Shown: positions 1-64,000 of the stretch, piece by piece
Position numbering within the stretch: position 1 is the stretch's first letter
Layout: each line of letters starts with the position of its first letter
Source of the DNA: Sphingorhabdus wooponensis
GTDB taxonomy: Bacteria > Pseudomonadota > Alphaproteobacteria > Sphingomonadales > Sphingomonadaceae
Assembly (NCBI RefSeq): GCF_003933235.1
Contig: NZ_RWJI01000001.1
Span: forward strand, 750,001 to 814,000
DNA length: 64,000 nt
Reading direction: 5' to 3'
Position numbers and translations under genes: made by a program
The notes under the pieces: model-generated
Told to the model about the DNA's origin: nothing
What the model saw: the letters and a program-made list of their open reading frames with translations, nothing else
Databases searched by the model: none

Positions 1-65
1 GCGCTGGCACGGGCGTGGAGGCCCTTTATATTAACGATTGTGACGGTGCGGCTAATCCGTGTCAT
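1..65 (-). CDS. ptsH: HPr phosphocarrier protein, N-terminal part (cut by window edge)
   Basis: Reading the minus strand from the ATG at 65 gives 21 codons that begin MTRISRTVTIVNIKGLHARA. The GLHARAS segment is the HPr active-site signature, whose histidine accepts phosphate from enzyme I. The start overlaps the stop of the EIIA gene by four bases (ATGA), as expected for the next gene of a PTS operon. The rest lies outside the window. HPr would pass phosphate to the neighbouring EIIA and be the substrate of the neighbouring HPr kinase. The identification is firm from motif plus context, although only about a quarter of the protein is visible. Confidence 0.9.
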   Translation of the reverse strand, partial: MTRISRTVTIVNIKGLHARAS

Positions 66-466
66 CGGGAAGCTTCAAGCACTTCAGAAGCGACGCTGAT
101 ATATTTGCGTCCCGCTTCGCGCGCGGCGGCCACTGCCTCTTTTACGTCTAAGTTTTTGCGCGCACTATCCAGACGGATAAGCATGGGCAGATTTACACCT
201 GCGATCACTTCAACACGTCCACTATCCAGCAAGGAAATGGAGAGGTTTGAGGGCGTGCCGCCGAACAGATCAGACAGGATGATGACGCCTTTGCCGGTAT
301 CGACCTTTTTAATCGCAGCCGCAATTTCATTGCGCCGCGCTTCCATATCATCATGCGGGCCGATACATATGGTCGCGACGTCCTTTTGCGGCCCCACAAC
401 ATGTTCAAGCGCGATAAGAAACTCGTTCGCCAGTTTCCCATGGGTGACTAAAATCAAACCGATCAT
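62..466 (-). CDS. PTS EIIA component, mannose/fructose type (EIIA-Man-like)
   Basis: A 134-residue cytosolic protein of the size of a free-standing EIIA-Man domain. It begins MIGLILVTHGKLANEF, and the histidine at position 9 is the family's phosphorylation site. The later segment ILSDLFGGTPSN is the conserved EIIA-Man loop. It overlaps ptsH and rapZ by four bases each (ATGA), so all three are probably translated together. No EIIB, EIIC or EIID permease gene is visible. In alphaproteobacteria such orphan EIIA proteins belong to a regulatory phosphorelay rather than to sugar transport. That regulatory role is inferred from the family and neighbours. Confidence 0.92.
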   Translation of the reverse strand: MIGLILVTHGKLANEFLIALEHVVGPQKDVATICIGPHDDMEARRNEIAAAIKKVDTGKGVIILSDLFGGTPSNLSISLLDSGRVEVIAGVNLPMLIRLDSARKNLDVKEAVAAAREAGRKYISVASEVLEASR

Positions 467-1428
467 GTGATGTTGCTGCCTTGTCGCGACGTTAATCTTT
501 CTGCGCCGTTAGCAGGCTCTTCCAGCGCGTCAATTGGTCTTGATGTTAGATCGCGATGCGCCACCGTTAAAGCAAAGCCATCTTCACGCAACCATTTGCC
601 GAAAGTTTCGGTTACATGCACCGACCGATGCCGCCCCCCCGTACACCCAAAGGCGATATTGATATAAGCCTTCCCCTGCGCGTCATAGAGCGGCAGCAAG
701 AATCCCAGCAGGTCGCGGATTTTCTGTAGGGCTTCATCATATTTCGGATCGGCAGCAACATAATCGGCAACTGCCGAATCCAACCCCGTCATAGGCCGCA
801 AATCGATATCCCAATGTGGATTCCGCAAAAAACGCAAGTCGAACACCAGGTCGGCATTGTGCGGCACGCCGCGCGAAAAACCAAAACTTGAAACCGTTAT
901 ATTGGCGTGTGGAGAGGTATCGCTGCTGAACCGTTCGCGGATGACGACTTGCAAATCATGCGCCGACAGCTTGCTGGTATCAATCACGGCCTCCGCCCAT
1001 TGGCGAAATGGCATCATCATTGACCGGTCCATGGCGATGCCATCCATCGCAGGCCGGTCTTGGGCCATGGGATGACGACGACGTGTTTCCGCGTAGCGAC
1101 GTTCAATCTCGGCGCCCGCGCAATCCAAAAACAGTGTCATTATTTCAAGGTCGGGTTGCGCCTGGAGTTTCCTTATTTGCCGGATCAGCATCTCGGCATC
1201 AAAACCGCGCGTTCTGCTGTCAAAGCCAAGCGCCAACGGAATATTGGGCCCACTTTCACCGCCCGACGCAGGAATTTTAAGTAACTGGCCTGCCAGTTTG
1301 ATCGGAAAATTGTCGACCGTTTCCCAGCCGAGGTCTTCCAGTGTTTTCAGCGCGGTTGTCTTCCCAGCTCCGGACACACCGGTAATCAAGAGGATTTTCT
1401 GGGATTCGGACGCTGAGCTCTGGGTCAC
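463..1428 (-). CDS. rapZ: RNase adapter / nucleotide-binding protein RapZ
   Basis: A 321-residue protein of the RapZ (YvcJ) family. The N-terminus holds a P-loop (GVSGAGKTTALKTLEDLGW, residues about 17-35) followed by VDNFP. The C-terminal half has the family signature around FGCTGGRHRSV near residue 275. In enterobacteria RapZ guides RNase E to the GlmZ small RNA and senses glucosamine-6-phosphate. In alphaproteobacteria the family keeps its place between hprK and the EIIA gene, but its target there is less clear. The gene starts inside the end of hprK (overlap 1425-1428) and ends inside the EIIA start. Family assignment is firm; the exact role here is inference. Confidence 0.95.
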   Translation of the reverse strand: MTQSSASESQKILLITGVSGAGKTTALKTLEDLGWETVDNFPIKLAGQLLKIPASGGESGPNIPLALGFDSRTRGFDAEMLIRQIRKLQAQPDLEIMTLFLDCAGAEIERRYAETRRRHPMAQDRPAMDGIAMDRSMMMPFRQWAEAVIDTSKLSAHDLQVVIRERFSSDTSPHANITVSSFGFSRGVPHNADLVFDLRFLRNPHWDIDLRPMTGLDSAVADYVAADPKYDEALQKIRDLLGFLLPLYDAQGKAYINIAFGCTGGRHRSVHVTETFGKWLREDGFALTVAHRDLTSRPIDALEEPANGAERLTSRQGSNIT

Positions 1429-1898
1429 TTCATTATGCTTTCACTGGACGCGGCGACCAAGTTTGCCACCGGGTGCAACCCAGCGTCAATGACGCACTGG
1501 AGCGCCCATTCGACCTTTAATGCACTGCTTGCCTGGAATGAGTCCAACTTGAACATCGGTACCGAAAAGCCCGCTATGTTTATGCGTTGATGCTCCGGCG
1601 GCATGCGGTCCACGTTCTGAGACAATTGCACTATGAGACGTAGCGGCGCGGAAGAGATGAAGTCAACCTGGCATATCCCGATGCCGCGCACTTCTATTTT
1701 TCCAGCGATATGCTGAACGCAAGACAATAGCGGCAAACCATTGTTGTTTTCAATTCGCAATGCATCATCGCAAATCAGCTTTGCACCGCGGTCAATTAAC
1801 TGTAGCGTCAAGTCTGATTTTCCGCTGCCAGACGGCCCAAGCAAAAGCACCCCGTTCTCGCCAATGGCAACAGCGCTGCCATGTATTATGTTTTCCAT
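1425..1898 (-). CDS. hprK: HPr kinase/phosphorylase, short alphaproteobacterial form
   Basis: This 157-residue protein has the P-loop GPSGSGKSDLTLQLIDRG and a following CDDA segment typical of the HprK catalytic domain. It lacks the N-terminal domain of the roughly 310-residue Firmicutes enzyme, as is usual in alphaproteobacteria. It would phosphorylate a serine of HPr and so tune the phosphorelay. The frame is open further upstream, but the ATG at 1898 is preferred. It overlaps the chvG stop by one base (TAATG) and gives the natural N-terminus [13 protein letters not shown]. It overlaps rapZ by four bases. Confidence 0.93.
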   Translation of the reverse strand: MENIIHGSAVAIGENGVLLLGPSGSGKSDLTLQLIDRGAKLICDDALRIENNNGLPLLSCVQHIAGKIEVRGIGICQVDFISSAPLRLIVQLSQNVDRMPPEHQRINIAGFSVPMFKLDSFQASSALKVEWALQCVIDAGLHPVANLVAASSESIMK

Positions 1899-3478
1899 TA
1901 GCGTGTTGCCGCAGCAGCACAGGGCAGGGCGATTTCGAAGCATGCGCCACCTTTGCCATCGACACGGTCACGCACAACAATGCGCCCATGATGTCCCTCG
2001 ATAATTGTTCGCGCGATGGCGAGCCCGAGGCCGCTATGCTTGCCGAAATTCTCTGTCGCTGGCCGTTCGCTGTGGAAACGACGGAAAATGGCCTCCCGAT
2101 CTTGCGGTGGTACACCTGGACCTTCATCGCTGATCCGTATGATGACGTCCTCGTCGGCTAGTGTTGCGGATATTTCGACAACTGCCCCCGGCGGTGAGAA
2201 GGATACGGCATTATCAATTAAGTTGGTCAACATTCGTTCAAGGCGGACATCTTCCCCCATCACTGTCGCGATTTTTCGGCGGGGCCGCGCAAAGGCAATG
2301 TTAACGTCTTTGTCGCTGCCTCGGTCTTCGCGTGCCTGAAGCAATTGTTCAATCATATCGCCAAGGTCGATAGGTTCAAACTTCGCTTTGGCTAGCTGCG
2401 AATCCACACGGCTCGCATCTGAAATGTCGCTTATCAGGCGATCCATGCGCTGAACGTCGGCTTTTGCGACATCCATCAATTGTTTGCGCAATTTTGGGTC
2501 TTCAATCCGCTCTGCGCCATCAAGTGCCGATCGCAAAGAGGCTAGCGGATTTTTAATTTCATGGGCTACATCGGCGGCAAAGGCTTCGGTCGCGTCAATC
2601 CGTTGGCGCAGCGCAATGCTCATATCGGATAGCGCGCGGGCCAACATACCAATTTCATCGCGGCGCGAGGGCAGGCGCGGAACGGTAACTTCTTGTGCGC
2701 GACCAAGCCGAACTTTCACGGCAGCGCGGGCCAGATGGCGCAGCGGACGCACGATTGTGCGGGCGAGAAATATGGAAAGCAGAACGCCGATGCCAAGCGC
2801 AAAAAGGAAAAACATGCCGACGTTGAAGCGCTCTGCTCGCACGAACAAGCGTATATCGCGTTCGTTTGCGGTGGTCAGCACAGTAAGGCCTTGGTCGCGA
2901 GCCGTTGACGTTGCACTAATAATATGTGTGAGATCCGGTGCAAAGCGAACCATCGAAGCTGCTTTGGAAGGCGTTGCCACCCGAATTTCTGGCCATGCGG
3001 ACGCGACATCTTCTGCAGGTTCAGCAAAGCGTTCCAACTTGGCCGCGCCCACAAGGAAATCAAATAGGACGTCTATCCAGCGTGCGGCAATTTTGGGCCA
3101 AGGTTCGCTTTCGGGGTCGCGAAAAACATAAGTGGGTTCACGGCCTGCAAAGCTATCTAAAATTTTCGCACCATCTTGGTCGTAAACGCGAATTCGCGAC
3201 TGGTTCAATTGGCCGAATTTGGCTATATAATCGTCCCGCTTTTCCGTGGCGATAAGTGGCAGGCTGGACACCAAGAAGCTCGCCTGAACTCGGGCTGCGT
3301 TTTCGCGCTCCGCAATTAACCGGACGCGATAGCTATCGAGGAAGAACAGACCTGCGCCCAGCAGAGCAAGCACGAAGAGGTTCACGGCAAGTATACGGGC
3401 GGTCAGTGATAACCCCCGGCTCCATCCCAGCTGCAGATCAGCGGGTTCAGCTGTCTGCGAAGCGATATCCGGCTCCAT
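1898..3478 (-). CDS. chvG: Sensor histidine kinase ChvG/ExoS
   Basis: A 526-residue membrane sensor kinase. One membrane helix lies at about residues 25-47, then a periplasmic sensing region of about 170 residues, a second helix at 220-239 and a HAMP linker. The dimerisation domain follows with the phospho-accepting histidine near residue 306 ([18 protein letters not shown]). The ATPase domain shows the N box ([13 protein letters not shown]), DEGPGVPP and GLGLAIA. The order and the partner chvI identify the ChvG/ExoS acid- and envelope-stress sensor of alphaproteobacteria. The ATG at 3478 was chosen because the longer frame would be translated from deep inside chvI. The chosen start still overlaps the chvI end by 32 bases. 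Confidence 0.93.
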
Positions 3479-4154
3479 AAAGCGTATCAATAGCGGTGAA
3501 TTCAGGGTCAATTTCACGGAATTTGCGCCGGAGCCTTTTGATATGGCTGTCAATGGTGCGGTCATCCACATACACATCGTCCTGATAAGCCGCGTCCATT
3601 AATTGGTCGCGCGTGCGTACGACGCCCGGTCGATTGGCCAACGCCTCAAGGATCATGAACTCCGTCACCGTAAGCGTAAGCGGCTTGCCATCCCATTTGA
3701 CATGATGCCGTGCCGGATCCATTTCCAGCTTGCCGCGCACCATGGGTTCTGGTTCGGGTTCCGTCTCACCATTGCCCGCGACCTTGTCATAGGTTGCGCG
3801 TCTCAAAATTGCTTTTACGCGCGCAATCAGCAGGCGTTGCGAAAAAGGTTTGGTTATATAGTCATCCGCCCCCATGGCGAGACCAAGAGCCTCGTCCAGT
3901 TCCTCATCTTTGGATGTGAGGAAGATAACAGGCATATCGCTTTTTTCACGCAGCCGCCGCAGCAGCTCCAACCCGTCCATACGCGGCATTTTAATGTCAA
4001 AAATACCGAGGTCTGCGGGATTTTCGAACAATGCCTTTAATGCGGTTTCACCATCCGAATAAATACGGGTCACATATCCTTCCGCCTGCATCGCAATCGA
4101 TACAGAGGTCAGGATGTTCCGGTCGTCATCAACCAAGGCGATATTGGCGCTCAT
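3447..4154 (-). CDS. chvI: Response regulator ChvI (OmpR family)
   Basis: A 235-residue response regulator. The receiver domain begins [20 protein letters not shown], has its phospho-acceptor aspartate at 53 ([11 protein letters not shown]), and keeps the LTSK and KPF segments. The C-terminal winged helix is of the OmpR type ([21 protein letters not shown] followed by [12 protein letters not shown]). It is first in the operon with chvG, hprK, rapZ and the PTS genes, and is divergent from pckA. In rhizobia and Agrobacterium ChvI controls envelope, acid-response and carbon genes. The placement facing pckA suggests that this shared promoter region is one of its targets, which is inference. Confidence 0.95.
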
Positions 4155-4344
4155 ATACCAACTATAGGGTGGCGATGTCGGGCGTTCAATCTATTGCTCA
4201 CTTTATGCAAAGTCTTTCGTGGATAACCTTTATCCTGTAATTTGATGTTACTCCTATTTGACCTTCTATGATGCATCGTATACCGGCTGCGACATTATTG
4301 TGCATACGTATGCACTAGATTCGCAACTTTTGCCGGAGCATCTA
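4155..4344. promoter_or_regulatory. Divergent control region between chvI and pckA
   Basis: About 190 bases separate the two divergent start codons. Promoters for the chvI-to-ptsH operon on the minus strand and for pckA on the plus strand must lie here. The part just before pckA is AT-rich, and GGAGCA at 4336-4341 serves as the pckA ribosome binding site. I could not pick out an unambiguous -35/-10 pair or operator by eye. Confidence 0.5.
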
Positions 4345-5946
4345 ATGTCAACACCGTTGAATATCTCACTTTCGCAACAAGGTTTTGGCACAGATGCGAC
4401 ATTGTTTTGCAATCTCGGTACAGCGCCATTGGTGGAAGCTGCACTTGCCAATAAAGAAGGCATATTGGCCAAGGATGGCCCGCTTGTTGTCAAAACCGGC
4501 GCGCACACTGGTCGCTCGGCGAAGGATAAGTATATTGTTCGTGATGCCGAAACCGAAAACAGCATTTGGTGGGGAAAGACCAACGTCGCTATGGATCCTG
4601 CGCATTTCGCAGCGCTGAAGGAAGATTTCATTGCGGCGCTTGGTGGGAAAGACAAATTATACGTTGCGGATCTGTTTGGCGGGTCGCAGCCTGAGAATCG
4701 CGTCAATGTGCGCGTCATCAACGAACTTGCGTGGCACAATCTGTTCATTCGTACCTTGCTGGTGCGCCCTTCGCCTAAGGAATTGGCAAGCTTCGTACCC
4801 GAATACACTATCATCGACCTGCCAAGCTTCCGTGCCGACCCCGCACGCCATGGCTGCCGCAGCGAAACGGTAATTGCGGTCAACTTCACCGAAAAATTGA
4901 TCCTCATTGGGGGCACGGCTTATGCGGGCGAAATGAAGAAGTCCGTTTTTGGCATCCTCAATTATCTGCTGCCGGTAAAGGGCGTGATGCCGATGCATTG
5001 CTCCGCCAATATTGGTGTAGATGGTCATACGGCTGTGTTTTTTGGTCTGTCAGGCACGGGTAAAACCACCTTGTCGGCTGACGCTAGCCGCACATTGATT
5101 GGCGATGATGAGCATGGCTGGTCCGACACCGCCGTTTTCAACTTTGAAGGTGGTTGCTACGCCAAGATGATCCGCCTGTCGCCCGAGGCTGAACCTGAAA
5201 TTTTTGCCACCACCAAGCGTTTCGGTACAGTGCTCGAAAATGTTGTCATTGACCCAGAAACCAGGGAGTTGGATTTCGACGACAATAGCCTCGCCGAAAA
5301 CAGCCGCGGTTCGTACCCCATCGAATTTATACCGAACACGTCAGAAAAAAATATGGGTCCCGTGCCCAAGACTATTATCTTCCTAACCGCTGATGCCTAT
5401 GGCGTACTGCCTCCCATTGCGCGGTTGACGCCTGATCAGGCGATGTATCACTTCCTTTCGGGCTATACCGCACGTGTTGCCGGGACTGAAATTGGCGTGA
5501 CCGAACCGGAGGCGACATTCTCCACCTGCTTTGGCGCGCCCTTCATGCCGCGTCACCCAAGCGTATATGGCAATTTGCTTAAAGAACGTATTGCCAAGGG
5601 CAATGTCCAATGCTGGTTGGTCAACACGGGCTGGACCGGTGGCAAGGCAACTATGCCGGGTATCAGCCGCATGCCGATTAAGGCTACACGCGCGCTATTG
5701 AACGCGGCGCTAGATGGCAGCTTGAACAATGCCGAATTCCGCAACGACCCGAACTTCGGCTTTGAATTTCCGGTTGCAGTGCCAGGCGTTGACAGCGGTA
5801 TCCTGGACCCACGTGCGGCATGGGCCGACAGTGCGGAATATGATGTGACCGCACAAAAACTGGCACAACAATTCATTGATAATTTCGCGCAATTTGCCGA
5901 TCATGTTGATGAAGGTGTAAGGCAGTCGGCACCTAAAGTTCCTTAA
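4345..5946 (+). CDS. pckA: Phosphoenolpyruvate carboxykinase (ATP)
   Basis: A 533-residue enzyme that converts oxaloacetate and ATP to phosphoenolpyruvate, the first step of gluconeogenesis. Recognisable parts are the substrate-site motif [10 protein letters not shown] near residue 50, the kinase-1a P-loop [13 protein letters not shown], the metal-binding loop around [10 protein letters not shown], and the C-terminal [10 protein letters not shown]. The length is normal for the ATP-dependent family. The frame is open to 4258, but the ATG at 4345 has a ribosome binding site and gives the expected N-terminus [11 protein letters not shown]. It is divergent from chvI, the usual arrangement in alphaproteobacteria. 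Confidence 0.97.
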
Positions 5947-5981
5947 TTTGTCCGGATCAGCCGGACCAGTTGGAAGTCCGG

Positions 5982-6437
5982 ATGATGTCCCATTATGAAG
6001 TGCGCTTATTTTACGATGATGCGTCGATAGTCGCCATTGGCGAGGGGCTACTGGCCGCCACTCTTCCGCGTAATGCATGGACGCATGAGGCGCATTTGGC
6101 GGCGTGCTGCTGGCTACTGCGTGATCGGCCGGACGTTGCTATCGAACGCGAACTGCCGGCGATTATTTCGGCGTACAACATTGCGAGCGGCGGTGTGAAT
6201 GATGATAGCCAAGGTTATCACGAGACGATTACGCAGGTTTATATTGCGGGAGTGAAGGCGCATCTTCGCGAGGAGAGGGGCGATATGCCGCTCTATGCAG
6301 TGGTGAATAGATTGTTGCTGTCAAATCGGGGAAGCCGGGACTTGCCGCTTCGTTTTTATTCAAAAGAGCAGTTATTTTCGGTGGCAGCTCGGCGGACCTT
6401 TGTTGCCCCCGACCGAGCTGGCCTCAATGAAATTTAG
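5982..6437 (+). CDS. Conserved hypothetical protein with a WTHEAHL motif
   Basis: A soluble-looking protein of about 151 residues that I do not recognise by function. It has no signal peptide and no membrane segment. A WTHEAHL segment sits about 38 residues from the start, and a YHET segment about 40 residues later; together they offer two histidines and two glutamates that could bind a metal. The start is uncertain: the frame opens with TTG at 5970, but the ATG at 5982 lies five bases after GGAAG. It follows pckA by 35 bases on the same strand, so it may share its transcript. Confidence 0.6.
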   Translation: MMSHYEVRLFYDDASIVAIGEGLLAATLPRNAWTHEAHLAACCWLLRDRPDVAIERELPAIISAYNIASGGVNDDSQGYHETITQVYIAGVKAHLREERGDMPLYAVVNRLLLSNRGSRDLPLRFYSKEQLFSVAARRTFVAPDRAGLNEI

Positions 6438-6541
6438 ACTTCAGGTCTGTTGCGAAAAGAAGCGTACCAGAACACTTGACGGCCATTTTTCACATGACTG
6501 GCCTCACCCAAAACCTCAGAAACGCTGAGTTTGGTTGGCCG

Positions 6542-6775
6542 TTACCCCTGCAATTTTTTGCCCGTAAAGACCGTGAGGACGGACAAAATAACGAACATTG
6601 CGACTTGATAGGCAAGGGTGATGGGCAGGAAATAATCCGCTACGCCAATAATCAATGCGGCAAAGCCAACCCACAATAAGTAGCGACCCCGCGCAACCAG
6701 TTCTGCCAATATTAGAAAAAGCCCAAGCGAAAGCCAGAACCAATGCGTTGATATTGTGTCGAGCCATTCTGCCAT
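6542..6775 (-). CDS. Short NfeD-like membrane protein
   Basis: A 77-residue protein with three hydrophobic segments: FWLSLGLFLILAELVA, LLWVGFAALIIGVADYF and QVAMFVILSVLTVFTG. This is the layout of the membrane half of NfeD proteins, which normally run to about 145 residues and end in a soluble OB-fold. Here the frame stops right after GKKLQG, where the OB-fold should begin. The usual partner, a stomatin/SPFH protein, is not adjacent. It may be a natural short form or a truncated remnant. Downstream (6440-6541) I find no continuation of the domain in another frame. Confidence 0.65.
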   Translation of the reverse strand: MAEWLDTISTHWFWLSLGLFLILAELVARGRYLLWVGFAALIIGVADYFLPITLAYQVAMFVILSVLTVFTGKKLQG

Positions 6776-7055
6776 TTTTTCACCCTATAGTGTTACGTTC
6801 GGGACCGCAAATAATACCGAAGGCTTAAGGTGCTTCACTTGAACCCATCCCAATGTGACTATGATCCTAACATAGCCCCTGATCGAGATCTGCGACGTTG
6901 CCAAAACGGAAGATTTACCTGCGGCGAACTAAGGCGATACGTCGCGATTTAAGTGTCGCATGAATGCAATGATGGATGTAGAGAGCAAGGCACACGACAG
7001 AGCGTTCCCGACATACGATGGGTGACGCCGAGTCTTAAGTCTGGAGCGATCCCTC

Positions 7056-8540
7056 ATGCGTCTTGTCCATTCGCCAATTTTCTTCGCTTTGGTTGCCTTG
7101 GCGGCCACCCCGTCTTTTTCAAAAGCGGTGACAGAAGCGGATTTGCGTAGCCATGTCGAGATATTGGCTAGCGATGCATTTGAAGGCCGCAAGCCTGGCA
7201 CTGAGGGCGAAGCAAAGACGGTAAAATATATTGCCGAAGCATGGGCCAAGGCGGGGTTGAAGCCTGCGGCGGCCGACGGGGGCTGGTTTGACCCGGTGCC
7301 CCTTATTCAACGCGGGCAGGGCAGTGCGACTTATGCTTTCACGGCAAAGGGCCGCACCTTACAGATCGTGTCGGATGACATTGTGCTGATCGGTCAGAAG
7401 GCGGCTTATGCGCGCAGCAATCTGCCATTGATATTCACAGGCGCAGGCGTGACCACAAAGGGGCAGGTGGCTGCGGACGTCAAGGGTAAGGCGGCTGTCG
7501 TGCTATTTGGTGCAGACAATGTGCCCGACAATATGAAATCACCCCGCGCGCGTCGCGAAGCCTTGATTGCGGCGGGTGCAGAAGCGGTCATTTTCGTGGG
7601 GGATTGCCAGGGCAATTGGCCAACATTGCGCCGTCAGCTTTTATCGCGCCCAATCATGCTTGAGACCCGAGAAAAACGCGCGCCATTGGAAGGCGCGATC
7701 AGCACCGAATTCATGGTCGGTTTGGTTACAGCGGCCGGGCAGGATTGGGATAAGTTACGCGCGAACGCCAAGCAGGCGGATTATGCAGGCGAAGCACTTG
7801 GCATTGATGCAGATTTTGACGTCAAAACCGACCTGTATCGTTTCAACAGCTCAAACGTCATCGGTAAGATTGCTGGGCGTAAAAAGAACAGCGGCGCTAT
7901 ATTGTTCATGGGGCATTGGGACCATTTGGGCATCTGTGCGCCTGAAAGTGCGCCGGACCGTATCTGCAATGGCGCCGTCGATAACGCCAGCGGCATTGCG
8001 GTGATGAATGAAGTTGCGGAAGCCTTGGCGAAGAAAAAGCATGACCGCGATATTTATTTTCTGGCGACGACAGCAGAGGAAAGCGGTCTTTTGGGGGCCT
8101 ACGCCTTTGCCGATAAACCTGTGCTACCGTTGGACCAGATCATTATTTCGTTAAATATCGACACCATTGCGATTGCGCCACGCGGGTCGAAGGTTGCGAT
8201 TATTGGGCGGGGCACAACGCCGTTGGATGCCGTGGTGGAAACCGTTGCAAAGAAGATGGGCCGTGCAATTGAAAGCTCAACCGACGCAAATGCTTTCCTT
8301 CAACGGCAGGACGGCTGGGCATTGGCGCAAAAAGGTGTCCCTGCGTTGATGGTGGGCGGTTCATTTGCCGATCTAAACCTAATGCAGAAATTTTTGGGTA
8401 GCGATTATCATGGGCCCAATGATGAGTTGACCGACAGCACGGAATTGGGCGGCGCGGCCGAAGATGCCGACCTGCACATCGCGCTTGGGCGCTACTTTGC
8501 CGACGCGCGAAAATATAAATCGAAGAAGGCTGGCGAATAA
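7056..8540 (+). CDS. M28 family zinc aminopeptidase, exported
   Basis: A 494-residue protein with an N-terminal signal peptide (MRLVHSPIFFALVALAATPS, cleavage near SKA). The M28 catalytic core supplies the zinc ligands in order: a histidine in MGHWDHLG, the aspartate of NGAVDNASGIA, and the paired glutamates of TAEESGLLGAYAF. A protease-associated insert sits between residues about 110 and 200. It probably removes N-terminal amino acids from peptides in the periplasm. It stands alone after a 280-base gap (6776-7055) in which I see no gene. Substrate preference cannot be read from sequence. Confidence 0.9.
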   Translation: MRLVHSPIFFALVALAATPSFSKAVTEADLRSHVEILASDAFEGRKPGTEGEAKTVKYIAEAWAKAGLKPAAADGGWFDPVPLIQRGQGSATYAFTAKGRTLQIVSDDIVLIGQKAAYARSNLPLIFTGAGVTTKGQVAADVKGKAAVVLFGADNVPDNMKSPRARREALIAAGAEAVIFVGDCQGNWPTLRRQLLSRPIMLETREKRAPLEGAISTEFMVGLVTAAGQDWDKLRANAKQADYAGEALGIDADFDVKTDLYRFNSSNVIGKIAGRKKNSGAILFMGHWDHLGICAPESAPDRICNGAVDNASGIAVMNEVAEALAKKKHDRDIYFLATTAEESGLLGAYAFADKPVLPLDQIIISLNIDTIAIAPRGSKVAIIGRGTTPLDAVVETVAKKMGRAIESSTDANAFLQRQDGWALAQKGVPALMVGGSFADLNLMQKFLGSDYHGPNDELTDSTELGGAAEDADLHIALGRYFADARKYKSKKAGE

Positions 8541-8582
8541 AAGGGTTACTGTTTACATGGGCCGCCACGAATCAAAGCTTAA

Positions 8583-10055
<1,473 letters not shown>

Positions 10056-10058
10056 GAT

Positions 10059-11240
10059 ATGAGGCCCGCTGCGCGCCTGCAATCGGCGATTGAGCTGGTT
10101 GACCAAATCATTCTTGCAGCCCGCGATGGCGGTGCGTCTGCAGACCAGATTGCCAAACGCTTTTTTGCAGAGCGGCGCTATGCGGGGTCAAAGGACCGCC
10201 GCGCAGTGCGTGATTTGGCGTGGGGTGTCATCCGACGTTTTGGTAAGCGCCCTGCGACTGCACGCTCGGCCTTTGCCGCGATGGCGGATGCGGATCCGGC
10301 GCTCGCGGTACTGTTCGACGGCAGCGATTATGGTCCGGCTGTCATTGATCCGGCGGAGGCTCGGTCAACCGGCGGTGCTTTGCCCAAATGGATTAAGCCA
10401 TTGTTTTCCGCAGTTGTCGATGAAGCGGAGCAAGCATCCTTGCTAGACCGCGCGCCGATGGACCTGCGCGTTAACGCGTTAAAAGCCCGCCGAGAGGAAG
10501 TTGCGGCTTTGTTGCCGGAAGCAGAAATATTGCCTACGCTCGAATTTGCACTGCGGCTGCCCGGCGGCACTGCAATCGACAGTCACCCTGCGGTCGAAAA
10601 TGGACAGGTTGAGATACAGGATTTGGGTAGCCAGCTCATCGTCGAGGCGTGTCAGGCCAAGGGGCTTGATACTGTGCTTGACCTCTGCGCTGGTGCGGGG
10701 GGCAAGACGCTTGCCTTGGCCGCGGCGATGCGCAACGCGGGTCGCCTGATTGCGACTGACACCAACCGTAACCGGCTGGACCAGTTAAAGCCACGCGCAG
10801 CACGGGCAGGCGCAACAAACGTCGAAACGCAACTATTAAATCCTAATAAAGAAAAAGAGATGCTGGTCGATCTTCAGAATAAGTGTGAGCTTGTTCTCAT
10901 AGACGCGCCCTGTTCCGGCAGCGGTACATGGCGGCGGAATCCCGAAACACGCTGGCGTTTGGATGCGGCGCGGTTGAAGCGTGTGGTCGAGGAGCAAGCC
11001 AAGCTTTTGGACATTGGTTCAGAAATGGTCGCGCGCGGCGGGCATATCGTTTATGCAGTATGCTCGCTCATCGAAAATGAGGGCAAGGGGCAAGTGGTAG
11101 CGTTTTTGAAATCGCATAAGGGTTGGCGCGCGGTAGAAACCGGCGTTTCCATGGGCCGTGCCGATGGCGATGGTGTGATTCTCACACCTTTACATGATGG
11201 CAGTGACGGATTTTTCTTCGCGAGGCTCCAAAAGCTGTGA
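10059..11240 (+). CDS. rsmB: rRNA cytosine-C5 methyltransferase, RsmB/Sun family
   Basis: A 393-residue S-adenosylmethionine-dependent RNA methyltransferase. The N-terminal third is the helical RNA-binding region of RsmB proteins. The methyltransferase fold has LDLCAGAGGKTLALAAAM for the cofactor, the motif IV cysteine in DAPCSGSGTWRRNPETRW, and the catalytic cysteine in YAVCSLIENEG. The family modifies C967 of 16S rRNA in E. coli; the precise target here is inferred. It sits three bases after guaB and its stop overlaps the next start. Confidence 0.9.
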   Translation: MRPAARLQSAIELVDQIILAARDGGASADQIAKRFFAERRYAGSKDRRAVRDLAWGVIRRFGKRPATARSAFAAMADADPALAVLFDGSDYGPAVIDPAEARSTGGALPKWIKPLFSAVVDEAEQASLLDRAPMDLRVNALKARREEVAALLPEAEILPTLEFALRLPGGTAIDSHPAVENGQVEIQDLGSQLIVEACQAKGLDTVLDLCAGAGGKTLALAAAMRNAGRLIATDTNRNRLDQLKPRAARAGATNVETQLLNPNKEKEMLVDLQNKCELVLIDAPCSGSGTWRRNPETRWRLDAARLKRVVEEQAKLLDIGSEMVARGGHIVYAVCSLIENEGKGQVVAFLKSHKGWRAVETGVSMGRADGDGVILTPLHDGSDGFFFARLQKL

Positions 11241-11803
11241 TAGCAAAGCGGACCGAAAATTTTTGGATAAAATGTATGCGTTTTTCACCCGCAGCGATTG
11301 CCCTGTCATTCACGTTCGCCATTATGTCGAGCGCCAGCATTAGCGGCCCCGCGGACAATGATATTGATGCGCGATCGGTTGCTTTGGTGAAAACCGGTGA
11401 TGAAGAAGCCAGCGCTGGCCGTGTCGATAGTGCCATCGGCTGGTATGAAAGCGCGCTGGCGGTCGACCCACGCAACCGCGCCGCCTATATTGCCATGGCA
11501 CGCGCCGTGAAGTCCCAAGGGTTGAACGGCAAAGCTATCAGCTTTTATACAGAAGCGCTGGAGATTGATGCCAACGACCAAGTTGCTTTGGCCGAACAAG
11601 CGGAAGCTTTCATAGCGAAAGGCGCGCTGGAACAGGCACGCAAGAATATGGCTCGCCTAACGACGGTGTGCCGTGCTGATTGTAATTCTGTCGCCCGACT
11701 TACGACCGCTATCGATATAGCGTCACGCAAAGAACAGGCGCAGGCAAGTGCGGTTGACTTGAAAGAGAAATTAGGCGCAATGCCGGAGCCTAAGGCGAAT
11801 TGA
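11237..11803 (+). CDS. Tetratricopeptide repeat protein, probably exported
   Basis: A protein of up to 188 residues. A hydrophobic segment (AAIALSFTFAIMSSAS) near the N-terminus looks like a signal peptide. It is followed by at least two TPR units with the DPRNRAAYIAMARA and DANDQVALAEQAEA pattern, and a C-terminal helix. Two starts are possible: GTG at 11237, which overlaps the rsmB stop, or ATG at 11276, which gives a more compact signal peptide. TPR folds bind proteins or peptides; the partner is unknown. It converges on rppH with four bases between. Confidence 0.75.
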   Translation: MIAKRTENFWIKCMRFSPAAIALSFTFAIMSSASISGPADNDIDARSVALVKTGDEEASAGRVDSAIGWYESALAVDPRNRAAYIAMARAVKSQGLNGKAISFYTEALEIDANDQVALAEQAEAFIAKGALEQARKNMARLTTVCRADCNSVARLTTAIDIASRKEQAQASAVDLKEKLGAMPEPKAN

Positions 11804-11807
11804 GCGT

Positions 11808-12293
11808 CTAAATCAGGTCGGCAAATTCCGCGAGAATATTCTCATATAGCCGCTTTTTAAACGGCACGATGAGTTGCGGGACCATGAGTGCATCTACCCA
11901 CTGCCAGCTGGTGAATTCCTGATGCGCGGTTTCAATATTGATATCGGTATCACTGCCCTTGAACCGCATGAGAAACCAGATCTGTCGCTGGCCGCGATAT
12001 TTGCCCTTCCAAATTCGCCCAATCATATCATCGGGTAAATCGTAGAAATGTTCGTCTTTGCTGCGAGCGAGAATGTCTACCAAGTCCGCGCGGACACCGG
12101 TTTCTTCGAACAATTCGCGTAACGCTGCGGCCTCGGCCTCTTCACCATCGTCAATACCGCCCTGCGGCATCTGCCATGCGTCGGTGCCTGCGGGCCGGTC
12201 TAGGCGCTGCCCCACAAAAACCTTGCCTTGCATATTGGCGAGCATGATGCCCGCGCAGGGGCGGTAAGGGAGGTCGTCAAATGCAACGGTCAT
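11808..12293 (-). CDS. rppH: RNA pyrophosphohydrolase (Nudix)
   Basis: A 161-residue Nudix hydrolase. The Nudix box is complete (GGIDDGEEAEAAALRELFEE, then TGV), preceded by WQMPQG and followed by the RppH-type segment WKGKYRGQRQIWFLMRF. RppH removes pyrophosphate from the 5' triphosphate end of mRNA and so triggers RNase E decay. Its start overlaps the stop of the upstream esterase gene by four bases. The length is typical. Confidence 0.95.
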   Translation of the reverse strand: MTVAFDDLPYRPCAGIMLANMQGKVFVGQRLDRPAGTDAWQMPQGGIDDGEEAEAAALRELFEETGVRADLVDILARSKDEHFYDLPDDMIGRIWKGKYRGQRQIWFLMRFKGSDTDINIETAHQEFTSWQWVDALMVPQLIVPFKKRLYENILAEFADLI

Positions 12294-13249
12294 GTGCTTG
12301 GCGTCACGTCGGCGAGCATATTTTTGAGAGCCTTTATATAGCCTTCGACATCGGTCTGCACTGACGGAATGGCTTGGCGAATGTTGATGTGGCCGTGGAT
12401 ATTGCCATCAGCACTGATATGTTGAACATGCACGCCGGCCTGTCTAAGCTTATCGACATAAGCAAGGCCCTGATCACGCAAGGGGTCTAGGCTGGCCGTG
12501 GTCACGAGACTGGGCGGCATGCCTTCTTGGGGGAAGTTTAGCGGTTCGGAGCGATAGTCATTCGGCACCGCTGCATGACCTTCGCCGAAATAGGTCATGG
12601 CTTCTTCTGTTAGCAAATAGCCATTGGCAAAGTCGCGCATGCTTGGCCAATCGGGGTCAAGGGTGACGACAGGGTAAATGGGAAACTGCACCAGCACCGG
12701 AACAGCAGCAGGTTTGTCGCGCAGGGCCATGGTGGTTACAATCGTCAGATTGCCGCCCGCGCTATCGCCCGACGTGATGAGGCCCGTAACCTTTAGGCCT
12801 AATTCTGCTGGGCTGGACGCAATCCAGCGCGTTGCGGCTTCGCAATCTTCCGCAGGGGCGGGAAAGGGATGTTCCGGCGATAGACGGTAATCGATGGAAA
12901 TGACGGGCAGGTCGAGCAAACGCGCGACTTCGGCGCAATAAGGTTCGTAAGTATAAAGGCTGCCAATGACGAAACCGCCGCCATGGTAAAACACCATGAC
13001 GGGGCCAGGAGCACGATCGGCGCGGTTGTCATAAACCCGCGCGGGAATGGTTCCTGCAGGGCCGGGAATTTCTATATCGCGGATCACGGCCAGTTCACCC
13101 ACCGGCGCATCGGCGACATCGCGCATCGCCGACGTAATTGCGCGGGCCTCATCCGCGGAAACTTCCCAAAATTTCGGACCGGGAACCGCATTTAGAAATT
13201 GCAGGAACATGGCCACATCGGGGCGCACAAAGGATGGTGATTCAGTCAT
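12290..13249 (-). CDS. Alpha/beta hydrolase of the hormone-sensitive lipase family
   Basis: A 319-residue esterase or lipase. The HSL oxyanion motif HGGGFVIGS and the nucleophile GDSAGGN are both present. The expected acid (DPLRDQG) and histidine (GHIN) follow in the right order, so the triad appears complete. There is no signal peptide, so it is likely cytosolic. The ATG at 13249 has a good ribosome binding site (GGAGA, six bases away); a longer frame reaches 13420 but lacks one. The natural ester is unknown. It overlaps rppH by four bases. Confidence 0.88.
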   Translation of the reverse strand: MTESPSFVRPDVAMFLQFLNAVPGPKFWEVSADEARAITSAMRDVADAPVGELAVIRDIEIPGPAGTIPARVYDNRADRAPGPVMVFYHGGGFVIGSLYTYEPYCAEVARLLDLPVISIDYRLSPEHPFPAPAEDCEAATRWIASSPAELGLKVTGLITSGDSAGGNLTIVTTMALRDKPAAVPVLVQFPIYPVVTLDPDWPSMRDFANGYLLTEEAMTYFGEGHAAVPNDYRSEPLNFPQEGMPPSLVTTASLDPLRDQGLAYVDKLRQAGVHVQHISADGNIHGHINIRQAIPSVQTDVEGYIKALKNMLADVTPST

Positions 13250-13406
13250 CGTATTCTCCATATCAGCCAAGTGATAGGGCGGTGCGCGGGACAGGTCCAG
13301 CATATTGGGTCGCAAGGCGATGCGGATCGCGCCGTGGCGTGAAGAAAATCGGCATAGCGATAACGCCGTATTGCCATACCGGCACCATTCCGCCAGCAGC
13401 GGACCT

Positions 13407-14366
13407 ATGGATAATCTCACACATAGCCTTGTCGGCGCGTTGATTGGTCAGACGGGCTTAAAGCGGAAAACCGGGCTTGCGATGCCGACGTTGATTATCG
13501 CGGCGAACATTCCTGATATTGACGCCGTTGCAACATTGCTGGGCGGGCAACAGCATCTCGCCTTGCGGCGTGGTTTGACGCATGGGCCGATTGCAATGTT
13601 GGTGCTGCCGCTGATGCTATGGGGCATCATGCTGTGGTTTGACCGCTGGCAGACCCATCGTGCGAAACGACCGGAAAAGCGGCTGCCTTTGCATAAGGGG
13701 TGGTTGCTTGCGTTGGCCTATATCGGTTGTCTCAGTCATCCCTTGTTCGATTGGTTCAACAGCTATGGCATCCGCTTGTTAGAGCCCTTTTCCAGCCAAT
13801 GGTTCTATGGCGATACATTGTTCATTATCGATATTTGGTTGTGGGCTGCGTTGATCGCAGGCGTTTGGATTTCACGGCGGCGTGAACGGCACGGCGCAAG
13901 CTGGCGCGCGCCAGCTTTGGTGAGCTTCGCTGCAATTGGTGCGTACATCTTGGCCAATGGCCTGATGTCGGACCGTGCCGAGCAATTGACGGCGGAGGCC
14001 GTGCGGCAAAAGCATGACATTGTCCCCACCCTCATCGTGGCAAACCCCGTTCCTGTCCAATTCTGGAAGCGTGAGATGCTGTGGCGCAACGATAGGCTTT
14101 ATGGGCAGGGCATCTATACCGCCTTCAGCACGGTTCGCGTCGATGATACGATGCGCGCGCACCATATGGGTGTGGATGATAAAAAGGCGTTTGCGGCAAA
14201 TGTGACGGCGCAATCGCCATTCTTATTCTGGGCACGTATGCCCGTGGCGCAGATTATCGCTGAGAACGACAAAAAGGCGTTAAGACTGTCAGACCAACGC
14301 TTTGTCGACCCGATGGTCGGCGATCGCTTTTCTGAGACTTTCCCAATCGGAGAGGACGGCAAATGA
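13407..14366 (+). CDS. Membrane-bound metal-dependent hydrolase (YbcI/DUF457 family)
   Basis: A 319-residue membrane protein. It starts MDNLTHSLVGALIG and continues with the family's NIPDIDAV segment, both of which carry the potential metal-binding His/Asp residues. Later segments SHPLFDWFNSYG and several hydrophobic helices fit the DUF457/YdjM family. The frame is open to 13305, but the ATG at 13407 gives the conserved family N-terminus. Its stop overlaps the photolyase start (ATGA). The biochemical reaction of the family is not established. Confidence 0.85.
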   Translation: MDNLTHSLVGALIGQTGLKRKTGLAMPTLIIAANIPDIDAVATLLGGQQHLALRRGLTHGPIAMLVLPLMLWGIMLWFDRWQTHRAKRPEKRLPLHKGWLLALAYIGCLSHPLFDWFNSYGIRLLEPFSSQWFYGDTLFIIDIWLWAALIAGVWISRRRERHGASWRAPALVSFAAIGAYILANGLMSDRAEQLTAEAVRQKHDIVPTLIVANPVPVQFWKREMLWRNDRLYGQGIYTAFSTVRVDDTMRAHHMGVDDKKAFAANVTAQSPFLFWARMPVAQIIAENDKKALRLSDQRFVDPMVGDRFSETFPIGEDGK

Positions 14367-15760
14367 CCGCGCCTGTGATTCTCTGGTTCCGCCGCGATTT
14401 ACGCTTATCGGATCAGCCCGCATTGGCAGCAGCGGTCGCAAGCGGTGCGCCAGTTATTCCGGTCTACATCCTCGACGACGACACGCCAAAACATCGCAAG
14501 ATGGGTGCTGCATCGCGTTGGTGGCTGCATCATAGTCTGAACGCGCTGGATACTGATTTGCGTGCGCTTGGATCAAAGCTTATCCTGCGGGCAGGCAAGT
14601 CGGACGCGATTTTGAGTGCATTGGCTGCAGAGACCAAGGCTTCGGCTGTGCATTGCATACGGCATTATGATCCGTGGTGGCGCAATGCCGAAAAAGCGGT
14701 CATGAATGGACTAAGCGAAGGCACTGCGTTTGTGTGCCATGATGGCAATTATTTACTTCCCGCCGGCAGCGTGACCACGGGCAGCGGTGGGCAATATAAA
14801 ATCTACACGCCGTTCATGCGCGCTTTGTGGCAGCATATGCCGCCGCCCGTGCCGCATCCTGCACCGACAAAAATCCCCGCGCCAGATAATTGGCCGGAAA
14901 GCGATGGCCTATCCGGCTGGAACTTGCTGCCGACTAAGCCCGATTGGTCGGGTGGCATGTCTGAAATGTGGATGCCGGGCGAGGCGGGCGCGCAAGATCG
15001 GCTCGCGGCATTTGTGGATAAGGCGAAATTTTACGACGAGAAACGCAACTTGCCGTCGGTAGAAGGCTCCTCCTTTCTGTCCCCGCATTTGCACTTTGGC
15101 GAAATTTCGCCTGCGGCTTGCTGGCATGCAACCATGGACCAGGGCGGATCAGTAGATGTATTCCTGAAAGAATTGGTCTGGCGGGATTATGCGCAGAATG
15201 TCATTGTCCAGATGCCGGAATATGGCGCAAAAAATGCGCGAGATGCTTTTGATAAGCTTCCCTGGCGTGACCTGTCCGACCCGGTGGTTCAGGCGGACTT
15301 TGTCGCATGGACCAAGGGACAGACGGGCTATCCCATTGTTGATGCCGGCATGCGGCAATTATGGGCGACGGGTTGGATGCACAACCGCGTGCGGATGATA
15401 ACGGCATCATTCTTGGTCAAGCATCTGCTGATTGACTGGCGCGAAGGCGAAAAGTGGTTTTGGGATACGTTGGTCGATGCCGATTATGGAAGTAATGCGG
15501 TCAATTGGCAGTGGACCGCTGGCACGGGTGTCGACAGCAATATGTTCGTGCGTATCATGGCGCCCTTGTCGCAATCGGAGAAATTCGATGCCATGCATTA
15601 TATCCGAGAATGGGTACCCGAACTGGCGGCGTTGCAGGCGCCCTATATCCACGATCCCGATGAATATGGCGCGCGTCCGAAAGGCTATCCGCGGAAAATC
15701 ATTGGCCACAAAGCAGCGCGTGAACGCGCGTTAAAGGCGCACGAGATAGTGAAGGGGTAA
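14363..15760 (+). CDS. phrB: Deoxyribodipyrimidine photolyase (CPD class I type)
   Basis: A 465-residue photolyase/cryptochrome family protein. The N-terminal antenna domain starts with WFRRDLRLSDQPAL. The C-terminal FAD domain has SFLSPHLHFGEISP, VWRDYAQNV, TGYPIVDAGMRQLWATGWMHN and the tryptophan-rich run up to NWQWTAGTG, all typical of DNA-repair photolyases. It uses blue light to reverse pyrimidine dimers. It overlaps the preceding gene by four bases. The distinction between CPD repair and other cryptochrome subtypes is inferred from overall similarity. Confidence 0.93.
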   Translation: MTAPVILWFRRDLRLSDQPALAAAVASGAPVIPVYILDDDTPKHRKMGAASRWWLHHSLNALDTDLRALGSKLILRAGKSDAILSALAAETKASAVHCIRHYDPWWRNAEKAVMNGLSEGTAFVCHDGNYLLPAGSVTTGSGGQYKIYTPFMRALWQHMPPPVPHPAPTKIPAPDNWPESDGLSGWNLLPTKPDWSGGMSEMWMPGEAGAQDRLAAFVDKAKFYDEKRNLPSVEGSSFLSPHLHFGEISPAACWHATMDQGGSVDVFLKELVWRDYAQNVIVQMPEYGAKNARDAFDKLPWRDLSDPVVQADFVAWTKGQTGYPIVDAGMRQLWATGWMHNRVRMITASFLVKHLLIDWREGEKWFWDTLVDADYGSNAVNWQWTAGTGVDSNMFVRIMAPLSQSEKFDAMHYIREWVPELAALQAPYIHDPDEYGARPKGYPRKIIGHKAARERALKAHEIVKG

Positions 15761-15776
15761 GGTTGGGGAAACCCGC

Positions 15777-16487
15777 TTAACCCGCAACTACCAAACGGTG
15801 TCCGGTCGCAAATTCGGTCTGCAGCATCTGCACGATGGCATCGGCAACAACGAAGGGTTCTTTGACCGTTGACGGGTCTTCGCCTGGATAGGCCTTCGCC
15901 CGCATGGCTGTGCGTGTGCGGCCGGGGTCGACAATAAGAGTGCGCACTTGGGATAGGTTCTTGACCTCATCGCCATAGCTTTGGACCAGATTTTCTAATG
16001 CCGCCTTTGACGCGCCATAGGCACCCCAAAATGCCCGTGGGCTTGCGCCAACAGAGGATGTGAGCGCCACTAATCGACCAGCTTCGCTTTTGCGTAATAA
16101 GGCATCAAATGAGGCGATCATCACTTGCTGTGCCGTGACGTTCAAGGTGAAGAGCCGCGCAAATTCTGCGCCATCAATCGCGGGCACAGGGCTTAAGGTT
16201 CCAAGCATAGCGGCATTCAAAACAAGAATGTCGAGCTTACCCCAACGCTCTGTCACTGCGACAGCAAGGCGCGATATGCTGTCGCCGTCGGTGAGGTCAA
16301 GCGGGGCAATGGTCGCATTGCCGCCTTCGCTAAAAATTGCGTCTTCGACAGCCTCAAGATCTTTTGCCGTCCGCGCGGTTAAAATGACATGTGCGCCTTG
16401 GGCGGCCAAGGCCGTTGCCGTCGCCGCGCCAATCCCACGACTTGCCCCTGTTACCAGCGCAATCTTGCCTGCAAATGCCTTCGTCAT
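15777..16487 (-). CDS. Short-chain dehydrogenase/reductase
   Basis: A 236-residue Rossmann-fold oxidoreductase. The cofactor motif is GASRGIGAATATALA, the NAA-type segment is LVLNAAMLG, and the catalytic SSVG...YGASKAA supplies serine, tyrosine and lysine. An arginine in LTARTAKDLE after the second strand suggests NADP(H). The substrate cannot be told. It lies two bases downstream of purF on the same strand, so it is probably co-transcribed. Confidence 0.9.
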   Translation of the reverse strand: MTKAFAGKIALVTGASRGIGAATATALAAQGAHVILTARTAKDLEAVEDAIFSEGGNATIAPLDLTDGDSISRLAVAVTERWGKLDILVLNAAMLGTLSPVPAIDGAEFARLFTLNVTAQQVMIASFDALLRKSEAGRLVALTSSVGASPRAFWGAYGASKAALENLVQSYGDEVKNLSQVRTLIVDPGRTRTAMRAKAYPGEDPSTVKEPFVVADAIVQMLQTEFATGHRLVVAG

Positions 16488-16489
16488 GT

Positions 16490-17947
16490 TTATGCCAGTT
16501 TTTGTTCGCCAAGCATCATGAGGTCGCTTGCCTCATGCGCCTCATGGTCGGTCAGGGTGGTGGGATAATCGCCCGTGAAACACGCATCGCAATATTGTGG
16601 CTTGTCCGCATGGCGTGAATCTTCGCCAAGCGCACGATACAGTCCGTCGATGGACAAGAACGCAAGGCTGTCGGCCTGAATAAACTGGCGCATTTCCTCT
16701 ACATCCATGCGGCTTGCCAGCAGCTTGGAGCGTTCGGGCGTATCGACGCCGTAGAAACAACTGTTCATCGTTGGCGGGCTAGCGATACGCATATGCACTT
16801 CGGCGGCACCTGCTTCGCGCATCATCTGCACGATTTTCAGCGATGTTGTGCCACGGACGATAGAATCGTCGATCAGCACGATGCGTTTGCCTGCCACCAA
16901 GTTTCTGTTGGCATTATGCTTTAACTTCACACCCAAATGGCGGACGCCGTCGCCGGGCTGAATGAAGGTACGGCCGACATAATGCGAACGAATGATGCCA
17001 AGTTCGAAAGGAATTTTGGCCGCTTCGGCATAGCCAATGGCTGCTGGCGTGCCGCTATCGGGCACCGGAATGACATAATCAACATCGACGCCATTTTCAC
17101 GCGCGAGTTCAGCGCCAATCGCCTTGCGCACCGAATAAACGCTGATGCCTTCAACGATGGAATCGGGCCGCGAGAAATAGACATGCTCAAAAATACATGG
17201 CCGTTGTGAAATGGGAATGAACGGCTTGTGCGATTGAATGTCCGTTCCACGCACCACAACCAATTCACCCGGTTCCACCGAACGGATGAATTCCGCGCCA
17301 ACAATATCCAGTGCAACCGTTTCCGAAGCAAAGATAATAGTGTCGCCAAGCTTGCCCATGACCAACGGGCGAATGCCCAAAGGATCGCGGCAGGCGATCA
17401 TGCCCTCTGTTGTCAAGCACAGCAGCGAATAAGCGCCTTCAACCCGCTTCAGCGCGTCAATCAAACGATCGAGCAAAGTCCGGTAACCGGAGGTTGCGAC
17501 CAGATGGATGATGACCTCTGTGTCGGACGTAGACTGGAAAATGGAACCACGGCGCACAAGGTCGCGGCGCAGTGTCATCGCGTTTGAAATATTGCCGTTA
17601 TGCGCAATCGCGAATCCGCCCGTGGCAAGATCGGCATATAAAGGCTGCACATTGCGCAGCGATGTCTCGCCTGTTGTAGAATAACGCACATGGCCAATGG
17701 CGCATCGTCCGACGAGGCCGCCAATGATTTCTTCACGGTCAAAATTGCCCGCAACATGGCCCATTGCCCGATGCGTGTGGAAATCATGCTCGTCAAAGCT
17801 GGTAATGCCCGCAGCCTCTTGGCCGCGATGCTGCAGCGCGTGGAGGCCAAGTGCCACCATAGCAGAGGCACCTTCCGTGTCGTAGACACCGAAAATACCG
17901 CACTCCTCGCGAAGTTTGTCGTCATCAAAAGGGTCGGTGGTCAGCAT
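16490..17947 (-). CDS. purF: Amidophosphoribosyltransferase
   Basis: A 485-residue enzyme that starts purine synthesis by making phosphoribosylamine from PRPP and glutamine. The catalytic N-terminal cysteine of the mature enzyme is in EECGIFGVYD, preceded by a short propeptide of about 15 residues. HRGQEAAGI and the PRPP loop IVLIDDSIVRGTTS are intact. Four cysteines in the order RPC, NSCFYG and CDACFTG match the iron-sulfur ligands of the Bacillus-type enzyme. The ATG at 17947 is chosen over 17989 because its propeptide and spacing are more natural. Confidence 0.95.
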   Translation of the reverse strand: MLTTDPFDDDKLREECGIFGVYDTEGASAMVALGLHALQHRGQEAAGITSFDEHDFHTHRAMGHVAGNFDREEIIGGLVGRCAIGHVRYSTTGETSLRNVQPLYADLATGGFAIAHNGNISNAMTLRRDLVRRGSIFQSTSDTEVIIHLVATSGYRTLLDRLIDALKRVEGAYSLLCLTTEGMIACRDPLGIRPLVMGKLGDTIIFASETVALDIVGAEFIRSVEPGELVVVRGTDIQSHKPFIPISQRPCIFEHVYFSRPDSIVEGISVYSVRKAIGAELARENGVDVDYVIPVPDSGTPAAIGYAEAAKIPFELGIIRSHYVGRTFIQPGDGVRHLGVKLKHNANRNLVAGKRIVLIDDSIVRGTTSLKIVQMMREAGAAEVHMRIASPPTMNSCFYGVDTPERSKLLASRMDVEEMRQFIQADSLAFLSIDGLYRALGEDSRHADKPQYCDACFTGDYPTTLTDHEAHEASDLMMLGEQKLA

Positions 17948-18077
17948 ATATCGAATCCCGCTGCGCTTCGCTGCGTCGCCTATAGGCATGGCTTTTACAA
18001 TTGTCTCCCCCTCTTATGGTAAGATTGTCAGAAAGAAAATGTTGGCGGGGCAAAGAGGCTTGGGTTAGGCAATCCAT

Positions 18078-18437
18078 ATGACCGATGAACGAGAGAGCGG
18101 ATGGACGCTTGACCCCAAATATGACGCCAACGGCTTGCTGACGGCTGTCATCACCGATGAATCCGATGGCGCCGTGTTAATGGTGGGGCATATGAATGCA
18201 GAGGCGCTTGCGAAAAGCATGGAAACCCGCACGGCTGTGTTCTTCTCACGCAGTCGCCAGCGGCTTTGGCAAAAAGGTGAAAGCAGCGGCAATGTCTTGC
18301 ATATTGTCGATATGCGCATCGATTGCGATCAAGACGCCCTTTGGATCATCGCGCGGCCGCAAGGTCCGACCTGCCATACGGGCGCAAGAAGCTGCTTTTA
18401 TCGTAAGCTGACCGATGAAGGCTTGGAACCTGTTTGA
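18078..18437 (+). CDS. hisI: Phosphoribosyl-AMP cyclohydrolase
   Basis: A 119-residue single-domain enzyme that opens the adenine ring of phosphoribosyl-AMP in histidine synthesis. The metal and zinc site residues appear in MRIDCDQDA and QGPTCHTGARSCFYR. WQKGESSGN is also a family signature. It is free-standing, not fused to hisE and not in a visible his operon. It is divergent from purF with about 130 bases between them. Confidence 0.95.
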   Translation: MTDERESGWTLDPKYDANGLLTAVITDESDGAVLMVGHMNAEALAKSMETRTAVFFSRSRQRLWQKGESSGNVLHIVDMRIDCDQDALWIIARPQGPTCHTGARSCFYRKLTDEGLEPV

Positions 18438-18484
18438 AAGCAGCGGCAATACTGCGGGTGCCGCACGGGATGCCTAGCCTGCGC

Positions 18485-19702
18485 CTAAATAAGCTTGCCG
18501 CCCTTAAGCATGTGCCGAACGCGACCTTGAACGGGTAGTCGATCAAAGGGCGTGTTGCCTGCCAGCGCGGCCATGCGATCACCATCCACCTGCCACGGGG
18601 CATCTGGGTCGATCAGGATCAGGTCAGCCTCTTGGCCTTCCACAATTTGACCTGCATTTAATCCCAATATTTTTGCAGGGTTCGATGCGAGCAATGCAAA
18701 CATACGGCCCATCGAAATCACATTATCGCGTACGAGGTTCAACGATAGCGCCAGCAATGTTTCTGCCCCCGCCATGCCCGGCGCGCTTTCGGAAAAAGGC
18801 AGGCGCTTGTCTTCTGGCCCGCGTGGGTCATGCCCCGATGCGATAACGTCAATCGTGCCATCGGCAATCGCAGCGATACATGCCAGTCGGTCGCTTTCAG
18901 ACCGCAGCGGCGGCGAAAGCCGCGCAAAAGTACGGAAATCTGAAATGGCGTTGTCGGACAAGAACAGGTGCGCAGGCGTAATTCCGCACGTAACGGGCAG
19001 GCCTTTTGCCTTTGCCGCGCGGATCAGGTCGAGACCGCGTGCGGTGGTAACTTGCCGGAAATGCACATGCGCGCCGCTTTCTTCCGCCAACATCAGATCG
19101 CGAGCGATAGCCAATGTTTCGGCTACAATTGGGGCACTTGAAAGGCCAAGCAACGTGGCGGTTTCGCCTGCCGTAGCTACCGCATGGCCAGCCACCCCGG
19201 AATCCTCGGTATGTACAATGACGGGAAGGTCCAAAGCTGCACAATAATGCATGATGCGGAGCATGACGCCGCTGTCGGCTATCCATTTGCGGCCAGTTGC
19301 CACACCTACAGCGCCCGCGTTTTTCATCAGCGCAATTTCCGCCATATGAAGCCCGTCAAGGCCTTGGGTGGCCGCAGCAAGAGGATGCACCCATAGATCG
19401 GGCTTGCCCTTCAATGCGGCAAAGCGGACGGTCGCTGGGTCGTCATGCACGGGCGATTGATCGGGCATCAATGCGGCGCGGGTTATCCCGCCAAATCTAA
19501 AGGCCGGTTTATCGGTTTTGAAAACGCCCAAATCGATTATGCCGGGGGCAACGACTAACCCGCTGGCGTCGATGTGATGAGCGATCGGCGCAGCCGTGCC
19601 GACCGAGGCAATTTTGCCGTCCTGAATATGCAGATGCAATGGTTCGGCCTTATCCGCACCGGGCAGGATTACTTGGCCTTGAATGATACTTATGTCTGTC
19701 AT
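18485..19702 (-). CDS. Dihydroorotase-like protein, probably non-catalytic (PyrC' type)
   Basis: A 405-residue amidohydrolase-fold protein that overlaps pyrB by four bases. The fold and end segments match dihydroorotase ([20 protein letters not shown]). However, the metal site is degraded. Active enzymes have an HxH after the first strand (VDxHVH), but here it reads [12 protein letters not shown]. The catalytic aspartate of the ATDHAPH segment is replaced in IASGHDPRG. Such pyrB-linked PyrC' proteins are known in Pseudomonas, where they support the aspartate transcarbamoylase complex without catalysis. The active dihydroorotase is then expected elsewhere in the genome. Confidence 0.85.
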
Positions 19703-20694
19703 GCCCAGCCCTCCTGACCGCGTGCCTTGCGGGTCAATATGTCGAGACAGGCCATCCGCACCGCAACGCCCATTTCGACCTGCTCGGTAATGGCGGAACG
19801 GTCGACATGGTCCGCAACGCTGCTGGCAATTTCCACGCCCCGGTTCATGGGGCCGGGGTGCATGACAAGCGCGTCCGGCTTGGCCAAGGCTAATCGCCGT
19901 TCATCCAAGCCATATAGATGGAAATATTCACGCGGGGACGGAATGAAATCGCCCTGCATCCGTTCGTTTTGCAGACGCAGCATCATGATAACATCGGCCC
20001 CGTCCAATGCGGCATCGAAATTGGTAAAGGGAATGGCGCCAAATGCCTCAATCCCGCTGGGCATAAGGGCAGGGGGCGCAACCACGCGCACTTCTGCGCC
20101 CAAAGATTTTAGGCAAAACAGGTTTGAACGGGCCACGCGGCTGTGCAGCACATCGCCGCAAATAACGACGGTTTGACCCTCAACCTTCCCCTTGCGGCGC
20201 AGGATGGTCAGCGCGTCGAGTAAGGCTTGGGTCGGATGTTCGTGGCTGCCGTCGCCAGCGTTGAGGACAGGGCAATCTACTTTGCTGGAAATGAGCTGCA
20301 CTGCGCCTGAACTGCCATGGCGAATCACAATGGCGTCGGCGCGCATGGCGTTAAGCGTCATGGCCGTGTCGATCAGCGTTTCGCCCTTTTTCACGCTCGA
20401 TTGCGCCGCGTGCATATTCACCACGTCCGCACCAAGCCGCTTTCCAGCGATTTCAAAGGATAATAAGGTGCGCGTTGAATTTTCGAAAAAGGCGTTGATG
20501 ATGGTCAAGCCGGATAGCGTGTCAGCATGTTTTGCCGCGCCAGCGCGGTTCAGCTTAACCCATTGCTCCGCCTCTTTAAGGATGTAGAGAATTTCCCACG
20601 GCTGAAGTCCGGCGATGCCAAGCAAATGCTTGTGCGGAAAGGCATCCGACCCGCTAGGAAAGCTGTCGGCTGCGAAAGGTGTTGTCCACGTCAT
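19699..20694 (-). CDS. pyrB: Aspartate carbamoyltransferase catalytic subunit
   Basis: A 331-residue enzyme that joins carbamoyl phosphate and aspartate in pyrimidine synthesis. The carbamoyl phosphate loop reads [13 protein letters not shown], and [12 protein letters not shown] and [12 protein letters not shown] follow as expected. The ATG at 20694 is chosen because the longer frame to 20760 adds an unconserved N-terminus. The gene overlaps the dihydroorotase-like gene by four bases, as in bacteria whose PyrB and PyrC' form one complex. No regulatory pyrI is adjacent. Confidence 0.96.
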
Positions 20695-20775
20695 TAAAGC
20701 GATGCCCTTAATAGGGATTTGGGTGAGACTCAAATGATTTGTCGGCGTCTTCCTGACCAAAGCCTATTTCAGCCA

Positions 20776-21237
20776 TCACCCGCTGGTCAGCGCATCAATT
20801 GCGCCTTGCAGGATGAACGCCGCCGCACCGCTGTCGATTTTCTCCGCGCGTTTGGCGCGGCTCATGTCTGCGGCAATCATGTCGCGTTCGACCGCTTGGG
20901 TGGACCAACGTTCGTCGCGCAGCAAAATCGGAAGGCCCAGATCGACGATATTTTTTGCAAAAGCCCGGCTGGACTGGCTGCGTGGGCTTTCGCTGCCGTC
21001 CATGTTGAGCGGTAAGCCAATAACAATCCCGCGCGTTGGCCGTGTCGCAATCGCCGCCTTTAATTCGAATTTATCCTTCGTAAACTTGGCGCGCTTAATG
21101 AGGTCGGCGGGTGAGGCGAAAGTCCAGCCAGCATCACAAAAGGCCGTGCCTATGGTTTTGCTACCGATATCAAGCCCAATTAAAACACCGCCGTCAGTCA
21201 GTTGATCGCGGAAACTGGCAACCGATACAAAAATCAT
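20776..21237 (-). CDS. ruvX: Putative pre-16S rRNA nuclease / Holliday junction resolvase homologue YqgF
   Basis: A 153-residue RNase H-like protein. It has the family's first catalytic segment [15 protein letters not shown], a central [12 protein letters not shown] and the LRDERWST motif. YqgF acts in maturation of the 16S rRNA 5' end and was earlier named a resolvase. The ATG at 21237 overlaps the stop of the upstream gene (ATGA), which decides the start against 21264. It lies about 80 bases before pyrB on the same strand. Confidence 0.93.
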
Positions 21238-22343
21238 TTCTGCAGATATTTCTTTAAGCGCCATGTCGCATCCGCACGCACATTGGCCCAGAATAAGGGA
21301 AAATCATACACATGGTAATTGTTGCCGGGTAGCACATAAGAGCCAATCTCCGGCGGATCGCCAATCAGCAGAAAGCCTTTGGTGTCGCATCTTGCCGGCA
21401 CGGCACCCACAATCAATTCGCCGGTTTCCAATTTATCATCGGGTTTTAACGTCCCCAAATTGGCTTCCACCGAAGCTGCAGGCTTCGCGCCGCCATTGAG
21501 CGGGTTTGTGCATAGCATTGCCGTGTCCTTGCGCGGCGTGCCGTTAAATCCGGTTGTGGCGTTGTAGACTTTGACTATCCGGTCATATTCGGCCGGCACG
21601 GCAAAGCTTTGCCACGCCATGATGCAGCCGGTGTCATCGGGGCCAGCGCAGGCGGGGAAGCCCATTTGTGGCATGTCAGCCGTCACTGAAATTGGCCATC
21701 CCACGGCATAGACCGCGACAATGCGTTTGGCGATGGGTTTGCCCGCTACGCGGTCCTTGAGCAAATGTGTGAGGTGCAACGCGCCCTGGCTATGGCCCGC
21801 CAAAATGATCGGGCGGTCCTTTTGCACCTTTGCGGTAAATTCATCAAAGGCCAGAAGAACGTCTTGATAGGCAGCATCCAACGCTTGTTGACCCTCCGGC
21901 TTGCTGGTCAGAAACGCGCCAATCGCCGCCTGACGATAACGGGGTGCCCACATTTCACCTGCACTGGCCAAGGGTGAGGCAAGGCCGCGTAGGAACATGC
22001 GCGCGCGGTCCTGCGATTCTGGATCATTGAGGGGCGCATTCCAATAATCCCGGCTGATATAGGATGTCGGATGCACGAAGAATATGGCGGCAGACCCAGG
22101 TGCATCGGGTTTCGCCGCACCGCTTGGCAGCCAATTGGCTGGATTGTCTGTTTTGCCGGGACGCGCAAACCACATGTCATTGCCCTCATATTTGCTGGGT
22201 GCAAAGGCAGGTTGCGGTTCAAATTTGGCTGTGGGAACAAAGGCAAGTTCGGTCAGCTCGCTTTCATAAATGCGAATGACAAAGCCACCCGCAATGACAA
22301 GAACGGTAAGCGCTGCGACGATATAAAGAAATTTACGTGCCAA
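21234..22343 (-). CDS. DUF3089 family alpha/beta hydrolase-like membrane-anchored protein
   Basis: A 369-residue protein. An N-terminal hydrophobic helix ([19 protein letters not shown]) anchors or exports it. The core matches DUF3089 proteins of the alpha/beta hydrolase fold, with [10 protein letters not shown] and the nucleophile elbow [15 protein letters not shown]. Cysteines in [12 protein letters not shown] and in MLCTNPLN could form disulfides, which fits a periplasmic location. The substrate is unknown. It overlaps ruvX by four bases. Confidence 0.85.
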
Positions 22344-22483
22344 GTGTATGTCCCAAGATTTTGATGCGATTTACCCGATTAGATGGAAATAGCATCGGAA
22401 AATTGAACGGGGGATGAAAGATTAGCTCTTTACCCCAAGCTTTTCCGTTGAAGCAATGCAGGCGCAATGCTAGCGGCGGGCTT

Positions 22484-22771
22484 ATGTCTGTAGATAAAGA
22501 TACCGTGAATAAAATCGCACGGCTTTCGCGTATCGCGATTAGCGATGCTGAGGCTGACAAAATGGTCGGCGAGCTCAATGGCATTTTGGCCTGGGTGGAG
22601 CAATTGGGAGAGGTCGACGTCACTGGCGTCGAGCCGATGACAGCCGTCATCGCCAATAAGCTGCGCCTGCGCGATGATGTTGTGACCGATGGCGATGTGC
22701 GCGACAAAGTGCTCGCCAACGCACCAGCCAAGGAAGGCAGCTTCTTTGGCGTGCCGAAGGTGATTGAATAA
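22484..22771 (+). CDS. gatC: Aspartyl/glutamyl-tRNA amidotransferase subunit C
   Basis: A 95-residue subunit that holds GatA and GatB together. It begins [20 protein letters not shown], and the segment VEPMTAVI follows as in the family. The frame is open to 22448, but the ATG at 22484 gives the family N-terminus. It overlaps gatA by one base (TAATG). The GatCAB complex converts Glu-tRNA-Gln and Asp-tRNA-Asn to the amidated forms. Confidence 0.95.
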
Positions 22772-24255
22772 TGACTGATTTTTCCAGACTCGGTGTGGTC
22801 GCTATCCGTGATGGCGTGGCCAAGGGTGACTTTAAGGCTGTGGAAGTCGCAGAGGCGCTGAACGCGCGCGTATCTGCGGCAAAGGCCTTGAATGCTTTCA
22901 TCGTGGAAACCCCTGAAAAAGCCATAGAGGCTGCGCAAGCCGTCGATGCTGACCGCGCTGCTGGCAAGCCGCTGGGCAAAATGGCCGGCGTGCCCATTGG
23001 TATGAAGGATTTGTTCTGCACCGAAGGCGTGCAGACAACCGCCGCAAGCCACATATTGGAAGGCTTTGTGCCAACCTATGAATCCACCGTGTCCGCCAAT
23101 TTGTGGAAGGCCGGTGCAGGGATGTTGGGCAAGCTGAACCTTGACCAATTCGCGATGGGTTCGTCGAATGAGACCAGCTATTTTGGCAATGTTATCTCGC
23201 CTTGGCGTCGCAATGACGGCAGCACGGCGGCATTAGCGCCCGGTGGATCGTCGGGTGGTTCGTCTTCCGCCATCGCCGCGCGGCTTTGCCCTGCAGCGAC
23301 GGGGACAGATACTGGCGGATCGATTCGCCAGCCTGCGGCTTTTGTTGGCATTAGCGGCATTAAGCCTACTTATGGCCGTTGCTCACGCTGGGGCGTCGTG
23401 GCCTTTGCAAGTTCTTTGGACCAAGCTGGCCCGATGGCGCGCGACGTGCGCGATTGCGCGATCATGTTAGAAGCTATGGCAGGTTTTGATCCGAAGGATT
23501 CGACCTCGCTCGATTTGCCGGTGCCCGCATGGGAAGCTGGCCTAAACAGTGACCTGAAGGGCAAGCGTATCGGTATCCCCAAGGAATATCGTCTCGATGG
23601 TATTGACGAAGATATCGCCAAAATGTGGGATAATGGCATATCTTGGTTGAAAGATGCAGGCGCGGAAATCGTCGATATCAGCCTGCCGCATACCCAATAT
23701 GCGTTGCCAGCTTATTACATCATCGCGCCTGCCGAAGCGTCATCGAACCTTGCGCGCTATGACGGCGTGCGCTTCGGTTTGCGCGACTTACCAGAAGGCG
23801 CAGGCCTGCAAGACATGTATGCCGCGACCCGCGCCGCTGGCTTTGGCGAGGAAGTCCGCCGTCGCATCATGATCGGCACCTATGTGTTGAGCGCTGGTTT
23901 CTACGACGCATATTACACGCAAGCGCAGAAGGTTCGCGCCTTAATTGCACGCGATTTCGAAAATGCATGGGCAAGCTGTGACCTCATCCTCGCGCCAACC
24001 GCACCAAGCGCGGCGTTCGGATTGGGCGAAAAAAATGCCGACCCATTGTCGATGTATTTGAACGACGTATTCGCTGTGCCCGCTTCACTGGCTGGTCTGC
24101 CTGCCATGTCCGTTCCCGGCGGCCTGAGCAAAGATGGCTTACCATTAGGCCTGCAAATTATCGGCAAAGCGCTGGATGAACAGTCGGTGCTCAACGCGGG
24201 CCTCGCGATTGAACAGCGTTCAGGATTTACGGCGGAAGCCGGAGAGTGGTGGTAA
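22771..24255 (+). CDS. gatA: Aspartyl/glutamyl-tRNA amidotransferase subunit A
   Basis: A 494-residue amidase-signature protein that releases ammonia from glutamine. The catalytic Lys/Ser/Ser triad is in [14 protein letters not shown] and in the stretch [20 protein letters not shown], followed by [12 protein letters not shown]. Its length is typical. It lies between gatC and gatB, with gatB starting one base after its stop codon. Confidence 0.98.
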
Positions 24256-24256
24256 T

Positions 24257-25723
24257 ATGAGTGAATACCGCATCCAAGGGAATACCGGCGCGTGGGAGGT
24301 CGTAATTGGCCTTGAAGTTCATGCGCAGATAACCAGCGAGTCTAAGCTGTTTTCGGGCTCTTCGACGGGCTTTGGTGCTGAACCGAACAGCCATGTTAGC
24401 CTCGTTGACACGGCCATGCCGGGCATGTTGCCCGTGCCAAACCGCGAATGCCTGCGTCAGGCCGTCCGTACCGGCATGGCAATCAATGCGCAGATCAACC
24501 GCTGGTCGCGTTTTGACCGTAAAAATTATTTCTACGCCGATTTGCCGCAGGGTTACCAAATTTCGCAGCTCTATCACCCGATTGTAGGTGAGGGCGAAAT
24601 TGAGGTAACGCTCAACGAAAAAGACCCCGATAGCCCGACCAAGAAAATTGGTATTGAGCGCATCCATGTTGAGCAGGACGCAGGCAAGTTGATGCATGAC
24701 CAGCATCCAACGATGTCCTTCGTTGACCTTAACCGTTCGGGCGTGGCCTTGATGGAAATCGTCTCGCGCCCGGATATCAGCAGCCCGCAGGAAGCCGGCG
24801 CGTATCTCAAGAAATTGCGCTCCATTCTGCGTTATGTTGGCTCATGCGACGGCAATATGGAACAAGGCTCCATGCGTGCCGACGTCAACGTATCGGTGCG
24901 TAAGCCTGGCGGCGAATTGGGTACGCGCACCGAGACCAAAAACGTCAATTCTATCCGCTTCATGATGCAAGCCATTGAGTATGAGGCGCAGCGTCAGGTG
25001 GATCTGATCGAAAGCGGCGGCGCAGTGGTGCAGGAAACGCGCCTGTTTGACCCCAATAAAATGGAAACGCGGTCGATGCGGTCAAAAGAAGACGCGCATG
25101 ATTATCGCTATTTCCCCGACCCCGATTTGCTGCCCGTGGAACTCGACGACGCGTTTCTCGAGGAATGCCGCGCATCCTTGCCAGAGCTTCCCGATGCCAA
25201 GCGTGCGCGCTATGAGGCGATGGGCCTGACAGCCTATAACGCGGCCGTTCTGACGGCAGAGGCCGAAACGGCATTCTGGTTTGAAGATTTGCTGGCGCAA
25301 GGCGTGGATGCCAAGCAAGGGTCCAACTGGTTGATGTCCGAATTGTTCGGCGCGCTGAACAAAATGGGCAAGACTTTGGACGAAAGCCCAGTCAATCCCA
25401 AGCAAGCCGCCGAATTGCTCGGCCTCGTTGCCGATGGTACGATCAGCGGCAGCATCGCGAAGCAAGTTTTTGAAATCATGCTCGAAACGGGGCAGGCCGC
25501 ATCGGCCATCGTCGAAGAAAAGGGCTTGAAGCAAACCAACGACACGGGCGCGATTGAGGCGGAAATCGCCAAGATCATGGCCGCGAACGAGGACAAGGTT
25601 GCGGAATATCGGTCCGGTAAGGACAAGTTGTTCGGCTTCTTCGTCGGCCAAACGATGAAGGCTATGCAGGGCAAGGCCAATCCGCAAATCATCAATGATT
25701 TGCTGAAAAAGGCTTTAGGGTAA
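24257..25723 (+). CDS. gatB: Aspartyl/glutamyl-tRNA amidotransferase subunit B
   Basis: A 488-residue kinase and tRNA-binding subunit. The signature [11 protein letters not shown] and the long [18 protein letters not shown] stretch are present, and the C-terminal YqeY-like domain ends in [10 protein letters not shown]. It activates the misacylated tRNA by phosphorylation before amide transfer. The frame extends upstream into gatA, but the ATG at 24257, just after the gatA stop, is the natural start. Confidence 0.98.
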
Positions 25724-25827
25724 GCTGTCTGTGCGGGGGTGCGGTGGTTTCGCCGCTTCTCCCCTTGCCCCGCAGCGGCTTTCCCGTTAGAGGCTCCCGT
25801 CGTTTGTTAAATGGCAGCTTTTGGTAA

Positions 25828-25912
25828 GCGGGCGTGGCGGAATTGGTAGACGCACCAGATTTAGGTTCTGGCATCGCAAGGTGTGGGGGTTCGAGTCCCT
25901 TCGCCCGCACCA
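25828..25912 (+). tRNA. tRNA-Leu (anticodon UAG)
   Basis: The acceptor strands GCGGGCG (25828-25834) and CGCCCGC (25902-25908) pair perfectly, followed by discriminator A and an encoded CCA. The anticodon stem CCAGA/TCTGG encloses the loop TTTAGGT, giving anticodon TAG at 25862-25864, which reads CUA and other CUN codons. The T arm GGGGGTTCGAGTCCC-type sequence is present and a variable arm of class II size fits leucine. The preceding gap (25724-25827) holds no gene that I can support. Confidence 0.97.
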
Positions 25913-26005
25913 CGAAAAAGGGGAATTTCCCGGCTGTCGTTGAACCCGAAAGCCATTAACAGTTTTTGGCAGGCCAGCGGGTCTGTCGTAGATAGAGAAG
26001 AAAAC

Positions 26006-27505
26006 ATGCAGACCGTCGAGACACAGAATGAAGGCCTGAAGCGCGCTTATCGCATGATGATTACCGCAAAGGACGTTGAATCCCGCATCGATGCCGAGGT
26101 GAAGAAAATTGCACCTCAAGTGCGTATGCCCGGCTTCCGTCCCGGCAAGGTTCCCGCCAATCTGGTTAAGAAGATGCATAAGGATTCGCTGCTTCAGGAC
26201 GCGCTGAACAGCTCGATCCAAGAAGGCGTCCAAAAGGCCATTTCTGATCATAAATTGCGTCCAGCGACTCAGCCGCATGTGCATCTGGGCGAAGATTACG
26301 CGCCGGGCAAAGACGCGGTTGTTGATTTCCATCTAGAAGTGCTTCCCGCAATTGCCGCGCCATCGATAGACGGCATCACGCTTGAGCGCCTGACTGTTGA
26401 AGTGAGCGATGCGCAAGTGGACGAATCGATCCTGAAGCTTGCCGAAGGGCAAAAGAGCTTTGAAGCGGCAGACAAGAAATATGCTGCGAAAATGGGCGAC
26501 AGCGTAGTTATCGATTTTGAAGGCAAGGTTGACGGCGTGCCTTTCGAAGGCGGTAAGGGCGAAGGCATGGCCGTTGAGCTTGGCTCTGGTCAGCTGATCC
26601 CTGGTTTCGAAGACCAATTGGTTGGCGTGAAAGCCAATGACGAGAAGGTTCTGAACGTAACCTTCCCAGACGATTATAATGCTGAGAACCTGAAGGGTAA
26701 GGCGGCAACTTTTGACATCGTCGTCACCGAAGTGCGCAAGCCCGTTGAAGCCAAGGCAGATGACAATCTTGCCAAGATGTTCGGCCTGGATGGCATCAAC
26801 AAGCTCCGCGAGTTGATGAAGGTTCAAGTTGAGCAAGAGCATAACGGTCTGACGCGTACATATATGAAGCGCCAATTGCTGGATCAGCTTGCGGCCGGGC
26901 ATGATTTCGACGTGCCACCTTCCATGGTTGAAGCGGAATTTGCCCAGATTTGGGCGCAATTGGAGCAAGAAGCTGCGCGCGAAGAAGATGCCGAAGCTGC
27001 GAAAAAGGAAATGGAAGCCGAGCGCGAAGAGTATCGCGATATCGCCGTCCGCCGCGTTCGCTTGGGCCTGCTCCTCTCGGAAATCGGCCAAGCCAATGGC
27101 GTTGAAGTGAGTGCGCAGGAAATGAACATGCTCGTGCAGCAAGCTGCACAGCAATATCGCCCTGAAGACCGTCAGCGTTTCGTGCAATATCTGCAGGAAA
27201 ACCCAATGGCAGCTGCACAATTGCGTGCGCCTTTGTTTGAAGACAAGGTTGTCGACTTCCTGTTCGAGAAGGCGACCGTAACGGACAAGGCTGTGGCTAA
27301 GGACGTGCTGGAAGCCGCGATTGAAGCGGAACCAGATGCAAAGCCTGCCGCTAAGAAAAAGGCACCTGCCAAAAAGGCCGCCTCAAAGGATGAAGCGCCT
27401 GCCAAGGAAGCCAAGCCTGCTGCAAAGAAGGTTGCTCCTAAAAAGGACGTAGATACAGCGCCTGCGAAAAAGGCACCTGCCAAAAAGGCTGCGCCAAAGA
27501 AATAA
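26006..27505 (+). CDS. tig: Trigger factor with Lys/Ala-rich C-terminal tail
   Basis: A 499-residue ribosome-associated chaperone and peptidyl-prolyl isomerase. The ribosome-binding signature is RMPGFRPGKVP. The FKBP domain covers about residues 155-240 (GDSVVIDFEGKVDGVPFEGG). The helical chaperone domain follows to about 440. The last 55 or so residues are an added tail of repeated AKK, PAKK and KPAAKK units, which standard trigger factors lack. The ATG at 26006 follows an AGAGAAG ribosome binding site; the longer frame overlaps the tRNA and is rejected. Confidence 0.96.
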   Translation: MQTVETQNEGLKRAYRMMITAKDVESRIDAEVKKIAPQVRMPGFRPGKVPANLVKKMHKDSLLQDALNSSIQEGVQKAISDHKLRPATQPHVHLGEDYAPGKDAVVDFHLEVLPAIAAPSIDGITLERLTVEVSDAQVDESILKLAEGQKSFEAADKKYAAKMGDSVVIDFEGKVDGVPFEGGKGEGMAVELGSGQLIPGFEDQLVGVKANDEKVLNVTFPDDYNAENLKGKAATFDIVVTEVRKPVEAKADDNLAKMFGLDGINKLRELMKVQVEQEHNGLTRTYMKRQLLDQLAAGHDFDVPPSMVEAEFAQIWAQLEQEAAREEDAEAAKKEMEAEREEYRDIAVRRVRLGLLLSEIGQANGVEVSAQEMNMLVQQAAQQYRPEDRQRFVQYLQENPMAAAQLRAPLFEDKVVDFLFEKATVTDKAVAKDVLEAAIEAEPDAKPAAKKKAPAKKAASKDEAPAKEAKPAAKKVAPKKDVDTAPAKKAPAKKAAPKK

Positions 27506-27527
27506 TCTCTTCGATATTAGATGAGGC

Positions 27528-27558
27528 AAAAAGGGGGATGCGATGCGTCCCCCTTTTT
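27528..27558. terminator. Rho-independent terminator after tig
   Basis: A perfect 11-base-pair stem (AAAAAGGGGGA with TCCCCCTTTTT) encloses a nine-base loop. The stem's own A and T runs make it capable of working in either direction. It lies 23 bases after the tig stop. Confidence 0.9.
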
Positions 27559-27617
27559 GTATCTGCTAAGGCGATAGCCCCTTGTTGGCAGCCAAGGCAC
27601 ATGGCACATGTTGCGCT

Positions 27618-28727
27618 ATGTTGAACTTTGTATTCGCCTTGGTCGCGCCATCAATCACGATATCGCCGTCCGTTGCGCCCCTTCCGATTGTGACGACGGT
27701 CAGCCCCACTGAGAGGTCTGCGCGGCGTCAGGCCGTGGTTGTAATGCAGCCTATGTCAGGCCGTTGCGGTGATGCACCACTCGATATTTCCCGTGTCCAA
27801 ACGCCAATGGCCGACCTCGTCTGGACCGGCAGCAATTCGGACCAGCCAGTGCAGCTGCGCTTTCGCATTGATGAAAACGGTCGCCCACTTGGCATAATGC
27901 GCGACCCGGCGGGCTATGGCGCAATGGCAGACTTAGCGCCGTCACTTGCGGCAAGCCGATTTGAGCCGAATGCCATTCGAGACGAATGCGTCATTGCCTA
28001 TCAAACTAAACGCAGTAGCATCGTGGATGCGGACATCCACGCTCTGATAGGCTATTCGATTTTTGCGCAATCTCGGCCACCCAAAGAGCTGTTTGAACGC
28101 GTTGCACCCAAGGGATCTGACTGCAGCACACGGCAGTCAGCGGTGTTGCTGCGTGCATTTCCCGATTTTGAAAAAATCCCCGCGACACCAGGCCGGTCCA
28201 ACTGGAGCATGGTGCAGTTTGACATTAACGATGCGGGAAAACCCGTGCGTCTGCGAATATATGAGACAACGGGCAATAAAGCGCTTGATAAAGCCTCGTT
28301 AAACGCCGTGGCACAATCGCGCTTTGCCAAAGGTGCGAAGCAGGGGTGCCTCTATCCTTACACGCGGCACAGTGGCAAGCTGATTGCGCCGGAAAGCAAA
28401 GAACTTGATGTATATCGCTACGAAGACAGTAATTGTCCCCAAGCCGTCGAATGGAAATCGCAGCCCACATTGATATATCCGGAAAATTTCCGCCGGCGCG
28501 ATATTGAAGGCTGGGCCGTGATTGCATTTGATCTCGCGCCGTGGGGCGCGGTCGGTAATACTAAGGTCGTCGCTGCCGAACCTGCCGCTGAATTTGGAGA
28601 GGCCGCGCAAAGGATCGTCTCTGCCAGCACAACTGCGCCATCCATGCAGGGCTACAGCAATTGCGTTGTGCGAGTGCGCTATGCCATGCAGAAGCAGGAT
28701 CGCGACACACAATTGAAAGTCGATTAG
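27618..28727 (+). CDS. TonB C-terminal domain-like protein
   Basis: A protein of about 369 residues. Near the C-terminus, the segment IYPENFRRRDIEGWAVIAFD and the following strand-helix pattern match the TonB C-terminal domain. A similar but weaker unit (WSMVQFDINDAGKPVRLRIY) occurs about 110 residues earlier. There is only a weak hydrophobic segment at the very start (NFVFALVAPSI), so it is probably exported rather than a full TonB with a long proline-rich linker. It may read or transmit force or simply be a periplasmic binding protein. The start is uncertain: TTG at 27582 is the alternative. Confidence 0.65.
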   Translation: MLNFVFALVAPSITISPSVAPLPIVTTVSPTERSARRQAVVVMQPMSGRCGDAPLDISRVQTPMADLVWTGSNSDQPVQLRFRIDENGRPLGIMRDPAGYGAMADLAPSLAASRFEPNAIRDECVIAYQTKRSSIVDADIHALIGYSIFAQSRPPKELFERVAPKGSDCSTRQSAVLLRAFPDFEKIPATPGRSNWSMVQFDINDAGKPVRLRIYETTGNKALDKASLNAVAQSRFAKGAKQGCLYPYTRHSGKLIAPESKELDVYRYEDSNCPQAVEWKSQPTLIYPENFRRRDIEGWAVIAFDLAPWGAVGNTKVVAAEPAAEFGEAAQRIVSASTTAPSMQGYSNCVVRVRYAMQKQDRDTQLKVD

Positions 28728-28825
28728 GTCGTCAAATGAGGAAGAAGTAATCGAATTTGTGAATGATTAGACTGTGGCGCGTGACCAAGTGCTCCAATTC
28801 ATCCCCAAACTTAACCGTTTTCCTG

Positions 28826-28855
28826 CTTGAAACTTTGCTTGCCCGCGCCGATGTA
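28826..28855 (+). promoter_or_regulatory. Candidate RpoH (sigma-32) promoter of clpP
   Basis: CTTGAAA at 28826-28832 and CCGATGTA at 28848-28855 are separated by 15 bases. This resembles the heat-shock promoter pattern CTTGAAA / CCCCAT-T and lies about 40 bases before the clpP start. clpP is commonly RpoH-dependent, and rpoH itself is in this window. Found by eye; no score was calculated. Confidence 0.4.
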
Positions 28856-28893
28856 GGCGAAGAGGCATAAACATAACATCTTAGAGGTATTTC

Positions 28894-29526
28894 ATGCACG
28901 TTCCTTTTGATCCCGTCCAAGCATTGGTCCCCGTCGTAATCGAGCAATCGAACCGTGGGGAGCGCAGCTGGGACATTTTTTCGCGGCTTTTGCGCGAACG
29001 GATCATTTTTGTGACGGGCGAAGTGGAGGACAATATGGCCTCCGTCATCACAGCGCAGCTCTTGTTTCTCGAATCGGACAATCCGAAGAAAGACATCTGG
29101 ATGTATATTAACTCTCCAGGCGGCGTGGTTACGGCGGGTATGGCGATCCACGACACGATGCAATATATCCGCCCGAAAGTCGGCACTGTTTGCATTGGCC
29201 AAGCGGCGTCTATGGGCAGCTTCCTACTCGCAGCGGGCGAACCCGGCATGCGCGTTGCGTTGACCAATTCCCGGATCATGGTGCATCAGCCTTCCGGCGG
29301 CGCACGCGGCATGGCGTCGGATATTCAGATTCAGGCGAACGAAATCCTGCGGATCCGCAAGCGTATGAACGACCTATATGCGAAATATACCGGCAAGCCA
29401 TTGAAGGATATCGAAAAAGCGATGGACCGCGATACATTCCTTGAAGCAGAAGAAGCAAAGGCATTTGGCCTTGTGGATGAGGTGTTCGACAAGCGGCCAG
29501 CCAATGCGGAAGCCGACGCAAGCTGA
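28894..29526 (+). CDS. clpP: ATP-dependent Clp protease proteolytic subunit
   Basis: A 210-residue serine protease that forms the two-ring ClpP barrel. The catalytic serine is in [14 protein letters not shown], the histidine in [13 protein letters not shown], and the aspartate further on in the [10 protein letters not shown] region. The N-terminus [19 protein letters not shown] is typical. ClpX, its unfolding partner, is encoded 134 bases downstream on the same strand. Confidence 0.98.
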
Positions 29527-29660
29527 CAACATTGTCGATAGTTTTCGTAGATTTGCCGTGATGGCATTGTCCTTATTGGGCTATTGCTAAATCGGAACGC
29601 ATCTTTAGGATGTTGATTTAATAAGGTGCGTTTGAAGTTGGCGTGCAAGCAGGACATTTT

Positions 29661-30932
29661 ATGACGAAGTTGAGCGGTTCAGATACAAAAAGCACTCTTT
29701 ATTGCTCCTTCTGCGGAAAATCGCAGCATGAAGTGCGCAAGCTCATCGCTGGTCCCACCGTATTCATCTGTGATGAATGTGTGGAGCTTTGCAATGATAT
29801 CATTCGCGAAGAAACAAAGGGCGCGTTGAACGGCCGCAAAGAAGGCGAAGTGCCAACGCCGCAGGAAATTTGCGAAGTATTGGACGATTATGTCATTGGT
29901 CAGCCGCAGGCAAAGCGCGTCTTGTCGGTTGCCGTCCATAACCATTACAAACGCCTCAACCATGGTGCAAAGGGCGCAGATGTTGAGCTTGCGAAGTCCA
30001 ACATCCTGCTTGTTGGCCCCACGGGTTGCGGTAAGACATTGTTGGCACAGACACTTGCCAAGACGTTTGACGTGCCGTTCACCATGGCAGATGCCACGAC
30101 CTTGACAGAAGCCGGCTATGTCGGTGAAGATGTTGAGAATATCATTCTCAAGCTGCTGCAAGCCTCGGACTATAATGTCGAAAAGGCGCAGCGCGGGATC
30201 GTCTATATCGACGAAATCGACAAGATCAGCCGCAAGGCCGAAAACCCCTCGATAACCCGCGATGTGAGCGGGGAGGGCGTGCAGCAGGCCCTGCTGAAGC
30301 TTATGGAAGGCACAACCGCCAGCGTCCCGCCACAAGGCGGCCGCAAGCATCCGCAGCAAGAGTTTCTGCAGGTGGATACGACGAACATACTGTTCATCTG
30401 CGGTGGTGCATTTGCCGGGCTTGAAAAGATTATTTCAAACCGCCTGGAGAGCAAGTCGATTGGCTTTGGCGCGCATGTCGCCGATCCTGACGAGCGCCGT
30501 ACAGGCGAAATCCTCAAGCAGATTGAGCCAGAAGATTTGTTGAAATTTGGTCTTATCCCCGAATTCGTAGGGCGCTTGCCGGTAACAGCTACGCTGGAAG
30601 ATCTCGATATAGCGGCTTTGGTGAAAATCCTGTCGGAGCCAAAAAACGCGCTTGTGAAGCAATATCGCAAGCTGTTTGAAATGGAAGAAGTTGGCCTAAG
30701 CTTTACCGATGATGCGTTGGAAGCCGTTGCTAAAAAGGCAATTGAACGCAAAACCGGTGCGCGTGGGTTGCGGTCCATTCTGGAGGCGATTTTGCTAGAT
30801 ACGATGTTCGACTTGCCAACCTATGACGGCGTCGACGAAGTTGTGGTCGACAAAGACGTGGTGGAAGGTCGCAAGACCCCCGTTTTGGTATATGCCAAGT
30901 CGGCCAAGGCCAGCAAAGAAGACGCCGCCTAA
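29661..30932 (+). CDS. clpX: ATP-dependent Clp protease ATP-binding subunit ClpX
   Basis: A 423-residue AAA+ unfoldase. The N-terminal zinc finger is [11 protein letters not shown] ... CDECVELC. The AAA+ module has Walker [16 protein letters not shown], Walker [11 protein letters not shown], and the IGF pore loop for ClpP docking in the segment [10 protein letters not shown]. In alphaproteobacteria ClpXP degrades cell-cycle regulators such as CtrA; chpT of the same circuit is in this window. The ATG at 29661 follows AGGA; a GTG at 29643 is an unlikely alternative. Confidence 0.98.
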
Positions 30933-30948
30933 TCCGTCACAGGCATAC

Positions 30949-30966
30949 TGTGGCAAAGCTGCCACA
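30949..30966 (+). terminator. Possible terminator hairpin after clpX
   Basis: TGTGGCA and TGCCACA form a perfect seven-base-pair stem with loop AAGC, 17 bases after the clpX stop. Only three T residues follow, so termination may be weak or the hairpin may stabilise the message. The rest of the gap to 31195 holds no gene that I can support. Confidence 0.45.
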
Positions 30967-31195
30967 TTTGCAGACAAAATAAACGAAAATATTGCTTTGC
31001 ACAATTTGGTGCAACGCGAAACTATGCTTGTGCCTCACTCTCGTCTAAGGGCGCTTCATCTGCGGAGCTGATTGTCATTTTACTGACATTTACGAGCTCC
31101 AAGGGAGGTCGCAAGGTCCATTTCGTTCGCGTGATTCGGCCAAAAACCAAAATCTGTCGAACAAACGGCATGTGAAAATCATAGGGGTTAAGAGC

Positions 31196-33709
31196 ATGAA
31201 GATTCGTTACCAGTTTGCAGCAAGCGCTGTCGCACTTACCATTTGCAGTTTTTCCAGCGCGGCATTCGCGCAATCAACCGGTTCGGTCGACTTCGAAGAC
31301 GAAGTGATTGTTGTCTCAGGTTCGCGTTCGCAGGATGTTGCCGGTGTTCAGATCCCTGACACGACGAAGGCAAAATCGGTCCTTACCGAAGAGTATATTC
31401 AGCGTCAGAACCCAGGGCAAACTGTCTTGGATACTATCAACGCCATACCAGGTGTTACCTTTACAAATAATGACGCCTATGGTTCGTCTGGCGGATCGCT
31501 GAACATCCGTGGATTTGGTGGTGACCGCATCAGCTTAACATTTGACGGCGTTCCTTTGAACGACACCGGAAACTATGCAATCTATTCGAACCAGCAATTG
31601 GACCCCGAATTGATCGAGCAAGTGAACGTAAACCTGGGTTCAACTGATGTTGATAGCCCAACAGCTTCAGCGGTTGGCGGTACAGTTAATTATCGTACGC
31701 GTCGTCCTTATGAAGATTTTTCTGTGCGTGTCGGCACTTCGGCTGGTCAGTTTGATTTCAAGCGCTTTTTCGCTAGCGTCGACTCCGGAAATTTGAACGC
31801 AAGCGGCTCACGCTTCTATGTTTCGGCTTCGAACGCAACAAATGATAATCCGTTCAACAATTATGGTAAGGTAGATAAGCAACAATATAATGCTTCATTC
31901 TTCCAACCTATTGGTGACAATGGCGATTTTGTTCAGGTTTCGGCACATTATAACCAGAATCGTAACAATTTCTTTGGCTCGGTAGCGCTTCGTGAAGACA
32001 CTTCTGGCAACCGTATTGTTCCCAATCGCTTTCCTTTGACGACGGATGAGCGGGAATATAATATTAACTTCCCATGCACGACCACCGTGCCCGCCCGACC
32101 CAACTTGGCAGACGCGGCGACCCTCTGTGGCACTGAGTTTGATCGTCGTTTTAATCCGTCCAATACCGGTAACCTTCGTATCAAATCGAAATTCAGCCTC
32201 ACAGACACATTAACGCTGACGGTTGACCCTAGCTTCCAATCCGTAAAGGCTAATGGCGGCGGCACAGTGAATGCGCGCGAGCGTTTAGAAGGTGGCCGCA
32301 CAGGATATATCGGTGGGCGTCCTTATTTTGGTAAGGATTTGACTGGTGATGGTGACTTGTTGGACGAAGTTGCAATCTTGGCACCCAGCAACACGCGGAC
32401 CCAACGTTTTGGTGTCATTGCCAACCTGCGTTACGACATGTCAGATACTCAGTCGATCCAGGTTTCTTACACATTCGACCGTGGTCGTCACCGCCAAACC
32501 GGTGAAACCTGCTTGTTGAACACAGGTGGCACACCGGAAGACGTATTCTGTAACGAAGGTTTGACGGATGCGGCTGGCAATGTTTTGCAAAAACGCGATC
32601 GTAAGTCGATCGCCACGTTGCATCAAGCATCAGGTCGTTACAACGGCAAGTTCATGGAAGAGAAATTGTTGCTCGACATTGGCGTACGTCTTCCATTCTT
32701 TACGCGCGACCTAACGCAAAATTGCTTCACAACTTCCGCAAGCGGATTTGTTGACTGCTTCGGTAGCGACACGCTGAATGCATCTTATGCGGCATCCTTC
32801 CCAACCCGCCAAGGGCCACAGAACCGGGTGTTTAACTATAACAAGCTGCTTCCGAACGTTGGATTTACCTACAAGTTGGTCGATAATGTTAGCTTGTTCG
32901 GTAGCTACGCGCAGGGGCTTTCCGTTCCCGGTACTGATCCATTGTACAGCAGCTTCTTTTTCGTACCCGGCACTGCTGGTGTGAAGCCGGCACCGGAAAC
33001 AACTGACAGCTTTGATGGCGGTCTGCGTTATCGTTCTGGCCCTGTGCAGGCTATGGTTTCTGGTTGGTTTACCAAGTACAACAACCGCTTGCAGACTGTT
33101 TTTGATGTTGAGACCAACGAGTCAATCTTCACAAACATTGGTAAGGTGGATGTATACGGTCTTGATGCAAGCATAGCATTCCAACCCGTAGACTTTTTCA
33201 ACGTCTATGCGTTCGGCTCACTTAATGAGAGTGAAATCAAGGATAACGTTAAGCGTTCGGCCACACAGACTGTTCCGTTGGCAGGTAAGAAATTGAACGA
33301 TACACCAAATTATAGCTTTGGTGTGGGCTCGCAGATTAATCTGGGTCCTGTATCAATTGGTGGCGTTGCGAAGCGCACAGGTGGTCGTTATATTTACGAT
33401 ACAAACCTGCCAGTATATGCATCGGCGCCTGATTATTCTCGTTTGGGTACGGACTCAACCTATACGGCGCCTGCAATCGTATTCGGCGCGAAAAAGCCAG
33501 CTTATTGGATGGTAAATCTAGATGCGCGGGTTAATCTCGAGTTTCTAGGCTTGAATGATAAGACCTTCTTCCAGATCAACGTCTACAACCTGTTTGATGA
33601 ACTTTATGTTGGTTCAGGTGGTGGAGCGACGTTCCAATCAGGTAGCCCGGGCTTTGCACAAATTGGTGCGCCGCGCACGGTCAGTGGAACGATCAACTTC
33701 CAGTTCTGA
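31196..33709 (+). CDS. TonB-dependent outer membrane receptor
   Basis: An 837-residue outer-membrane receptor. The signal peptide begins MKIRYQFAASAVALTICSFS and is cleaved after AFA. The plug domain has VLDTINAIPGVTFTNND and a LNIRGFGGDRISLTFDGVPL segment. The barrel ends with GTINFQF, whose terminal phenylalanine is the usual assembly signal. Codons such as GGT, CGT and AAC are more frequent than in its neighbours, as in strongly expressed genes. The substrate is unknown and no transport gene is adjacent. The ATG at 31196 is preferred to GTG at 31172. Confidence 0.92.
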   Translation: MKIRYQFAASAVALTICSFSSAAFAQSTGSVDFEDEVIVVSGSRSQDVAGVQIPDTTKAKSVLTEEYIQRQNPGQTVLDTINAIPGVTFTNNDAYGSSGGSLNIRGFGGDRISLTFDGVPLNDTGNYAIYSNQQLDPELIEQVNVNLGSTDVDSPTASAVGGTVNYRTRRPYEDFSVRVGTSAGQFDFKRFFASVDSGNLNASGSRFYVSASNATNDNPFNNYGKVDKQQYNASFFQPIGDNGDFVQVSAHYNQNRNNFFGSVALREDTSGNRIVPNRFPLTTDEREYNINFPCTTTVPARPNLADAATLCGTEFDRRFNPSNTGNLRIKSKFSLTDTLTLTVDPSFQSVKANGGGTVNARERLEGGRTGYIGGRPYFGKDLTGDGDLLDEVAILAPSNTRTQRFGVIANLRYDMSDTQSIQVSYTFDRGRHRQTGETCLLNTGGTPEDVFCNEGLTDAAGNVLQKRDRKSIATLHQASGRYNGKFMEEKLLLDIGVRLPFFTRDLTQNCFTTSASGFVDCFGSDTLNASYAASFPTRQGPQNRVFNYNKLLPNVGFTYKLVDNVSLFGSYAQGLSVPGTDPLYSSFFFVPGTAGVKPAPETTDSFDGGLRYRSGPVQAMVSGWFTKYNNRLQTVFDVETNESIFTNIGKVDVYGLDASIAFQPVDFFNVYAFGSLNESEIKDNVKRSATQTVPLAGKKLNDTPNYSFGVGSQINLGPVSIGGVAKRTGGRYIYDTNLPVYASAPDYSRLGTDSTYTAPAIVFGAKKPAYWMVNLDARVNLEFLGLNDKTFFQINVYNLFDELYVGSGGGATFQSGSPGFAQIGAPRTVSGTINFQF

Positions 33710-33736
33710 TCTTTAAGGTTCGGTTTCTTGAAAATC

Positions 33737-33766
33737 AGGGCGGGGCTTCGGCTCCGCCCTTTTTTT
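33737..33766 (+). terminator. Rho-independent terminator after the TonB receptor
   Basis: AGGGCGG pairs with CCGCCCT around the loop region GGCTTCGGCT (itself able to pair further through a TTCG tetraloop), followed by seven T residues. It sits between the convergent receptor and mtgA genes, and overlaps the last base pairs of the mtgA stop. Confidence 0.92.
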
Positions 33767-34466
33767 ATGTGTAGATGCAAGCGTCGAGGCCGTCGCGTTT
33801 GACGACGCGGATGCGCGCGGAGATGCTATTGCCATAGCGGCGAGTGAAGCCGCCTACGCCGTTCACGGCGCGCTTCTTGGGTAAGGGCAAGATGGCTGCC
33901 AAGCGCGCGGCCTCAATACGGGTCAGGTTCTCGGCGGATTTATTGTAATAACGCTTTGCGCCGGCCTCTGCGCCGTAGGTACCAATACCGGTCTCCGCGA
34001 CGTTCAGATATACTTCCATGATCCGGCGCTTGCCCCAGATTTTTTCGATCAAGAATGTGAAATACACTTCAGGCACTTTGCGCAAATAGCGTGTCCAGCC
34101 GGATCCTTGCCATAGGAACACATTTTTCGCGGTCTGCTGGCTGATCGTTGAGCCGCCGCGCATGCGGCCGCCCTTTATGTTGCGGGTAAGCGCCTTTTCA
34201 ATAGCTTCGCGATCAAAGCCATCATGGCTGCAGAATTTACCATCCTCGGCGGCGATAACGGCACGCACAAGGTTTGGTGAAATGTCGGACAGGGGTGTCC
34301 AGTCGCGCTTGGCGCCATTAGTGTCGAACAACATCGTCAATGTCGTTGGAACAGGGACCACGGCATATATGGCCGTTAGCGCAACACTGCCTCCGATGAA
34401 ATAGGCGGCGCCCTTGAAGCTGGAGCGCAAAAAACGGGCAGAAAGCGAACGCTTGGTTTTTGTCAT
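33765..34466 (-). CDS. mtgA: Monofunctional biosynthetic peptidoglycan transglycosylase
   Basis: A 233-residue membrane-anchored glycosyltransferase of family GT51. A single hydrophobic helix lies near the N-terminus (AAYFIGGSVALTAIYAVV). The catalytic glutamate is in AAEDGKFCSHDGFD, and GGSTISQQTAKNVFLW and MEVYLNVAETG are the other conserved motifs. It polymerises lipid II into glycan strands. The ATG at 34466 is chosen over a TTG six bases upstream. Confidence 0.95.
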   Translation of the reverse strand: MTKTKRSLSARFLRSSFKGAAYFIGGSVALTAIYAVVPVPTTLTMLFDTNGAKRDWTPLSDISPNLVRAVIAAEDGKFCSHDGFDREAIEKALTRNIKGGRMRGGSTISQQTAKNVFLWQGSGWTRYLRKVPEVYFTFLIEKIWGKRRIMEVYLNVAETGIGTYGAEAGAKRYYNKSAENLTRIEAARLAAILPLPKKRAVNGVGGFTRRYGNSISARIRVVKRDGLDACIYT

Positions 34467-34517
34467 AATCAAAAACTAGCGCAGTGCTTTCCGCCCGTCA
34501 TCTATTTTTGCAGTGTG

Positions 34518-35423
34518 TTAAATCGTAAGCAGCATCCGCTTCTCACCGGCGATACGCAGCATAGCCTTTTGCAGCTTTTCAAAAGCGCGCACTTCAATCT
34601 GGCGCACACGCTCTCGGCTGACGCTGTACGTCTGGCTTAGTTCTTCGAGAGTTTGCGGTTCTTCGATGAGGCGGCGTTGCGTGAGAATGTGCTTCTCGCG
34701 CTCATTCAAGCTATCCATGGCTTCCGACAATAAGGCATGGCGCATGTCGCCTTCCTGCGCGTCAGCAACACGTTCGTCTTGCAACGGCGTGTCATCGACC
34801 AACCAGTCTTGCCACTGGCCATCGCCATCTTCGCGCATAGGCACGTTGAGCGAGGTATCCCCGCCCATCGCCATGCGGCGGTTCATGTTGTTCACTTCTT
34901 CTTCGGAAACGCCGAGGTCCGTTGCGATTTTGCGCAACGCTTCCTGGTTCAGGTCGCCGTCTTCAAAAGCCTGAAGATTGTTTTTCATGCGGCGCAGGTT
35001 GAAGAAAAGCTTCTTCTGCGCGGCGGTGGTGCCGATTTTAACCAAGCTCCAGCTGCGCAGGATGAATTCCTGCATCGAGGCGCGGATCCACCACATCGCG
35101 TAGGTCGCGAGGCGGAAGCCACGATCGGGGTCAAATTTCTTTACGCCCTGCATCAATCCGATATTTCCTTCGGAAATCAGTTCGGACACCGGCAGGCCGT
35201 AGCCGCGATAGCCCATAGCGATTTTTGATACGAGGCGAAGATGGGACGTGACCAGCTGTTCAGCTGCTTTGGCGTCACCATGTTCTTGCAAGCGCTTTGC
35301 GAGCATATATTCCTGCTCGGGCTTGAGTACCGGAAATTTCCGAATTTCGCTTAGGTAACGATTAAGGCTCGCGTCCCCCCCAAGGGCAGGTATCGTAGCC
35401 GGAACATTCTTTCTATCAGACAT
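34518..35423 (-). CDS. rpoH: RNA polymerase heat-shock sigma factor sigma-32
   Basis: A 301-residue sigma-70 family factor. Region 2 has GLPVSELISEGNIGLMQGVKKF and the melting segment TYAMWWIRASMQEF. The RpoH box is QKKLFFNLRRM, which separates it from housekeeping sigma. Region 4.2 ends with the helix-turn-helix SVSRERVRQIEVRAFEKLQ. It would direct transcription of chaperone and protease genes. Two ATG starts are possible; 35423 has GAGGA directly upstream and gives MSDRKNVPATIPAL, while 35438 adds five residues. Confidence 0.96.
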   Translation of the reverse strand: MSDRKNVPATIPALGGDASLNRYLSEIRKFPVLKPEQEYMLAKRLQEHGDAKAAEQLVTSHLRLVSKIAMGYRGYGLPVSELISEGNIGLMQGVKKFDPDRGFRLATYAMWWIRASMQEFILRSWSLVKIGTTAAQKKLFFNLRRMKNNLQAFEDGDLNQEALRKIATDLGVSEEEVNNMNRRMAMGGDTSLNVPMREDGDGQWQDWLVDDTPLQDERVADAQEGDMRHALLSEAMDSLNEREKHILTQRRLIEEPQTLEELSQTYSVSRERVRQIEVRAFEKLQKAMLRIAGEKRMLLTI

Positions 35424-35496
35424 GTTTTCCTCTTTCATTGTGCCTTCCGCCGGGCCTCATCAAGCACCCGATGGTAAAGCGTTCCCTTCGAAACTT

Positions 35497-36438
35497 TTAT
35501 AACTGAAGCTTGCTTAACAGAAGCTGCATGTCTTCTGGTATACCGCATTCAAACCGTAAAGTTCCGCCGGTAATAGGATGAATAAACCCCAAAGAGGCGG
35601 CGTGCAATGCTTGCCGGTCGAATTTGGCTTGATTTGGACCAATTTTGTAGTGGTTTTGTCGATTAGAATAGACGCTATCGCCAATGAGTGGATGGCCGAT
35701 ATGCGCCATATGCACGCGGACCTGATGCGTGCGCCCCGTTTCCAGCGTGCATTCGACCATCGCTGTTTTGGCGAAGGCCTCCACCATCCGGTAATGCGTG
35801 ACGGCATGACGACCCTTTGATTCGGGCAGCACCGCCATTTTCTTTCGGTTTGTGGTGGACCGACCAATTTGTGTGCGGACTGTACCAGCCGGTGGCGCAG
35901 GAATGCCGTTCACAATCGCGATATATTTGCGCTCAATATCATGCGCGGCGAAAAGTTTCGCGAGGCCCTCATGCGCAGCGTCGCTCTTGGCAACCACCAG
36001 AAGCCCCGATGTGTCCTTATCAATGCGGTGAACTATCCCTGGACGTTGCACCCCGCCAATACCCGAAAGCTTGCCCTGACAATGGTGCAGCAATGCGTTG
36101 ACAAGGGTTCCGTCGCTGTGCCCTGCTGCAGGATGGACGACGAGCCCAGCAGGCTTGTTGACGATAATGAGATGTTCATCTTCAAAAACGACGTCCAACG
36201 CAATGTTCTGCGCCACTGCTGTGTCAGGCACCGGGGCAGGGACGTTAAGTTCAAATGTCTGCCCCGACATTTTCTTGCTGCCCGTGTCGGCAAAGACCTG
36301 ACCATTGATGCGGAGCGCGGCATCGGCAATCAAAGCCTGAATGCGCGCACGCGAAAATTGCGGCAAGGCGGCAGCAAGCGCACTATCGAGCCGCCCGGCA
36401 CCCAAAACACCCGTAAATGTGGTAATTTCCCCTGACAT
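35497..36438 (-). CDS. rluD: Ribosomal large subunit pseudouridine synthase, RluD-type
   Basis: A 313-residue pseudouridine synthase. The N-terminal S4 RNA-binding domain covers about residues 14-75 (RLDSALAAALPQFSRARIQALI). The catalytic domain has the aspartate motif GIVHRIDKDTSGLLVVAK and the later LETGRTHQVRVHMAHIGHPL. RluD modifies 23S rRNA helix 69. The ATG at 36438 is chosen because the longer frame would run through the divergent JAMM gene. RluC/RluD subtype is inferred. Confidence 0.92.
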   Translation of the reverse strand: MSGEITTFTGVLGAGRLDSALAAALPQFSRARIQALIADAALRINGQVFADTGSKKMSGQTFELNVPAPVPDTAVAQNIALDVVFEDEHLIIVNKPAGLVVHPAAGHSDGTLVNALLHHCQGKLSGIGGVQRPGIVHRIDKDTSGLLVVAKSDAAHEGLAKLFAAHDIERKYIAIVNGIPAPPAGTVRTQIGRSTTNRKKMAVLPESKGRHAVTHYRMVEAFAKTAMVECTLETGRTHQVRVHMAHIGHPLIGDSVYSNRQNHYKIGPNQAKFDRQALHAASLGFIHPITGGTLRFECGIPEDMQLLLSKLQL

Positions 36439-36454
36439 GGCATAGACATGGGTG

Positions 36455-36862
36455 ATGGCTTTGCATTTATCAAGCAGCGACTGGCGACAACTTCTGGACT
36501 GGGCCAAAATGGCAGGGGACCATGAATGCTGCGGTTTATTGCGGGGGAATGGCGATCGGATACTCGCGGTGGAACTGGCGCAGAATGTTGCGGCCAATCC
36601 TGCAAGGCATTTCGAGATCGATCCGGCCGCTTTGATCTCTGCAGCTAAGGATGTGAGACGTGGCGGAATCCCTGTGTTGGGATTTTTCCATTCGCACCCC
36701 AATGGAATGCCTATGCCGTCGCCAACCGACATCGCACAAGCGGCACCAGAGCCGCATATTTGGCTGATAATTGCGGCTGATGGGATTACCGCATGGCAGC
36801 CTGAGGTGGACGGCGCTCAGGTGACCGGATTTACCCCCATGGCATTAATGAAGGAGGGTTGA
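36455..36862 (+). CDS. JAMM/MPN+ family metalloprotease-like protein (M67)
   Basis: A 135-residue single-domain JAB1/MPN protein. The JAMM zinc site is complete: a glutamate in HECCGLLRG, and HSHPNGMPMPSPTD, which has the HxH, serine and aspartate in the right order. Stand-alone bacterial members cut peptide or isopeptide bonds next to ubiquitin-like sulfur carriers, but no such partner is adjacent here. It is divergent from rluD with 16 bases between. A GTG at 36452 is possible but the ATG three bases later is preferred. Confidence 0.88.
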   Translation: MALHLSSSDWRQLLDWAKMAGDHECCGLLRGNGDRILAVELAQNVAANPARHFEIDPAALISAAKDVRRGGIPVLGFFHSHPNGMPMPSPTDIAQAAPEPHIWLIIAADGITAWQPEVDGAQVTGFTPMALMKEG

Positions 36863-36926
36863 AACACCCGTCAACTCGGTCCATGAGCGGCGCCAACATA
36901 CCAGATACATTCAGGAATTATTTGTA

Positions 36927-37568
36927 ATGCCCGATACTGAAATAGATTTTGCCAGCCTGCTGTGTTCGCGCTTGTGCCATGATCTTTTGAGCCCAGTTGG
37001 CGCGATGAATAATGGTATTGAGCTATTGGCGGATGAGCATGATCCCGAAATGCGGCGGCGGTGCATGGATTTGCTGGCGGAGAGCGCAAAATCGGCAGCC
37101 GATAAATTGAAATTTTTCCGTTTGGCCTTTGGGGCTGCTGGCGGATTTGGCGCTGAAGTTGATCCAAATGAAGCAAAATTGGTCATTGCGCCAATGGTAA
37201 CCGCAAGTGGACGAACGGTGCTTGAGTGGGCTGTGCCTGCGGATGCGATGCCCAAAAGGGCAGTGAAAATATTGCTGAATTTGGTTCTGTTGGCCAATGA
37301 GGCGTTGGCGCGTGGCGGTACATTATTCGTCGGCGCAGAAGCGCGCGCCGGAGAGCATGAAATTGTTGTGCGGGCGAGCGGCCCTAAAATCCTCATGGAT
37401 TCGGCTGTTCGAGAGGCGCTGACCGGTCAGCTTGATCCTGCGGCTGTGGATACACGGACGGCGGCGGCGTGGATGGCACATAAGCTTGCCGTTCAAGATG
37501 GTGGCATGTTGCAATTATCTGAGTCCGATGACGCACATTTGGTAATAGGTGCACTTTTACGCATATAA
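36927..37568 (+). CDS. chpT: Histidine phosphotransferase ChpT
   Basis: A 213-residue protein shaped like a histidine kinase that has lost ATP binding. The phospho-accepting histidine is in LCSRLCHDLLSPVGAMNNGI. The C-terminal half resembles a degenerate ATPase domain. In Caulobacter, ChpT carries phosphate from CckA to CtrA and CpdR, which controls the cell cycle, and ClpXP from this window degrades CtrA. Its presence is a strong sign of an alphaproteobacterium. Confidence 0.92.
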   Translation: MPDTEIDFASLLCSRLCHDLLSPVGAMNNGIELLADEHDPEMRRRCMDLLAESAKSAADKLKFFRLAFGAAGGFGAEVDPNEAKLVIAPMVTASGRTVLEWAVPADAMPKRAVKILLNLVLLANEALARGGTLFVGAEARAGEHEIVVRASGPKILMDSAVREALTGQLDPAAVDTRTAAAWMAHKLAVQDGGMLQLSESDDAHLVIGALLRI

Positions 37569-37658
37569 TTATTGCGTGGGCCGCGCGCACGGAACGCAGC
37601 GTAAAGAGTGTGCGGGCCTGATATTGCGCGTTGCTCCCGACTTACCTATGGTTCGGAT

Positions 37659-38351
37659 ATGACTATGATCTGGAACCCATCACCCAATTTCGGCGAGCGC
37701 AGCCTGCCCATCAATATGATAGTGCTGCACTATACCGGGATGCAGTCCGGCGCGGCGGCTATTGACTGGTTAGCAAACCCAGCATCCAAGGTTTCTGCGC
37801 ATTATGTCGTCGATGAAGATGGGCAGCTGGTCTATATGGTGCGTGAAGAACAACGCGCCCAACATGCGGGTTTATCTTATTGGCGCGGCGTAACCGATTG
37901 CAACAGCGCCAGCATTGGTATTGAGATCGTCAATCCCGGACACGAATTTGGCTACCGCCCATTTCCGGAGGCGCAAATGGACACTGTGACCCGATTGGTT
38001 GCGGAATTGGTCCGGACTTATGGGATAGAACCGCGCAATGTTGTTGGACACAGCGATGTCGCCCCAGCCCGCAAAGAAGATCCGGGCGAGCTGTTTGATT
38101 GGGAAGGGTTGGCTAAGCTGGGGCTTGCCATAAAACGGCCAACTGAAAATCTGGTTGATCCCGGTTGGCCCGAAGGCGCATTTCTATTGGCACTGGAGCG
38201 TTATGGCTATGGCATAGCCGATAGCCGGGCAGCGACGGTTGCTTTTCAGCGGCGGTTCCGGCCCGCAAATATCGATGGCGTAATCGATAGCGAGTGCCGC
38301 GCGATACTGCGCAGCTTGCTCTTGGCGGTTGAGGGTAGTTCTGTTATCTGA
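37659..38351 (+). CDS. N-acetylmuramoyl-L-alanine amidase, AmpD/AmiD type
   Basis: A 230-residue amidase_2 family protein. Zinc ligands are expected in IVLHYTGM and in VVGHSDVAPARKEDPGELFD; ASIGIEIVNPGHE is another conserved segment. The last 60 or so residues (LERYGYGIADSRAATVAFQRRF) form a peptidoglycan-binding-like helical domain. There is no signal peptide, so it probably recycles cell-wall fragments in the cytoplasm. The ATG at 37659 is chosen; a second at 37665 is possible. Confidence 0.92.
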   Translation: MTMIWNPSPNFGERSLPINMIVLHYTGMQSGAAAIDWLANPASKVSAHYVVDEDGQLVYMVREEQRAQHAGLSYWRGVTDCNSASIGIEIVNPGHEFGYRPFPEAQMDTVTRLVAELVRTYGIEPRNVVGHSDVAPARKEDPGELFDWEGLAKLGLAIKRPTENLVDPGWPEGAFLLALERYGYGIADSRAATVAFQRRFRPANIDGVIDSECRAILRSLLLAVEGSSVI

Positions 38352-38354
38352 CGT

Positions 38355-38735
38355 GCGCCAGAGGGTTGGGCGACCGCCGCTTAGCGGGTCACTGCTAAGG
38401 GGAGGAAAGTCCGGGCTCCAGCGAGGAACGGTGCCGGATAACGTCCGGCGAAAGCAATTTTAGGGAAAGTGCCACAGAAAATAGTCCACCGCATTTCGAT
38501 GCGGCCAGGTCGAAACGGTGCGGTAAGAGCGCACCGCGTTTCTGGTAACAGAAACGGCAGGGCAAACCCCACCGGGAGCAAAACCGAATAGGGGCGGCAT
38601 ATGGCATCCTCCTGCCAGTCGCCCGGGTTGGTTGCATGAGTGCCGCAGCAATGCGTCGCCTAGATGAATGGTCGCACATCCGCTTCGGTTTCCCGAAGCG
38701 GAGGACAGAACCCGGCTTATAGACCCTCTGGCTTT
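38355..38735 (+). ncRNA. rnpB: RNase P RNA component (class A)
   Basis: The catalytic RNA that trims the 5' leader of pre-tRNA. Both universal core segments are present: GAGGAAAGTCCGGGCTCC at about 38401-38418 and ACAGAACCCGGCTTATAG at 38705-38722. The ends pair to form helix P1 (GCCAGAGGGT at 38357-38366 with ACCCTCTGGC at 38723-38732). Five T residues follow directly, so P1 may double as the terminator. It begins a few bases after the amidase stop. The convergent gene at 38717 overlaps its 3' end. Confidence 0.96.
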
Positions 38736-39106
38736 TTACCCCATGCGCGATAGACAAATAGCAATATGGCGATGAGTATCGCTTCAACGATCATCGGCGG
38801 TGCGACAGCTGCGCTATAACCGTCGATTGCAATGCTAACGAAGCGCCCAATCAATGTCGCGCCCAACAACACCGTAGCCGCGAGGATTGCACCTTGATGT
38901 TGCCGTACCGCAGCAAACAGCGCCAAGCCCGAAATTCCCAAGAACAGCCCGCCAACATCTGCGCGCAAATTCGCGCGGCCAACGTCACCAATGGCTTGCA
39001 TGCCGCGCTCCGCAGCTACTGCGTCAAGGTCAAACCAATGCTGGCCAACACCGAGCAAAGCGATGACGCCGATGACGGCGACCAAAATTCTAGTAATGAT
39101 TATCAT
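38717..39106 (-). CDS. DUF4345-like small integral membrane protein
   Basis: A 129-residue protein with four hydrophobic segments, beginning MIIITRILVAVIGVIALLGV. The RADVGGLFLGISGLALF and GRFVSIAIDGYS segments fit the DUF4345 family. Function is unknown. The ATG at 39106 follows a GGGGGT ribosome binding site. The last five codons lie antisense to the P1 helix of the RNase P RNA, so the two genes share about 18 base pairs. Confidence 0.72.
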   Translation of the reverse strand: MIIITRILVAVIGVIALLGVGQHWFDLDAVAAERGMQAIGDVGRANLRADVGGLFLGISGLALFAAVRQHQGAILAATVLLGATLIGRFVSIAIDGYSAAVAPPMIVEAILIAILLFVYRAWGKKPEGL

Positions 39107-39199
39107 ATTTACCCCCAAAGTTGACGCAAACGTCAATATTTACATATCGGCACCAATATGTTCTGTTCCCAGACAAGCCAATTCTGGAGGGCTAAGTCA

Positions 39200-39832
39200 A
39201 TGTCGATTGTGCAACGCGCTAAGAATATCATCTTAAATCCATCGGATGAATGGAATGTCATTGCATCGGAACCCACGACAATCGGGGGGCTTTACACGGG
39301 TTATGCAACGCCGTTGGCTCTGATACCCTTGGTATCCACCATATTGTTTACAGGAATATTGGGCATTTCAGCCGCGGACATGATGGGACTTGGCAACGGC
39401 ATGCCGATGGATCTTATGGCCATATCAGGCATGGCCGCATTTAGTTTCATTCTGTCGCTTGTGACGCTGTTTGTAATGGGAACGATTGTGAGGCTCGTAT
39501 CGCCAAGCTTTAACGGCACGTCGGATAAAGTGCAGGCTATGAAGTTGATGACCTACGCCAGTACGCCGAGCTGGGTCGTGGCGTTGATAAGCTGGATTCC
39601 CTTTTTGGGTGCTTTGCTGAGTTTTGCGGCGATCGCTTATGTGGTTTACCTGATCTATCTTGGGCTTCATCCGGTACTTGGCGTTCCGAAGGAAAAAGTT
39701 GCCGGTTTTACGGTGGTCATCATACTCATTTATGTGGTTCTGGTGCTTATCATATCTAGCATCGTCGCGGGGCTGCTATATTCGATGTTTTTCGGTAATC
39801 CGATGATGGGTGGCGCGCTGTCCGGCGCATAA
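39200..39832 (+). CDS. Yip1-domain membrane protein
   Basis: A 210-residue protein that begins MSIVQRAKNIILNPSDEWNV, the usual N-terminus of bacterial Yip1 proteins, followed by five hydrophobic segments. The first about 30 residues are cytosolic. The role of the bacterial family is not established. The ATG at 39200 follows GGAGGG at a good distance, so the longer frame to 39158 is not used. It stands alone between opposite-strand DUF4345 and the J-domain gene. Confidence 0.82.
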   Translation: MSIVQRAKNIILNPSDEWNVIASEPTTIGGLYTGYATPLALIPLVSTILFTGILGISAADMMGLGNGMPMDLMAISGMAAFSFILSLVTLFVMGTIVRLVSPSFNGTSDKVQAMKLMTYASTPSWVVALISWIPFLGALLSFAAIAYVVYLIYLGLHPVLGVPKEKVAGFTVVIILIYVVLVLIISSIVAGLLYSMFFGNPMMGGALSGA

Positions 39833-39883
39833 ATTACGTTTGCGCCCCTAGCAAAATGCGCATGCCGCCGCTAAGTCGGCGGC

Positions 39884-40417
39884 ATGGTGCGATCTACGCG
39901 ACGAAATGACTGGGGTTTCCCCCGCTGGCGTGGCTACGGAAGTAGCAGCGAGGCACAGCAAGTGCGCCTGTGCGACCGCTATGGCTGTAACAAGGCTGGA
40001 AACTGTCCGGCGCCCAAATCGCCTAATAATCCCGAACGGTGGATGTTCTGTGAAGAGCATGCGGGCGAGTATAATCGTGGCTATGACTATTTTGAGGGAC
40101 TGACCAAAGAAGAAGCCGACGAGCGCGAGGCCAATGAGCGCCGCGATTCTTCGGGCTATAAGGAATCGGCACATTATGGTTGGGCAGGGTCCGGCGATGG
40201 CAGCCGTAGCCGTGATGAAATGCATGCGCTGGATATTTTAGGCCTCGAAAGCGATTCCACTTTTGAAGATGCCAAAAAGGCCTGGCGTAAAATTGCCAAG
40301 GAAACGCATCCTGACGTAAACCCCGGCAATGCCGATGCCGCAAAGGCTTTTCAGGCAGGCCAAGCGGCGTATGACGTCCTGCGCGTGGCGGAAGAGCGCC
40401 GGGAGTGGAAGGGCTAG
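39884..40417 (+). CDS. J-domain (DnaJ-like) protein
   Basis: A 177-residue protein with a J domain at the C-terminus (ALDILGLESDSTFEDAKKAW, then the HPD motif in THPDVNPGNADAAKAF). The N-terminal half has cysteines arranged as C-x4-C-x4-C (CDRYGCNKAGNC) plus a later FCEEH, which could bind zinc. The layout, with the J domain last, matches DnaJ-like proteins common in alphaproteobacteria. It would stimulate an Hsp70 partner, but DnaK is not in the window. Confidence 0.88.
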   Translation: MVRSTRRNDWGFPRWRGYGSSSEAQQVRLCDRYGCNKAGNCPAPKSPNNPERWMFCEEHAGEYNRGYDYFEGLTKEEADEREANERRDSSGYKESAHYGWAGSGDGSRSRDEMHALDILGLESDSTFEDAKKAWRKIAKETHPDVNPGNADAAKAFQAGQAAYDVLRVAEERREWKG

Positions 40418-40437
40418 TCTCTCTTGTGCCGCCGAAT

Positions 40438-40851
40438 ATGCGCCCCTATATGGCGCCTGTGAGACTAGCTTCGTCGCCTTTACGGAACTTTGCCGCCATA
40501 TTTATTCTGATGGCGCTGGCGATGCGTGTCATCATACCGTCCGGTTATATGCCATCAGCGGAACGGGGCTTCGCGCTCACCATATGCGCGGGCATGGACA
40601 CACAAACCGTGTGGATGGACAAAACAGGCAAGCTGCACAAGGAAGATCCATCAAAAGGCAAATCGGTTGAACACCAACCTTGTGCTTTTGCCGGTGCTGC
40701 TATTGCGGCGGATTTTCCTGCGACAGGGTTGCAAATTGCCATGCCCCCTGTTGCGCGGGCGATACCCGTTTTTGCTAAGCGCGAGGTATCGGTTGGCGCT
40801 GGTTTAGCCGCGCCGCCACCTCCGGCCATTGGGCCACCTTCTTACATCTAA
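40438..40851 (+). CDS. DUF2946-like small protein
   Basis: A protein of about 137 residues. One hydrophobic segment (FAAIFILMALAMRVIIPSGY) is followed by a periplasmic part with paired cysteines (LTICAGMD and HQPCAFAG). The MRVIIPSGYMP motif and cysteine placement match DUF2946 proteins, which often precede copper or iron TonB receptors. It lies 51 bases before such a receptor here. The start is uncertain among GTG 40405, ATG 40438 and ATG 40450. Confidence 0.7.
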   Translation: MRPYMAPVRLASSPLRNFAAIFILMALAMRVIIPSGYMPSAERGFALTICAGMDTQTVWMDKTGKLHKEDPSKGKSVEHQPCAFAGAAIAADFPATGLQIAMPPVARAIPVFAKREVSVGAGLAAPPPPAIGPPSYI

Positions 40852-40902
40852 ACCAAAGGGCTGCTTCGCGGCTTATTTCTCGTTTAGATTTAGGAAACTA
40901 TC

Positions 40903-42876
40903 ATGAAATTTTTATCCATTTTGCGCGCCTCTGCGGCGTGCAGCTTTTGTGCAATCATTACCCCTGCAGCCGCTGAAGATGCTGCTGATTCCACAATCAT
41001 TGTCATCGGTCGTGCGGCGGCCGACCAAGCCGAAGTAACTGCACAGAAGACAGCCGGCGGTACCGATATTGTCAGTCATGAGGATTATGCCGATAAGACG
41101 GTTGTCTCGCTGCGCGATACATTGGCCTTTTCCCCCGGCGTATATACCCAGCCACGCTTTGGGCAGGAAATCCGCATTTCCATTCGCGGTTCTGGCCTGT
41201 CGCGCGGGTTTCACATGCGCGGGTTGACGTTATTGCAGGACGGCATTCCCATTAATCTCGCCGATGACAATGGCGACTTTCAGGAACTTGAACCGATATT
41301 CTTCGACCATTTGGAGGTATATCGCGGCGCGAACGCCTTACGCTTCGGTTCGGGAACGCTGGGCGGCGCTGTTAACGGTGTTACACCAAGCGGAGATAAT
41401 GCAGCGGGCCTCTACCTGCGCGCTGATGTCGGCAGCTTTGATTTTTATCGAGGCCTCGCATCGTTCGGCTTAGGTGACGAGGACGCCAACGCCTGGGTCG
41501 CGATGAGTGCGGATAGCCATAAAGGGGATCGCCAACATGCGCGGCGGGATTCCATACGGTTCAACGGCAATGTCGGCTTGCGCGTTTCGGACATTATATT
41601 CACGCGATTTTACGGCAGTATGACGACACTGGATCAGGAGCTACCAGGCGCGATGTCTCGTGCAACGGCATTGACTGCCCCGCGCAGTGGCAATTTCACG
41701 GGCGATCAGGCCCGCGATATCAATTCTATGCGTTTCCAGAACCGAACGCGCTTCGACTTGGGCAACAGCTATTTGGATGTCGGGGCCTTTTTGAATTCCA
41801 AGGAATTGTACCACCCGATTTTCCAAGTGGTCGATCAGGTATCAATGGATCGCGGCGTATATGCCCGCTACGACCGCGCAGGTGATGTGTGGAGTGTTAC
41901 ATTGGGTGGTGAATCCCGTTGGGGGAACATTGACGCAAAACGTTTCGTGAACCTGAACGGCAAGCGCGGTGCGCTAACATTTGACGCCGATCAGACGGCG
42001 CGTACGACCAATATCTATGGTGAAATCAGGGTCAGCCCAATCGAAAACCTAACCCTGATCGCAGGCGGTATTTACGCCGATGGATTTCGCAAACAATCGC
42101 AAATAGTACCGACTACGGTAACGGCGCAGGCATCGTTTGATGCGGTGTCACCAAAAATAGGTGTACTTTGGGAACCGACAACTGAAATCCAGTTTTTTGC
42201 GAACCACAGCAAGTCCGCCGAATTTCCGACCTTTGTAGAGCTGGCGCAAATAGCGGCCTTTGTTCCGGTGCGGGAACAAACCGCGTGGACGACGGAGCTT
42301 GGGACGCGCGGGACATTGGGATGGGTAAGCTGGGATGTGGCGGTTTATCACGCCAATCTTAAAAGGGAGATGCTTCAGTTTACAGTCGGACGGGACATTC
42401 CCGCGGCAACCTTTAACGCTGACAAGACGCGCCATCAGGGCGTTGAAGCTGCGTTCTGCGCCACGCCAACCAATTGGCTGCGCTTCCGACAAATCTGGCA
42501 ATATTCGGATTTTAGATTCGTGGAAGATGCCCAATATGGGAACCGTCGACTGCCTGTGGTTCCAGTCCATGTCCTGCGGTCTGAGCTTCGGCTAGGCGGC
42601 GATGATCTTCATATTTCGCCAAATGTAGAATGGGTACCCCAAGGTGCTTGGGCGGATTATCGGAACACGACCCGTAATGCCGGCTATACATTGTGGGGCG
42701 TATCCGCCGGCGCGCGCATCAAGCAAGGCGTTGATATATTCGTCGATGCTCGAAACCTGACAGGTGAGAAAGCTATTGGTGACGTATCGGCAGCAATATT
42801 GGCAACGCCAGCTTCAGCGATGTACTATCCGGTAGAACGCCGGGCCATTTATGGCGGCGTTCGGATGCGGTTTTAG
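40903..42876 (+). CDS. TonB-dependent receptor, probable metal or metal-chelate uptake
   Basis: A 657-residue outer-membrane receptor. The signal peptide starts MKFLSILRASAACSFC and ends near AAAE. The plug has SLRDTLAFSPGVYTQPRFG, ISIRGSGLSRGFHMRGLTLL and the conserved LEVYRGANALRFGSGTLGG. The barrel closes with YGGVRMRF. It is shorter than the receptor at 31196 and is not closely similar to it. The flanking DUF2946 and PepSY genes point to copper, iron or heme rather than sugars; this is inference from context. A TAGGAAAC ribosome binding site precedes the ATG. Confidence 0.9.
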   Translation: MKFLSILRASAACSFCAIITPAAAEDAADSTIIVIGRAAADQAEVTAQKTAGGTDIVSHEDYADKTVVSLRDTLAFSPGVYTQPRFGQEIRISIRGSGLSRGFHMRGLTLLQDGIPINLADDNGDFQELEPIFFDHLEVYRGANALRFGSGTLGGAVNGVTPSGDNAAGLYLRADVGSFDFYRGLASFGLGDEDANAWVAMSADSHKGDRQHARRDSIRFNGNVGLRVSDIIFTRFYGSMTTLDQELPGAMSRATALTAPRSGNFTGDQARDINSMRFQNRTRFDLGNSYLDVGAFLNSKELYHPIFQVVDQVSMDRGVYARYDRAGDVWSVTLGGESRWGNIDAKRFVNLNGKRGALTFDADQTARTTNIYGEIRVSPIENLTLIAGGIYADGFRKQSQIVPTTVTAQASFDAVSPKIGVLWEPTTEIQFFANHSKSAEFPTFVELAQIAAFVPVREQTAWTTELGTRGTLGWVSWDVAVYHANLKREMLQFTVGRDIPAATFNADKTRHQGVEAAFCATPTNWLRFRQIWQYSDFRFVEDAQYGNRRLPVVPVHVLRSELRLGGDDLHISPNVEWVPQGAWADYRNTTRNAGYTLWGVSAGARIKQGVDIFVDARNLTGEKAIGDVSAAILATPASAMYYPVERRAIYGGVRMRF

Positions 42877-42886
42877 GAGGTAGGAC

Positions 42887-44227
42887 ATGGAGAATACATC
42901 ATTCTACCGCACAATTTGGCGTTGGCATTTTTATGCCTCTTTGTTCGTCATGCCACTTGTTCTCTTGCTGGCGACAACCGGCGCAATCTATTTGTTCAAG
43001 CCGCAATTGGACCGTTGGGAGGAGCGCGCCTTTAGCACTCTTTCGACCCATGGTGCCGTGTCTCCCAATGCACAATTGGCCGCGGTCATGGATGCTTATC
43101 CAGGCGCGCAGTTTCACGGTTACCGCTTACCCGCGCGAGAAGGGGATGCCGCTGTAATTCATGTCGGGTTCGCCGACGGTCGGGCCATGCGTGACGTCTA
43201 TGTGTCGCCGCAGGGCAAGGTTTTAGGGAGTTTTGACCCGGAAAGTCGCATTTCCGCAACGGTCTCCCGCATTCATGGCTCGCTTTTAATCGGCAGGGTT
43301 GGGGATTGGATTGTTGAACTGGCCGCTTGCTGGGCCATCGTGATGATCCTGACCGGCCTATATATGTGGTGGCCGCGCGGGCAGGGGCTTCGCGGCGTCG
43401 TCTGGCCCCGAATAGGCAAGGGCAAGCGCATATTCCTGCGCGACCTGCATGCTGTGACTGGCTTTTGGGTTTCGGGGCTCGCGCTTGTTTTGCTAACCAC
43501 TGGATTGCCGTGGGCGAGTGTTTGGGGAGATGCCTTTCGCTTGGCAAGGGCGGAGCTAGGCCTTGTTCAAGGCGCGCAAGACTGGAAAACAGGAGGCCAC
43601 GCCCCACATGCCGAGCATGATCATGATGCGATGATGAAAATGCAAGCGGCTGGAATACCGCTTGTTGGCCTGTCCGACATGGTAGCCAAAGCGAAACTGG
43701 AAAATTTACCGCATCCCGTTTTCGTGAAGCCGCCGGGCGCGCCGGAGCGTTTTGGTCCACCGACACCCATGGCGTGGACGATTAAATCGGAGGCGCAAAA
43801 CCGGCCACTAAACAGCAGCATCACCTTTGATGTTGCGACGGGCAAGGAGATGTCGCGAACGGATTTTGCGGATAAGCATGTCATTGATAAGGCCGTCAAT
43901 TATGGAATTGCATGGCATGAGGGACAGCTTTTTGGCTGGATCAATCAGCTTATTGGTGTGCTTACTGCGTTGGGCCTGATCACTTTGGTGATATCGGGTT
44001 TTATGATGTGGCGGCAGCGTAAGCCGGTTGATGCGCTGGGGGCGCCAATTGCCCCTGCTGTGCCACAGAAAATACGCGGCGTGGCGGTGATCATCGCGGT
44101 AATGGCCATATTGTTGCCGTTGCTCGCTATGTCACTGCTGGCTTTGTGGCTGTTTGACCGCTTGCTGTTGCCCCGCCTTCCGGCCTTTGCACTTTGGCTG
44201 GGTGTTAGGCCAGCTCAGATGGCATAG
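42887..44227 (+). CDS. PepSY-associated membrane protein (putative ferric or cupric reductase-like)
   Basis: A 446-residue protein with four main membrane helices, the first at YASLFVMPLVLLLATTGAIYLF, then WIVELAACWAIVMILTGLYMWW, LVLLTTGLPW and near the C-terminus LITLVISGFMMWR. Paired tryptophan-rich helices and histidines (RWHFYASLF, RIHGSLLI, RDLHAVTGFW) match the PepSY-TM family. A His-rich loop GGHAPHAEHDHDAMMKM lies near residue 240 and may bind metal. An AGGAGG ribosome binding site sits right over the receptor stop. Such genes often encode inner-membrane reductases for TonB-imported iron chelates. Confidence 0.85.
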   Translation: MENTSFYRTIWRWHFYASLFVMPLVLLLATTGAIYLFKPQLDRWEERAFSTLSTHGAVSPNAQLAAVMDAYPGAQFHGYRLPAREGDAAVIHVGFADGRAMRDVYVSPQGKVLGSFDPESRISATVSRIHGSLLIGRVGDWIVELAACWAIVMILTGLYMWWPRGQGLRGVVWPRIGKGKRIFLRDLHAVTGFWVSGLALVLLTTGLPWASVWGDAFRLARAELGLVQGAQDWKTGGHAPHAEHDHDAMMKMQAAGIPLVGLSDMVAKAKLENLPHPVFVKPPGAPERFGPPTPMAWTIKSEAQNRPLNSSITFDVATGKEMSRTDFADKHVIDKAVNYGIAWHEGQLFGWINQLIGVLTALGLITLVISGFMMWRQRKPVDALGAPIAPAVPQKIRGVAVIIAVMAILLPLLAMSLLALWLFDRLLLPRLPAFALWLGVRPAQMA

Positions 44228-44619
44228 CGCGCGGCTGTTTCGCGGATAAGTGCAATCATATTGGGAATGCCCTGCGTCCGGTTTGAGCTGAGTTGGTTCT
44301 TCAGATCAAACGGGGCGAGGGCATTTTCGATATCGGTATCTAAAATTTCGGCAGCATTTTTGCCGTCCACCGTTTTGAGGACAAGCGCGATGATGCCTTT
44401 TGTAATTGCGGCATTGCTGTCCGCCATAAACGCAAGTTGTTTATTCTCAGTGACCGGATAAACCCAAACACTCGCCGAGCAACCGCGCACCAATGTCGCC
44501 TCGGTCTTCAGCGCGTCGGGCATTGGTGCCAATTCGCGGCCAAGATCAATCAACAAACGATAACGGTCGTCGGCTTCAAGGAATTCATATTCTTCTTGGA
44601 TGTCGGTGAGTGTGGTCAT
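44215..44619 (-). CDS. sufE: Cysteine desulfurization protein SufE
   Basis: A 134-residue sulfur-acceptor protein. The active cysteine is in VRGCSASVWVYP, and the flanking helices (QEEYEFLEADDRYRLLIDLG) are typical. It takes sulfur from the SufS desulfurase for iron-sulfur cluster assembly; no other suf gene is nearby. It ends 13 bases inside the convergent PepSY gene. ATG 44619 is preferred over GTG 44625. It may be transcribed with the upstream small membrane genes, 24 bases away. Confidence 0.94.
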   Translation of the reverse strand: MTTLTDIQEEYEFLEADDRYRLLIDLGRELAPMPDALKTEATLVRGCSASVWVYPVTENKQLAFMADSNAAITKGIIALVLKTVDGKNAAEILDTDIENALAPFDLKNQLSSNRTQGIPNMIALIRETAARYAI

Positions 44620-44643
44620 GGCCACCGCATATGGCTGCGGGGG

Positions 44644-44886
44644 TTAGATATCAATCCCTGCTGCGATAGCCTCAAGCTTTTTGACGCGCTCTTTTAAGTC
44701 GGCGACTTCAATCCGTGATGTCGCCATTGGCACCGGCGTATCACCACTGCGGCGCGCAACGTCCAGTTCGGCATGCTTCAGCGCAAGCCAATCGCGCCAT
44801 CCACGCAACCCCAGCGAAGATACAATCCCGATGGACAGCAACGCAAAAGCGCCGATGATGATGTAGAAATTGGGATCCTGTTCCAT
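44644..44886 (-). CDS. Small single-pass membrane protein with coiled-coil tail (Psp-linked)
   Basis: An 80-residue protein. One membrane helix lies at about residues 8-24 (YIIIGAFALLSIGIVSSLG), followed by a basic stretch and a short C-terminal heptad region ending LKERVKKLEAIAAGIDI. The LKERV..LE pattern is shared with four other proteins of this cluster. It looks like a paralogue of its upstream neighbours. The ribosome binding site GGAAGG lies just upstream of the ATG. Function is unknown; an envelope-stress role is inferred from position downstream of pspC. Confidence 0.75.
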   Translation of the reverse strand: MEQDPNFYIIIGAFALLSIGIVSSLGLRGWRDWLALKHAELDVARRSGDTPVPMATSRIEVADLKERVKKLEAIAAGIDI

Positions 44887-44913
44887 GGTTCCTTCCTTTC
44901 GCTCCGCGCGCCG

Positions 44914-45186
44914 TTACCGGCTCCGCAGTTCCTCAATCTGACGGTTAAGATCATGTGCGCTGCTATTCTCAGTCGCAATGCGTTCCAGTACCTGAATACG
45001 TTCTTTCAGCGCCTTGATCTCGTCTTGCATCTGCTGCGTTTCCGCGCTGTTCAACCGACGGTGGGTTTTGGTACCCATAAAGTCTCGATCTTCAACAATG
45101 CCATGCTTGGCTTTTTGCTTTGTCTGAATAATTTTGCCTGCGGTGACGATAAAGATGATCGCAACGACCATTTCAAACGGGCCCAT
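44914..45186 (-). CDS. Small membrane protein with coiled-coil tail (Psp-linked)
   Basis: A 90-residue protein with an N-terminal membrane helix (MVVAIIFIVTAGKII), a basic cytosolic stretch with KAKHGIVEDRD, and a C-terminal coiled coil (EIKALKERIQVLERIATENS ... RQIEELRSR). The KxKHG and LERI...EIExLR patterns recur in the two genes upstream. A strong AGGAGGA ribosome binding site precedes the ATG. It lies between a 16-base palindrome and the 80-residue homologue. Not recognised as a named family; placed with the Psp module by context. Confidence 0.78.
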   Translation of the reverse strand: MGPFEMVVAIIFIVTAGKIIQTKQKAKHGIVEDRDFMGTKTHRRLNSAETQQMQDEIKALKERIQVLERIATENSSAHDLNRQIEELRSR

Positions 45187-45213
45187 AAAATCCTCCTCAA
45201 ATTCCCAAGTAAC

Positions 45214-45229
45214 GCGGTTTTAAAACCGC
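45214..45229. repeat. Perfect 16-base palindrome between two small Psp-linked genes
   Basis: GCGGTTTTAAAACCGC reads the same on both strands. It lies in the short gap between the 108-residue and 90-residue genes, directly beside the stop codon of the former. It could be an operator half-site pair or an mRNA hairpin. No run of T residues follows, so a terminator is unlikely. Confidence 0.7.
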
Positions 45230-45556
45230 TTAATTGCTTGGCCCGCGAAGAGCCTCAATTTCCGATCTCAGCTTGTGGCTGTCGTCGACAATGATTTTTT
45301 CCACATTGGCAAGCCGGTCCTTAACAGACCCAAGTTCCGCGCGGAGTTGGGCGTTTTCCTGGCTTAGCAACTTAACCCGCTCAACGGCTTCCTGATCAGT
45401 TTTGGGATATACAGCCTGACCCCAGACACCATCGAGTGGATAACCGTTCTTGATACGCATCCAAGTTGTCAGCACCCATCCGGCCGAAATCGCAACGATA
45501 CCGATACCGATCATGGGGCCAATTGTGTTTATCATAGCGAGTTCATTTGGATCCAT
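45230..45556 (-). CDS. Small membrane protein with GYPLD motif and coiled-coil tail (Psp-linked)
   Basis: A 108-residue protein. A membrane helix (IGPMIGIGIVAISAGWVLTTW) is followed by MRIKNGYPLDGVWG and a long coiled coil that ends VEKIIVDDSHKLRSEIEALR plus four residues. The GYPLD/E segment and tail are very similar to those of the 99-residue protein just upstream, so the two look like a duplication. A GGGGAG ribosome binding site precedes the ATG. Function unknown. Confidence 0.8.
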   Translation of the reverse strand: MDPNELAMINTIGPMIGIGIVAISAGWVLTTWMRIKNGYPLDGVWGQAVYPKTDQEAVERVKLLSQENAQLRAELGSVKDRLANVEKIIVDDSHKLRSEIEALRGPSN

Positions 45557-45571
45557 TTCATCTCTCCCCTT

Positions 45572-45871
45572 TTAACGCAGTCGTTCGATTTCTTCGGACA
45601 AGCGTCCAGCCTTATCCGTCACAATCCGTTCGAGCACCGCGACGCGCTCTTCTAGATGACCGATTTTGCCATTAAGCGCCTCATTTTCGTTGCTCAAAAG
45701 CATGATTTTGCGTTCGGCTTCGGGATAGTCGCCATCGGTTAGCGCGGTCTTGCCGCCCCATTCATCTTCCAAAGGATAGCCATGTTTGGCGCGGATCCAG
45801 TTGTTGACCAGCCAACCGACCGTCAAAAGCGCAACAATCGCAATAACGAAATTGGGTCCTCCAAAGTTCAT
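45572..45871 (-). CDS. Small membrane protein with GYPLE motif and coiled-coil tail (Psp-linked)
   Basis: A 99-residue protein with a membrane helix (FVIAIVALLTVGWLVNNW), the segment IRAKHGYPLEDEWGG, and a coiled coil ending VLERIVTDKAGRLSEEIERL. The ATG at 45871 overlaps the stop of the 51-residue gene by one base (TAATG) and has AAGGA upstream, so it is preferred to the TTG at 45886. Paralogous to the genes at 45230 and, more weakly, 44914. Confidence 0.8.
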   Translation of the reverse strand: MNFGGPNFVIAIVALLTVGWLVNNWIRAKHGYPLEDEWGGKTALTDGDYPEAERKIMLLSNENEALNGKIGHLEERVAVLERIVTDKAGRLSEEIERLR

Positions 45872-46026
45872 TAGAAGTCCTTCCAAGGCAGACGGCGGTT
45901 AAGCGGGCGGATTGGGGCGTCGCGATAATTAACGCGCCAATTGTGGCGGTCGGCCTGACGCTTTTTCTGCGCAAAATGGCGGTAGGTAAACCAACCAATA
46001 AGGCCAAGAATGATGAGCGTGAACAT
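45871..46026 (-). CDS. 51-residue membrane microprotein in the psp operon
   Basis: A very short gene that begins MFTLIILGLIGWFTYRHFAQ and ends LPWKDF. The N-terminus is a single membrane helix, followed by a strongly basic tail (KKRQADRHNWRVNYRDAP). It is fitted between pspC, 26 bases away, and the 99-residue gene, with which it shares one base. The tight coupling and clear membrane helix support it as a real gene. Function unknown. Confidence 0.7.
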   Translation of the reverse strand: MFTLIILGLIGWFTYRHFAQKKRQADRHNWRVNYRDAPIRPLNRRLPWKDF

Positions 46027-46052
46027 AAGCTATTTCCTTTATAAGCTTTTGG

Positions 46053-46436
46053 TTAACGCAAGCTTTCGATTTCGTCGGCCAGCTGCTTGTTGTTGCTGAC
46101 ATAATATGTCTCCATTTCAGCCAAGCGATGGTCGATTTCCCGAAAGCGCGAACGAATGTCGCGGGTGGTGCGGGCAGGGGATTGGCGTACGCCTTGCCAA
46201 AATTTCTGCTCTTCGCGGTCGTCGGTATACAGATGCACGGGCTTTTGATGGGCCATCCAAGCCGTTATGACATAAGCGATCAGCGTCCAAGGGAAGCCGC
46301 CCATCAGCGTGAGCATGACGGTCCCTAAGCGAACCCAAAGGGCATCAACGCCAGTATAATCCGCGATCCCAGCGCAGACGCCCTTCCATTTGGCATTTTG
46401 CTTATCGAGATAGAATTTGGTGTGTTTCCCTGACAT
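46053..46436 (-). CDS. pspC: PspC domain protein with added coiled-coil tail
   Basis: A 127-residue protein. The PspC domain spans about residues 4-68 (KFYLDKQNAKWKGVCAGIAD and a membrane helix through GGFPWTLIAYVITAW). The C-terminal 50 residues are cytosolic and end in the coiled coil LAEMETYYVSNNKQLADEIE. That tail resembles those of the downstream small proteins. PspC helps PspB signal membrane stress to PspA/PspF. The ATG at 46436 gives the natural start MSGKHTKFYL. Confidence 0.92.
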   Translation of the reverse strand: MSGKHTKFYLDKQNAKWKGVCAGIADYTGVDALWVRLGTVMLTLMGGFPWTLIAYVITAWMAHQKPVHLYTDDREEQKFWQGVRQSPARTTRDIRSRFREIDHRLAEMETYYVSNNKQLADEIESLR

Positions 46437-46437
46437 T

Positions 46438-46725
46438 TCAGCGGTTCCTTTCCAGCCTACGTACATTTTCGGGGTCAAAATCTGGCGTGTCGAGTTCCAT
46501 GCGCCGCGGCCGCCAATCGGGATTTTCCTGCGCGACCAAGCGCTCCACCGTGTCAAGGCGATCTTCAAGCCGGCGGGCCAGTTCATGCATATCGCCAAGC
46601 ATACGCTCGTCATCATTGGTCAGCGTTGCCGCAGTTTTCCAGCGGGTCACATAATGGAGTACGAGCCATGGGAGAGCTACGAACAGCATTCCTACGACCA
46701 TGACGGGGACAAGTACCTCTTCCAT
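46438..46725 (-). CDS. pspB: Phage shock protein B
   Basis: A 95-residue inner-membrane protein. The N-terminal helix (VLVPVMVVGMLFVALPWLVL) is followed by LHYVTRWKTA and a coiled coil (LARRLEDRLDTVERLVAQEN), the standard PspB plan. The tail after the coil (about 22 residues) is longer than in enterobacteria. AAGGAGG precedes the ATG. It sits between pspA and pspC with gaps of three and one bases. Confidence 0.92.
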   Translation of the reverse strand: MEEVLVPVMVVGMLFVALPWLVLHYVTRWKTAATLTNDDERMLGDMHELARRLEDRLDTVERLVAQENPDWRPRRMELDTPDFDPENVRRLERNR

Positions 46726-46728
46726 GGC

Positions 46729-47412
46729 TTAAGCCTCCTTCTTCGGATCGGCCTTCATGGCCTTTTTCATGGCTTCCAACTCTGCGTCGACGACATCGAA
46801 GCTTTCCAGCGCGGCGATTTCGTCGCCCAAAGTGCGCGGTGCATCTGACCCAATGGAGAGCGAGTCCGCATATCCCTGGGCTTCATCGACGCGGCGTTCG
46901 AGGACATCAAAGCGTGAAAATGCCTCACGGACCTTGTCGCCATTGTACATGGTGCGCAGCTTGACCTGATTTTCGGCGCTTTCCAAACGTGTCATGAGGG
47001 CATTTTGGCGGCTACGCGCGTCGGCGAGTTTCTTCTGCAGCTTGTGAATATCCTGTTCGGATGCCTTGAGCGCATCGTTCAGAACATCGACCTCCGCAGT
47101 TAACTGCTCCTTCATGTCCGTTGCCTTGCGCTTTTCCAACAAGGCCGCCTTTGCAAGATCTTCTCGGTCTTTTGAAAGCGCCAGATGCGCTTTGTCGGTC
47201 CAATCGGTTTCAAGCGTGTTCAACTTGTCGATATGGCGACGCAGCTCTTTCTGGTCAGCGATGGTGCGCGCAGCAGATGCCCGGACCTCGACCAATGTTT
47301 CTTCCATTTCCAAAATGATCATGCGGATCATTTTGGCTGGGTCCTGCGACTTGTCGAGCAGGTCGGTCACATTGGCAGCGATGATATCGCGGGTTCGTGA
47401 AAATATGCCCAT
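46729..47412 (-). CDS. pspA: Phage shock protein A
   Basis: A 227-residue ESCRT-III-like membrane-protecting protein. It starts MGIFSRTRDIIAANVTDLLD, which carries the amphipathic membrane-binding helix, and continues as an almost entirely alpha-helical coiled coil with DPAKMIRMIILEMEETLVEV. PspA binds stressed inner membrane and, when free, holds back PspF. The ATG at 47412 was chosen because the longer frame adds an unconserved head. Confidence 0.95.
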   Translation of the reverse strand: MGIFSRTRDIIAANVTDLLDKSQDPAKMIRMIILEMEETLVEVRASAARTIADQKELRRHIDKLNTLETDWTDKAHLALSKDREDLAKAALLEKRKATDMKEQLTAEVDVLNDALKASEQDIHKLQKKLADARSRQNALMTRLESAENQVKLRTMYNGDKVREAFSRFDVLERRVDEAQGYADSLSIGSDAPRTLGDEIAALESFDVVDAELEAMKKAMKADPKKEA

Positions 47413-47521
47413 GGGGTAACTCCGATAATGTGTATTGGCGACTTCGTTCAAAAAGGTGGCGACCGGATGCCTTTCGGCGGGTGAGGGGGAGCTGGGGCAC
47501 TCCGGTCGCAGGTTACCGTAA

Positions 47522-47710
47522 TCAGGCAAGATAGCTGACAACGATTGACCTATTCGGTTGGATGTGGGCGCTGATCTCGCCGCCGTTGCGGTGGTTCAGA
47601 ACCGAAACGGCATAGCTGGTAAAGATCATCGTGAAGGACAAGGCTATCGCCAACCAGAGACGGCTATCCTGTTCGTTTGGATGATTGCCGATTTCGATAT
47701 CTTTGCGCAT
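47522..47710 (-). CDS. 62-residue membrane protein, first gene of the psp operon
   Basis: A 62-residue protein with one membrane helix in its middle (LWLAIALSFTMIFTSYAV) and short polar ends. It lies between the sigma-54 promoter at 47763-47777 and pspA, so transcription from that promoter must pass through it. An AGGA sequence is found about ten bases before the ATG. I know of no named family. The gap of 109 bases to pspA shows no further gene. Confidence 0.68.
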   Translation of the reverse strand: MRKDIEIGNHPNEQDSRLWLAIALSFTMIFTSYAVSVLNHRNGGEISAHIQPNRSIVVSYLA

Positions 47711-47762
47711 TGCATCTATTTCCTATGTTGTTTGCCAATATTGCTGGCTTGCAGGATATATA

Positions 47763-47777
47763 GCAGGGACCGTGCCA
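47763..47777 (-). promoter_or_regulatory. Sigma-54 promoter of the psp operon
   Basis: On the minus strand this reads TGGCACGGTCCCTGC. The -24 element TGGCACG is perfect, the -12 element CTGC has one difference from TTGC, and the GG-to-GC spacing is correct. Start of transcription is expected near 47751, about 40 bases before the 62-residue gene. The divergent sigma-54 activator pspF supports the call. Confidence 0.87.
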
Positions 47778-47836
47778 GTTTGCGTTTTTGTTGCATTTCT
47801 GCCGTTTTTCAAAATTTACATGTGCAAGGTGCTAGT

Positions 47837-47867
47837 AATTATTGCCACTCTATGGTGAATTATGCCA
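47837..47867. promoter_or_regulatory. Candidate PspF upstream activating sequence
   Basis: Two near-identical direct repeats, AATTATTGCCA (47837-47847) and AATTATGCCA (47858-47867), place their GCCA ends 20 bases, about two helical turns, apart. They lie 60-90 bases upstream of the sigma-54 promoter and just before pspF, where an enhancer-binding protein would act on psp and perhaps on itself. The assignment is inferred from position and repetition only. Confidence 0.35.
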
Positions 47868-47877
47868 ATATTTGAAA

Positions 47878-48915
47878 ATGGATCGGGATAATGTTCAATT
47901 CATTGGTCAATCCACCGCATTTTTGGATGCCGTGGAGCGTGCAAGCCGTGCTGCGCCGCTTAATCGCCCTGTATTGGTCGTAGGCGAGCGCGGGACTGGC
48001 AAGGAGTTGATTGCAGAGCGCCTACATCGCTTAAGTGCGCGTTGGGACGGGCCTCTGGTTACAATCAACTGCGCCGCCTTGCCGGAGACATTGATTGAGG
48101 CCGAACTGTTCGGGCATGAGGCCGGGGCGTTTACCGGCGCAACGCGGGCACGCGAAGGCCGTTTCGAAGAGGCGGATGGTGGAACGCTTTTCCTCGACGA
48201 ACTTGGTACCTTGAGCATGGGCGCGCAGGAACGCTTGTTGCGCGCTGTTGAATATGGCGAGGTGACACGCATTGGTTCATCGCGGCCCATACGCGTTGAC
48301 GTGCGCATCGTGGCGGCAACCAATGAACATCTGCCTCATATGGTCGACAAGGGACGGTTTAGGGCTGACTTACTTGACCGCTTATGTTTTGAGGTCATCA
48401 CTTTGCCGCCGCTACGCGTGCGTGAAGGTGATATTGAGGTTCTGTGTGAATATTATGGACGCAAGATGGCTGCAGAACTGGGTTGGGATGGCTGGCCTGG
48501 ATTTGGCGAGGTCGCTACGCGCGCTTTAGAAAACCATCTTTGGCCAGGCAATGTCCGCGAACTGCGCAATGTTGTGGAGCGCGCGGTATACCGCTGGTCT
48601 GACCCCGCACAGCCCGTCGATTATATTCAGTTTGATCCGTTTGACAGCCCGTGGCGCGGTGGGTTGGCGGCTTCGGCGCCTGCGCAGGTGCAAGCCGACA
48701 ACCAAAACAGCGTTGCCGAACCGCGTTTTGCGACGGACACAAGTTCTGCGGCGGATGTGACCGACTTTCGTGAGGCGACGGAGAAATTTGAAAAAGCGGT
48801 CTTGGAGCAAGCCTTGGCCAAATGTCGCTATAACCAGCGACAGACCGCCAAGGCACTAAATCTCAGCTATGATCAGTTACGCCACACGTTGAAAAAACAC
48901 GATCTTTTAGGATAA
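47878..48915 (+). CDS. pspF: Sigma-54-dependent activator PspF
   Basis: A 345-residue enhancer-binding protein without an N-terminal sensory domain, as expected of PspF. The AAA+ module has Walker A GERGTGKELIAERLH, the sigma-54 contact loop GAFTGA, and Walker B GGTLFLDELGTL. The C-terminal Fis-type helix-turn-helix is NQRQTAKALNLSYDQLRHTL. It is divergent from the psp genes. The ATG at 47878 gives the start MDRDNVQFIGQS. Confidence 0.95.
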   Translation: MDRDNVQFIGQSTAFLDAVERASRAAPLNRPVLVVGERGTGKELIAERLHRLSARWDGPLVTINCAALPETLIEAELFGHEAGAFTGATRAREGRFEEADGGTLFLDELGTLSMGAQERLLRAVEYGEVTRIGSSRPIRVDVRIVAATNEHLPHMVDKGRFRADLLDRLCFEVITLPPLRVREGDIEVLCEYYGRKMAAELGWDGWPGFGEVATRALENHLWPGNVRELRNVVERAVYRWSDPAQPVDYIQFDPFDSPWRGGLAASAPAQVQADNQNSVAEPRFATDTSSAADVTDFREATEKFEKAVLEQALAKCRYNQRQTAKALNLSYDQLRHTLKKHDLLG

Positions 48916-48941
48916 AAAAAGGGGCGGCATGTGCCACCCCT
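48914..48941 (-). terminator. Rho-independent terminator of the PuuD-like gene
   Basis: On the minus strand AGGGG and CCCCT arms, extended by GGC/GCC, form a hairpin with a short loop, and seven T residues follow. It lies about 25 bases after the stop of the gene at 48965 and overlaps the very end of pspF. It would end minus-strand transcription; on the plus strand the T run is lacking. Confidence 0.82.
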
Positions 48942-48964
48942 CCTTGAATTCCAGATAGCCGGAC

Positions 48965-49528
48965 TTAGCCGCCGTTAAAGCTGACCATCGTGTACAGCAT
49001 CGGGATTGATAGCAATGTGTTCAAGCGCGATGTCATCATCGCTGTGGTCGCTGCCTTCGCCTTTGTTGCGTCATCCGCTTCAACGATACCGAGCGCCTTT
49101 TTCTGGTTTGGCCAGATGATGAACCACACGTTGAACGCCATGATAACGGCAAGCCACATGCCAATACCGATCAGCTTGTAAGGATCTTGCAATGTGAATG
49201 CTTGGTGCGCGTAGCCAGCTTGAACGGCAATGATCAAACCGAACAATACGGTCAACGCTGCGCCCCAGCGAAAGAAGAACAACGCCGATGGCGCGATATG
49301 CTTCGAAATGCCTGGCTTCAGCTCAGCAGGAACCTTCGGCATGGTGGGGATTTGTACAAAGTTGAAATAATACAATAATCCGATCCAGACGATCCCGAAA
49401 AATGTATGCAGCCAACGCGTGATAGCTTGCGCCGTGACGCCACCTCCATCAAAGCCAAACATTACGGCAAATGACAGCACTAGCCCAGCGACCAGCACCA
49501 GATGTAGATTTCCAAAAAACTTCGCCAT
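48965..49528 (-). CDS. Urate hydroxylase PuuD-like membrane protein
   Basis: A 187-residue membrane protein with five hydrophobic segments. ITRWLHTFFGIVWIGLLYYF, FNFVQIPTM and FFRWGAALTVLFGL match the membrane domain of PuuD (DUF989). PuuD proteins that oxidise urate carry a cytochrome c domain at the C-terminus, which is absent here. No purine-degradation gene is near. So it shares the fold but may not act on urate. The ATG at 49528 is preferred. Confidence 0.78.
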   Translation of the reverse strand: MAKFFGNLHLVLVAGLVLSFAVMFGFDGGGVTAQAITRWLHTFFGIVWIGLLYYFNFVQIPTMPKVPAELKPGISKHIAPSALFFFRWGAALTVLFGLIIAVQAGYAHQAFTLQDPYKLIGIGMWLAVIMAFNVWFIIWPNQKKALGIVEADDATKAKAATTAMMTSRLNTLLSIPMLYTMVSFNGG

Positions 49529-49670
49529 GTTATCTCCCCTAGGCATTCAGGCGGTATTGCCCCTGATAGGATGCTGACTATCCGGATGACCGAGGCTTGT
49601 CACATATTTTCTGCGCAAGCGGCGCGTGACAGACGGAACCGCTAACATCTCGCGCAGAACAATACTTCAT

Positions 49671-50300
49671 TTATCCCTGTGGCGGAATCTCTGCGTCATC
49701 GCTGAGCTTTAAGCCATGACGCATGAGCATAGGGATATTAATTAAGGCAAAAAGGAAGGTGAGGGCGGTGACACCCCACACTTTGATTGAAAGCCATGTG
49801 TCGAAAGAAAACCATTCCGGCCGACGAAAAATCTCGTTCAATCCCGCGAGCACCAGGAAGAATAGGCCCCAGCTGCGTGACAGTTTTAGCCAGCCAGCTT
49901 CGCTTAGACCCTGATATGCGGCTTCTAGCACATATTTCAGCATGGCTTTGCCGCGCAACCAGCCGCCCAGTAAAAGCGCCGCGAAAAAGGCATAAATGAT
50001 TGTCGGCTTAATCTGGATAAAGCGTTCGTCATGAAACCATATTGTCAGCGCGCCAAAGAAAATGCCCAGCGTGGCCGTTAGCTTCAGCATAGGGGAAATC
50101 TTGCCCAGCTTGAACTTTGACACGATCACCGCAACGATGATCGCGGCCATGAATGCTACGGTGCCGACAATCGCGCCTTGTTTCGGGTCCGTATCGGAAC
50201 TGCCGAATTTTGACGCGATAAAGAACAAAAATAACGGCCCGAAATCGAGAATAAAGTTCAGCGTGCCTGATGGCTTTTGTTTTGTATCGGTTTCGCTCAC
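49671..50300 (-). CDS. ispZ: Inner-membrane septation protein A (YciB)
   Basis: A 209-residue integral membrane protein with about five helices. LNFILDFGPLFLFFIASKFG and the helix with FLVLAGLNEIFRR are typical of the YciB/IspZ family, associated with septum and envelope formation. It overlaps ftsY by four bases at the end of the dapF-mtaB-ftsY-ispZ run. Its molecular role is not settled. Confidence 0.92.
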   Translation of the reverse strand: MSETDTKQKPSGTLNFILDFGPLFLFFIASKFGSSDTDPKQGAIVGTVAFMAAIIVAVIVSKFKLGKISPMLKLTATLGIFFGALTIWFHDERFIQIKPTIIYAFFAALLLGGWLRGKAMLKYVLEAAYQGLSEAGWLKLSRSWGLFFLVLAGLNEIFRRPEWFSFDTWLSIKVWGVTALTFLFALINIPMLMRHGLKLSDDAEIPPQG

Positions 50301-51226
50301 AAGGAACCGCCGCTTATGGCGCGGGCAACATCTTGCGGGTTAAAGGGCCGCAAATCGTCAATGCTTTCGCCAACGCCAATGGCGTGAATGGGCAATCCAA
50401 ACTGCTTGGCCGCCGCCACCAATATGCCGCCGCGCGCACTGCCGTCCAATTTTGTCATCACAAGTCCGGTCACGTCGGCCACTTCCTTAAAGGTTTCAAT
50501 CTGTGACAACGCATTTTGACCCGTTGTGGCGTCTAAGACAAGCACAACATTATGCGGCGCGGCCGGGTTCAGGCGGCCCAAGACCCGCCGGATTTTTGCG
50601 AGTTCATCCATAAGCTCGCGTTTATTTTGTAAACGGCCCGCCGTATCGACAATCAGGACATCAATCCCTTCGGCGGTGGCTCTTTTGACGGCATCAAACA
50701 CGACGCCTGCGGCATCGCCGCCTTCGGGGCCGGTGACAATCGGCACGCCAATGCGCTCTGCCCAAATTTTCAACTGGCCAATGGCGGCTGCGCGGAAGGT
50801 ATCGCCGGCGGCCAGCATGACACCATAATCTTGTTCGAGGAACAAATTGGCGAGCTTTGCGATTGTGGTCGTCTTGCCTGAGCCATTAACGCCAATCACC
50901 AAAATGACTTGAGGCCGAGGGAAGGCGTCGATCTCCAGCGGGGACGCCACTGGCGCAAGGACCGAGGCAATTTCATCCTCCACAATCTGCCTTATGCCAT
51001 CTGCATCAATGCCCTTGTCAAAGCGGCCAGCGGCAATTTTGTCACGGATTTGTGACGCCATGGCTGGGCCGAGGTCCGAGGCAATCAACGCATCCTCAAT
51101 CTCGTCGAGATCACTTGCGTCAAGCTTTGCCTTGGTAACAAGCCCGGCGATATTCTCCGTCAGCTTACCTGATGTTTTTTTCAGGCCGCCGAACAAACGG
51201 TCCGTCCACCCAGCATTCTCGCTCAT
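50297..51226 (-). CDS. ftsY: Signal recognition particle receptor FtsY
   Basis: A 309-residue GTPase made of N and G domains. The GTP-binding motifs are GVNGSGKTTTIAKLA, AAGDTFRAAAIGQL, DTAGRLQNK and TKLDGSARGG. It lacks the long acidic A domain of the enterobacterial protein, as in many alphaproteobacteria. It receives ribosome-nascent chain complexes from SRP. Its partner ffh is divergent about 2.3 kb away. It overlaps mtaB and ispZ by four bases each. Confidence 0.97.
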   Translation of the reverse strand: MSENAGWTDRLFGGLKKTSGKLTENIAGLVTKAKLDASDLDEIEDALIASDLGPAMASQIRDKIAAGRFDKGIDADGIRQIVEDEIASVLAPVASPLEIDAFPRPQVILVIGVNGSGKTTTIAKLANLFLEQDYGVMLAAGDTFRAAAIGQLKIWAERIGVPIVTGPEGGDAAGVVFDAVKRATAEGIDVLIVDTAGRLQNKRELMDELAKIRRVLGRLNPAAPHNVVLVLDATTGQNALSQIETFKEVADVTGLVMTKLDGSARGGILVAAAKQFGLPIHAIGVGESIDDLRPFNPQDVARAISGGSL

Positions 51227-52488
51227 TCGATAACCTCTGCCTGTAAAATCTCATCTTGGATATGCGTCACACGGGCCGAAACGATACGGCCCTCTGGCAT
51301 CATCTTATCCAGCTTCAAATACGCGAAATTTTCCGCATGACCAGCCAAGCCGCCGCTTTCGACGGCAACATTTTGGACGGTGCCTATTAATGCTTTCATC
51401 CACATGGCTTTTTCGGCTGCGACGGCATCGCGCAACGCCTTGGCGCGGGATTTAATTGTCTGCGGCGGCAATTGCGGCATACGCGCCGCGGGTGTACCCT
51501 TTTTCGGCGAGTACGGAAAAATATGTCCATGGACGATATTGCATTGGCGCACGAGGTCGACACTGTTGGTAAACATGGCGTCATCCTCGGTCGGGAAACC
51601 GGCAATGATGTCCGCGCCAATCGCAATGTCCGGCCTTTTGGCTCTCAACCGCGCAACGAGATCAATCGCCAGTTCACGGCTATGACGACGTTTCATGCGT
51701 TTCAGGATCATATTGTCGCCCGCCTGCAATGACAGATGGACATGCGGCATGACGCGCATCTCGTTGGTAAGCAGGTCAAACAGCCGCGCATCAATCTCTA
51801 CGCCGTCGATGGACGAAAGCCGCAGGCGAGGCAGGTCTGGCACAAGTTTCAATATGCGTTCGACCAATGAACCTAAATTGGGCTGTGCCGGCAGGTCATG
51901 GCCATAGCTGGTGACATCTACACCGGTCAGCACAACTTCTTGAAAGCCAGTGTCCACGAGCTTTTGAATATGTTCGATAACGCTACCGGCTGGAACCGAG
52001 CGGCTGTTGCCCCGGCCATAAGGTATGATGCAAAAAGTGCAGCGATGGTCGCAGCCATTTTGCACTTCAACAAAGGCGCGCGTCTTACCAGAATAAGCGG
52101 TGACCAAATGCGGCGCGGTTTGCGCGATGGTCATGATGTCCGATACGACCACCGGGCGGTCAGGGCGTTCGATTATCTCGCGCAGCAATGCGGCATTTTG
52201 CTTTTCATGATTGCCGAAGACGCCAGCGACTTCGGGCATATTCTGAAAGGTTTCAGGCTCCACTTGTGCTGCGCAACCCGTGACCCACACACGGGCATCT
52301 GGTCGGCGTTTATGCGCTTGGCGAATTGCCTGGCGTGTTTGGCGGACAGATTCATTGGTGACCGCGCAACTGTTAATGATGACAATGTCGTCATGCCCTG
52401 CGAGTTGCTCGGCTAGGGCATTGCTTTCGGCAAGATTAAGGCGGCATCCCATGCTGATAACTTCGGGCTTCTGCAAAGGCGCGTTCAT
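51223..52488 (-). CDS. mtaB: tRNA t6A37 methylthiotransferase
   Basis: A 421-residue radical-SAM enzyme that converts t6A to ms2t6A at position 37 of ANN-decoding tRNAs. The N-terminal UPF0004 domain carries the first cluster's cysteines (MGCRLN, INSCAVTN, VTGCAAQ). The radical-SAM motif is NGCDHRCTFCIIPYGRG. The length and lack of the MiaB-specific tail favour MtaB. It overlaps dapF and ftsY by four bases. Confidence 0.94.
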   Translation of the reverse strand: MNAPLQKPEVISMGCRLNLAESNALAEQLAGHDDIVIINSCAVTNESVRQTRQAIRQAHKRRPDARVWVTGCAAQVEPETFQNMPEVAGVFGNHEKQNAALLREIIERPDRPVVVSDIMTIAQTAPHLVTAYSGKTRAFVEVQNGCDHRCTFCIIPYGRGNSRSVPAGSVIEHIQKLVDTGFQEVVLTGVDVTSYGHDLPAQPNLGSLVERILKLVPDLPRLRLSSIDGVEIDARLFDLLTNEMRVMPHVHLSLQAGDNMILKRMKRRHSRELAIDLVARLRAKRPDIAIGADIIAGFPTEDDAMFTNSVDLVRQCNIVHGHIFPYSPKKGTPAARMPQLPPQTIKSRAKALRDAVAAEKAMWMKALIGTVQNVAVESGGLAGHAENFAYLKLDKMMPEGRIVSARVTHIQDEILQAEVIE

Positions 52489-53291
52489 CCAAAATCATCC
52501 CAGTCAGCCTGTCCGGTAAAGACATAGGTCGCGCTGCCCGTCATAATGACTGGCTGCCCCGGTTCCCATGCGATGGTCAAACTGCCACCCTTTTGGTGCA
52601 CGATAACGGGGGATTGGACTTTGCCTTGCTTAATGGCTGCAACGGCGGTGGCACAAGCCCCCGTGCCGCAAGCGCCCGTCAGGCCTGCGCCGCGTTCCCA
52701 TACTTTCAGATGAATTTCATTGCCTTGAACGGACGCGACGTTGACATTCACGCGTTCTGGAAAGGCGGCGTCATGCTCAATGATTGGGCCAAGCCGCGCG
52801 AGATCTGCGGCATCTGCATCATCTACGAAGAACACGGCATGCGGATTACCCATGTTGACAGCCATGGGGTTTTCCAGCTCTTCCCACGCAAGCGGTAGGG
52901 AGCCGCTGTCCATAGCAAAAGCGAGCGGAATGTCTTGCCAGTCGAACTTGGCGTCACCCATGGAAACGGTCACGGCGTTGCCGGACAATTGTCCAGAAAT
53001 CACGCCCCCTTTGGTCTCGATTTGCAGATCTTGCTGCAGCAAAGCCACGACACAGCGCGAAGCATTGCCGCATGCTTCAACTTCGCTGCCATCGGCGTTA
53101 AAAATGCGCATAGCGACATCGGCAACTTTGGACTTGCCCAAAAGGATTATTTGGTCGCAGCCAATGCCGAACTTCCGATCGGCAATGGCCCGCGCACGGG
53201 GCGGCGACATTTCCATAGGACAATCGCGGGCATCGATAATGACGAAGTCATTACCCAATCCATGCATCTTGTGGAATTCGCCTTTTGCCAT
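52485..53291 (-). CDS. dapF: Diaminopimelate epimerase
   Basis: A 268-residue enzyme that interconverts LL- and meso-diaminopimelate for peptidoglycan and lysine. The two catalytic cysteines are in EACGNASRCV and TGACGTGACATAV. The start MAKGEFHKMHGLGNDFV is typical. It is the first gene of the minus-strand run with mtaB, ftsY and ispZ. The 243 bases to the divergent ffh start hold no gene that I can support. Confidence 0.97.
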   Translation of the reverse strand: MAKGEFHKMHGLGNDFVIIDARDCPMEMSPPRARAIADRKFGIGCDQIILLGKSKVADVAMRIFNADGSEVEACGNASRCVVALLQQDLQIETKGGVISGQLSGNAVTVSMGDAKFDWQDIPLAFAMDSGSLPLAWEELENPMAVNMGNPHAVFFVDDADAADLARLGPIIEHDAAFPERVNVNVASVQGNEIHLKVWERGAGLTGACGTGACATAVAAIKQGKVQSPVIVHQKGGSLTIAWEPGQPVIMTGSATYVFTGQADWDDFG

Positions 53292-53534
53292 CCACGGCGA
53301 TTTAGGGGGTGCAAGCCGCAGTGTCCACCGTTCATGCGCCTTGCTATCGGTGTGGGCGCAACACGTAATGATTTGCGTTTTGCAATGCCTTTTAGTAAAG
53401 GACGCCGCAAGGCAGGCAATCTGCCATTCAAAATTTGTTGGAAATCCATAGTTTCCAAGCTGGTCGGCGAAGATTCGCTCACCGGCTTTTTGTTCGTTTA
53501 TGCCCCATAAGGGCTGATTTGGTAAGGAATGTCG

Positions 53535-55019
53535 ATGTTTGACAAGCTGAGTGACCGATTAGGAGGTGTCTTTGATCGCCTGCGCGGTCGCGGTGCGTTG
53601 AACGAAGCCGATGTGCGTGAAGCAATGCGCGAAGTGCGCGTTGCCTTGCTTGAGGCCGACGTTGCATTGCCCGTTGTCCGTGAATTCATCGACAAGGTGA
53701 CTGAGCAAGCCGTGGGCGCGCAGGTCCTGAAATCGGTTACGCCAGGCCAACAAGTCGTTAAAATCGTTAACGACGCGCTCGTCGAAATGTTGGGCGCTGA
53801 ACAAAGCGACCTGAATTTGGCCGTTGCGCCACCTGCGGTCATCATGATGGTCGGTCTGCAGGGTTCGGGTAAAACCACGACAACTGCAAAAATCGCCAAG
53901 ATGTTGAAGACGAAGCAGGGCAAGAAAGTCCTGATGGCGTCGCTCGACGTCAATCGTCCGGCTGCGCAGGAGCAGTTGGGTACACTTGGTACGCAGACCG
54001 AAGTTGCTACGCTTCCAATCGTTCAGGGGCAAATGCCCGTCGACATCGCCAAACGTGCGATGCAGGCGGCAAAATTGCAAGGCTTTGATGTCCTCATCCT
54101 TGACACCGCTGGCCGTTTGCATGTTGATCAGCAACTGATGGACGAAATGCAGGCCGTGGCGACAGTCGCCGTGCCGCAGGAAATCCTGTTGGTCGTGGAC
54201 TCGCTTACAGGCCAAGACGCGGTCAATGTAGCCAAAAGCTTTGGTGAACGTGTTGACCTGACCGGTATCGTGCTCACACGTATGGATGGTGATGCCCGCG
54301 GTGGTGCGGCATTGTCGATGCGCGCCATTACTGGCAAGCCCATCAAATTTGCAGGTGTCGGTGAGAAGCTGGACGCGATTGAGGCATTTAACCCAAGCCG
54401 TGTCGCGGGCCGTATTTTGGGCATGGGTGACGTCGTCGGCTTGGTCGAACGTGCGTCTGAAATGGTCGAAAAAGAGGACGCGGAGAAGCTCGCGGCCAAA
54501 ATGGCCAAGGGTCAGTTCGACATGGACGACCTGCGAACCCAATTCCGCCAAATGACCAAGATGGGCGGCCTCGGCGCATTGGCGGGCATGATGCCCGGCA
54601 TGAAAAAGGCCAAGCAGGCTATGGACGCCAGCGGCATGAACGATAAATTGTTGGTGCACATGGATGCCATCATCGGGTCGATGACACCGAAAGAACGCGC
54701 TAAACCAGAATTGCTGAACGCTAAGCGCAAAATCCGCATTGCCAAAGGTTCGGGCATGACGGTGCAAGACGTCAATAAGCTGATCAAAATGCATCAGGAA
54801 ATGGCGAGCGCCATGAAGCGGATCCGCAAAATGGGGGGGCTTAAGGGCCTTGCCGCGATGTTCGGCGGAAAGGGTGGCGCAGATTTGGGTGGCGCGATGG
54901 AGGGGATGCATGGCCTTCCCTCCGGTGCAATGCCACCTGGCATGGGCGGTTTCCCAGGAATGGGCGGCGGTGGCGGGATGCCACCTGACCTCGCAAGACT
55001 TTTGAATAAGAAGAAATAA
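53535..55019 (+). CDS. ffh: Signal recognition particle protein Ffh
   Basis: A 494-residue GTPase. The G domain has GLQGSGKTTTTAKIA, DVNRPAAQEQL, DTAGRLHVDQQLMDE and TRMDGDARGGAALS. The M domain is rich in methionine (GMTVQDVNKLIKMHQEMASAM), and the last 60 residues are a flexible Gly/Met stretch ending LARLLNKKK. It binds signal sequences and the 4.5S RNA. The ATG at 53535 is six bases after TAAGGA; an ATG two codons earlier would overlap that site. Confidence 0.97.
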   Translation: MFDKLSDRLGGVFDRLRGRGALNEADVREAMREVRVALLEADVALPVVREFIDKVTEQAVGAQVLKSVTPGQQVVKIVNDALVEMLGAEQSDLNLAVAPPAVIMMVGLQGSGKTTTTAKIAKMLKTKQGKKVLMASLDVNRPAAQEQLGTLGTQTEVATLPIVQGQMPVDIAKRAMQAAKLQGFDVLILDTAGRLHVDQQLMDEMQAVATVAVPQEILLVVDSLTGQDAVNVAKSFGERVDLTGIVLTRMDGDARGGAALSMRAITGKPIKFAGVGEKLDAIEAFNPSRVAGRILGMGDVVGLVERASEMVEKEDAEKLAAKMAKGQFDMDDLRTQFRQMTKMGGLGALAGMMPGMKKAKQAMDASGMNDKLLVHMDAIIGSMTPKERAKPELLNAKRKIRIAKGSGMTVQDVNKLIKMHQEMASAMKRIRKMGGLKGLAAMFGGKGGADLGGAMEGMHGLPSGAMPPGMGGFPGMGGGGGMPPDLARLLNKKK

Positions 55020-55063
55020 TATACTGTTTAGTTTGAATATTTTAAGAAAGGTGAGTTAGTTTT

Positions 55064-55636
55064 ATGGCATTATCAATGCGTTTGTCGCGGGGCGGTTCGA
55101 AAAAGCGTCCTTATTATAAAATCGTCGTAGCCGACGCCCGTGCACCGCGCGATGGTAAGTTCATTGAGCGTATCGGCAGCTACAATCCACAGGCACCTAA
55201 GGATAGCGCTGAGCGCGTCATCCTCGACATCGAGCGCGCGAAACATTGGCTCGCCGCTGGTGCACAGCCATCGGACCGCGTTGCGCGCTTCCTAGACGTC
55301 GCTGGCGTCAAAGAGCGTAAGGTCAAGAACAACCCGAACAAGGGCGAACCAGGCCAGAAAGCCAAGGATCGTGCTGAAGATAAGGCGACCAAGCTTGCTG
55401 AAGCTGAAGAAGCCGCAGCAGCAGCAGCCGCTGCGCCAGCACCTGAGCCAGAGCCTGAAGTAGTCGCCGAAGAAGCGCCTGCCGCTGAAGAAGCTGCGCC
55501 TGCTGAAGCTGCTGCGGAAGAAGCACCTGCCGCTGAAGAAGCTGCACCTGCTGAGGCTGTTGCTGAAGAAGCACCTGCTGCTGAAGAAGCTGCTCCTGCA
55601 GCCGAAGAAGCAACTGAAGAAAAGGCCGAGGGCTAA
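55064..55636 (+). CDS. rpsP: 30S ribosomal protein S16 with long acidic tail
   Basis: The first about 85 residues are normal S16 ([20 protein letters not shown] through the [12 protein letters not shown] region). A basic linker and then about 85 further residues made almost only of Ala, Glu and Pro follow, giving 190 residues in total against the usual 80-90. The tail is a near-perfect repeat of a 16-residue unit. The tail is not part of the ribosomal fold; its role is unknown. It is second in the ffh-rpsP-rimM-trmD-rplS operon. Confidence 0.96.
55463..55606 (+). repeat. 48-base tandem repeat inside rpsP
   Basis: About three in-frame copies of a 48-base unit encode the 16-residue block beginning [15 protein letters not shown]. 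Copies differ mainly at silent third positions. Such repeats can change copy number by slippage without breaking the frame. Confidence 0.82.
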
Positions 55637-55639
55637 GCC

Positions 55640-56146
55640 TTGGCTGACAACACCGTCACGCTTGCCGCCGTCTCTGGTGCGCACGGCGTGACGGGTGAAG
55701 TCCGTCTCAAGCTGTTTTCAGACAGTCTGGACAGCTTGAAACATTATAAGAGTTTCAATGACGGGGCTTTGACGGTCAAGTCGCTACGCCCGACCAAAGA
55801 CGGCGCTATCGCCCGCTTTGCCGAAATCAACGACCGCAATGCAGCCGAAAAGCTGCGCAGCACACTCCTAACGGTTCCGCGGGAGGCTTTGCCCGAATTG
55901 GGTGAAGGCGAATTTTATTATAGCGACCTGTTGGGTTTGCCGTGCATATCCACCGATGGCACGGACCTTGGCAGTTGTATCACTGTCGAAAATTTCGGTG
56001 CGAGCGACGTGCTCGAAATCCAGATGCCGTCTGCCGACGGCAAGCCGGGTAAAAAGTTCATGGTCCCAATGACAGCTGATGCTGTCCCTGAATGGGCGGC
56101 TGGCGCAGGCGGGCGCATCGTCATCGATGCCGCTTTTGTGATATGA
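55640..56146 (+). CDS. rimM: Ribosome maturation factor RimM
   Basis: A 168-residue 30S assembly factor. The N-terminal RimM domain shows [18 protein letters not shown], and the C-terminal PRC-barrel begins at about residue 92 with [15 protein letters not shown]. It uses a TTG start (55640), three bases after the rpsP stop, giving [16 protein letters not shown], the expected N-terminus. Its stop overlaps the trmD start. A TTG start may keep its level below that of S16. Confidence 0.95.
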
Positions 56147-56883
56147 CCTTTCACGCCCAAATCCTCACGCTCTATCCTGAAATGTTCCCTGGGCCGCTCG
56201 GGATATCCTTAGCTGGCCGTGCGCTGGAAGAAGGGACATGGTCTTGCTCTCCTATTCAAATACGTGACTTTGCTTCGGATAAGCATCGCACCGTTGACGA
56301 TACACCTGCAGGCGGCGGGGCAGGGATGGTATTGCGGGCCGATATTCTCTCGGCGGCGGTCGCGCACGCAGCGGGACTTCATCCCAATGTTCCAATCCTT
56401 GCAATGACCCCGCGTGGTAAACCAATCGCGCAAGCGCGGATTCGTGCACTTGCGGATGGCCCCGGCGTAACGGTGCTATGCGGCCGGTTTGAAGGCTTTG
56501 ACGAACGCCTTTTCGACGCGCATCCAGAAATTGAGCAGGTCAGCATGGGCGACTTCGTCTTGTCCGGTGGCGAAATCGGGGCGCTGATGCTCTTAGACGC
56601 TTGCATTCGGCTGCTTCCCGGCGTAATGGGCGCCTCTTCCAGCGGTGACGAAGAGTCCTTTGAACAAGGATTGCTTGAATATCCGCACTACACCCGACCC
56701 AATGATTGGGAAGGGCGTATGATCCCTGAAGTGTTGCGATCGGGGGATCATGCGAAAATAGCTGCTTGGCGGAAACAACAGGCAGAGGAAATTACTCGGT
56801 TACGCAGACCGGACCTTTGGGGGCGTTACAAAGACGCCCGGGTTCAGCCTGCCTCTGACGTGCAACAAAAGAATAAGGATTAA
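56143..56883 (+). CDS. trmD: tRNA (guanine-37-N1)-methyltransferase
   Basis: A 246-residue SPOUT methyltransferase that makes m1G37 and prevents frameshifting. Motifs include [44 protein letters not shown] and [12 protein letters not shown]. The ATG at 56143 overlaps the rimM stop (ATGA), which decides the start against the longer frame. It lies in the classic rpsP-rimM-trmD-rplS order. Confidence 0.97.
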
Positions 56884-56890
56884 ATGGGGC

Positions 56891-57283
56891 ATGAACCTCA
56901 TCCAAACACTCGAAGCCGAAGCTATTGCAGCTTTGTCAGAAAACAAAAAAATCCCTGCCTTCCGCGCAGGCGACACCGTCAAGGTGGGCGTGAAGGTCAT
57001 CGAAGGTGAGCGCACGCGTATTCAGAATTACGAAGGCGTGTGCATCGCGCGTTCGAACAAGGGCATGGGCTCCAACTTCACGGTACGCAAAATGTCGTTC
57101 GGTGAAGGCGTTGAGCGCGTATTCCCGCTGTACAGCCCGAATATCGACAGCATCGAAGTCGTCCGTAAGGGCGTCGTGCGTCGTGCGAAGCTTTACTATC
57201 TGCGTGGTTTGACCGGTAAGAAGGCACGTATTGCCGAGCGCCGCGACCCACGTCCTATTAAAACCACCGAGGCTGCCGAATAA
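56891..57283 (+). CDS. rplS: 50S ribosomal protein L19
   Basis: A 130-residue ribosomal protein. [31 protein letters not shown] and the [20 protein letters not shown] segment are conserved. It lies seven bases after trmD and is the last gene of the operon, followed by a strong terminator. Confidence 0.98.
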
Positions 57284-57316
57284 GGCAGGAGCCGCGTTGC
57301 GTTTCTAACCGAACAC

Positions 57317-57353
57317 AAAAGGCCGGGCTCCCATAAAGAGCCCGGCCTTTTTT
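57317..57353 (+). terminator. Rho-independent terminator of the ffh-rplS operon
   Basis: A perfect 14-base-pair stem (AAAAGGCCGGGCTC with GAGCCCGGCCTTTT) encloses a seven-base loop and is followed by further T residues. It separates rplS from asd. Confidence 0.95.
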
Positions 57354-57375
57354 ATTGCCATTGAAGGAAGTTAAC

Positions 57376-58401
57376 ATGGGTTATCGTATCGTAGTCGCAG
57401 GTGCGACGGGCAATGTGGGCCGTGAAGTTGTCAACATTCTGGCCGAACGCGCGTTCCCCGCTGATGAAGTCGCTGTGCTGGCATCATCGCGCAGCCAAGG
57501 TATCGAAATTGAATATGGCGATACCGACAAGATGCTGAAGATCCAGAATATCGAGAATTTCGATTGGACGGGTTGGGATATGGCCATTTTTGCCATCGGT
57601 TCGGAAGCAACCATGAAATACGCGCCGATTGCTGCTGCAGCTGGCTGCGTCGTCATCGATAACAGCTCGCTTTTCCGGATGGATCCCGATGTTCCGTTGA
57701 TCGTGCCGGAGGTCAACCCTGACGCCATCGATATCTATAAGCGCAAGAATATCATCGCCAACCCGAACTGCTCAACGGCGCAATTGGTCGTCGCGTTGAA
57801 GCCACTGCATGATTACGCCAAGATTACCCGCGTTGTCGTATCAACCTATCAGTCGGTGTCGGGCGCGGGCAAAGAGGGCATGGACGAATTGTTCGAACAG
57901 AGCCGCAACATCTTCGTTGGTGACAGCGCCGATGCCAAGAAGTTCACCAAGCAAATCGCGTTCAACGTCATTCCCCACATCGATAGCTTCCTCGACGATG
58001 GCTATACGAAGGAAGAGTGGAAGATGATGGTTGAGGTCAAAAAGATTCTCGACCCGAAAATCAAGCTGACCGCGACCTGCGTACGTGTGCCTGTCTTTGT
58101 GGGCCACAGCGAAGCCGTGAACATCGAATATGAGCGTGAAATGTCGGCAGAAATCGCGCAGAATATCTTGCGTGAGGCCCCTGGCATCATGTTGATCGAT
58201 AAGCGCGAAGATGGCGGTTATACGACGCCTGTTGAGGCTGCAGGTGATGATGCAACTTATGTGAGCCGCGTGCGCGAAGACCCGACCGTTGACAATGGCC
58301 TTGCCTTCTGGTGCGTGTCGGATAATTTACGCAAGGGCGCTGCGCTAAATGCGGTGCAGATTGCCGAGCTACTTGGGCGTCGGCATTTGAAAAAGGGATA
58401 A
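57376..58401 (+). CDS. asd: Aspartate-semialdehyde dehydrogenase
   Basis: A 341-residue enzyme of the aspartate pathway to lysine, threonine, methionine and diaminopimelate. The NADP motif is VVAGATGNVGREVV, the catalytic cysteine is in IIANPNCSTAQLV, and the substrate and catalytic residues around KFTKQIAFNVIPHID are typical. The ATG at 57376 follows AAGGAAG. It is separated from rplS by the terminator and likely has its own promoter within about 20 bases, or escapes termination. Confidence 0.97.
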   Translation: MGYRIVVAGATGNVGREVVNILAERAFPADEVAVLASSRSQGIEIEYGDTDKMLKIQNIENFDWTGWDMAIFAIGSEATMKYAPIAAAAGCVVIDNSSLFRMDPDVPLIVPEVNPDAIDIYKRKNIIANPNCSTAQLVVALKPLHDYAKITRVVVSTYQSVSGAGKEGMDELFEQSRNIFVGDSADAKKFTKQIAFNVIPHIDSFLDDGYTKEEWKMMVEVKKILDPKIKLTATCVRVPVFVGHSEAVNIEYEREMSAEIAQNILREAPGIMLIDKREDGGYTTPVEAAGDDATYVSRVREDPTVDNGLAFWCVSDNLRKGAALNAVQIAELLGRRHLKKG

Positions 58402-58404
58402 GTT

Positions 58405-59052
58405 ATGGGGCTGCAAGCCGATATTTTCTGGTCGTTTCGCAGCCCCTATAGCTACCTTGCCACGCGGCGATATAGCGCGCTAGCGCAAGAATATGATCTG
58501 AATATCAATCTGCGTCCGGTCTATCCGCTTGCCATTCGTGAGCCTGACTTTTTTGAGCGCAGCCATCCGAATTGGTTGCGCTATACCTTCACCGACATGT
58601 TCCGTGTGGCCCAGTTCCATGGCATCCCATTCGGCCCGCCTAGGCCCGACCCAATTGTGCAGGATGTGCGCACACGCAAGATTGCCGAGGAGCAGCCCTA
58701 TATTTTTCGCCTGACCCGGTTGGGCCAAGCTGCGGCGCGGCGCGGCAAAAGCCTCGCCTTTTGTGACGAAGTTTCGCGGCTCATTTGGGGCGGGGCGGAA
58801 AATTGGCATGAGGGTGACCATCTCACCAGCGCCGCGACCCGCGCGGGATTGGATTTGGTAGAGCTGGACGCCGAAGCGCTTCGCGATGCCGAAGCGCTCG
58901 ATGCTGAAATCGCAGAGAATCAGACGGCTTTGGAGGCCGCAGGGCATTGGGGCGTGCCAACTCTCGTTTTCGACGGCGAACCCTTTTTCGGGCAAGATCG
59001 CATCGACATGGCGCTGTGGCGCATGAAGCAAAAGGGATTGGTGGCGCGTTAG
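58405..59052 (+). CDS. DsbA-fold isomerase, 2-hydroxychromene-2-carboxylate isomerase family
   Basis: A 215-residue thioredoxin-like protein. It begins IFWSFRSPYSYLATRRYSAL, where the serine replaces the disulfide cysteine of DsbA, as in HCCA isomerases and kappa-class glutathione transferases. The C-terminal GVPTLVFDGEPFFGQDRIDM segment is the family signature. It may isomerise an aromatic breakdown product or use glutathione. The substrate is inferred from family only. It lies three bases after asd. Confidence 0.85.
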   Translation: MGLQADIFWSFRSPYSYLATRRYSALAQEYDLNINLRPVYPLAIREPDFFERSHPNWLRYTFTDMFRVAQFHGIPFGPPRPDPIVQDVRTRKIAEEQPYIFRLTRLGQAAARRGKSLAFCDEVSRLIWGGAENWHEGDHLTSAATRAGLDLVELDAEALRDAEALDAEIAENQTALEAAGHWGVPTLVFDGEPFFGQDRIDMALWRMKQKGLVAR

Positions 59053-59088
59053 TTTTATGCGTAGGTCTTTGAATATCGAGCGAGATTT

Positions 59089-59847
59089 ATGATTACATGC
59101 CATAGTTTTCAAGCCGTCGACGGCGTCGAGATTGCGTGGCGTGAAACGGGGCAGGGTCGGCCTTTGTTGTTGATACATGGCTTCATGTCTGAAGCGGATA
59201 CCAATTGGATTAAATATGGCCATGCTGTTGCGCTGGCCAATGCGGGATACCGCGTGATTATGCCGGATCTGCGCGCCCATGGGCTAAGTGGTAAGCCGCA
59301 TGACCCCGTACATTATCCGCGTGACATTCTGGCTGATGACCAATTCGCGTTGCTCGCGCATTTGGATATCACGGATTATGACCTTGGCGGTTATTCTCTG
59401 GGCGGGCGGACCGTGTCGCGGATGCTCGCACGTGGTGCCGCGCCTGGTCGGGCCGTTATCTCAGGCATGGGCTTGGAAGGCTTGACCCAGACAGGCAATC
59501 GTGGGGCTCATTTCCGGCATGTTTTCGACAATTTGGGGCAGCATGAAAAAGGGTCTTCCGCATGGATGGCGGAAGCATTTTTGAAAACCACTGGCGGTGA
59601 TCCGGCGGCGTTACGGCATATTTTGGATACGTTCGTTGATACCAATGTCACGGAGATTGCCAGTTGGACCCTTCCGGTCGCTATTGTGTGCGGTGAACAA
59701 GATGATGATAATGGCTCCGCAGCCGACCTCGCGGCACTTTTGCAACATGGGAAGCTGTTATCGGTGTCGGGCAATCATATGAGCGCGGTTACCAAGCCGG
59801 AGCTTGGGATGGCCTTTGTTGCGGCGCTGACGGGTGACCGCTGGTGA
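59089..59847 (+). CDS. Alpha/beta hydrolase
   Basis: A 252-residue hydrolase with no signal peptide. LLIHGFMSEAD gives the oxyanion region, GYSLGGRTVSRMLARG the nucleophile serine, and GNHMSAVTKPE the histidine near the end, with a likely acid in VCGEQDDD. Substrate unknown. Its stop overlaps the next start (GTGA). Confidence 0.88.
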   Translation: MITCHSFQAVDGVEIAWRETGQGRPLLLIHGFMSEADTNWIKYGHAVALANAGYRVIMPDLRAHGLSGKPHDPVHYPRDILADDQFALLAHLDITDYDLGGYSLGGRTVSRMLARGAAPGRAVISGMGLEGLTQTGNRGAHFRHVFDNLGQHEKGSSAWMAEAFLKTTGGDPAALRHILDTFVDTNVTEIASWTLPVAIVCGEQDDDNGSAADLAALLQHGKLLSVSGNHMSAVTKPELGMAFVAALTGDRW

Positions 59848-60419
59848 CGCTTCCTCCTTTCGATATCCAGCCTGTGTTGGTGGGCGAGCGGGTCATACTG
59901 CGGCCCTTAGTGACGACGGATTATGACGGGCTCTATGCTGTAGCGTCAGACCCCGAAATCTGGGCCATGCATCCGTTTCGCGATCGGTACAAAAGGGAAG
60001 TTTTTGACGCATTCTTCGCTGATGCCATTGCATCGCAGGGGGCCTTTGCCATTCTGGACCGCACGACCGATGAAATCATCGGCAGCACGCGCTTTGCGAA
60101 TTATGATCCAGCAACAGCAGAAATAGAAATTGGTTGGACCTTCTTTGCCACTGCATATTGGCGGACAGGCATAAATCGCGCAGTAAAGGCGCTGATGCTA
60201 AGACATATCTTTCAATTTGTTCGGATTGTTGTGTTTCAGGTCGGCGCAAACAATTTCCGTTCGCGCACCGCTGTGGAGCGTTTGGGAGGAAAGTTAGTGC
60301 GAGAGCATAAGCGTGACCACGGCGGGCAGGTGCATGACTATACCACCTATCATTTGACGTACGACGATACCCTGACAGGAGCGTTGGCGACGGCATTGGA
60401 GGGTGCGAGCAATGCTTAA
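59844..60419 (+). CDS. GNAT family N-acetyltransferase
   Basis: A 191-residue acetyltransferase of the RimJ/RimL type. VGERVILRPLVTTDYDGLYA is the N-terminal signature, IGWTFFATAYWRTGINRAVKA is the acetyl-CoA region, and QVGANNFRSRTAVERLGG completes the fold. It uses a GTG start that overlaps the previous stop. The acceptor is unknown; ribosomal proteins or small amines are typical. Confidence 0.88.
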   Translation: MTLPPFDIQPVLVGERVILRPLVTTDYDGLYAVASDPEIWAMHPFRDRYKREVFDAFFADAIASQGAFAILDRTTDEIIGSTRFANYDPATAEIEIGWTFFATAYWRTGINRAVKALMLRHIFQFVRIVVFQVGANNFRSRTAVERLGGKLVREHKRDHGGQVHDYTTYHLTYDDTLTGALATALEGASNA

Positions 60420-60942
60420 GGAAACAGCGCAGGAAAAGCGTTTCTGGGCATTCTGGCTGTTAGGTATTTTGTTGCTTGCGGCACAGATTGTGATGAACGT
60501 CTGGCTCGTCACAGACGCTACGCCTTTGGGCATGAGCGACCATCAGGCAGCCGGAAATGCGGCGCGTGTTGATTACATCCATGCTGCATGGGCCGCATCT
60601 GGGGTCATGGACCTTGCCATTTACAGCATGGAATTGGACCTTATCTTTATCGGCATTTATGCATGGGGCGCTTTTGCAGGCGGGCGGATGTTTGCTGCCG
60701 TGCCGCACCCCATGCTCGCGCGGCTCGGTAAGGTCATCATGGTTGCAGCCATCGGTTTTGCGATCACCGATTATGCGGAGACCATAAGTCAGCTCATTCA
60801 GGCAGCATTTACCGGCGGGCATGAACTGCTTTCCAGTGTCGCAGCAACGGCGCGGCCCATCAAAACGATATTGTTTCTGGTGACATTCTTCGGTGTGTTG
60901 GTCGGCTTGGCTATTCGAAGCTGGAAAAGCCGTGCAGCTTGA
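60412..60942 (+). CDS. Four-helix membrane protein of unknown function
   Basis: A 176-residue protein with about four hydrophobic segments (FWAFWLLGILLLAAQIVMNV, LIFIGIYAWGAFAGGR, VIMVAAIGFAIT and ILFLVTFFGVLVGLAI). The segment between the first two contains DYIHAAWAASGVMDLAIY. I do not recognise the family. The ATG at 60412 overlaps the acetyltransferase end by eight bases, so it is likely co-transcribed. Confidence 0.7.
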   Translation: MLKETAQEKRFWAFWLLGILLLAAQIVMNVWLVTDATPLGMSDHQAAGNAARVDYIHAAWAASGVMDLAIYSMELDLIFIGIYAWGAFAGGRMFAAVPHPMLARLGKVIMVAAIGFAITDYAETISQLIQAAFTGGHELLSSVAATARPIKTILFLVTFFGVLVGLAIRSWKSRAA

Positions 60943-60996
60943 CGCGGAAGACCGTAAGTTTCAACGTCGCGCTATTATATCTGTCAGGACCCAAAA

Positions 60997-62871
60997 ATGA
61001 AAAATCTTGTATCCATTGCCGCTCTGGCATTTGCCACGCTTTCCGTCCCCAGCATCGCCATGGCGCAAGATGCGCTAACGACAGCATCTACACCAACGGT
61101 ATCTGATGCAGACGCGTTTGTTGCGCGCGCCGAAAAGGACCTGTTCGACTTCTCCATCGAAGCTGGCCGTGTCGCGTGGATTAACTCCACCTATTTGACG
61201 GATGATACGGATGCCGTTGCAGCGCGCTACGGAGAGATCGGAACAGAAAAAGCTGTTGCTTACGCACTTGAGGCCGCCAAATATCAGGCACTTTCCGGCC
61301 TATCCTATGATACAAAGCGTAAATTGGATATTTTGCGCGGTGGCATAGTCTTGCCAGCGCCAACAACGCCGGGGGCAGCCGCGGAACTGGCGACCATATC
61401 AACCAAATTGCAGTCCGCTTATGGCAAGGGGCGGGGCACGTTGCGCGGCAAGGAAATCAACGGTTCGGATATTGAGGCCGAAATGGGTTCGAACCGCAAT
61501 CCTGAAGAACTGAAGGAAATGTGGGTAAGCTGGCACGACAATGTCGGTGCGCCTATGGGGCCCGATTACACGCGCATGGTGGACATCGCCAATAAAGGCG
61601 CTGCCGAGCTTGGTTATGCCGATGTAGGCGCCATGTGGCGGTCTGGCTATGACATGCCAGCCGATGATTTTGCCAAGCTGACCGACAAATTATGGCTGGA
61701 GGTAAAGCCACTTTATGACGAGCTGCACACCTATGTTCGCACGCAGCTGAACAAAAAATATGGCGATACCGTTCAGTCCAAAACTGGACCAATCCGCGCA
61801 GATTTGCTCGGCAATATGTGGGCGCAGGAATGGGGCAATATCTACGACATTGTCGCGCCTGCAGGGGCAGGTGATATCGGTTATGATATTGGCGAACTGC
61901 TGGTCACTAAGGGCTATAAGCAAACCGACTTGGTGGATTTCAGCGCCAATCGTGGCAAAGCGGAAAAAGACATGGTGAAGATTGGCGAAGGCTTCTTCTC
62001 ATCACTTGGCTTTGCACCATTGCCAAAAAGCTTTTGGGATCGCGCGCAGTTTATCAAACCTGCCGACCGCGAAGTCGTCTGCCACGCCTCAGCTTGGAAT
62101 GTGGACAATGTCGACGATTTGCGCATCAAAATGTGCATCAAGGTCAACAGCACCGATTTTGTGACGATCCACCATGAACTTGGGCATAATTATTATCAGC
62201 GCGCGTATAACAAGCAGCCATATCTTTATTTAAATGGTGCCAATGATGGTTTTCATGAGGCGATTGGCGATGCCATCGCTTTGTCGATCACGCCAAATTA
62301 TCTCGTCCAGATCGGCTTGCTAGATCCAGCCAAGGTCCCCGGCGCGGACAAGGACAATGGCCTTTTGCTGCGACAAGCCATGGACAAGGTTGCGTTTCTA
62401 CCCTTTGGTTTGTTGATCGATAAATGGCGTTGGGGTGTGTTCAACGGGACGATCACACCTACCAACTATAACAAGGGCTGGACCGATTTACGCCTCCAAT
62501 ATCAGGGTATTATTCCGCCGGTGGAACGTCCGGCCGACCGTTTTGATGCTGGGGCCAAATATCATATCCCCGGCAATACGCCCTATACGCGCTATTTCCT
62601 CGCCCGCATATTGCAGTTCCAATTCTACAAGGCGGCTTGCGATATTTCAGGCTGGAAGGGGCCGCTACACCGCTGTTCGTTCTATGGTAACAAGGATGTG
62701 GGCACGCGGCTGAACGCAATGCTCGAAATGGGCGCGTCGAAGCCTTGGCCAGATGCGCTTCAGGCCTTTACCGGCACGCGCGAAATGTCTGGTAAGCCGA
62801 TGCTCGAATATTTTGCGCCACTGATGAAATGGCTCAAGGTGCAGAATAAGGGTGTGGAAAAGGGCTGGTAA
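60997..62871 (+). CDS. M2 family peptidyl-dipeptidase (ACE-like), exported
   Basis: A 624-residue zinc metallopeptidase. The signal peptide starts MKNLVSIAALAFATLSVPSI and ends at AMA. The zinc motif HEXXH occurs as TIHHELGHNYYQRAY, with the third ligand glutamate in GFHEAIGDAIALS. Further segments RNPEELKEMWVSWHD and MWAQEWGNIYD are typical of bacterial ACE homologues, which remove C-terminal dipeptides. A strong terminator follows. Confidence 0.95.
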   Translation: MKNLVSIAALAFATLSVPSIAMAQDALTTASTPTVSDADAFVARAEKDLFDFSIEAGRVAWINSTYLTDDTDAVAARYGEIGTEKAVAYALEAAKYQALSGLSYDTKRKLDILRGGIVLPAPTTPGAAAELATISTKLQSAYGKGRGTLRGKEINGSDIEAEMGSNRNPEELKEMWVSWHDNVGAPMGPDYTRMVDIANKGAAELGYADVGAMWRSGYDMPADDFAKLTDKLWLEVKPLYDELHTYVRTQLNKKYGDTVQSKTGPIRADLLGNMWAQEWGNIYDIVAPAGAGDIGYDIGELLVTKGYKQTDLVDFSANRGKAEKDMVKIGEGFFSSLGFAPLPKSFWDRAQFIKPADREVVCHASAWNVDNVDDLRIKMCIKVNSTDFVTIHHELGHNYYQRAYNKQPYLYLNGANDGFHEAIGDAIALSITPNYLVQIGLLDPAKVPGADKDNGLLLRQAMDKVAFLPFGLLIDKWRWGVFNGTITPTNYNKGWTDLRLQYQGIIPPVERPADRFDAGAKYHIPGNTPYTRYFLARILQFQFYKAACDISGWKGPLHRCSFYGNKDVGTRLNAMLEMGASKPWPDALQAFTGTREMSGKPMLEYFAPLMKWLKVQNKGVEKGW

Positions 62872-62880
62872 GTAATTATA

Positions 62881-62909
62881 GCCCCGCCGCAAAGGGCGGG
62901 GCCATTTTT
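62881..62909 (+). terminator. Rho-independent terminator after the M2 peptidase
   Basis: GCCCCGCC and GGCGGGGC form an eight-base-pair GC stem with a six-base loop, followed within two bases by five T residues. It lies ten bases after the stop codon and just before the convergent H1-like gene. Confidence 0.92.
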
Positions 62910-62917
62910 AACAATTG

Positions 62918-63421
62918 TTAGGCAGTCGTTTTTGCGGCGGGTTTCGCCGGAGCCGTTTTCTTTACCGCTGGTTTTGCCCGCGTTGCAGGCGCCTTAGCGG
63001 CCGCAGGCTTCGCAGAAGGCTTAACCGCAGCGGCGGGCTTCGCGGCAGGTTTGATCACCGCTTTCTTCGCAACAGGTTTCTTCGGTGCAGGCTTTTTCGC
63101 AGCTGGTTTTTTGGCCGCAGGCTTCTTCGCTGCAGGCTTTGCGCTGCTTGCAGTTTTGCGATCATATACCTTCTTACCAGCCACGGCGGCTGCTGCAGTT
63201 GCGATAACCGCGCCAGCCACGGCGGCGGACTTGCCAGGATTTTCCTTAATGGCTGTGCCAGCGGTCGTGGCGACATGAGAGGCGGAATCTACCGCGGACT
63301 TAGCGGTGGTGGTCGCCGTTTCAGCCGCCGAACGCGCCTTGCCAGATAGCGAGCCGGTCAAACCGCGCAACCTGCTCAAAAATTTGTTCAATATACCAGT
63401 TTTTTCAAGTTCTTTCGGCAT
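62918..63421 (-). CDS. Histone H1-like Lys/Ala/Pro-rich protein
   Basis: A 167-residue protein. The first about 65 residues are helical and polar with ARSAAETATTTAKSAVDSAS, followed by an Ala-rich weakly hydrophobic stretch (AVAGAVIATAAAAVAG). From about residue 83 the chain is made of AAKKPAAKKPAPKK repeats, similar to the tail of the trigger factor at 26006 and to histone H1. The front part recalls DUF883 proteins, which attach to ribosomes or membrane. A DNA- or RNA-binding role is plausible but unproven. Confidence 0.72.
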   Translation of the reverse strand: MPKELEKTGILNKFLSRLRGLTGSLSGKARSAAETATTTAKSAVDSASHVATTAGTAIKENPGKSAAVAGAVIATAAAAVAGKKVYDRKTASSAKPAAKKPAAKKPAAKKPAPKKPVAKKAVIKPAAKPAAAVKPSAKPAAAKAPATRAKPAVKKTAPAKPAAKTTA

Positions 63422-63489
63422 GGGCCGCTCCTCCTTGGGTTGTAATGCAATGATAATAATCGTTGGGCGCTGTCTTCGTTACTAATTGC

Positions 63490-64000
63490 TTAGCGGAATG
63501 GTGGTTCGTTGAATGCGCGCAGCTTGCGGCTGTGTAAGCTGTTGCCAGCCTCACGCAGCAACTCACAGGTTTGAATGCCGATCTGTAAATGTGCGGCAAT
63601 CGCCTCTTCGTAAAACCGGTTTGCCTGACCCGGCAATTTGATTTCGCCGTGCAGCGGTTTGTCCGAAACACATAGCAAAGTGCCATAGGGAACGCGGAAA
63701 CGATAACCCTGCGCCGCAATCGTGGCGGATTCCATGTCGATGGCAATCGCACGGCTTTGTGAGAAACGCAGCGCGGATGCGGAATAGCGCAGTTCCCAAT
63801 TGCGGTCATCTGTCGTGACAACAGTGCCGGTGCGCATCCGCCGCTTGAGGTCCGCGCCGCTGGTGCCAGAGACATCTTCCGCCGCGCTTGCCAAGGCTTG
63901 TTGCACTTCGGCGATGGGTGGGATGGGAATTTCGGGCGGCAGGACTTCATCCAAAATATGGTCATCGCGCAAATAGGCGTGGGCGAGCACATAATCGCCA
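63490..64000 (-). CDS. amn: AMP nucleosidase, C-terminal part (cut by window edge)
   Basis: The last 169 residues of AMP nucleosidase, which splits AMP into adenine and ribose-5-phosphate. The frame is open to the edge and begins with GDYVLAHAYLRDD. IDMESATIAAQGYRFRVPYG and TLLCVSDKPLHGEIKLPG are the conserved nucleoside-phosphorylase-fold segments. The N-terminal part is outside the window. Confidence 0.93.
   Translation of the reverse strand, partial: GDYVLAHAYLRDDHILDEVLPPEIPIPPIAEVQQALASAAEDVSGTSGADLKRRMRTGTVVTTDDRNWELRYSASALRFSQSRAIAIDMESATIAAQGYRFRVPYGTLLCVSDKPLHGEIKLPGQANRFYEEAIAAHLQIGIQTCELLREAGNSLHSRKLRAFNEPPFR

Follow-up and report, generated by a model that had tools for sequence, protein, structure and literature searches.

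In the sphingomonad family, the phage-shock genes pspA, pspB and pspC are followed by a cassette of small genes whose products of types A to D end in a common coil that, by profile comparison, is homologous to the coil of PspB and PspC. We consider it probable (roughly 60 %) that these proteins are detached PspB/PspC tails which vary the membrane complex signalling to PspA. This reading builds on the homology of the coil, the conserved gene order, the co-occurrence of the tails with PspB and their persistence in genomes that lack PspB or the PspC tail. The existence of extra one-helix proteins bearing the tail of the sensors suggests that the stress sensor has turned into a kit of exchangeable components in this lineage.

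It has long been asked how membrane damage is perceived by PspB and PspC and relayed to PspA. Natural experiments for telling sensing from signalling parts are offered by a lineage where separate proteins bear copies of the contact helix and where some genomes lack PspB or the PspC tail but keep the copies. It also provides a likely setting for several hundred small membrane proteins (at least 378 stretches encode a type B relative) and for their orphan relatives in other Proteobacteria.

Operon layout and anatomy of the tails

The operon lies in the window, i.e., the whole stretch of 64,000 nucleotides that was analysed (Table 1). The sequence-only reading had placed five additional genes after pspABC, on one strand and with tight spacing, and the coordinates agree: all are on the minus strand, with spacing that ranges from a 1-nt overlap, at 45871 between the start of P0005 and the stop of P0004, up to 43 nt. 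We take the gene at the end of the cassette to be sufE-like and the divergent ORF beyond pspA, partly on account of its place in the locus, to be pspF; pspF homologues adjoin pspA in some related loci.

Table 1. Features of the psp locus between positions 44215 and 48915 of the window
Feature	Coordinates	Strand	Evidence or remark
sufE-like gene, cassette end; start near 44618-44625, stop 44215	44215..44625	-	
P0008, 80 aa, type E half-tail protein (SRIEVADLKERVKKLEAIAAGIDI)	44644..44886	-	hhalign to D 86.4
P0007, 90 aa, type D tail protein (LERIATENS...RQIEELR)	44914..45186	-	D-PspC hhalign 92.7
P0006, 108 aa, type B tail protein (GYPLDGxWG, VEKIIVDDSHKLRSEIEALR)	45230..45556	-	TIGR02978 matches to type B
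P0005, 99 aa, type A tail protein (GYPLEDEWGGK, LERIVTDKAGRLSEEIERLR)	45572..45871	-	A-PspC hhalign 92.5
P0004, 51-aa one-helix protein without tail	45871..46026	-	3/81 loci
pspC (P0003, 127 aa), C-terminal coil	46053..46436	-	TIGR02978 129 bits; helix 87-126 in AF2 model
pspB (P0002, 95 aa)	46438..46725	-	PF06667 93.7 bits, TIGR02976 91.9 bits
pspA (P0001, 227 aa)	46729..47412	-	TIGR02977 266 bits
Attenuator-like or terminator-like hairpin with downstream T run, located between P0009 and pspA	47459..47509	-	
P0009, 62-aa leader membrane ORF, first after promoter	47522..47710	-	
Sigma54 -24/-12 site (CTGGCACGGTCCCTGCT), presumed PspF-dependent operon promoter	47762..47778	-	GG-N10-GC motif
pspF, sigma54 activator gene, divergent; alternative start possible at 47878	47842..48915	+	ORF and place

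The tail is a single coil, LxxRhxhhERIxTD...LxxEIExLR, found at the ends of P0005, P0006 and P0007. Four of the five extra genes had been credited with this pattern; the whole tail is present in these three but not in P0008, which has the first block (LKERVKKLEAI) and then ends in AIAAGIDI without EIExLR, nor in P0004, which has no tail. The sequence-only reading was right that the C-terminus of PspC, which ends in METYYVSNNKQLADEIESLR, fits the pattern and that P0005 and P0006 share a GYPL segment; for PspB it was half right, since the first half of the pattern is present in the PspB coil but the second is not. GYPL is invariant across 12 aligned type B proteins, while in 12 aligned type A proteins only its GY is. 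The coil block and the closing E-I-x-x-L are 10 residues apart in 59 of 61 own-family PspC proteins and in all 20 from other families, and the same spacing, at the very C-terminus, is seen in types A (34/39), B (50/52) and C (66/68); in type D it occurs in 15 of 53 proteins, the remainder having 12, 13 or 17.

A hydrophobic segment scoring at least 1.6 is present in most tail proteins (A 34/39, B 50/52, C 67/68, D 50/53), and in 35/39, 48/52, 68/68 and 53/53 of them, respectively, the flank of the membrane helix that faces the coil is the more positively charged. To judge from this positive-inside count, the tail proteins would consist of one membrane helix with the coil on the cytoplasmic side. 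The PspC domain (PF04024) has no match in P0004 to P0009. In single-chain structure models, P0006 is predicted to form helices at 3-37 and 55-103, the second being an unbroken tail helix as is that of PspC, which is compatible with pairing, such as the mixed coiled coils suggested by the sequence-only reading, but falls short of showing it.

Kinship of the tails with PspB and PspC

Types A to D are closely related to each other (hhalign 97.7-99.9) and also match the C-terminus of PspC (86-93, with A at 92.5). Against PspB of other families type C reaches 95.9 over 72 columns, membrane helix included, followed by D (79.5), A (73.9) and, weakly, B (39.8). PspA, used as a coiled-coil control, has a coil of its own that shows no kinship with the tails and scores at most 2.6 against the tail types; some coil background nevertheless exists, as the PspC-PspA control pair itself scores 24.9.

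These similarities bear on the possibility that generic coiled coils arose by convergence on unrelated one-helix proteins that share no descent with PspB or PspC. When the columns of the tail alignments were permuted, none of 200 permutations matched the real profile-profile score against PspB and one of 200 did so against PspC. When only other families supplied the profiles and the shuffles preserved the hydrophobic pattern, the proteins beating 99 % of shuffles, which are related and thus not independent sequences, numbered A 4/39, B 50/52, C 59/68, D 10/55 and E 0/53 against PspB, and A 21/39, B 35/52, C 41/68, D 14/55 and E 32/53 against the PspC tail. The rarity of A and D proteins that pass this threshold against PspB favours convergence, as does the recovery of other coiled-coil models in Pfam and NCBIfam scans: type B is also matched by VPA1267 (11/12) and Npun_F5560 (10/12), and one type C member matches an unrelated Pfam model at 5.2e-4, better than any type C match to PspB in the Pfam scan. 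However, the permutations, the failure of the PspA control, a C-PspB match that crosses the membrane helix, the spacing kept in PspC and the fact that tail profiles find PspB back all speak against it, and after the shuffles, the permutation and the control we judge convergence very unlikely.

Profile searches match in both directions, as the sequence-only reading had anticipated. In 14 of 20 other-family loci, type C or D profiles recover the gene occupying the pspB position (E 9.7e-4 to 4.6e-7), and PspB and PspC models in turn find tail proteins. Searched against the window's genome, the type D profile, in which P0007 is included, finds P0007, P0005 and P0006 at E ≤2e-8, the next match being at E 0.3. 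In scans of the type B, C and D alignments with matches counted up to E 0.1, TIGR02976 matches 9 of 10 type C members (best 1.7e-7), TIGR02978 matches 8 of 10 of type C (best 3.7e-5) and all 12 of type B (best 1.3e-4), and PF06667 matches 9 of 10 of type C (best 3.1e-3) and 4 of 13 of type D (best 6.1e-5). In the window, P0005 and P0007 score 12 to 14 bits to PspB models, below the curated cut-offs of 25.6 and 51.7 for the pair PF06667/TIGR02976, and P0006 has no match; three tail proteins that gave hits in a separate scan likewise lie under the cut-off. Among solved structures, sequence searches with PspB and PspC as queries found no match below E 0.6.

Duplication of a PspB-like module had been proposed as the origin of the set. 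The tails do form one homologous module, kin to both PspB and PspC, but the three of the window lie nearer to the PspC C-terminus, and the clearest link to full-length PspB is through the type C paralogue, which did not turn up in the window's operon. In a tree built from 85 tail regions taken at 24 loci, types B and C and the own-family D proteins group well, apart from one C row, A groups poorly, and two D-like proteins of another family (f8) fall with C; the order of the duplications is beyond its reach.

The tail proteins resemble PspB in having one membrane helix, a coil with LExRLxxhERI and a place in the psp operon, and type C aligns over most of the length. They differ in lacking the consensus HYxTxWK and D-x-E-x-P-x-W-R, in falling, for those of the window, under the curated cut-offs, and in that most add an EIExLR end. 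With the C-terminal PspC coil (roughly positions 72-121 of TIGR02978) they share the same helix, ending at the very C-terminus and usually with the same spacing, yet carry it without the PspC domain, on a separate membrane helix and with linkers of their own (GYPL, AEKAAQYA).

Two of the extra proteins stand apart. P0004, found in three loci of one genus (the window, L032 and L036), was rejected as a member of the family. P0008, whose type E profile scores 57.3 with C, 33.1 with A, 4.5 with B, 1.3 with PspB and 0.3 with PspC, was not accepted as a full member despite the type E proteins that exceed the shuffles against the PspC tail, because the profile comparison ties it clearly to D only.

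AOL22920.1 is a protein that presumably comes from Erythrobacter litoralis DSM 8509. CP017057 is the record of Erythrobacter litoralis DSM 8509 (PMC7660246). That psp operons can contain duplicates of PspB has been published before: the accessible text of Ravi et al. 2024 (PMC11237479) mentions 'PspB duplicates' in one clause, with AOL22920.1 as example, and states that PspC may carry a PspB-like domain at its end ('PspC fused to a divergent C-terminal PspB'). That text does not extend to the several paralogous types, their conservation, the orphan relatives or the PspB-less genomes. Our literature search found no paper on the sphingomonad tail proteins, and the part of PMC9239133 available contains neither 'Alphaproteobacteria' nor 'Sphingo'.

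Conservation, loss and orphan tails

We read 81 loci, 61 of them own-family psp loci (of 110 with PspB) and 20 from other families. The gene order beside pspABC, expected to extend beyond the window's genome, does so: one to six tail genes follow pspC in all 61 own-family loci, and in 58 of them a sufE-like gene comes after these on that strand. The sufE-like gene is found within 200 nt of pspC in 6 of 20 other-family loci. The tail-gene cassette is thus a lineage trait of the sphingomonad family. Type A is present in 38 of the 61 loci, B in 51, D in 50 and E in 53. Single tail types come and go among genomes; in the window's own genus, L033 is without A, B and C and L036 without B and C.

Three own-family genomes (G053, G146 and G186) have no PspB and all keep tail genes; in G053, PspC is tail-less as well. 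These genomes bear on the idea that the tail proteins are decoys that would vie with PspC for PspA, or with PspA for PspC, a feedback by which induction would shut the response down. A coil without the PspC domain, encoded downstream in the same operon, is what a feedback part would look like, but retention of tail genes where PspB or the PspC tail is gone suits a positive role better, and we regard decoys as unlikely. In family f8, a type D tail gene accompanies a tail-less second PspC in 11 of 13 loci and is found in none of the 10 without such a second PspC. This association favours the detached-tail reading, but it follows genera and so represents few independent events.

PspD and PspG of E. 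coli are small accessory Psp proteins that are thought to stabilise the membrane by themselves as homo-oligomers. The tail proteins could similarly be independent effectors that steady the membrane alone and have the coil in common by descent only. The variation of types among genomes fits this, as do tail genes away from psp genes, read in 19 other-family loci and in one own-family genome (G030), where a single orphan lies on another contig. Against it, in the sample searched, PspB is present in all 25 other-family genomes that carry an orphan tail gene, compared with 60 of 379 overall, and own-family tail genes directly follow pspC throughout; we find independent action doubtful.

Putative role and control of the tail proteins

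Returning to detached tails as the preferred reading, types A to D would be single-span inner-membrane proteins, N-terminus out and coil in the cytoplasm, derived from an old duplication of a PspB-like gene or from a PspC tail moved to its own membrane helix. Their genes may have multiplied between pspC and sufE in an ancestor of the sphingomonad family, and would be expressed together with PspA from a PspF/sigma54 promoter. The proteins might then enter the membrane complex beside PspB and PspC, or in their stead, and contact PspA, resulting in several alternative sensors or anchors that relay different membrane upsets. In E. coli, both the binding of PspA and full induction depend on the PspC zipper (PMC3068692); the same source maps PspB-PspC pairing to the membrane part and not to the zipper, which weighs against the reading. 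We also count against it the shortness of the coils, the matches to other coiled-coil models, the few A and D proteins that beat the shuffles against PspB, the variation of types within the genus and the orphans away from psp genes. More tentatively, the sphingomonad Psp system could be a combinatorial receptor, in which PspC and usually three to five tail proteins produced alongside it swap one coil, the make-up of the complex rather than PspB-PspC alone decides which stress frees PspA, and in some genomes the tails have replaced PspB altogether.

In 76 of 81 loci, the best -24/-12 site in the 700 nt preceding pspA scores at least 11/13, compared with 1 of 80 for the 2 kb downstream of pspC, and a sigma54 gene was found in the window's genome. 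By itself the pattern has no significance within 64 kb. Terminator-like sites inside the operon show no excess (6 found versus 5.3 expected). Hydrophobic leader ORFs no longer than 90 aa occur in 48 of 61 own-family loci, with Ala as the final residue in 46 of the 48; P0009 is matched by sequence alone in just four loci, the window among them. The hairpin behind it folds at -25 kcal/mol (z -2.5, equalled by 3 of 200 shuffles) and is absent from the list of the terminator scan because its loop is too long for the scan. A hairpin with a T run accompanies 25 of the 48 leaders; among 144 mononucleotide shuffles, 3 produce one.

The gene cassette downstream of pspC

In the window, which belongs to a genome of 2.18 Mb, pspA, pspB and pspC are clear family members in an NCBIfam scan and are followed on the minus strand by five small genes (P0004 to P0008) and a sufE-like gene, with pspF divergent from the operon. 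None of the five small genes scores above the cut-off of any Pfam or NCBIfam model. The sequence-only reading had attributed a shared C-terminal coiled-coil tail to four of them; P0005, P0006 and P0007 indeed carry it whole, but P0008 contains only its first half and P0004 lacks it. Relatives of P0004 occur in only two other fetched loci, L032 and L036, both from the same genus. A second, very short PspC-domain ORF (L277, G000:C1:1276617-1276784) is found in this genome outside the window, far from the psp operon.

Small proteins encoded downstream of pspC were typed by their front part, with P0005, P0006 and P0007 as references for tail types A, B and D, and P0008 for the half-tail type E; type C comprises the AEKAAQYA proteins, none of which was found in the window's operon. 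A search of 196 genomes from the order found PspB in 182, of which 110 belong to the window's own family (Sphingomonadaceae). From these 110, 61 loci were sampled (the window and 60 hand-picked among the matches listed), and 20 psp loci from other families served for comparison. All 61 own-family loci contain at least one A-D gene (one in 4 loci, two in 6, three in 23, four in 14, five in 13 and six in 1), and sufE lies downstream in 58; the gene order beside pspABC, whose conservation the earlier reading had left to be checked, is thus kept. Type A occurs in 38 of these loci, B in 51, C in 49, D in 50 and E in 53. Eighteen of the comparison loci are without a tail gene and two have a single D gene, with the proviso that some tail genes may go undetected because detection requires a profile match at E 1e-3.

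Named genomes were also scanned for type B with two peptide patterns, and the best 80 of at least 378 loci were kept, which by construction contain a tail gene. By their titles, 76 of these best 80 are sphingomonads and 4 only Alphaproteobacteria or Proteobacteria; pspA and pspC are present in all 80, and the 64 that span at least 9.5 kb have 2-6 tail genes each, with sufE in 62.

Features of the psp operon and related loci
Feature	Location	Strand
P0009, small hydrophobic leader ORF right after the sigma54 site	47522-47710	minus
Strong hairpin, then T run, between leader ORF and pspA	47459-47509	minus
P0004, one-helix protein of 51 aa, encoded after pspC and ahead of the tail genes	45871-46026	minus
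Own-family tail gene off the psp operon, PspB profile match at E 5e-5	L293 5728-6117 (G030 contig 6)	
Order pspC, second tail-less PspC-domain gene, tail gene (family f8)	L093, L100, L254, L259, L262-L264, L268-L270, L272	

Relationship of the tails to PspB and PspC

Profile-profile comparisons, given as hhalign probabilities for single pairs that are uncalibrated for coils, link the tail types to each other (A-B 99.9, A-C 99.2, A-D 99.6, B-C 97.7, B-D 99.1, C-D 98.6) and to PspC (A 92.5, B 89.6, C 86.0, D 92.7), the latter in alignments of 37-44 columns that reach the PspC C-terminus. PspB from other families gives 95.9 with C over 72 columns, 79.5 with D, 73.9 with A and 39.8 with B. Type E compares with D at 86.4, C at 57.3, A at 33.1 and the others below 5. 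PspA remains at or below 2.6 with the tail types, while a PspC-PspA value of 24.9 is a reminder of the coil background. Since PspB and PspC compared directly give only 9.4, it is the tails that bridge them.

Because pairwise probabilities are uncalibrated for coils, a permutation null was used: the columns of the tail alignment were shuffled 200 times inside their hydrophobic, mixed or polar class, and the real score was attained in no case against PspB and in one against PspC. In shuffle tests B and C perform strongly and A and D less so, and curated family models agree with the homology, alongside weak hits to other coiled-coil models. In the reverse direction, tail profiles C or D recover the gene that occupies the place of pspB in 14 of the 20 comparison loci. 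The proposed kinship of the tails with PspB and PspC is therefore borne out by profile matches both ways.

The accessible text of Ravi et al. 2024 (PMC11237479) already mentions PspB duplicates in psp operons and a PspB-like end of PspC, and goes no further. Our literature search found no multi-type tail family, fixed place for it, or cases of loss and swap.

Tail genes elsewhere and their putative role

Across the phylum, the D profile (E 1e-5) matches 44 of 398 genomes, 19 of them own-family. All 25 D-positive genomes outside the family have PspB, compared with 60 PspB-bearing genomes among all 379 outside it (hypergeometric p 6e-23, counted over genomes). As genomes are related, the family count is safer: all seven tail families fall among the 16 families with PspB (with 80 or 60 families assumed in total, p is about 4e-6 to 3e-5). 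The 19 orphan-tail loci sampled, from 16 of these 25 genomes, showed no PspA, PspB or PspC within about 6 kb, and neighbours vary among the seven loci inspected. Similarly, no psp gene was found within about 6 kb of the own-family tail gene on G030 contig 6.

In the three own-family genomes for which the search of the order gave no PspB (G053, G146 and G186), tail genes adjoin pspA and pspC; the PspC of G053, with 88 aa, is devoid of a tail. In another family, f8 (23 of 26 PspB-bearing loci sampled, 4 from the comparison set above and 19 added to it), 13 of the 23 loci encode a second, tail-less PspC, mostly of 73-84 aa, directly followed in 11 by a D-type gene, and 10 have neither, although these are not 23 independent cases because the presence/absence split follows genera.

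According to the accessible text of PMC3068692, the C-terminal zipper of E. coli PspC is required for PspA binding and full induction, and PspB contacts PspC via membrane parts; that of PMC5596341 describes PspB and PspC as both turning the response on and protecting the membrane. By the positive-inside rule, the tails would be cytoplasmic. Single-chain predictions for P0006 (mean pLDDT 73.6, pTM 0.32) and PspC (76.2 and 0.47) each end in a single long helix. Within the PspA pathway, the tail proteins most likely serve as alternative partners of the PspB/PspC kind, for which we infer binding, induction and stoichiometry.

The leader of the psp operon

A small hydrophobic ORF (≤90 aa) comes first after the sigma54 site in 48 of the 61 own-family loci (the window and L031-L090). 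These ORFs differ greatly in sequence except for a C-terminal Ala in 46 of the 48 (23 LA, 12 IA); over all six reading frames of the loci, 11.8% of ORFs end in Ala. This end is possibly a C-terminal degradation signal or the mark of a conserved leader peptide. In the window, the hairpin and T run that separate this ORF from pspA resemble an attenuator or terminator within the leader and have no Rfam match at gathering scores; a hairpin with a T run occurs in 25 of the 48 leaders, against 3 of 144 mononucleotide shuffles. The leaders of L043 and L051 open instead with an ORF for a protein of ~165 aa that by eye resembles a TonB C-terminal domain protein.
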